The notes under the pieces were generated by a model. It saw only the letters and a program-made list of their open reading frames with translations, did no database searches and was not told the DNA's origin. Position numbers and translations under genes: made by a program. From positions 1-24,933 of the IMG/VR virus record IMGVR_UViG_3300021085_000202: a stretch of 24,933 nt of DNA. The stretch is one strand, 5' to 3'. This DNA comes from a virus. Positions 1 to 24,933 of this stretch are shown one piece after another. Positions within the stretch are counted from its first letter, which is position 1; each line of letters opens with the position of its first letter.

Positions 1-1512
1 CGCAACCATTTTTTCCTCAAACATCATTCTTTTCAAATCTATATCGGTCATATCGGAAAAGAACTGGGTTGATACAAAGTAACCAAACATCACGAGGTTC
101 ATCATTAGATCGTCGTGATTTCCATTGGAAGCCTCATATGAGGTCCCTTTAGCTGTAAAGGTTGATACTTCTGATATAGTTTGTTCATCGTGAATATCTA
201 ATTTATTATTTTCCAACAAATCCTTTACCGCAGAACATCCAAGTCTTTTCACCTTCCTTGTCATCTCTATACCCAAAGCATTGGCTTTAATAGCCGACTC
301 TGTATGCAAGTTCTCATATTCTAGTTCATAGTATAAACCATTACAAACTACTTGACCTTGATCGTTAGCTTCGACAACCGTATATGCGTTATTGTAGAGA
401 ATCGAATACTTATAAATAATGTTTGGAAAGAGTATCGGAGAAATACTATTATTGCGATACACCGCAACCTGTTGAAAGGGTTGGACCGTTATATCGATTA
501 CGTTGAACGTACTGAAATCCTGACCTCTTCCGCGTGCTACATCTACGAGAGTGATGTATTGATGATCCTTGATAGGGTCCTTATATATTAATAGATCTCC
601 CTGTTCTAGGGATCTTTTGTAGGGTTTCGCCCTCAACTTAAGTAAGGTATCCCCTTTGACTAGGGTATTGCCAGTACCAAAAAAGGTATTTCCGAATTCC
701 TGATCGAATTGCATTTGTGATGTGTTGGAAATAGTTTCTTCTTTCCATTTGTCGTCTCTGCCGGGCACATCCCACCAATTAACTTCGAATGATTTGTACT
801 CGTTGACTTTTTGTTTTGCACCTGTCCAAATCCTCTCGAATACATTACCGATACCATTCGCGGTAGAAGTAATAATAACCTTGGTATTTCTACCGGAGGA
901 TACTACTGGGTAGGTTGAAGTGTAGAACTCTGCATCATTATCCACAAACGCGAACTCGTCTAGAAACAATAGATTTACGGACATACCTCGAATAGAGGAA
1001 CCAGAAGTTGCAGCTGCAATGATTCGTGAGTTGTTACTAAGTTCTATAGAACCCTTGTTGAGTGCCTTACATCCCGGCTGTAGAAAGAAGGGAAGATTCT
1101 CCAACATAAGTGTCACACGCGCAAGCATTTCTCTTGCGGTAGCACCTTTGTTCGCAAGAACTGCGATAGTTTTTTCGGGATGAAATAACGCATACCAGAG
1201 AAGGTATGCTACAGAACTTATAGATTTGCCCGACTGACGACACGCTAATACAATAGAGAATCGATTATCGTTAAAGTGATCGAACATATCTTCTTGATAA
1301 TCATAGAGATCAAAAGGTACTAGACCTTTATCAAGTGATATAATTTTAACATAGGTTCGAGCGAAGTACGATGGATCTTCCATGCACTTTTTATATTCTA
1401 GAAGCTTCTTCTGTGTCCACTCCTCTTGTACACCGTCACGTTTTACGTTAGGGTTTCCGAGATAGTGTGCAGCGGTACTAGATTTCGTTTGATCCAGAAC
1501 TGTCGATTGCAT
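1..1512 (-). CDS. 17: Terminase large subunit gp17 (3' end outside window)
   Basis: This is the ATPase-nuclease motor that cuts concatemeric phage DNA and pumps it into the prohead. The frame is open for 504 codons from the ATG at 1510-1512 to the window edge, so only a short C-terminal tail should be missing. Visible motifs are a Walker A loop CRQSGKS (residues 91-97), a Walker B strand LLFLDE (181-186) with its catalytic Glu, and a coupling motif TSTANG (215-220). The C-terminal RNase H-like nuclease shows its acidic residues in LVDVARG (D324), VVEAND (E381) and NHDD (D467/D468). This matches T4 gp17 and its cyanophage homologues. The start lies inside the end of gp16 in another frame, a 35-nt overlap typical of the 16/17 junction in T4-like phages. 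It is the last gene of the neck-terminase operon seen here. Confidence 0.97.
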   Translation of the reverse strand, partial: MQSTVLDQTKSSTAAHYLGNPNVKRDGVQEEWTQKKLLEYKKCMEDPSYFARTYVKIISLDKGLVPFDLYDYQEDMFDHFNDNRFSIVLACRQSGKSISSVAYLLWYALFHPEKTIAVLANKGATAREMLARVTLMLENLPFFLQPGCKALNKGSIELSNNSRIIAAATSGSSIRGMSVNLLFLDEFAFVDNDAEFYTSTYPVVSSGRNTKVIITSTANGIGNVFERIWTGAKQKVNEYKSFEVNWWDVPGRDDKWKEETISNTSQMQFDQEFGNTFFGTGNTLVKGDTLLKLRAKPYKRSLEQGDLLIYKDPIKDHQYITLVDVARGRGQDFSTFNVIDITVQPFQQVAVYRNNSISPILFPNIIYKYSILYNNAYTVVEANDQGQVVCNGLYYELEYENLHTESAIKANALGIEMTRKVKRLGCSAVKDLLENNKLDIHDEQTISEVSTFTAKGTSYEASNGNHDDLMMNLVMFGYFVSTQFFSDMTDIDLKRMMFEEKMVA

Positions 1513-1876
1513 CTTCTGCTTCAATCACCTTTTCTTCATTATCAAGGTTTCCCAACATTCTCTGTAAGTCTGTTGTCGAACCTATAAAAACATTATTATT
1601 TGTAGTTCCGTTTGGAAGCGCATTGGTGCTTTCTTCCGGTTTTTTGATGTCCTTATGTTTCTTATTTAGATCCATAAGTTTATCATTAACATCGGAAATA
1701 TTCTTAATCATTCCCGACAAAACCTCAAAGGCTCTAGGGTGTTCACTTTCCCTAGCGACCTGTATCATCAACTCAAGAGATTCTCGGCCCTTTTCGATTA
1801 AATCGTAATAAGTATCTCTAGAATGTTCATAATCATTTTCAATGTTATTTTCTTTATCAGATTTCATTTCCATCAT
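1478..1876 (-). CDS. 16: Terminase small subunit gp16
   Basis: The small terminase recognises phage DNA and regulates the gp17 motor. The 132-aa protein has an acidic N-terminus, then a helical core with YYDLIEKGRESLELM and the motif ESEHPRAFEVL (residues about 44-54) that recurs in marine T4-like gp16 proteins. A basic linker (about 72-80) and the short C-terminal motif NNVFIGSTTDLQ (about 93-104) follow, the latter also typical of the cyanophage proteins. The start overlaps the end of gp15 by 20 nt. Three in-frame ATGs lie close together (1874-1876, 1871-1873, 1864-1866) and none has a strong Shine-Dalgarno sequence, so the true start may be up to four codons inside. The position between gp15 and gp17 supports the call. 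Confidence 0.9.
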   Translation of the reverse strand: MMEMKSDKENNIENDYEHSRDTYYDLIEKGRESLELMIQVARESEHPRAFEVLSGMIKNISDVNDKLMDLNKKHKDIKKPEESTNALPNGTTNNNVFIGSTTDLQRMLGNLDNEEKVIEAEDAIDSSGSNEI

Positions 1877-2642
1877 TATCCAAGTATTTCACATTAAATC
1901 CATAGTCACTGTCAGGGCTTACACCAATAGGGTCTGGTGTAATATTTATAGTTTCTAGAGGTGGGTTATTCTGTAGATCGGTCAATATACTCAAGGGACT
2001 ATTAACCTCTCGTATTATTGATTGGTCCCTATCTGGTCCATAGAAGTTTATCTTCATCTGAAAATCTAATGTATAAATAATCGTCCTTCTCTGTTCCAAA
2101 CCACTTTCATAGTCATCGGAAAATGTCACTCCCTGTAAAACTACAGGTACATCTTCCTTAACGTTGGGGTAGTCTGCGAAAGGTTTTACCGTTAGATTGT
2201 ATTGTGGCGCGAAATAGGGTATGATTTGTTCAACTATCTGCAAAGCATCATCTTGTGACTTCGCATAGATATTTAATTGAAATTGTATATTATACGGAAC
2301 TCCAGTATAAACCTTTCTGTCTTTTGTATTATCTGTAGATAGAGATTCTCTGTAGGCGTTAACTTTAGGTAATTGTCTTATAGGATCGTATGCAAGATCA
2401 ACAATCTCGAAAGACATTCGAGGCAACTTCATTGCAACTCTACGTTCAGCTTCTTCACCGTTATCCATTGACGACAGTCTTTCTAGAAAGTTTCTCTTCG
2501 GGGCATAAGAGAGAGGAACCTTAACCTGAGATATAACCTCATTAGAACTATTGGTTCGTATTACATGTATATTGTTAAACAATGATCCAAATATTGATAC
2601 CGTAGTTCTTACACGCTTATTATAAAAATGAGTTCCGAACAT
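1857..2642 (-). CDS. 15: Tail sheath stabiliser and completion protein gp15
   Basis: gp15 caps the finished tail tube and sheath and forms the surface that joins the head-neck assembly. The 261-aa product is close to the T4 size (about 270 aa). The N-terminus FGTHFYNKRVRTTVSIFGSL followed by LFNNIHVIR is a hallmark of marine T4-like gp15, and the downstream VPLSYAPKRNFLERL segment (about residues 42-56) is also family-typical. The remainder is mixed alpha/beta with no membrane segment. Its ATG shares one base with the TAA stop of gp14 (TAATG), which suggests translational coupling. It is in the canonical 13-14-15-16-17 order. Confidence 0.94.
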   Translation of the reverse strand: MFGTHFYNKRVRTTVSIFGSLFNNIHVIRTNSSNEVISQVKVPLSYAPKRNFLERLSSMDNGEEAERRVAMKLPRMSFEIVDLAYDPIRQLPKVNAYRESLSTDNTKDRKVYTGVPYNIQFQLNIYAKSQDDALQIVEQIIPYFAPQYNLTVKPFADYPNVKEDVPVVLQGVTFSDDYESGLEQRRTIIYTLDFQMKINFYGPDRDQSIIREVNSPLSILTDLQNNPPLETINITPDPIGVSPDSDYGFNVKYLDNDGNEI

Positions 2643-3760
2643 TATAATGGATCTCCGAATGGGTTTGACTCACTAAAGTCTAAAAAGTCTGAAGCAAAAT
2701 CATCAAAGACTTCATTCTGAGACTCGGTATGGATGTCTTGAATTTCTGTTATAGAAGATGGTATCCAGTTAGCCGTGTCACTAGTGATAAGATTGTTGGT
2801 TGTCCATAAATGGAACTTACCGTCTGTAGCTCCACTATGCGATATGGAAAGAGTTTTAGTGTCACTATTCCAAGTAGTAACTTCCCCCTTCATTGTATAT
2901 TCACCATTATCCTGTGTTAAAGTTTGGCCGTCAGTGAATATTCCGCCCGAAGATGGTGGGGAGACTGTGACAGTGGGTGCTGTCGTATAGAGAGAACCTT
3001 GATTTGTAATAATACCGCCAGTTACTAATCCATTATCTATTTCTAAAGTGACTTCTGCTGTAACCCCAGCAGAGTCTAAAGGTGAAGAGAATGTAACTGT
3101 TGGTACTGAAGTGTATGCTTTACCTGAATTTATAATGTTCAGATCAGTGACCATTCCATTACTATCAATAACTGAGGTGAGAGATGCGGTAGATACCGAG
3201 GTCTCTTCCATAACTAATTCATATTTGAATGCGGATTCCTGTTCAACAATATCGACTCCCTCGATTCCGGTATCGAAGTCCTCGTCGTTATATTCAAACA
3301 ACTCACATTGCAATCGGAAAGTAGGTAATTGACTTAACTGATAGAATGGTGATTCTGTTTCTACCTTCATAATTTGGAAGATAGATTCTGACATAGGAAG
3401 GAATATTAAGTCGCCTTCTCTAGGTCTAAATTTCTGTGATTCGAGATAGTCTCCAATTAAAGATTGCCATCTCTTACGTGCAACAACAAAAGTTGCTTGA
3501 TCTCTTAACTCAATACCAAATTTGGTGAATAAATCACCCTCTCCATCAAAACCGTCTTGGTTTTCAATGTACATTTCGACTTTGTATGAATCAGAAAAAC
3601 GTGAAGGAACATCATCAATAAAGACTGGATCTCTATTGATAATTTCCCTTGGGAGATAGTACACGTCTTGTCCATAAAACTGGATAGACTCAATGATCAA
3701 ATCCTCATAGAGGTTCTGTTCACTACGTACCTTTTGACTTATATAACGATTAGTGGCCAT
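2642..3760 (-). CDS. 14: Neck protein gp14 with a large beta-rich insertion
   Basis: gp14 forms the head-completion/neck ring with gp13 and docks the tail. The N-terminal part (residues 1 to about 185; NLYEDLIIESIQFYG and VYYLPREIINRD near 16-45) and the C-terminal tail (about 338-372, FLDFSESNPFGDPL) are typical of marine T4-like gp14. At 372 aa it is clearly longer than T4 gp14 (256 aa). The extra length is a segment at about 186-335 with two copies of a beta repeat, each ending in G-x-x-Y-T-x-x-P-T-V-T (NSGKAYTSVPTVT near 211-223 and NQGSLYTTAPTVT near 253-265), followed by a third beta-rich stretch. Such repeats are found in phage surface domains, so the insert may decorate the neck. I cannot tell from here how widespread the insert is among relatives. 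It lies 1 nt after gp13. Confidence 0.92.
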   Translation of the reverse strand: MATNRYISQKVRSEQNLYEDLIIESIQFYGQDVYYLPREIINRDPVFIDDVPSRFSDSYKVEMYIENQDGFDGEGDLFTKFGIELRDQATFVVARKRWQSLIGDYLESQKFRPREGDLIFLPMSESIFQIMKVETESPFYQLSQLPTFRLQCELFEYNDEDFDTGIEGVDIVEQESAFKYELVMEETSVSTASLTSVIDSNGMVTDLNIINSGKAYTSVPTVTFSSPLDSAGVTAEVTLEIDNGLVTGGIITNQGSLYTTAPTVTVSPPSSGGIFTDGQTLTQDNGEYTMKGEVTTWNSDTKTLSISHSGATDGKFHLWTTNNLITSDTANWIPSSITEIQDIHTESQNEVFDDFASDFLDFSESNPFGDPL

Positions 3761-3761
3761 A

Positions 3762-4514
3762 TTAACCTACAAAGAAGATTGGGCCTTCATCTTCCTCTTC
3801 TCGGAACTTCTCCATAATCTTTTCTATATCTTGGAGAGCGTCTTCATATATCTGACGAGCATTAACAGTAACACCGCCAGGCAGTGTCATACCATCAAAC
3901 TTTATAAGGTTAGTACCCCATTGTCTTTTGACAAGAGCTGTAGAATATGATTTAATAAATTTATGATTCCACAATGAATTGTATTCATAATCGGAGTTGG
4001 GAGTTCTCATCCCATAAACTTCGAAAACAACATATTGTCCAACTGGAATCTTGGATTTACTTAAGAAAAAGTTTACTCTATTGTTCTGTCTATCGAATGT
4101 TATCTCTGGCAACCCAGAAAGTTTCATATCTAACAATGATAGATGTTGTTGCATTTGTTCGTAATATGCCATATCACCGGCATAATTATTTAAATCTGTG
4201 ATATCATTTAACATCATTTGGTACTTAATATCAAAGAAGTTTGTTTGTCCTTGTACAGTATTAACGGGCAACATCCTGACAACAGACATGACATCCACAC
4301 CAAAATCGATGTATCCGTTATCAATATCATCCTGTGTTAGTTGATGTGACAAATATTGTCTTTTTGATCCGTCTGGATGATGTTCACGAAACCACTGTAG
4401 GGCTTCGTCAATTCTATCGTCCAATTGGTCGTCATCAATATTTACTTCTACTACTGGATGTCCTAAAGACCTCAAGCAGTAATCCATCAATTCGTCTTTA
4501 CTGTTCGGTATCAT
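3762..4514 (-). CDS. 13: Neck protein gp13
   Basis: gp13 acts with gp14 to complete the head portal vertex and let the tail attach. The 250-aa protein starts with the family signature MIPNSKDELMDYCLRSLGHP, then VVEVNIDDDQLDDRIDEALQ (about residues 21-40), which is nearly invariant in marine T4-like phages. There is no signal peptide or membrane segment. It is the first gene of the neck-terminase operon, preceded by a strong late promoter at 4566-4575, a leader stem-loop at 4540-4560 and a modest AGG ribosome-binding site 4-5 nt before the ATG. Its strict synteny with gp14-gp17 makes the assignment firm. Confidence 0.95.
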   Translation of the reverse strand: MIPNSKDELMDYCLRSLGHPVVEVNIDDDQLDDRIDEALQWFREHHPDGSKRQYLSHQLTQDDIDNGYIDFGVDVMSVVRMLPVNTVQGQTNFFDIKYQMMLNDITDLNNYAGDMAYYEQMQQHLSLLDMKLSGLPEITFDRQNNRVNFFLSKSKIPVGQYVVFEVYGMRTPNSDYEYNSLWNHKFIKSYSTALVKRQWGTNLIKFDGMTLPGGVTVNARQIYEDALQDIEKIMEKFREEEDEGPIFFVG

Positions 4515-4539
4515 ATAACCTATTCCTATTTTATAACTA

Positions 4540-4560
4540 GGGTGCCACGTTGTGACACCC
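4540..4560 (-). promoter_or_regulatory. Leader stem-loop starting at the predicted +1 of the gp13 late transcript
   Basis: On the minus strand there is a 9-bp stem, GGGTGTCAC pairing with GTGGCACCC around an AAC loop. One pair is G-U in the minus-strand RNA but C-A in the opposite strand, so the fold favours the coding direction. If the T4 late spacing applies (last base of TATAAATA at -6), +1 falls on 4560, the first base of the stem. A 5'-terminal hairpin that protects late mRNA is the best reading. A terminator for the upstream giant fiber gene is the alternative, but no T-run follows. Confidence 0.55.
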
Positions 4561-4565
4561 TGTTA

Positions 4566-4575
4566 TATTTATACA
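4566..4575 (-). promoter_or_regulatory. T4-type late promoter for gp13-gp17
   Basis: The minus strand carries TGTATAAATA, an exact match to the T4 late -10 octamer TATAAATA read by the gp55 sigma factor, with a TG before it. It sits just after the stop of the 3307-aa gene and 52 nt before the gp13 start. The same 10-mer precedes two other transcription units here (19653-19662 and 22676-22685). Confidence 0.85.
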
Positions 4576-4580
4576 ATTTA

Positions 4581-7500
4581 TTAGTTAACGATGTTACCGT
4601 TAATGTCATAAATGTCGATACGGAAGTGTGAACTCTGTTGACCGTCTAACTTTTCAGAGTTGTCTACTGTAAGACTAACTGCATCGCCAGGTTGTAAAGC
4701 GCTATCCGCCTTAGCACCTTGAGCAGCAGTTGCGACATCGGCAGTATTTGCCTTAGTTGCAAGACTATTAGTTATAGTAGATGCAAAGTTCGCGTCGTCA
4801 CCAAGAGCAGCAGCTAGTTCGTTCAACGTATCCAATGCCGCAGGGGCAGCGTCTACAGTTGCCGCAACAACACCATCAACATACCCTTTGTTAGCAGCTT
4901 GTCCAACGTCTGTCGGAGTATCAACTCTAACATCCGAACCACTTAGTATGACAATACCGTCTTGGAAGTCGAATGTTCCGCCAGGGCCAGTAATGGATAT
5001 TGAACCACCAGATGCAACCTGAAGTTGATCTGTTGCCAAACGACCACTTAGTAGCTCAGTCCACTCATAGTCTGTACCGTTCCACTTGACGAATTCGCCA
5101 GTGTTAGCAGTAGACTTGTTTAAGTGTGCATCGACCTCTGCCTTAGTAGCAGTACCGAAACCACTACCAATGATTGTTGACGAACCGAAGTTTACTATAG
5201 AACCTTCGAAATCGACAGTTCCTGTTTGAACTTTTAGGTCATTCGATTCAATTGTGTCAATGAATCCACGGTTAGCGTAAACATCATTAACATCCTTGAT
5301 GTTGTTCTGACCCATCTCAATGCCTACTGACAATGCGATATTGGAGTCAGAGTCTACACTGATACCAGCAGTACGTCCGTCCGTTGCAGCAACAACATTA
5401 TCAACATAAACCTTAGATGCGATTGTAGATGCATCAACACTAGGAGTGTTTATGGCAACAGTTGGTCCATCTGATTTCCATACACCTTTATGTTCAGCAA
5501 CTAATATTTCATGGTTGTCTGAAACGTCAATATAAGTGTATGATTTATTACCAGAAGACACTCCCTGTTCTAAATCCCAACTATTAGTTGCAACGGTTTT
5601 ATCTGAGGACGCCATATCAAAGATATAGGCCTTTTTGTTGTTGTAGTCACCCACATTAGAGCCAGGAATAATTACCGCGTCTCCATTTGTCGCAGTCACT
5701 GTCTGAGTAGGGCTTGCACCCCATCTCATGACGCTACTCGGTCTAGGTATAGTCGCAACTAAATTGTCAGTTCCAACTTCATAAACCAAAGCTGGATTGT
5801 CCCCATAAGAATCGGGATAATCATGACCAGCATTAGAATTACTATCAACAATTACAATATACTTACTACCCACGGAAACTGTTTTACTACTAACATCACC
5901 TTGAGTGCCTGGGTTCGGGCCTTTTAACCAGTGTCCAAATGTTGAATAAGGAATTACGTGTGTCGCACCAGTGTCGAAATTGTAACCTCGGATATTAGGA
6001 TCTGATTGCATTCTTCCTGCTACATAAACCCAACCAGATGCAGAATGAACATCACAACTGATGTACTGTGGATTAACAACTGGCAACCAAGGTAGACTAA
6101 TCTCTTCTTGAGTTACCCAATTAGTCGCACCAAATTCACCACGCGAACCATAATTAGATTGATTGGTAACAATTAGTTTATCGTTACCGACAGATCTTAT
6201 AAATGCATACACACCATTCTGATTACCCCCTGCGGTAATCGTATTATAATCAACAGTGAATAACTTGGAATGACTTCTATGACCACCTATCGCAGTATCG
6301 AGATCGTCTATAGAGTATACTTTATATCCAGCTCCATTTGAAGAGTAACTATATGCTATGAATACGTGAGTATCCGTGATCTCAGCACTTACAAGTTTCT
6401 CTCCTATTGATAAGGCACCGTACAAATCGTTATTAGATTGTCGTACTATGCTGCCCATATCATATTCACGAATCTCTACACCACTCGCATTATATACTCT
6501 AACAGTGTAAGAGATGTCTGTATTTGATGGGATACCTGAACCAACCCAATTGTTAAAGACCGCAACCACATTTCCATTAGGACTAGTTCTAACATCGACA
6601 GCATCTCTAATGTCATCTATGTCGTCTCTCTTGTAAAAACTTTGCGTTTGTTTCCCAGAATCTGGTTGATAATCAGTAGCTGACCAGTCAACAGTATATG
6701 TTGTTGTTGATCCATCAGCAAGTGACCAGAAGTCTTCTGGTTGTACCGCAGTGTCTGCCTTAGCACCCTGTGCAGTAGTTGCCTTACCATCAAGAGCAGT
6801 AGTAGTTGCAGCATCATCTGCCTTAGAGGCAAGACTAGTGGTAACTGTTGATGCAAAGTTTGCATCGTCACCTAATGCAGCAGCCAACTCGTTAAGAGTG
6901 TCCAATGCGGCAGGAGCAGCATCTACGGTTGCAGCAACAACTTGATCAGCATATGCTTTAGCGTCTACTTCTGCTTGATCTGCTTTACTAGTTGCATCAG
7001 CACTTGCAGTAGAGATAGCAGATGTTATTGCAGTTTCCCTAGCAGATGTTTCGGCAGCAATTGCAATTTCCCTAGCAGATGTCTCCACAGAAACTAATGA
7101 TTCTAGATCCGACTGTAATGAGAAACCACCGGCAAGACTAGATACATCCCATCTATTAATACCTTTTGGAGAAGATGATCCACTACCATCATATTCGGTA
7201 ATATACAATGTCTCGTCATCCGCAGTGATACCACCGAAGTACCCATAAAACGACTGTGCTGTCGATATAGTCACTGGAGTGGCATTAAGGTCACTCAGAT
7301 CATAAACTTTCAAAACTCCTTCGTCTGTTCCCAAGGCACCATATTGATCTGATTTTATCGATCCGATATATAAATGACTAGAAGTCGCATGAAGTGCATT
7401 CGAAGGATTTCCACCCAAGTCAATTGCAGTCCTAACATTAGAACCAAATTCGTAAACGTTAGCAATTGTATTAGGTGACCAACTAATAAATTTACCACCT

Positions 7501-10500
7501 CCGATTACTCCATAGTATGAATTCCCACTATTAGTAATAGTAGATTGGAGAGTCAATGTCGCCACATCATACTCATACCAAGTCGAGGTCGCTTGTTCGA
7601 ATACGTACATCCGACCTTCACCAGCTACCACGCGTTTCCCCCAAGATACACCAGTCGGACTTACAAAGACAGTGGGTGATGCAGATAAAGAATTTTCATC
7701 CCAAAGTAGAAGTTGTGACCCTGAAACGTTAGTCTTACTTGTTGCAATAAACTTTCCGTCAGTATTTGCTCTTACTTTCAACTTATCGTCCGTAGATCCC
7801 AGATATTGATGTTTCATGGATATGTTATTTCTATCAGTGACATCGAAGAACTGTATACCGCCTGTATTTGAACTACTGACCGAAGTCGACCATGAACACG
7901 CTAGAGTCTTAGTATTCTCTGACCATACCATATTTTCGCCGAAGCTAGGTCCATATTGAGTGTTGATAAGAGAACTTTCATTTTGCATCTCAATGACTGA
8001 TGGAACAGATTCTGTGTTATTTTTATCATACACAAAAACTTGTCCATGTTGATCAGACCCATAGTTATCTGCAGCAACGATCACATAGTCGTTAGTGATA
8101 ATCATATTAGATCCGAAACGATCACTATGTGATGAACCTGAACTAATAGGAGATATCTTAGTCAATGGAACCGCTTCCGGAGTTACGTCAGAAACATTGC
8201 CATTCAAGAAATCTTCGATAGCAGTAACAGTAGTAACGTCTGCCTTAGTTGCAAGAGCAGTAGTAGTTGCAGCACCATCTGCCTTAGTAGCAAGAGCAGC
8301 AGTAGTTGCAGCATCATCTGCCTTAGAGGCAAGACTGGTGGTAACTGTTGATGCGAAGTTCGCATCATCACCAAGAGCAGCTGCTAGTTCATTCAACGTA
8401 TCCAATGCGGCAGGAGCAGCATCTACAACATTAGCGACTTCAGCAGTAATTGCAGTATTCATCTCAGCGGTTGTTGAGTAGTCACTCAAGTCGGTAGAAG
8501 GAATTGCAGCAATAGCGGCAGTTCTAGCAGCAGTCTCAGCAGCGATAGCAGAAGCGTTAGCGGATATACTATCAGTAAGACTAGTATCAGTTCCAGACAA
8601 TGCAGATATTTCCGAACGTAACTCATTGATAGCGGGAGTTATCTCAGTAGCCACAGTCTCTAATGCCGCAGCAGGAGAGGTCATAGTATAACCAATCGAA
8701 GCTGACATTCCGAACCTAGATTCGTTGATAGTAGAGAAAGGTTGATTGAGAACTTTTTGGGGTGTAGACAAGTCATTAACATCATAGATGTGTAACTGAC
8801 CATTGACATTGCCATCATTAAACTCATGATACCCTAATAAAATTATATTCCCTTTAGCACTGACCGACTTTGCATGAACATTAAACCCATCACTAGAAGA
8901 ACCATATCGCGCAACATAAGTTGGTTGAGATGAAATACTTGATAGGGGCCAAACATACATTCCATTATTATCTGAACCACTTAGACCAGCACCAATAGAA
9001 ATAATGTGACTATCAGTCATTTCTATATATTGAATCCAGTTATCATTTGTTTCAATATTAGGTTTCTGTATAGTGCCAATCAGTTGGTTATTGGAAGAAT
9101 TGAATATGTGTATGACTTCTGGTGTACCACTTGCACCAGAATAAGCAACTGCGGCCCAATGGGTCGAATTTGCCGCAACAGACGAACCAAAACTATTTCC
9201 ATGAGTGTTTGATTGTGTAGCTATTTCAGTGGGTGATGCATTTAAGTCATCAATATTATAGATGTATACTCTACCCTGATTTTGTGTAGAACCATCATAA
9301 CTAACAAAACCTACATAAAGTTTTCTACCAACAGAAACTATAGAACTATTGTTTTCCCCAAACCACTGATTTCCTCCTAAAGCATTAAAATTTCTACTAG
9401 GAGATAATTTTGTAGGACTAGAAAAATTCAGATTTTGATTATCGTTCGAATAATTAACAGTATATGCGTATATAGCACCTTCAACCTTATCACCACTTGC
9501 TGCATTACTGTCTTCGTTCTTTGCAGCTACGAACAATCTATCTCCGGATTCTGACCAAACTACAGTTTTACCAAAGTTTTCATTCAGAGAAGAGTTTGGT
9601 GAAGAGGGAAGTAGATTTTGCAATAATGAGCCATCTGGGTTAAATATACTAACACGACCACCACCAGTATAATTATGATCTCCTATCGCAACAAAACCAT
9701 ACTGGTTAATTGTTGTACTATAAGGTTTATCATTACTTCCCTGCGCCATCCATTCTCTAGGGTCAGCACTTTCTATTGTCAATACTGGAGATGAAGTGTC
9801 TGCTGCATTGTATAGATAAGTTTGTCCAGCTCTTTGAGTTCCATCAGAATGTTCCGCATAAGGAGCACTGATTAATATGCTAGTTCCAACGACATCTTGA
9901 CCTTTAATAAGAGATTCTAAGGTATCAAGATCTGTCTGATCTGACTTAGTAGCAAGAGCAGCAGTAGTTGCAGCATCATCTGCCTTAGTTGCGATAGACG
10001 AAGTTACTGTTGAAGCAAAGTTCGCATCGTCACCTAATGCAGCAGCCAACTCGTTAAGAGTGTCTAATGCGGCAGGAGCAGCGTCTACTGTAGAAGCAAC
10101 AACTTGATCAGCATATGTCTGTGCTTCTGTTTTAGCAGTAGCAATTGCAGAAGTCATCTCGGTAGAAGTTGAGTAAGGAGTCAAATCTGTAGAAGGAATT
10201 GCAGAAATAGCAGTATTCATTTCCGAAGTAGTTGAGTAACCAGAAAGATCAACACCAGCAACACCCGAATCAACATATGCTTTAGTAGCAAACAATGAAT
10301 CGTCTACAACAAAACTTGTAGTTGTAGTACCAGTTTGTGCGACACTAGAGAAGAATCTCTTTTGACTATAGGTTATTAGGGTATCACCTACGATTATAAC
10401 TTCTACATTTCCATTCTCAAAACAAGCAAATGTACCCGATTGTTGTCCATCGGATATGTTATATGCCTTTATTGTTTTACTCTGGACACTATTATCAGCA

Positions 10501-13500
10501 CCTATAAATATTCTACCTCCTCTTACCGCAAGATAACTACTCATATGTGGTTTTGCAGCATCATACTGAGTGGTGTTAATAGTTGCTATGTGAGAGTAAT
10601 CTTCAGTACTAAACACTTCAACTATTGCACCTTGACTATCATTATAATTATCACCAGCTGGAGCTGCATGATATCTAGTTACCGCCAAGTGATTCAGAGT
10701 TCTATCGATAGCCATTTGACCACCAAACTTTCTTTGAGAGACACCAGGCGCAGTAATAGTCTGTACTACAGTATTAGTTGATAGATCAACAACATAGACA
10801 GCTCCATCGGGTACCATGCTATTAGAAGCAGCACCATAGAAAAAATCACTGATAAATGCTTTATTTCCTTGTACCAATATTTTTCGAAGTTTATGACCTT
10901 CGTTTGAATTAGCATTAGTTGCGGATCCAGGCAACGCAATAGTCGCATCCAGATTACCAGTAGCGATATCATAAATGTACATCTGATTTATGTAAGCGGT
11001 TAAGAACTTAGTTCCATAAATCGCATGAGCAACATTATAGTTACCAGAAGTAACGGGGAAACTATTGACTAAAGAACCATCACTTAAGTTATGAATATAA
11101 GCTGTGTCCGTTGAAGCTTTAATCCAAGCGGCATAAGTTTCATCCATAACCATAGTTGGATCGTCATCACCGACATTAACATCCCAAACTTTATTTAAGT
11201 CTTTATCAAGAACCTGTATAGTTTTTGTCTGAATGCCTGAGACTTTACCTTGAGCATAAATGGAAAAATGCGTAGAATCATTAGTTCTCATTCTAGTTGC
11301 ATCTGCACCATACTGACTACCGATCATATTATCGGTTATAGTAAGTCCTAGTGTACCAGCACTGAATGTTCCATTAGCACTCCAGTCAGAACTAGTTACT
11401 GTATTAGTACCGAATCCAGTTGTTAAATCAACAGGTTGGATAGCAGTATCAGCAAGAGCACCTTGAGCAGAAGTTGCAACGGCACTAGCGTCTGCCTTAG
11501 TAGCAAGAGCAGCAGTAGTTGCGGCATCATCTGCCTTAGTTGCAAGACTAGTGGTAACAGTAGATGCGAAGTTTGCGTCATCACCTAGAGCAGCAGCTAA
11601 CTCGTTAAGGGTATCCAATGCCGCAGGAGCAGCATCTACAACATTAGCAACTTCAGCAGTAATTGCTGAGTTCATTTCCGAAGTAGTTGAGTAACCAGAA
11701 AGATCTACAGTAACGTTATCGATCGCAGTATTCATTTCCGCTGTAGTTGAGTAACCAGAAAGATCAACGTCAGCACTAGAAACAGCAGAATCAACGTATG
11801 CTTTAGTTGCCGCATCTGTACCACTCGTTGGCGTTCCAAGATTAGAAATCTTGTTTGTGGCCATGTCAACATTTGCTTGCATCTCAATATCAGTTGAACC
11901 TGAAGAGGTACTAATACCAGAGACCTGATTTTGAAGTATAGCAATTGCTTGGTTGTTAATAGTTTCCGCAGAAGTCGCACGAGTTGTTTCGGCAGTTAAG
12001 TCAACTTGACTTGCCTTATCAGCAAGACTAGTAGTAACAGTTGAAGCAAAGTTTGCATCATCACCAAGAGCAGCTGCTAGTTCATTCAACGTATCCAATG
12101 CGGCAGGAGCAGCATCTACAACATTAGCGACTTCAGCAGTAATTGCAGAGTTCATTTCTGTAGTAGTTGAGTAACCAGATAGATCAACACTAACATTAGA
12201 GATTGCAGTATTCATTTCTGTGGTAGTTGAGTATCCAGAAAGATCAACGTCAGCGTTAGCAATAGCAGTATTCATTTCCGCAGTAGTTGAGTATCCAGAA
12301 AGATCAACACCAGAAACACCAGAGTCAGTATACGCTTGTGCTTGCGATAAAGTTGCGGCTAATTCAGCAGTAGTTGCATATGGAGATAAATCCGTACCTT
12401 CTAATAATAGTTTACCACTAGTAAGTGCAAGACCAGCAATGTAATCACTTTCAGTTGTAGTAACACTACCATCGTCTTGTACATAGTACGTTGACCCGAC
12501 TGAAAGACCAGTCAAGACGGTAGTAGAACTATTCTTAATAGCGACTTGTACATTTTCACCATCTGCTTGAGTACTTGTTGCGATACCGATCCACTGAGCA
12601 GTATTACTTACAGGCGTCATTCTAGAGACGTGTGCTTTGACCTCGTTGCCATAGACACGACTTCCAGAATTATTTCTTAAAAATACACTATGACCATTTA
12701 ATTCTGGGCCGTCAAAAACAACAAAAGAGGTAGAGCTACCATTGGAAGTGTCAGAATAAGTGTGAGCCCCTCCGCGCCATTCTTCGGTTACTGTCCAAGA
12801 GCCCGAAGAATCAATACTGCCGAGAACATAACCCCATCCATTATCACTGTTGTATTGTCGTCCGTACATAAATGTAACGGTGTCACTTAATGAAGATGTT
12901 GCTACGGCTATAGAATTATAACTCTGGTTTCCGGTATCATTAATCAATTTTGAAATGAAAGACTTTTCAACTAAATCTCCACTAGAGTCAAATTCGAGCA
13001 CCATTGCTCTTATGTAAGTATTTGAACTCCAAGATTTCATCGGCACAACAATATTGCCCGAGTATGCCGAATATGAAATCCAACCACCAGTTATTCCACC
13101 ATTATCACCTATGCTCGTGTCGATGTGATAATTACCAGAAGTTCTACTAGTGTAGTCATATTGTTTAGCGTCTCCAAAACTCAATTGTTCATTAGATACG
13201 TCTACTTTTATAGCAGTAATTTGTTTGCCGTTATGCAGCATAAACATCCAGTCTTGACCGTCTATTGTTAAGACTGTAGTTCTTTCTGGCAGACTATAAT
13301 AGCTTTGATTTGTTCCAAGGCCAAGGAAATAATTTTCAAAATCAGACTGATTGCTTGCAGCTGAATATAAGGTGTATTCAGTACCGATTATTAATTCACC
13401 ATTATAAACTGAAATTTTTGTTCCCATTACGTTACTATTGTTTTCATCACCCGGGCCAACTCCATTCTGTCTATAGAATAGATGTAGTTCACCATCAACT

Positions 13501-14504
13501 ACAGCATGCTGTAGTTGGTTTGTATAAGACCTGTTAAAAGTAGTGAAGCCTACTTTAGATATAGAAGAACCATTATTATAAAAAAGTACAATTCTTTCTC
13601 GTTCAGCATTAACAAGAACATAGTATGCTGTGCCTGGTATTACAGCCATAATAGCTTTTTTACTAACAGCTTCTCCCAGCATATAGGCCCAATTATTAGA
13701 TCCAGTCGCAGCATCAGAATTAAAAGAGTAATGTACAGTAGTTTCTAGTGACATTGGATCAGGGGTTACAGCAGAAATTTTTATCTTTTCTTGTCCATAG
13801 TTACTACTCTTTTCACTGGCCATTACAATTAATTGATTATTCACAGTATCCCAATCCATGAACATGGCTCTTTTATCAATATTCGTACCTAAACTAGTAT
13901 AGGTTTCATTCATGTCGGGTATATTAGATGATATCTGTGTAACCTTTCCAGTAGATGTTAAAGCAACCGCGCTTCCACTAGTAACAGTACCAAACGCTTC
14001 ATAGGTTTGAGTACCAATTGTATTTTCTAAAGCGGTTAAGTCTGCTTGTGTAGCAGCATTGTCAGCTTTAGTACCCTGTGCGGCAGTCGCAAAAGATGTG
14101 ATCGCAGCTGTCGCGGCAGTTCCTAGACCAAGATTTGATCTAGCAGCAGCGGCATCGGCAACGTCACTTAAGTTGTTTGCAGCGTTTAATTTTGTGTTTA
14201 GTGCGTTCGTCATTGACGTTGCGAAATCCGCATCATCTCCGAGTGCCGCAGCTAATTCGTTTAATGTGTCTAAGGTCGCTGGTGCGGAGTCTGCAAGAGC
14301 AGAGACAGCAGTAGTGACAGCACTATCAATTGAACCTTGGTCAACACCCTGTGCGACAGTAGCGTCAATCATGGCTTGAACGGCAGTTTGATACGATGCT
14401 TCGTTTAGTACGCCATCAGCACCAACAATGTTGATACCATTAACGAAAACTTCACCAGCAACGTCTAAACCGTTCTGTATTCTAAATTTCTTTTCTGAAC
14501 TCAT
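4581..14504 (-). CDS. Giant modular tail fiber/adhesin with five predicted beta-propeller blocks
   Basis: A 3307-aa virion fiber-type protein, probably for host attachment. The N-terminus KKFRIQNGLDV and C-terminus KLDGQQSSHFR...YDINGNIVN are typical ends of marine T4-like structural fibers. Seven copies of a spacer centred on LDTLNELAAALGDDANFAS lie near residues 80, 805, 965, 1480, 2035, 2535 and 3220, with STTAEMNTAI repeats and ATKAYVDS linkers, as in trimeric fibers. Between them are five long beta blocks, at about 171-618, 1015-1391, 1531-1951, 2091-2461 and 2588-3028. The third and fourth carry repeated FG-GAP-like units (FGKTVVWSESGDRLFVAA; DRFGSNMIITNDYVIVAA; GQVFVYD). The second is YVTN/WD-like (VYVVDLSTNTVVQTI). 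The first ends in a short domain (GLSVGSTYYVQDDGS) common in fibers. The AGGAAA site 6 nt before the ATG fits. By position it replaces T4 genes 9-wac. The propeller fold is inferred from sequence pattern only. Confidence 0.85.
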   Translation of the reverse strand: MSSEKKFRIQNGLDVAGEVFVNGINIVGADGVLNEASYQTAVQAMIDATVAQGVDQGSIDSAVTTAVSALADSAPATLDTLNELAAALGDDADFATSMTNALNTKLNAANNLSDVADAAAARSNLGLGTAATAAITSFATAAQGTKADNAATQADLTALENTIGTQTYEAFGTVTSGSAVALTSTGKVTQISSNIPDMNETYTSLGTNIDKRAMFMDWDTVNNQLIVMASEKSSNYGQEKIKISAVTPDPMSLETTVHYSFNSDAATGSNNWAYMLGEAVSKKAIMAVIPGTAYYVLVNAERERIVLFYNNGSSISKVGFTTFNRSYTNQLQHAVVDGELHLFYRQNGVGPGDENNSNVMGTKISVYNGELIIGTEYTLYSAASNQSDFENYFLGLGTNQSYYSLPERTTVLTIDGQDWMFMLHNGKQITAIKVDVSNEQLSFGDAKQYDYTSRTSGNYHIDTSIGDNGGITGGWISYSAYSGNIVVPMKSWSSNTYIRAMVLEFDSSGDLVEKSFISKLINDTGNQSYNSIAVATSSLSDTVTFMYGRQYNSDNGWGYVLGSIDSSGSWTVTEEWRGGAHTYSDTSNGSSTSFVVFDGPELNGHSVFLRNNSGSRVYGNEVKAHVSRMTPVSNTAQWIGIATSTQADGENVQVAIKNSSTTVLTGLSVGSTYYVQDDGSVTTTESDYIAGLALTSGKLLLEGTDLSPYATTAELAATLSQAQAYTDSGVSGVDLSGYSTTAEMNTAIANADVDLSGYSTTTEMNTAISNVSVDLSGYSTTTEMNSAITAEVANVVDAAPAALDTLNELAAALGDDANFASTVTTSLADKASQVDLTAETTRATSAETINNQAIAILQNQVSGISTSSGSTDIEMQANVDMATNKISNLGTPTSGTDAATKAYVDSAVSSADVDLSGYSTTAEMNTAIDNVTVDLSGYSTTSEMNSAITAEVANVVDAAPAALDTLNELAAALGDDANFASTVTTSLATKADDAATTAALATKADASAVATSAQGALADTAIQPVDLTTGFGTNTVTSSDWSANGTFSAGTLGLTITDNMIGSQYGADATRMRTNDSTHFSIYAQGKVSGIQTKTIQVLDKDLNKVWDVNVGDDDPTMVMDETYAAWIKASTDTAYIHNLSDGSLVNSFPVTSGNYNVAHAIYGTKFLTAYINQMYIYDIATGNLDATIALPGSATNANSNEGHKLRKILVQGNKAFISDFFYGAASNSMVPDGAVYVVDLSTNTVVQTITAPGVSQRKFGGQMAIDRTLNHLAVTRYHAAPAGDNYNDSQGAIVEVFSTEDYSHIATINTTQYDAAKPHMSSYLAVRGGRIFIGADNSVQSKTIKAYNISDGQQSGTFACFENGNVEVIIVGDTLITYSQKRFFSSVAQTGTTTTSFVVDDSLFATKAYVDSGVAGVDLSGYSTTSEMNTAISAIPSTDLTPYSTSTEMTSAIATAKTEAQTYADQVVASTVDAAPAALDTLNELAAALGDDANFASTVTSSIATKADDAATTAALATKSDQTDLDTLESLIKGQDVVGTSILISAPYAEHSDGTQRAGQTYLYNAADTSSPVLTIESADPREWMAQGSNDKPYSTTINQYGFVAIGDHNYTGGGRVSIFNPDGSLLQNLLPSSPNSSLNENFGKTVVWSESGDRLFVAAKNEDSNAASGDKVEGAIYAYTVNYSNDNQNLNFSSPTKLSPSRNFNALGGNQWFGENNSSIVSVGRKLYVGFVSYDGSTQNQGRVYIYNIDDLNASPTEIATQSNTHGNSFGSSVAANSTHWAAVAYSGASGTPEVIHIFNSSNNQLIGTIQKPNIETNDNWIQYIEMTDSHIISIGAGLSGSDNNGMYVWPLSSISSQPTYVARYGSSSDGFNVHAKSVSAKGNIILLGYHEFNDGNVNGQLHIYDVNDLSTPQKVLNQPFSTINESRFGMSASIGYTMTSPAAALETVATEITPAINELRSEISALSGTDTSLTDSISANASAIAAETAARTAAIAAIPSTDLSDYSTTAEMNTAITAEVANVVDAAPAALDTLNELAAALGDDANFASTVTTSLASKADDAATTAALATKADGAATTTALATKADVTTVTAIEDFLNGNVSDVTPEAVPLTKISPISSGSSHSDRFGSNMIITNDYVIVAADNYGSDQHGQVFVYDKNNTESVPSVIEMQNESSLINTQYGPSFGENMVWSENTKTLACSWSTSVSSSNTGGIQFFDVTDRNNISMKHQYLGSTDDKLKVRANTDGKFIATSKTNVSGSQLLLWDENSLSASPTVFVSPTGVSWGKRVVAGEGRMYVFEQATSTWYEYDVATLTLQSTITNSGNSYYGVIGGGKFISWSPNTIANVYEFGSNVRTAIDLGGNPSNALHATSSHLYIGSIKSDQYGALGTDEGVLKVYDLSDLNATPVTISTAQSFYGYFGGITADDETLYITEYDGSGSSSPKGINRWDVSSLAGGFSLQSDLESLVSVETSAREIAIAAETSARETAITSAISTASADATSKADQAEVDAKAYADQVVAATVDAAPAALDTLNELAAALGDDANFASTVTTSLASKADDAATTTALDGKATTAQGAKADTAVQPEDFWSLADGSTTTYTVDWSATDYQPDSGKQTQSFYKRDDIDDIRDAVDVRTSPNGNVVAVFNNWVGSGIPSNTDISYTVRVYNASGVEIREYDMGSIVRQSNNDLYGALSIGEKLVSAEITDTHVFIAYSYSSNGAGYKVYSIDDLDTAIGGHRSHSKLFTVDYNTITAGGNQNGVYAFIRSVGNDKLIVTNQSNYGSRGEFGATNWVTQEEISLPWLPVVNPQYISCDVHSASGWVYVAGRMQSDPNIRGYNFDTGATHVIPYSTFGHWLKGPNPGTQGDVSSKTVSVGSKYIVIVDSNSNAGHDYPDSYGDNPALVYEVGTDNLVATIPRPSSVMRWGASPTQTVTATNGDAVIIPGSNVGDYNNKKAYIFDMASSDKTVATNSWDLEQGVSSGNKSYTYIDVSDNHEILVAEHKGVWKSDGPTVAINTPSVDASTIASKVYVDNVVAATDGRTAGISVDSDSNIALSVGIEMGQNNIKDVNDVYANRGFIDTIESNDLKVQTGTVDFEGSIVNFGSSTIIGSGFGTATKAEVDAHLNKSTANTGEFVKWNGTDYEWTELLSGRLATDQLQVASGGSISITGPGGTFDFQDGIVILSGSDVRVDTPTDVGQAANKGYVDGVVAATVDAAPAALDTLNELAAALGDDANFASTITNSLATKANTADVATAAQGAKADSALQPGDAVSLTVDNSEKLDGQQSSHFRIDIYDINGNIVN
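8362..8455. repeat. 94-bp exact direct repeat, copy A
   Basis: This stretch is base-for-base identical to 12055-12148, about 3.7 kb away in the same gene. It encodes the LDTLNELAAALGDDA spacer and the following N-V-V/AEVAN segment. Other spacer copies encode almost the same peptide with many synonymous differences, so the identity is not forced by the protein sequence. Confidence 0.95.
12055..12148. repeat. 94-bp exact direct repeat, copy B
   Basis: Partner of 8362-8455. The two copies bracket the second and third propeller blocks of the giant fiber. Recombination between them would remove about 3.7 kb in frame (3693 bp, a multiple of three), deleting both propellers. Confidence 0.95.
12151..12305. 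repeat. 60-bp tandem repeats (20-aa DLSGYSTTxEMNTAI units)
   Basis: Units starting at 12151, 12211 and 12271 repeat with a period of exactly 60 bp and encode a 20-residue motif, DLSGYSTT-x-EMNTAI plus a variable 4-5 residues. Two further units start at 11671 and 11731, exactly 480 bp away, so the spacer plus tandem block has been duplicated as a whole. Confidence 0.85.
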
Positions 14505-14515
14505 TTTTAATTTCC

Positions 14516-14574
14516 TTTAATTTTTATGCAAGGTCAGGGGAGCATTGCACCCCCCTGAATTTAATTTTTATGCA
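14516..14574. repeat. 15-bp direct repeats flanking an intergenic hairpin
   Basis: TTTAATTTTTATGCA occurs at 14516-14530 and again at 14560-14574, with the GC-rich hairpin between. The repeat sits in the only noncoding space between the two largest genes. Its function is not recognisable; on the minus strand it reads TGCATAAAAATTAAA, which only loosely resembles a late promoter. Confidence 0.8.
14534..14558 (-). terminator. Hairpin between the 1538-aa and 3307-aa genes
   Basis: TCAGGGG pairs perfectly with CCCCTGA around an 11-nt loop, in the 87-nt gap after the coiled-coil gene. There is no T-run after the stem, so factor-independent termination would be weak. It could instead be a processing or stability element. 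It is flanked by a 15-bp direct repeat (14516-14530 and 14560-14574). Confidence 0.45.
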
Positions 14575-14591
14575 TAACAATGAATTGATTA

Positions 14592-17500
14592 TTATGCATC
14601 GATGTACGTAGCAACGACTGTTACCTTAGTACTCTCAGCATTAGCAGTGTAAGTCAATTCAATGTCGCCAGTACCCGAATTAACACGTACATCTGTATCA
14701 CCCAAAGTAGTGGAACCTGTGAAGATTACACCATACTCAGTGATGAAGGCAGAAGTACCGTTATGGACTACTAGACATTCACGTGTTTCGAACTCTTGTC
14801 CGTCTGGAGACTCAATAGATACCAAGTACTTAGCGGATCTGTGATTCGCTTTAGGGAATGAAGAAACCACAGCTTCGACAGTACCGACAGTTCGTTGTGC
14901 ACCCTGTTCACCGACTTTAATGTCTGCGGTGAATGATGAAGTAGAAACTGAACCATCAAGAACACCTTGTACAGCACCGACAGAGTGAGAGATGATAACT
15001 GCCTGAGCACCATTAGGAATCGGAGCAGTAAATACAATCTCTTGTGCAACCGAATCAAAGTTATAGTGTGTGCCTGGATCCTGAATAACACCACCAACGA
15101 ATACTAGAGCGTCTGCAATATTTACATAGAATGTAATTGCGAAGTTAGTCTGTACTCCATCACCATTCATAACTTGACGATTAGGTTGTACGAATTGAAG
15201 ATCATTCGGGTGGATAAAGTCCCAACCGGATTCATCAGACTTAACTTGCATTAAGTACTCAGCTTTACCGACATAAGTAGTTTCTGATATATCATCCAAC
15301 TCAAGTAGAGTACCAGCAGTATCAATAGCGATAACACCAGTAGTATTATCGTAAGAAACTCTTCCGTTACCTTTAGTATCAACCGCACTAATAGATTCTC
15401 TTGAACGAGCTTCAGTAAAGTATCTGTTAGATGCATTCGGATCTTCTACAAGATCACTCGTGTCAAACTGCGAGATGTGTTGTGCAGCAAGACCAGCGTC
15501 CATTTGACCCTTGTTAACAGCGTCAGAAGCGACAGTACCATCAGCTACAGCAGCAACCTTGTTTGAACCCATGTTCAATACACCAGACATAGTGTCGCCA
15601 GACTTGGCAACCTTTTGATCGATGTTTGACTGAAGAGTCGTGTCCGCAGAAGATCGTGCGGATGCTTCAGCAGATACAGCAGCTGCTCTATCAGTGATCT
15701 CTTGTGCAAGACCAGAAGCGTTAGTTGCGATGTCAGTTTGGTTAGAAGAGATAAGTGAAGTTAGATCACTATCTGCGTCACCAAATGCGGTAACAATCTC
15801 TGTCAATGAATCCAAAGCAGCGGGATCAGTGTTAGAAACGATGAAGTCTACTCGTGCGTTTACAGCTGCTTCAGCAGTCTGTGCACGTGTCGCTTCGTCA
15901 GAGATAGAAGTAGCGTTAGTTGCAATATTTGCAGCATTTGCTTGTTCAGCTGAAGTAGCACGACCAACTTCCGCAGTAATCTGTGATTGCAGACTTGCGT
16001 CACCTGAAGTTCTAGAAGAGATTTCTGAGTTCAAGTTATTAGTTAGTGTATTATCCGCAGCGATACGTGCAGTTTCTTCTGCCTTAAGTGCAACGTCTAA
16101 CTTGGTAGACTCGTCCTTAAGTGATACCGCAGTATCTAAGAAGTTAGAACCTGAACGTGATAGGTAAGCACCATCAGTAGCAACACCGACAGAAGTTTGA
16201 GTTAGAGTCATTTCTGATTCTAAAGTAGTTGCTCTAGTGTCTAATGCGTTATCAGCATTCGCTCTTGTTGTAGCTTCAGCGGTGATTTGACCTTCAAGTA
16301 GATCGTCAGCAGCTTCTCTTGTTGAAGCTTCAGTAGCAACGATTCCGTCAGAATAAGTCTTAGCGGCCGCTTCAGCATTATCTGCTTTAGTCGTCGCATC
16401 TGAAGATGCAGAGTTTAATACAACGGCATCGGCAGTTGCGAAATCACTACGGATTGAAGTATCAGCAGCAGCAAAATCGCCACGAATCGAAGTTTCTTCA
16501 GCTTGTGCACGGGCAGTCTCCGTAGAAATGGCAGTTGCGTTAGTTACAATAGAAGATTCGGCAGTAGTCATTCGACCAGCTACCGCATTTGTATCTGTAT
16601 GCAATTCGTTTACCGCACCAGCGAGATCATTCGCAACTGTGTCAAGTGAAGTACCTTCACCAACAAATGCTTCTAGATCATCGATTTCACTTTCAGCAGC
16701 ATCCATCTCTGTCTCTAGAGTAGTAGCGCGTGCTTCGACAGCATCCATTTCAGATTCTAGTGTAGTAGCGCGTGCTTCTACAGCATCCATTTCTGTGTTC
16801 AGAGTTGAGATAGAAGATTCGTTTGTGGTCAATCGTGAAGAGTTATTATCGATAACAACTTGCATATCACTGTCAGCATTCTCATATGCGCCAATGATTT
16901 CAACTAATGTATCTAATGTTTCCGGAGCAGCATTTACTAAGAAGTCTACTCGACCTTCGACGATGTCTAAATCTGTTTGAATTGCAGCATCAGCGGCAAT
17001 ACGTGCAGAAGTCTCATCAGCGACGGCAGTAGTAAGAACACCTTCAGCTGCGATAGCACGAGCAACTTCAGAGTTGATGCTTGCAGCATTAGTTGCAATG
17101 CTACCAGTGTTTGTATCAACGTCAGTTCTTAGACCAGCTTCTACACCAGTTGCACGTGTAACTTCCTGTGCAAGTGAAGCATCAGTGGCAGAGTCAGCTG
17201 CGATTCTTGCAGTTTGTTCTGCGAGAAGATCAGCGTCATGTTGAGTATCAGCAGCCGCACGAGTGACAGCTTCTGCATCAATGTTACCTTGGAGAGTAGC
17301 ATCAGCAGAAACACGAGCAGTAGTCTCGGTAGCGATGTCTGAAGTATTTGCATCGATATCTGTCTCAGCAGTATCCATACGACCTTCTAGGTTAGTAGCG
17401 CGTAGAGATAGTGCGTCATCACCAGAAACTCGTAATGCAGTTTCAGCAGCAACAATAGTGTCTGCATGAGTTTCCGCAGTAGTTTTTGCAGTTGCAATAC

Positions 17501-19208
17501 GTGCGGTAACAGTATTTCCGCCAGTTCCGTCTACAGAAGCATCACCAATAAATAGTGCATCTTTAGTTTCTGCGTGAGACTTAGCGGAAACTTCTGCCTC
17601 ATCTGCTTTAGTAGTTGCGTCGACGGCAGCAGCCGCTTGAACCGCAGTATCACCAGCAGCACGATCAACAAGTTCTTGCGCAAGACCAGAAGTCAAAGTT
17701 GCATCAGCAGTTGCACGAGTTGACGCTTCGGTGTCAATGTTTGACTGAAGAGTCGTATCAGCAGAAGTTCTAGCAGAAGCTTCATTTGAAATAGCAGTGG
17801 TGTTTGATGAAATCAAAGCGCCCATATCGGTATCTGCTTGTTGGAAAGCAGCAACGATTTCTGTTAATGAGTCAAGAGCAGCTGAGTCAGTATTAGAGAT
17901 AACATTATCTAGTTTAGATTCGATTCTAGACTCCTCAGAAGTAGCACGAGAAACTTCGGATGTTAAGTCTGATTGTAGAGTAGAGATCTCACCATCATTA
18001 GAAGTGATCTGAGTTTGTAGTCCGGATTCAGCAGTTTCAGCACGAGTCTTCTCAACCAATACCTTAGCAGCAGCGTCAGCAGCTGCGACAGATTCAGCAC
18101 CTGATTTGGCAGTTGCAATACGTGCAGTAATAGTATTTCCACCAGTTCCATCTACACTGTTATCTCCAATAAGAAGATCGTCATGTGATTGAGCAGATAC
18201 TAGAGTTGCATTATCACCAGCAACGATGTCTGCACCTAGGTCAGAACGTACCGCATTATCAGCGATAGCACGTGCAGAAATTTCTGCCGCAAGACCTTGA
18301 GCGTTAGCTTCTTCAGCAGCGGTTGCACGAGTAACCTCAGCAGAAACTGAATTCTGTAGAGCAGTTACTTCACCATTTGTAGTTGAGATTTCGGCAGCTA
18401 GATCAGTTTCCAGTTGCGTTATATCACCCTCAGCAGTAGTCATACGTGCATCTAGAGCATTATCAGCAGAAACACGAGCCGCAGATTCGTTAGTTATGTT
18501 TGTTTGTAGAGTTGTGTCCGCACCTTGTCTTGCAGTAGTTTCTGAAGCGAGGTTGGCTTCGATTGTGGACTCTTTAGTAGTCGCACGTGAAACTTCATTC
18601 GAGATAGCAGTTGCGTTAGTAATGATTGAAGCAGATAATGCATCATCAGCATCTTGGAATGCAGTAACAATTTCCGCAAGAGAGTTAAGTGCTTCCGAGT
18701 CAACATTAGACAATACATTATCAATACGAGTATTGATTGCTGTGTCCGCAGACTGGAATGCAGATTCCATTGCGTTTTCTCTATTGGTAGCACGAGTAAC
18801 TTCAGTGTCCAAAGAGGTTTGTAGTGCAGTATCAGCAGCAGTTCTTGCCGCAGTTTCAGCTGCAAGATCAGAAGTTAAAGTTGTATCCGCAGCAGCACGT
18901 ATTGTCGCTTCAGCGGCAACGGCATCAGCAATATCCTGAGCGACAGCGGCTTTAGCACGAACGTCTGTGAAGTAAAGGTTAGAATTTGATTCAGTACCTT
19001 CTGATATGTCATCGGTAGTATAAGAACCGATAAGACCAGATGAAGATACTTTCTTAAGTGCTTGTGTGTCGTTATCAAAAACGAGGAATGTGTCAAGACC
19101 GTCAACTCCTGAGAGAGAGGCCTGTTGATCAATTGCGGAGGTATCTAGTTTGGTATTTAATACCGCTTGATTTGCTAGAGCTCCGGATTTAATTTGCCTA
19201 AATGCCAT
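14592..19208 (-). CDS. Long coiled-coil virion fiber/whisker-like protein
   Basis: A 1538-aa structural protein. The N-terminus (MAFRQIKSGALANQAVLNTK, then YTTDDISEGTESNSNLYFTD near residues 62-81) matches marine phage fiber proteins. Residues about 95-1200 are dominated by alanine-rich coiled-coil repeats of the type AETAARTAADTALQ, interrupted by four globular-looking modules with the pattern ALDSLTEIVTAFQDAD near 170, 443, 763 and 1129. A three-fold 14-residue repeat (EMDAVEARATTLES) lies near 806-846. A GDTMSGVLNMGSNKV segment follows at about 1200. The C-terminus has the adaptor-like domain at about 1344-1408 (NGDGVQTNF...VFVGGVIQDPG) shared with two neighbours, and a last domain (about 1454-1538, SAKYLVSIESPDG, CLVVHNG) also ending the 780-aa protein. 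By position and coiled-coil architecture it could act like T4 fibritin (wac), but it is much longer. An AGGAG site precedes the ATG. Confidence 0.85.
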   Translation of the reverse strand: MAFRQIKSGALANQAVLNTKLDTSAIDQQASLSGVDGLDTFLVFDNDTQALKKVSSSGLIGSYTTDDISEGTESNSNLYFTDVRAKAAVAQDIADAVAAEATIRAAADTTLTSDLAAETAARTAADTALQTSLDTEVTRATNRENAMESAFQSADTAINTRIDNVLSNVDSEALNSLAEIVTAFQDADDALSASIITNATAISNEVSRATTKESTIEANLASETTARQGADTTLQTNITNESAARVSADNALDARMTTAEGDITQLETDLAAEISTTNGEVTALQNSVSAEVTRATAAEEANAQGLAAEISARAIADNAVRSDLGADIVAGDNATLVSAQSHDDLLIGDNSVDGTGGNTITARIATAKSGAESVAAADAAAKVLVEKTRAETAESGLQTQITSNDGEISTLQSDLTSEVSRATSEESRIESKLDNVISNTDSAALDSLTEIVAAFQQADTDMGALISSNTTAISNEASARTSADTTLQSNIDTEASTRATADATLTSGLAQELVDRAAGDTAVQAAAAVDATTKADEAEVSAKSHAETKDALFIGDASVDGTGGNTVTARIATAKTTAETHADTIVAAETALRVSGDDALSLRATNLEGRMDTAETDIDANTSDIATETTARVSADATLQGNIDAEAVTRAAADTQHDADLLAEQTARIAADSATDASLAQEVTRATGVEAGLRTDVDTNTGSIATNAASINSEVARAIAAEGVLTTAVADETSARIAADAAIQTDLDIVEGRVDFLVNAAPETLDTLVEIIGAYENADSDMQVVIDNNSSRLTTNESSISTLNTEMDAVEARATTLESEMDAVEARATTLETEMDAAESEIDDLEAFVGEGTSLDTVANDLAGAVNELHTDTNAVAGRMTTAESSIVTNATAISTETARAQAEETSIRGDFAAADTSIRSDFATADAVVLNSASSDATTKADNAEAAAKTYSDGIVATEASTREAADDLLEGQITAEATTRANADNALDTRATTLESEMTLTQTSVGVATDGAYLSRSGSNFLDTAVSLKDESTKLDVALKAEETARIAADNTLTNNLNSEISSRTSGDASLQSQITAEVGRATSAEQANAANIATNATSISDEATRAQTAEAAVNARVDFIVSNTDPAALDSLTEIVTAFGDADSDLTSLISSNQTDIATNASGLAQEITDRAAAVSAEASARSSADTTLQSNIDQKVAKSGDTMSGVLNMGSNKVAAVADGTVASDAVNKGQMDAGLAAQHISQFDTSDLVEDPNASNRYFTEARSRESISAVDTKGNGRVSYDNTTGVIAIDTAGTLLELDDISETTYVGKAEYLMQVKSDESGWDFIHPNDLQFVQPNRQVMNGDGVQTNFAITFYVNIADALVFVGGVIQDPGTHYNFDSVAQEIVFTAPIPNGAQAVIISHSVGAVQGVLDGSVSTSSFTADIKVGEQGAQRTVGTVEAVVSSFPKANHRSAKYLVSIESPDGQEFETRECLVVHNGTSAFITEYGVIFTGSTTLGDTDVRVNSGTGDIELTYTANAESTKVTVVATYIDA
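16699..16824. repeat. 42-bp tandem repeat in the coiled-coil gene
   Basis: Units starting at 16699, 16741 and 16783 (gcatccat) recur every 42 bp and encode the 14-residue unit EMDAVEARATTLES. Two heptads per unit fit a continuous coiled coil, and unit-number changes would alter fiber length in frame. The outer edges are approximate. Confidence 0.8.
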
Positions 19209-19236
19209 TAGGTAGTTCTCCTGTTAAAAGTGAAAA

Positions 19237-19257
19237 TTAAACTGATAATAAGTTTAA
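19237..19257 (-). terminator. AT-rich hairpin after the 114-aa gene
   Basis: On the minus strand TTAAACT pairs with AGTTTAA around a 7-nt loop and is followed by TTTTC. The 5' arm contains the TAA stop of the 114-aa gene. The stem is weak (one G-C pair), so this is at best a partial terminator ahead of the 1538-aa gene. Confidence 0.35.
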
Positions 19258-19598
19258 CGAAATTTGATATAGATGTCCATCCCAAGAGATGGGGTTTCAG
19301 TAAAGATTAGTGTGTCATCCTGTACATCATAAACTTCGCCGGGACGTTGTAAAACGTTTTCGACGAATACGTCAATTAAATCAGATCTTGCGGGCACGCC
19401 ATTGAGTGAATATTCAGTTGTGAAACCGTCACCAATAAAACCTTGAGATTCCGGAATAGTACTATCTACAGTATCAAAAGTAGCACTGAAGATATCTTTG
19501 TCTAGGCCAGGAGTCTGACTTATAACTGTTTGGTTATTGTTTGCTAAATTGAATAAACTTTCCGCGATGACACGGTTGAAAGATTTGTTGTTGATCAT
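19254..19598 (-). CDS. Small virion adaptor-like protein
   Basis: A 114-aa protein of structural type. The N-terminal half (SFNRVIAESLFNLANNNQTV, residues 6-25) looks helical. Residues about 54-114 form a beta-rich domain (GDGFTTEYSLNGVPARSDLI, then FVENVLQRPGEVYDV and TPSLGMDIYIKF) with the pattern G-D-G-x-x-T ... V-F-V-x-x-V-x-Q-x-P-G. The same domain occurs inside the 780-aa protein (about 534-598) and the 1538-aa protein (about 1344-1408), so three consecutive genes share it. This free-standing copy may be a trimeric joint between a fiber and its base; that role is inference. It is preceded by a late promoter at 19653-19662 and a weak AAGAG site, and its start fits the leader length. Confidence 0.75.
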   Translation of the reverse strand: MINNKSFNRVIAESLFNLANNNQTVISQTPGLDKDIFSATFDTVDSTIPESQGFIGDGFTTEYSLNGVPARSDLIDVFVENVLQRPGEVYDVQDDTLIFTETPSLGMDIYIKFR

Positions 19599-19624
19599 AG
19601 CGAACTCTTAAAATTTAGATAGAG

Positions 19625-19647
19625 AGACAAGAAAATTTTTATTGTCT
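19625..19647 (-). promoter_or_regulatory. Leader stem-loop starting at the predicted +1 of the second late transcript
   Basis: On the minus strand AGACAA pairs with TTGTCT around an 11-nt AT-rich loop. With T4 late-promoter spacing from the TATAAATA at 19653-19660, +1 falls at 19647, the first base of the stem. The arrangement repeats that at 4540-4560. The stem is short, so the evidence rests on position. Confidence 0.4.
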
Positions 19648-19652
19648 GATTC

Positions 19653-19662
19653 TATTTATACA
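19653..19662 (-). promoter_or_regulatory. T4-type late promoter for the 114-aa/1538-aa/3307-aa genes
   Basis: The minus strand reads TGTATAAATA, the same 10-mer as before gp13 and before the 118-aa gene. It overlaps the end of the 780-aa gene: the TAA stop (19656-19658) is part of the promoter octamer. The 114-aa gene starts 54 nt downstream. Confidence 0.85.
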
Positions 19663-21998
19663 GAAACGGAGTGTCGAACGGACTTAAATTCATAAGAATG
19701 TGTAGAATTTGGTAAAATAGTTACGACCATATTAGTACCAACTATATTAACTTCTATGGAAGCTTCAGATGATGGTCCAGTGTGCAACTCTCCATATAAA
19801 GTGGTGTGAACTTCAACACCATCGTGAACAAGTAAAAGTTCATTTGACTGGTATGACATATTACTAATGTTGGATATCTGTATAGTATATCGAGCAGTTC
19901 TAAAATCCGAAAGGGGAACGGTATCGATAACAATAGGATCCATATTACCAGAGGTGATAACTCGGTTTGTATCTACACTATAGTCTTTTATTTGAGTTGG
20001 TTTGTATAAGACCGCTTTTGATTGTGTTATATCCATAACGTCACTATCACTATGACGTATTTTCAAATCTCCAGTAGCGTTAGGACGTTGTTCTAAAATG
20101 GTATTGCTTCCGTCATGAGTAAGCAAAGCATCGTAACCAGTACCAATAAGAAGTTTTACGTTATCTTCTATATTTAGATCATTTTGAATATCAATAATCG
20201 CAGCTCTATATGCGGCGACTTGAACGTGATAACCAGCATCTAAAGGAACAGTGAATACAATGGAAAGTCCATCATTAGCAACATAATCTATAGAGGAGTT
20301 TAATAGTACACCGTTTAAGAATACTAGAAGTCTGCCACCAACATCATATTCCAGTCCATTACCAAAAGTATCCTGTCCAGTAAATGTAACTTGTTCTTGA
20401 GACGCAACATAATCGAAAGTATCAAAAGTACCGCTACTACCATTACCCAATCCACTACCGAGTTCAATAATAGAATCGATACCTTCATGTTGTCTCTTAA
20501 TAAATACCTTACCATCAACTGTATTGATAGCAAGTTCACCGACATTTAGTTCCTGTTCTGTCGGAAGTACTCCAGCACTATCATAAGTCTTCAACCTGAT
20601 TAGTGTGTTATCACCATCAATAGAATGAAGATTTACATGGCCGGAACTATCGACATTGAACTGCGCAGAATCAAAGGATGAAACTCCAGCAGTAGAAGTG
20701 GTTGCCAAATCCGCAGAAACTGAGTATTGATTGTCAGAATCATTATACTCTAGAGTAAGACCTTCACCACCAACTAATAGGTTTGCGACTTTATCATCAA
20801 TAACCTCACCAATAGACTCTCCGTTTATTGAGAGTGGACCATTAATGTCAAGTCCTTTGTTGGTGGTCAGTCTATCATTCTGCGCATCGTAAAGTATTGA
20901 AGCGTCTGCGCCACCAATAATTATCCCTGCGCCATCAGCTTCTAAATCTGAAGTAGCACCAGAAGCCAGAGTAAATGTGAGATCATTTACGGAAACTTCG
21001 GTTGAGTGTATAGTCGTCTGGGTTCCTTGTACGACAAGGTCACCACGAATTACTAATGTTCCACCATCGGAATCAGTTGGTGCCGGATCAATAATGATCT
21101 CATTAGAAGAATCCGTAGACTTGATAGTATTACCATCAATCTCTAGATTTCCAACTACTAACTTACTTAAACCAGTAACTTCACTATCTAAAGAGTAATC
21201 TACTGTGTTTGTTGAACTGTCGTAAGTAACATTAACATTACTTGACCCAGAAAATGTAATGTCGGAATCGAGAAGTGATACCGTATCACCATTTACTGTA
21301 AGACTGGTTGCTATATCCGAAGTTGTTACATCGGTTATTCTACCAGTGTGATCGACAGTAATTCTGGGAATCTTGGTTTCGTCACCATAGGTGTCAGCTG
21401 TAACACCAGATGAATCTAAACCAAAAATTATTGAATTATTTACAGAATCTAACTGTGCGGATAGACCAAGTCCACCCTCAAAGGTTAGTGTAGTTTGTGA
21501 TGGAGTGAAGGTTGTGACTTCACCGTTTGCACCTACAGTAAAGACAACGCTTGCGGCAATATCATCCGCATAGGTTTTAGTTACTGCGTCTTGGGGGTCT
21601 ACTGGATCTAATAAATTTACAAGACGACTACTACCGCCTAAATTTACATTGCCTGGCGATACTAGATTTAAATCACCGAGTGTGTTTTCTAAAGTACTTG
21701 TTGTTAAAGTAACTTTTCCGACTTTTATCTCATCAAGTTCTCCATTGGAGTCTGCGATGAGTGCGGTATTAGGTGTTACTATACCAAAAGGTGCGTTTTC
21801 TCCACCTAATAGATCGGTGTAGTATTTACCACCAATAATAGTATGGTCCGCAGCATTGAGATTATTCTCACTACCAGTACCGATGTAAAGTTTATTACCT
21901 CCGGCACCGTCAAAGTAGGAATATGCTAATTCACCATTGGCCAGTACACTGGGATTTCCACTGGTACCGGACCGTTTTATTCTAATTAAATCGGCCAT
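19656..21998 (-). CDS. Fiber-type virion structural protein with Mtd-like N-terminal motif
   Basis: A 780-aa beta-rich structural protein. The N-terminus (LIRIKRSGTSGNP, LANGELAYSYFDG, NKLYIGTG; residues 4-42) has the pattern of the N-terminal motif of phage fibers related to the major tropism determinant. A second copy lies near 466-515 (IRLKTYDSAGVLP, LNVGELAINTVDGKVFIKR). Between them are beta repeats and fiber linkers such as NLLDPVDPQDAVTKTYAD (about 126-143). Residues about 534-598 hold the adaptor-like domain shared with the 114-aa and 1538-aa proteins, and 697-780 is the C-terminal domain (FRTARYTIQISN, ELLLVHDGVEV) shared with the 1538-aa protein. It starts with TAATG overlap on the 91-aa gene; the GGTGGA that would act as ribosome-binding site also encodes the last glycines of that gene. 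Role: peripheral baseplate or fiber, by position and family style. Confidence 0.82.
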   Translation of the reverse strand: MADLIRIKRSGTSGNPSVLANGELAYSYFDGAGGNKLYIGTGSENNLNAADHTIIGGKYYTDLLGGENAPFGIVTPNTALIADSNGELDEIKVGKVTLTTSTLENTLGDLNLVSPGNVNLGGSSRLVNLLDPVDPQDAVTKTYADDIAASVVFTVGANGEVTTFTPSQTTLTFEGGLGLSAQLDSVNNSIIFGLDSSGVTADTYGDETKIPRITVDHTGRITDVTTSDIATSLTVNGDTVSLLDSDITFSGSSNVNVTYDSSTNTVDYSLDSEVTGLSKLVVGNLEIDGNTIKSTDSSNEIIIDPAPTDSDGGTLVIRGDLVVQGTQTTIHSTEVSVNDLTFTLASGATSDLEADGAGIIIGGADASILYDAQNDRLTTNKGLDINGPLSINGESIGEVIDDKVANLLVGGEGLTLEYNDSDNQYSVSADLATTSTAGVSSFDSAQFNVDSSGHVNLHSIDGDNTLIRLKTYDSAGVLPTEQELNVGELAINTVDGKVFIKRQHEGIDSIIELGSGLGNGSSGTFDTFDYVASQEQVTFTGQDTFGNGLEYDVGGRLLVFLNGVLLNSSIDYVANDGLSIVFTVPLDAGYHVQVAAYRAAIIDIQNDLNIEDNVKLLIGTGYDALLTHDGSNTILEQRPNATGDLKIRHSDSDVMDITQSKAVLYKPTQIKDYSVDTNRVITSGNMDPIVIDTVPLSDFRTARYTIQISNISNMSYQSNELLLVHDGVEVHTTLYGELHTGPSSEASIEVNIVGTNMVVTILPNSTHSYEFKSVRHSVSV

Positions 21999-22273
21999 TA
22001 GTAAAATCCACCATCTAATGTCCGAGGGTTATCTGTAAGTAAAACGGTTTCCCATGTATCTAGATCTTCGTTATACCTTACAACGGAACCATCCCTCAAT
22101 ACATCTGACGGTGTCACATCAAACAGTTCTACTAATTTTTGATTGACCGCACCACCCACACCCATTGAGTGAATAGGTTTACCGAGAGTTACCTTCTTGA
22201 CTTTGGTATTTTGGCTAGTTGTTACTTTTGAAACAACTTTTTTGGTTCCGGTGGAAGCTACACGAAAGGCCAT
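21998..22273 (-). CDS. Small virion structural protein (91 aa)
   Basis: The protein begins MAFRVASTGTKKVV, like the MAFR start of the 1538-aa protein. A basic, beta-rich N-terminal half is followed by a motif seen in phage fiber proteins: LFDVTPSDVLRDGSVVRYNE (about residues 50-69, a disc of the type DGSVLxYN), ending in LDGGFY. An in-frame TTG directly precedes the ATG. I prefer the ATG at 22271-22273 because GAGG at 22283-22286 is then 9 nt away and the MAFR start matches its relative. Its stop and the next ATG share a base (TAATG). It is co-transcribed with the 118-aa and 780-aa genes. Function beyond being a probable virion component is unknown. Confidence 0.75.
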   Translation of the reverse strand: MAFRVASTGTKKVVSKVTTSQNTKVKKVTLGKPIHSMGVGGAVNQKLVELFDVTPSDVLRDGSVVRYNEDLDTWETVLLTDNPRTLDGGFY

Positions 22274-22279
22274 CAATAG

Positions 22280-22636
22280 TTACCTCGTTACTGACGGATT
22301 GACTTTTATCTTACCTTCGAGTATTCTTTCTATCATAGTCGCACCATCTTCGTCCACATATGACAATTCGACATCATACACGTAACGACCACGACTAGAT
22401 AGACTATCGGTTTGGATGTTTGATAAGGATATGACTACGATACCATCCGTAGGAGGATCAGCGATAACCGAAGTGAAATCTAAGGTCTCTGAAACATCGC
22501 TATTGTAGTTTCTTTTTAGTTTTGCGTTTACAGAATGTCCTGTTAAGTTTTTAACTGAACCATCAGTATCAACAAGCTCCAATTCTAGTGCAATGTCTGC
22601 ACCTTGGTCTATTGCAAAATCTTCATATGTCGCCAT
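22280..22636 (-). CDS. Ig-like virion protein related to phage upper-baseplate N-terminal domains
   Basis: A 118-aa all-beta protein. The order DFAIDQGADIALELELVDTD, GSVKNLTGHSVNAKLKRNY, DGIVVISLSNIQTDSL, GRYVYDVEL, ERILEGKIKVNPSV is the pattern of the small Ig-fold domain found in phage baseplate/fiber proteins (BppU N-terminal type), here as a single-domain protein. It is the first gene after the late promoter at 22676-22685; the leader is about 34 nt, with GGGAAAA as a weak ribosome-binding site. Its stop codon region (ACGAGGTAA) supplies the ribosome-binding site of the next gene. Likely a structural joint at the tail tip; the precise site is unknown. Confidence 0.75.
   Translation of the reverse strand: MATYEDFAIDQGADIALELELVDTDGSVKNLTGHSVNAKLKRNYNSDVSETLDFTSVIADPPTDGIVVISLSNIQTDSLSSRGRYVYDVELSYVDEDGATMIERILEGKIKVNPSVTR
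22283..22286 (-). promoter_or_regulatory. Ribosome-binding site that decides the 91-aa start
   Basis: GAGG on the minus strand overlaps the last codons of the 118-aa gene, 9 nt before the ATG at 22273 and 6 nt before an alternative TTG. It indicates coupled translation of the two genes. Confidence 0.5.
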
Positions 22637-22675
22637 TTCATTTTCCCAGAATTGTTTTTTAAATAATAATAATAC

Positions 22676-22685
22676 TATTTATACA
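22676..22685 (-). promoter_or_regulatory. T4-type late promoter for the 118-aa/91-aa/780-aa genes
   Basis: The minus strand reads TGTATAAATA, then G. It is intergenic, 33 nt after the oxygenase stop and 40 nt before the 118-aa start. A T-rich tract (TTTTCCTAGTTTTGTTTTTG) lies directly upstream. Unlike the other two late promoters there is no clear stem-loop at its +1. Confidence 0.85.
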
Positions 22686-22717
22686 AAAACAAAACTAGGA
22701 AAACGATTTAGATTTAT

Positions 22718-23425
22718 TTATTCTTCCGATGAGATGTCGGCAATAACCATTTCGCGGAATTCTTCTGAAGCCTGTTCCGTATTAAATGTATACGAAACGG
22801 TTGTTCTCCAGTTATCAGTATCCGCAGCGTGATACAATAATTTATCATCTTCACTATAATGTCCAAAGTAAGCAGCTTTACAGGTCCATTGACCAGCTTC
22901 ATCTTCACACACCACCTCTTCTTTAGTAACAGGATGTATGTATTTGAAACAACCTTCACCGAACTCTGACCAAGTAAAGATAAGGTTAAATGCAGCTGCA
23001 TTAGCATTATTGTGCCAAGAGATAAACCCGCCTGGAGGATAAATCGCACAAAGTGCATTGTTTCTTACTGACAAAAAATTCATCATTTTATCGTTAAGAT
23101 CTGCTAAGTTTTTAGTAAGATCTCTTTTAAACACGGGGTCAGCATCCTTAGTAAATATCTGATGATTTCTTTCACCTAATTTTAGATTATAACCAACCAA
23201 TTGTTCAGGAAATCCTTCATGTCGAGTTCCCTGTGAAATTATTTCGTGTCTATGGTTGTCCCCAACCCAGTAAGGACGTTGTCTAGCATGTTCTGATGCT
23301 GATAAATGTACTTTATCCTCAAAACCTTCTAGAGTATGTAGTTTGGTGTATCCGTCAAGAATCTCCAACAACTCTGGGTTATTGATTGGCACATGTTTTA
23401 AATATTCGTCGTTAATCTGTGTCAT
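22718..23425 (-). CDS. 2-oxoglutarate/Fe(II)-dependent oxygenase-like protein
   Basis: A 235-aa protein with the double-stranded beta-helix pattern of 2OG-Fe(II) oxygenases, which hydroxylate or otherwise oxidise proteins, lipids or small molecules. The proximal site is ISWHNNANAAAFNLIFTW (H138-N139-N140), the distal histidine is LLYHAAD (H199), and R207 in NWRTTVSYTF, eight residues on, fits the 2OG carboxylate anchor. The usual acidic ligand two residues after the first His (HxD/E) is Asn here. Related WHxN variants are common, as I recall, in marine T4-like phage oxygenases. The start overlaps the glycosyltransferase stop by 4 nt (ATGA), so the two are translationally coupled. Substrate is unknown; modification of a virion or host-surface component together with the glycosyltransferase is possible. 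Confidence 0.82.
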   Translation of the reverse strand: MTQINDEYLKHVPINNPELLEILDGYTKLHTLEGFEDKVHLSASEHARQRPYWVGDNHRHEIISQGTRHEGFPEQLVGYNLKLGERNHQIFTKDADPVFKRDLTKNLADLNDKMMNFLSVRNNALCAIYPPGGFISWHNNANAAAFNLIFTWSEFGEGCFKYIHPVTKEEVVCEDEAGQWTCKAAYFGHYSEDDKLLYHAADTDNWRTTVSYTFNTEQASEEFREMVIADISSEE

Positions 23426-24147
23426 ACGATTGGTTTATCCTTGTTAAGTCCAGCAGAAAAGTGTCTGATAATAACTTCACCTTTCGGTCTAGTTCTCGCC
23501 CAATTAAGAGCGTTGTAGTAATTCCACCTTAAATCGTCTTCAAATATTCCGATATTAAGGTCTTTGTATTTTTCTTCCTTTTCAGTAAGCCACCACAATG
23601 AGAATTGATCCCAAGATTTGAGACTATCCGCATAACCTTCTGGCCACCATTGATCGGCCATTTGTTTTTTAGTCAATTCCCACCAATCATCCATAAACTC
23701 TCGAATAATTGGTTTTCTCATGTCATATAAACAAACTGCACCACATAAAGTAAATTTCGCCTTTCCTTCTGGGGTATCAAAATCACGTTCTGCATAAATA
23801 TAATCCCGATCATCGGTAAGTTCTGACCAGACCATATCATAGTCTTTTAGTTCATCCCATACCTTCGCAATATCTTCGTGTTCCACTTCCATGTCAGCAT
23901 CAATATACATGGTAATATCATAAGGAGATTTTGCCATACCATATAATTTAGCTCTATAGTGGTCATCACAAAGGATTAAATCATCTGCAACTTCTTCTCG
24001 ACCATCCAGAAAGCGTTCTTCTGTAACCAAACAAATCTTTGCTTCTTCATAGACATCTCTAATAGATTCGCATAGATTTATTGCATACAAATAAAAGTTA
24101 CGGTTCCTTGAAGCAACAACAATAAAACCTTTAGTTGGTTCTGTCAT
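23422..24147 (-). CDS. GT-A type glycosyltransferase-like protein
   Basis: A 241-aa protein that probably transfers a sugar from a nucleotide-sugar donor. It begins with a beta-strand KGFIVVASRNRNFYLYAINL, then KICLVTEE (about residues 37-44), RAKLYGMAKSPYD (65-77) and the metal/nucleotide-binding DxD motif in MYIDADMEV (D83-A-D85). GAVCLYD (136-142), SWDQFSLWW (178-186) and IIRHFSAG (226-233, a His near the C-terminus) fit the GT8-like arrangement. There is no signal peptide or membrane segment, so it acts in the host cytoplasm. It overlaps the gene before it by one base (TAATG) and the oxygenase after it by four, forming a tight three-gene unit inside the structural region. Acceptor unknown; virion protein, host surface glycan or nucleotide base are all conceivable. 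Confidence 0.82.
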   Translation of the reverse strand: MTEPTKGFIVVASRNRNFYLYAINLCESIRDVYEEAKICLVTEERFLDGREEVADDLILCDDHYRAKLYGMAKSPYDITMYIDADMEVEHEDIAKVWDELKDYDMVWSELTDDRDYIYAERDFDTPEGKAKFTLCGAVCLYDMRKPIIREFMDDWWELTKKQMADQWWPEGYADSLKSWDQFSLWWLTEKEEKYKDLNIGIFEDDLRWNYYNALNWARTRPKGEVIIRHFSAGLNKDKPIV

Positions 24148-24596
24148 TATTCTGCCTCATTCAAAGATTCTTGTAGAATCATGATTGACCACATATCAAC
24201 TTCAATTCGAGACTTAGCTCTGCGAAGTTTTGCTTTTAATTTGCGATTGGTTGAATTTTTAATTTCTTCAACTTCAAAAGCTTCGAGTTTATAGTTAAAC
24301 AACTTTTCTAACTTACGTGCTTTTGCGTGTTCTTTATCACGTTGAACGTGTTCTTCTTTTTCAGCTTTCTTCCGTTCAACTCTATCTTCGGTTTCTTTGT
24401 CGATAACGTCTTCGCCTAATGCATCGACTACTTCATCAAAGTCTGGATTTGCATTACCTTCTTTGTCGGTCCTATTGAGTAACATGACCTGACGAGTCAT
24501 CCTACCAACATCATCTTCCATTTCTAGGATACAATTTAACTGAGACTTGTCATCATTTTCCCAGAAAGCATTATCCATCCAACGTTTAAAACTCAT
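24147..24596 (-). CDS. Small charged helical protein of unknown function
   Basis: A 149-aa protein with no recognised fold. It starts SFKRWMDNAFWENDDKSQLN and has a long charged helical stretch at about residues 66-98 (ETEDRVERKKAEKEEHVQRD), then LFNYKLEAFEVEEIKNS and a C-terminal basic/hydrophobic segment KLKAKLRRAKSRIEVDM (about 120-136). The C-terminal part resembles conserved uncharacterised proteins of marine T4-like phages as I remember them, so it is likely a real core-group gene. A strong AAGGAG site lies 8 nt before the ATG. It is the first gene after the hairpin at 24651-24671 and is coupled to the glycosyltransferase. Confidence 0.75.
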   Translation of the reverse strand: MSFKRWMDNAFWENDDKSQLNCILEMEDDVGRMTRQVMLLNRTDKEGNANPDFDEVVDALGEDVIDKETEDRVERKKAEKEEHVQRDKEHAKARKLEKLFNYKLEAFEVEEIKNSTNRKLKAKLRRAKSRIEVDMWSIMILQESLNEAE

Positions 24597-24604
24597 TACA
24601 TCAT

Positions 24605-24610
24605 CTCCTT
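24605..24610 (-). promoter_or_regulatory. Strong ribosome-binding site of the 149-aa gene
   Basis: AAGGAG on the minus strand, 8 nt before the ATG at 24594-24596. It is the best Shine-Dalgarno match among the genes here. Confidence 0.7.
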
Positions 24611-24619
24611 CTCAATCAA

Positions 24620-24627
24620 AATTTATA
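24620..24627 (-). promoter_or_regulatory. Possible weak late promoter for the 149-aa gene unit
   Basis: The minus strand reads TATAAATT, one mismatch from the late octamer, and lacks the TG found before the three strong promoters. It is in the right place, just after a hairpin and 23 nt before the ATG, but AT-rich intergenic DNA makes chance matches likely. Confidence 0.35.
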
Positions 24628-24650
24628 TAATATATCTATATTAGAAATAA

Positions 24651-24671
24651 GGTGGTCTTTCTTAGACCACC
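24651..24671 (-). terminator. Hairpin after the tetrapeptide-repeat gene
   Basis: GGTGGTCT pairs perfectly with AGACCACC around a 5-nt loop; on the minus strand TTATTTCT follows. It lies 14 nt past the stop of the upstream structural gene. The stem is good and the T-tract is interrupted, so a moderately efficient terminator is likely. Confidence 0.65.
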
Positions 24672-24684
24672 CCCTTCTCTAATA

Positions 24685-24933
24685 TTAAGCTACTCTTACA
24701 TATAGAGTGTAAGTTTCTACTGTAGAACTTGAACCCTGAATCGTAAGACCAGTATAGTTACCCACAAAGTTACGTGAGAAATCACCTATAAAGTTTCTTG
24801 AATAATTACTAACTAAATTTCTTGAGTAATTACCTGTGTAGTCCCCTGCGAAATCTCTACTAGATACCCTAGTGGATACTGAAGTATATGAAGAAGCTCT
24901 AACTCCAGTATAGGAAGAAATTCTGGTTCTGAT
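24685..24933 (-). CDS. C-terminal end of a tetrapeptide-repeat structural protein (5' part outside window)
   Basis: The frame is open from the window edge for 82 codons to a TAA at 24685-24687. It encodes an S/T/R-rich stretch (YTGVRASSYTSVSTRVSS) and then nine consecutive four-residue units, DFAG-DYTG-NYSR-NLVS-NYSR, then NFIG-DFSR-NFVG-NYTG (24748-24855), before a short C-terminal beta-like tail (VETYTLYVRVA). Each unit has N/D, an aromatic (Leu once), a variable residue and G/R/S. This type of repeat occurs in large virion proteins of marine T4-like phages. The number of repeats upstream is not visible. It probably belongs to a baseplate or fiber component. Confidence 0.72.
   Translation of the reverse strand: MRTRISSYTGVRASSYTSVSTRVSSRDFAGDYTGNYSRNLVSNYSRNFIGDFSRNFVGNYTGLTIQGSSSTVETYTLYVRVA
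24748..24855 (-). repeat. 12-bp-period tandem repeat encoding [ND][YF]xx units
   Basis: Nine 12-nt units in frame encode the four-residue aromatic repeat. Codons vary between units (TTC/TTT, TAC/TAT, GGT/GGG), so the conservation is at protein level. Confidence 0.85.

Follow-up and report, generated by a model that had tools for sequence, protein, structure and literature searches.

The giant repeat gene at the contig edge

The window, the whole stretch of DNA analysed here, is a virus fragment of 24,933 bases (IMG/VR record IMGVR_UViG_3300021085_000202, positions 1 to 24,933). A minus-strand ORF is open at the end of this contig, and its last 82 codons lie inside the window. The short repeat stretch that these codons contain is the tip of a giant phage protein with a long series of four-residue units, or tetrads. 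Downstream of the tetrad gene follow, in this order, the genes for W149, a glycosyltransferase-like protein, a dioxygenase-like protein and a fibre-assembly-like protein:

24685..24933, minus strand: giant tetrad-repeat gene, C-terminal 82 codons and stop; ORF truncated by the contig end, 67 related loci
24748..24855, minus strand: final nine tetrads of the repeat, eight aromatic and one NLVS (sequence reading)
24688..24747, minus strand: conserved C-terminal cap, LTIQGSSSTVETYTLYVRVA, kept in relatives; the L046 model is confident there
24147..24596, minus strand: W149, conserved small protein (42 of 44 loci); no solved relative, PHROG matches weak only
23422..24147, minus strand: glycosyltransferase-like protein (WGT241), 241 aa; D-x-D motif, weak Glycos_transf_2
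22718..23425, minus strand: dioxygenase-like protein (W2OG), 235 aa; assigned by motif only
22280..22636, minus strand: 118-aa protein resembling the L-shaped tail fibre assembly protein (phrog_3304, E 1.3e-15; phrog_1084, E 7.2e-20); 44 of 44 loci

Read on the minus strand, 24855 to 24748 translates as DFAG DYTG NYSR NLVS NYSR NFIG DFSR NFVG NYTG. The sequence-only reading had placed nine uninterrupted [ND]-[YF]-x-[GRS] units at 24748-24855. These coordinates are exact and eight of the nine units fit, but the fourth, NLVS, carries Leu and breaks the run, and aromatics here follow one another at spacing four for five units at most rather than nine. When Leu is permitted at position 2, more than two consecutive tetrads never arise in 20,000 shuffles of the 82 residues. 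The repeat had also been described as varying in its codons and being selected as protein. Synonymous variation is indeed present within the window repeat (Gly GGG/GGT, Tyr TAC/TAT, Arg AGA/CGT, Phe TTC/TTT, Asn AAT/AAC), and the repeat exists at the protein level. However, in the closest pair, the window and its relative L002, 8 of 81 codons differ, 2 of them synonymously and 6 non-synonymously, and that pair by itself is therefore no demonstration of purifying selection.

Elsewhere in the window, the ORF at 1-1524 is terminase-like. The minus strand holds a second giant ORF of 3,307 aa (4581-14504) with repeated segments such as AAPAALDTLNELAAALGDDANFAST, which is probably another tail protein, and a 1,538-aa Ala/Thr/Glu-rich ORF (14592-19208) that, read by eye, has coiled-coil-like repeats and appears tail-fibre-like.

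A family of giant proteins on a four-residue lattice

Our IMG/VR scan identified 67 loci that encode relatives, with 57 distinct ORFs, and the lattice across this family is far larger than could be seen in the window. The nearest relative, L002, is 93% identical over the window's 82 residues and is 1,791 aa long. The version of phage C48C1 (OQ984149.1, Kyanoviridae, host not stated) reaches 3,347 aa and is annotated as a hypothetical protein only; at residues ~2010-2160 (L070) a block that covers the end of an inserted domain and the tetrads after it is duplicated almost exactly. The family layout begins with a conserved N-terminal domain of ~265 residues, continues with the long repeat and closes with a conserved C-terminal cap that terminates in YTLYVR-like residues, the N-domain and cap being common to 28 aligned members. 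In some members the repeat is broken up by long non-repeat stretches, for which a Pfam scan of five such members returned one sub-threshold match and nothing more, and several contigs carry two giant tetrad genes in tandem.

Among the 57 distinct proteins, successive aromatic residues are spaced by four 5,059 times, the next most frequent spacing being eight (1,290 times). Constant-phase runs, as defined by a windowed criterion, cover 46.7% of 64,200 residues, and the longest extend over 1,458 residues in L059, an E/P-rich outlier, and 816 residues in L007. Residues 602-2059 of the L059 ORF carry a version of the repeat that is acidic, contains Pro and has a 12-residue unit such as PYTGEYTGVLEE. 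Of 38 single-residue insertions that interrupt the lattice, 25 fall at G-G-N-F junctions, and 24 of the 38 stem from the related loci L034 and L035. The consensus, [N/T/D]-[Y/F/R/S]-[T/A/V/S]-[G/R/S], recurs in strict phase for hundreds of units. Its positions are occupied, in percent, by N33/T20/D16 (position 1), Y45/F28/R14/S8 (position 2), T32/A16/V16/S13 (position 3) and G39/R34/S11 (position 4), and the overall composition is rich in T, G, Y, R, S and N. The tetrad is thus not purely aromatic, contrary to the pattern proposed from the window, because position 2 is Arg or Ser in some units. Neighbouring tetrads obey a strict grammar. After Gly at position 4, the next position 2 is Tyr 1,518 times and Phe 480 times, with Arg and Ser found once each; after Arg at position 4, the counts are 707 for Arg, 671 for Phe, 297 for Ser and 69 for Tyr. 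An Arg in position 2 has Ser after it 583 times and Thr 140 times. Among the other C48C1 ORFs of at least 150 aa, the top five of each stretch being compared, none joins a raised lag-4 ratio with many tetrads.

Pfam, PHROGs and the PDB contain almost nothing of this family. The sequence-only reading had named a solved fold with this period as a result that would speak against it; sequence searches of the repeat against Pfam repeat families and solved structures gave no match, and the repeat was not assigned to a known repeat family. Megablast of the whole window returned none, and the N-domain was found in one of 50,697 phage records only, that of C48C1. Among 84,980 species genomes no N-domain was confirmed, in a search with one query that detects close relatives only. 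A tblastn match in Enterococcus phage Riverwalk falls between annotated genes and runs in the direction opposite to theirs; it was taken as chance. By fold, the best Foldseek E-values for the N-domain were 0.72 (PDB) and 3.0 (viral), and VIA matches to a MACPF protein (Z 6.4) and a MABP domain (Z 5.7) were not counted as family. Weak VIA matches of residues 41-550 of the L046 model cover the N-domain and the C-terminal cap. No description of this repeat or of phage C48C1 was found in the literature, as judged from titles and the openings of abstracts. This is a real, strongly patterned family of giant phage proteins, which we would place with the repetitive beta-structured phage fibres.

A 24-residue supraperiod and possible folds of the repeat

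Above the tetrad, a second period was observed. Of 45 long runs, 20 have their best tetrad lag at six, 10 at three and 3 at two. In the 51 of 60 runs that were kept, residues six tetrads apart are identical at a rate of 0.338, compared to 0.263 and 0.254 in first-order and second-order Markov nulls, and 0 of 200 simulations reach 0.338 in either. Lag eleven is also elevated (0.302), and L007 has strong 44-residue repeats. A regular coil length, as is expected of a beta-solenoid, is present at the protein level in the form of this codon-independent 24-residue period.

Structure prediction gave a divided result. In the AlphaFold2 model of L046 (550 aa, 27 relatives) the N-domain and cap are confident, the last two 10-residue blocks having pLDDT values of 91-97, and residues 269-523 are all below 50. 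The weak VIA matches that span both of its ends hint that the N-domain and cap may co-fold, with the repeat as a giant loop between them. For the last 436 residues of L002 (17 relatives; pTM 0.38), pLDDT is below 50 in 260 of the 436 residues, and residues 11-180 average 53-70 per ten-residue block, with predicted strands that break at G-N junctions, at intervals of 12 or 24 residues. Foldseek with the L002 repeat model returned nothing at E <1. The first VIA match of this low-confidence model was curli CsgA (Z 11.5, rmsd 11.1 A over 225 residues, 8% identity), and the matches after it were other solenoids; Z over all these matches ranges from 4.9 to 11.5. Of the two geometries suggested from the window, an unusual beta-solenoid or an aromatic-stacked fibre, the beta-solenoid is our best reading of the 24-residue supraperiod and of one partly ordered AlphaFold2 stretch, but most of the repeat has a pLDDT below 50; disorder prediction, which the same reading had named as the result that would speak against it, is largely what single chains gave.

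The reading that we favour, although we would put it somewhat short of an even chance, is that the window holds the C-terminus of a giant fibre of T4-like phages that is probably part of the virion and forms a beta-solenoid-like rod with 24-residue coils. Each tetrad would make two two-residue beta-strand steps, which would place positions 2 and 4 on one side. Three tetrads would form a 12-residue strand that turns at the G-[ND] junction, and two such strands would make up one 24-residue coil. The coils would pile up so that Tyr/Phe, Arg and Asn/Asp form ladders along a long rod, and this rod could serve as a tail-region fibre or spike that presents adhesion domains, its assembly possibly being aided by the adjoining assembly-like gene. 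The solenoid is the leading hypothesis and not a result, as the AlphaFold2 models back it weakly. Arg and Ser at position 2 would be unusual in a buried core, and both the lack of a Foldseek match and the large rmsd of the best VIA match count against it. Curli repeats have two strands per coil on a scale of about 24 residues, as proposed here, which is the likeness that CsgA and other beta-solenoids bear to the partly ordered model; the rmsd, the low identity and the low confidence of the model set them apart. In pentapeptide-repeat proteins, with their A[ND]Lxx unit, N/D likewise precedes a large hydrophobic residue in each short unit, but here the unit is one residue shorter, the key position is aromatic, Arg or Ser, and Pfam gave no match. 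The low pLDDT of most of the repeat in single chains also weighs against the solenoid, which may be an artefact of a known kind: AlphaFold2 is reported to over-predict solenoids for repeats (PMC11795689).

Possible, although doubtful, is an intertwined triple-stranded beta-helix like the T4 gp5 spike, in which an octapeptide of two tetrads would form each face and 24 residues each chain turn. The poor folding of single chains by AlphaFold2 is in keeping with such an arrangement. A length of 24 residues also suits one turn in the octapeptide geometry of gp5. The C-terminal beta-helix of gp5 shares with the present repeat a short beta unit, Gly followed by Asn/Asp, an N/D ladder and a place in the phage tail, and octads of the form G-[ND]-Y-x-R-[ND]-F-x resemble its VxGxxxxx unit (PMC4576200). 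The simpler [ND][VL]TG tetrads of a fibre of Synechococcus phage S-RIM2 match gp5 chains in the PDB (E 0.004-0.04). However, the gp5 unit is eight residues without aromatics, and a gp5-like helix predicts lag two to be strongest, whereas lag two is best in few runs and lag six, that is 24 residues, dominates. Octad parity is also lost, Y-x-R units lying 2, 3 and 4 tetrads apart 567, 451 and 300 times, and the aromatic repeat matches no solved gp5 chain by sequence.

The S-RIM2 structural protein (YP_007675557.1; L072, 5990-11728), with its [ND][VL]TG runs and weak PDB matches to gp5 beta-helix chains, has in common with the present family a four-residue unit with N/D first and Gly last. Its segment is aliphatic, short and part of a different protein, the best blast overlap with the aromatic repeat having ~31% identity, and we rejected it as a relative, only the tetrad style being common to both.

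A flexible, disordered or condensate-like polymer of Tyr/Arg stickers, in which regular stickers and not a fixed fold would matter, appears improbable. Such a polymer would account for the low pLDDT of most repeat residues and for the composition of the repeat, but the phase is held without indels for hundreds of residues, and the grammar and 24-residue period are hard to explain without fixed contacts. Finally, a DNA-level artefact from recent tandem duplication or assembly error, without protein meaning, is highly improbable and was rejected for the family as a whole: longer repeats do occur in some members (the 44-residue lag of L007, the duplicated block of C48C1), but Tandem Repeats Finder detects no array in the window, codon identity among identical residues is flat (0.46-0.50) over lags 1-12, which argues against recent tandem duplication as the source of the period, and the lattice is common to 57 distinct proteins, 28 of which, when aligned, share the N-domain and cap. 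An ancient duplication retained by selection could be the source of the period.

The downstream genes and a putative modification cassette

Among 44 distinct loci with at least 3 kb downstream, W149 and the glycosyltransferase-like gene are each present in 42 and the dioxygenase-like and fibre-assembly-like genes in all 44; these loci are related and partly redundant, and the counts are not independent. The two misses, L066 and L067, start near a contig end and have the layout of L065, in which the first two genes lie upstream. Conversely, when the best 80 of 497 dioxygenase-like relatives were taken and 14 with short flanks dropped, all 66 remaining loci, again related and partly redundant, carried the tetrad gene, the glycosyltransferase-like gene and both small genes. 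In C48C1 the same cassette lies among baseplate and tail genes. The giant protein gene sits in the tail-fibre region of T4-like phages, beside a fibre-assembly-like gene, and its position, as judged from the C48C1 map and from the fibre-assembly-like neighbour (phrog_3304) at 44 of 44 loci, is that of the tail-fibre class. The giant protein is probably a phage fibre.

W149 and the glycosyltransferase-like and dioxygenase-like proteins were each found in 1 of the 50,697 phage records, always C48C1. In the glycosyltransferase-like protein D-x-D is invariant in 27 sequences, and 10 of the 27 members match Glycos_transf_2 with E-values no higher than 0.1, the best being 0.0019. The score of the window member is under the curated cut-off, and a PDB search gave no match. 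The metal- and cosubstrate-binding residues of 2OG-Fe(II) dioxygenases form an H-x-D...H...R pattern. The dioxygenase-like protein has an invariant W-H-N-N and H...R in 26 sequences, so that H-N-N, H and R are kept and N stands where D is expected, and comparison with the 2OG-Fe(II) family gave no Pfam or PDB match and an hhalign probability of at most 1.8%. Two further candidates were set aside: the Asp/Asn hydroxylase family PF05118, with sub-threshold matches in 2 of 8 records and none above the cut-off, and the genuine PF13640 proteins present elsewhere in some records, which gave no convincing alignment with the dioxygenase-like neighbour.

Judged from gene order, the cassette may modify the fibre enzymatically, and the glycosyltransferase-like and dioxygenase-like proteins might act on the repeats. 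Pelagimyophages have a cluster for host recognition that includes tail fibres and glycosyltransferases, and an aspartyl/asparaginyl beta-hydroxylase is listed as core (PMC7029224). On these grounds it is tempting to guess that Asn/Asp in the repeat are modified; neither PF05118, Pfam, the PDB nor hhalign confirmed the enzyme family that this guess calls for. It is unlikely in its entirety, though worth stating, that the family represents a new repeat class, namely a tetrapeptide beta-rod with an aromatic/Arg ladder code in a giant phage fibre that is post-translationally hydroxylated and glycosylated by a dedicated phage cassette, in some ways a phage counterpart to collagen or mussel-adhesive maturation. 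If the linked enzymes do modify the fibre, the phage would itself encode a pathway that matures a structural fibre. Phage fibres set host range, and those of uncultured phages are without names in family libraries. The present family would add a very short and very strict protein repeat unit, whose neighbour rules could be read as packing rules and are directly testable, and the full-length proteins in C48C1 and IMG/VR put the question of the fold within direct test. As a separate observation, the tRNA genes of C48C1 (L071, L168) cover Thr, Asn, Leu, Asp, Tyr, Ser and Ala, and six of them serve residues that are abundant in its giant fibre.
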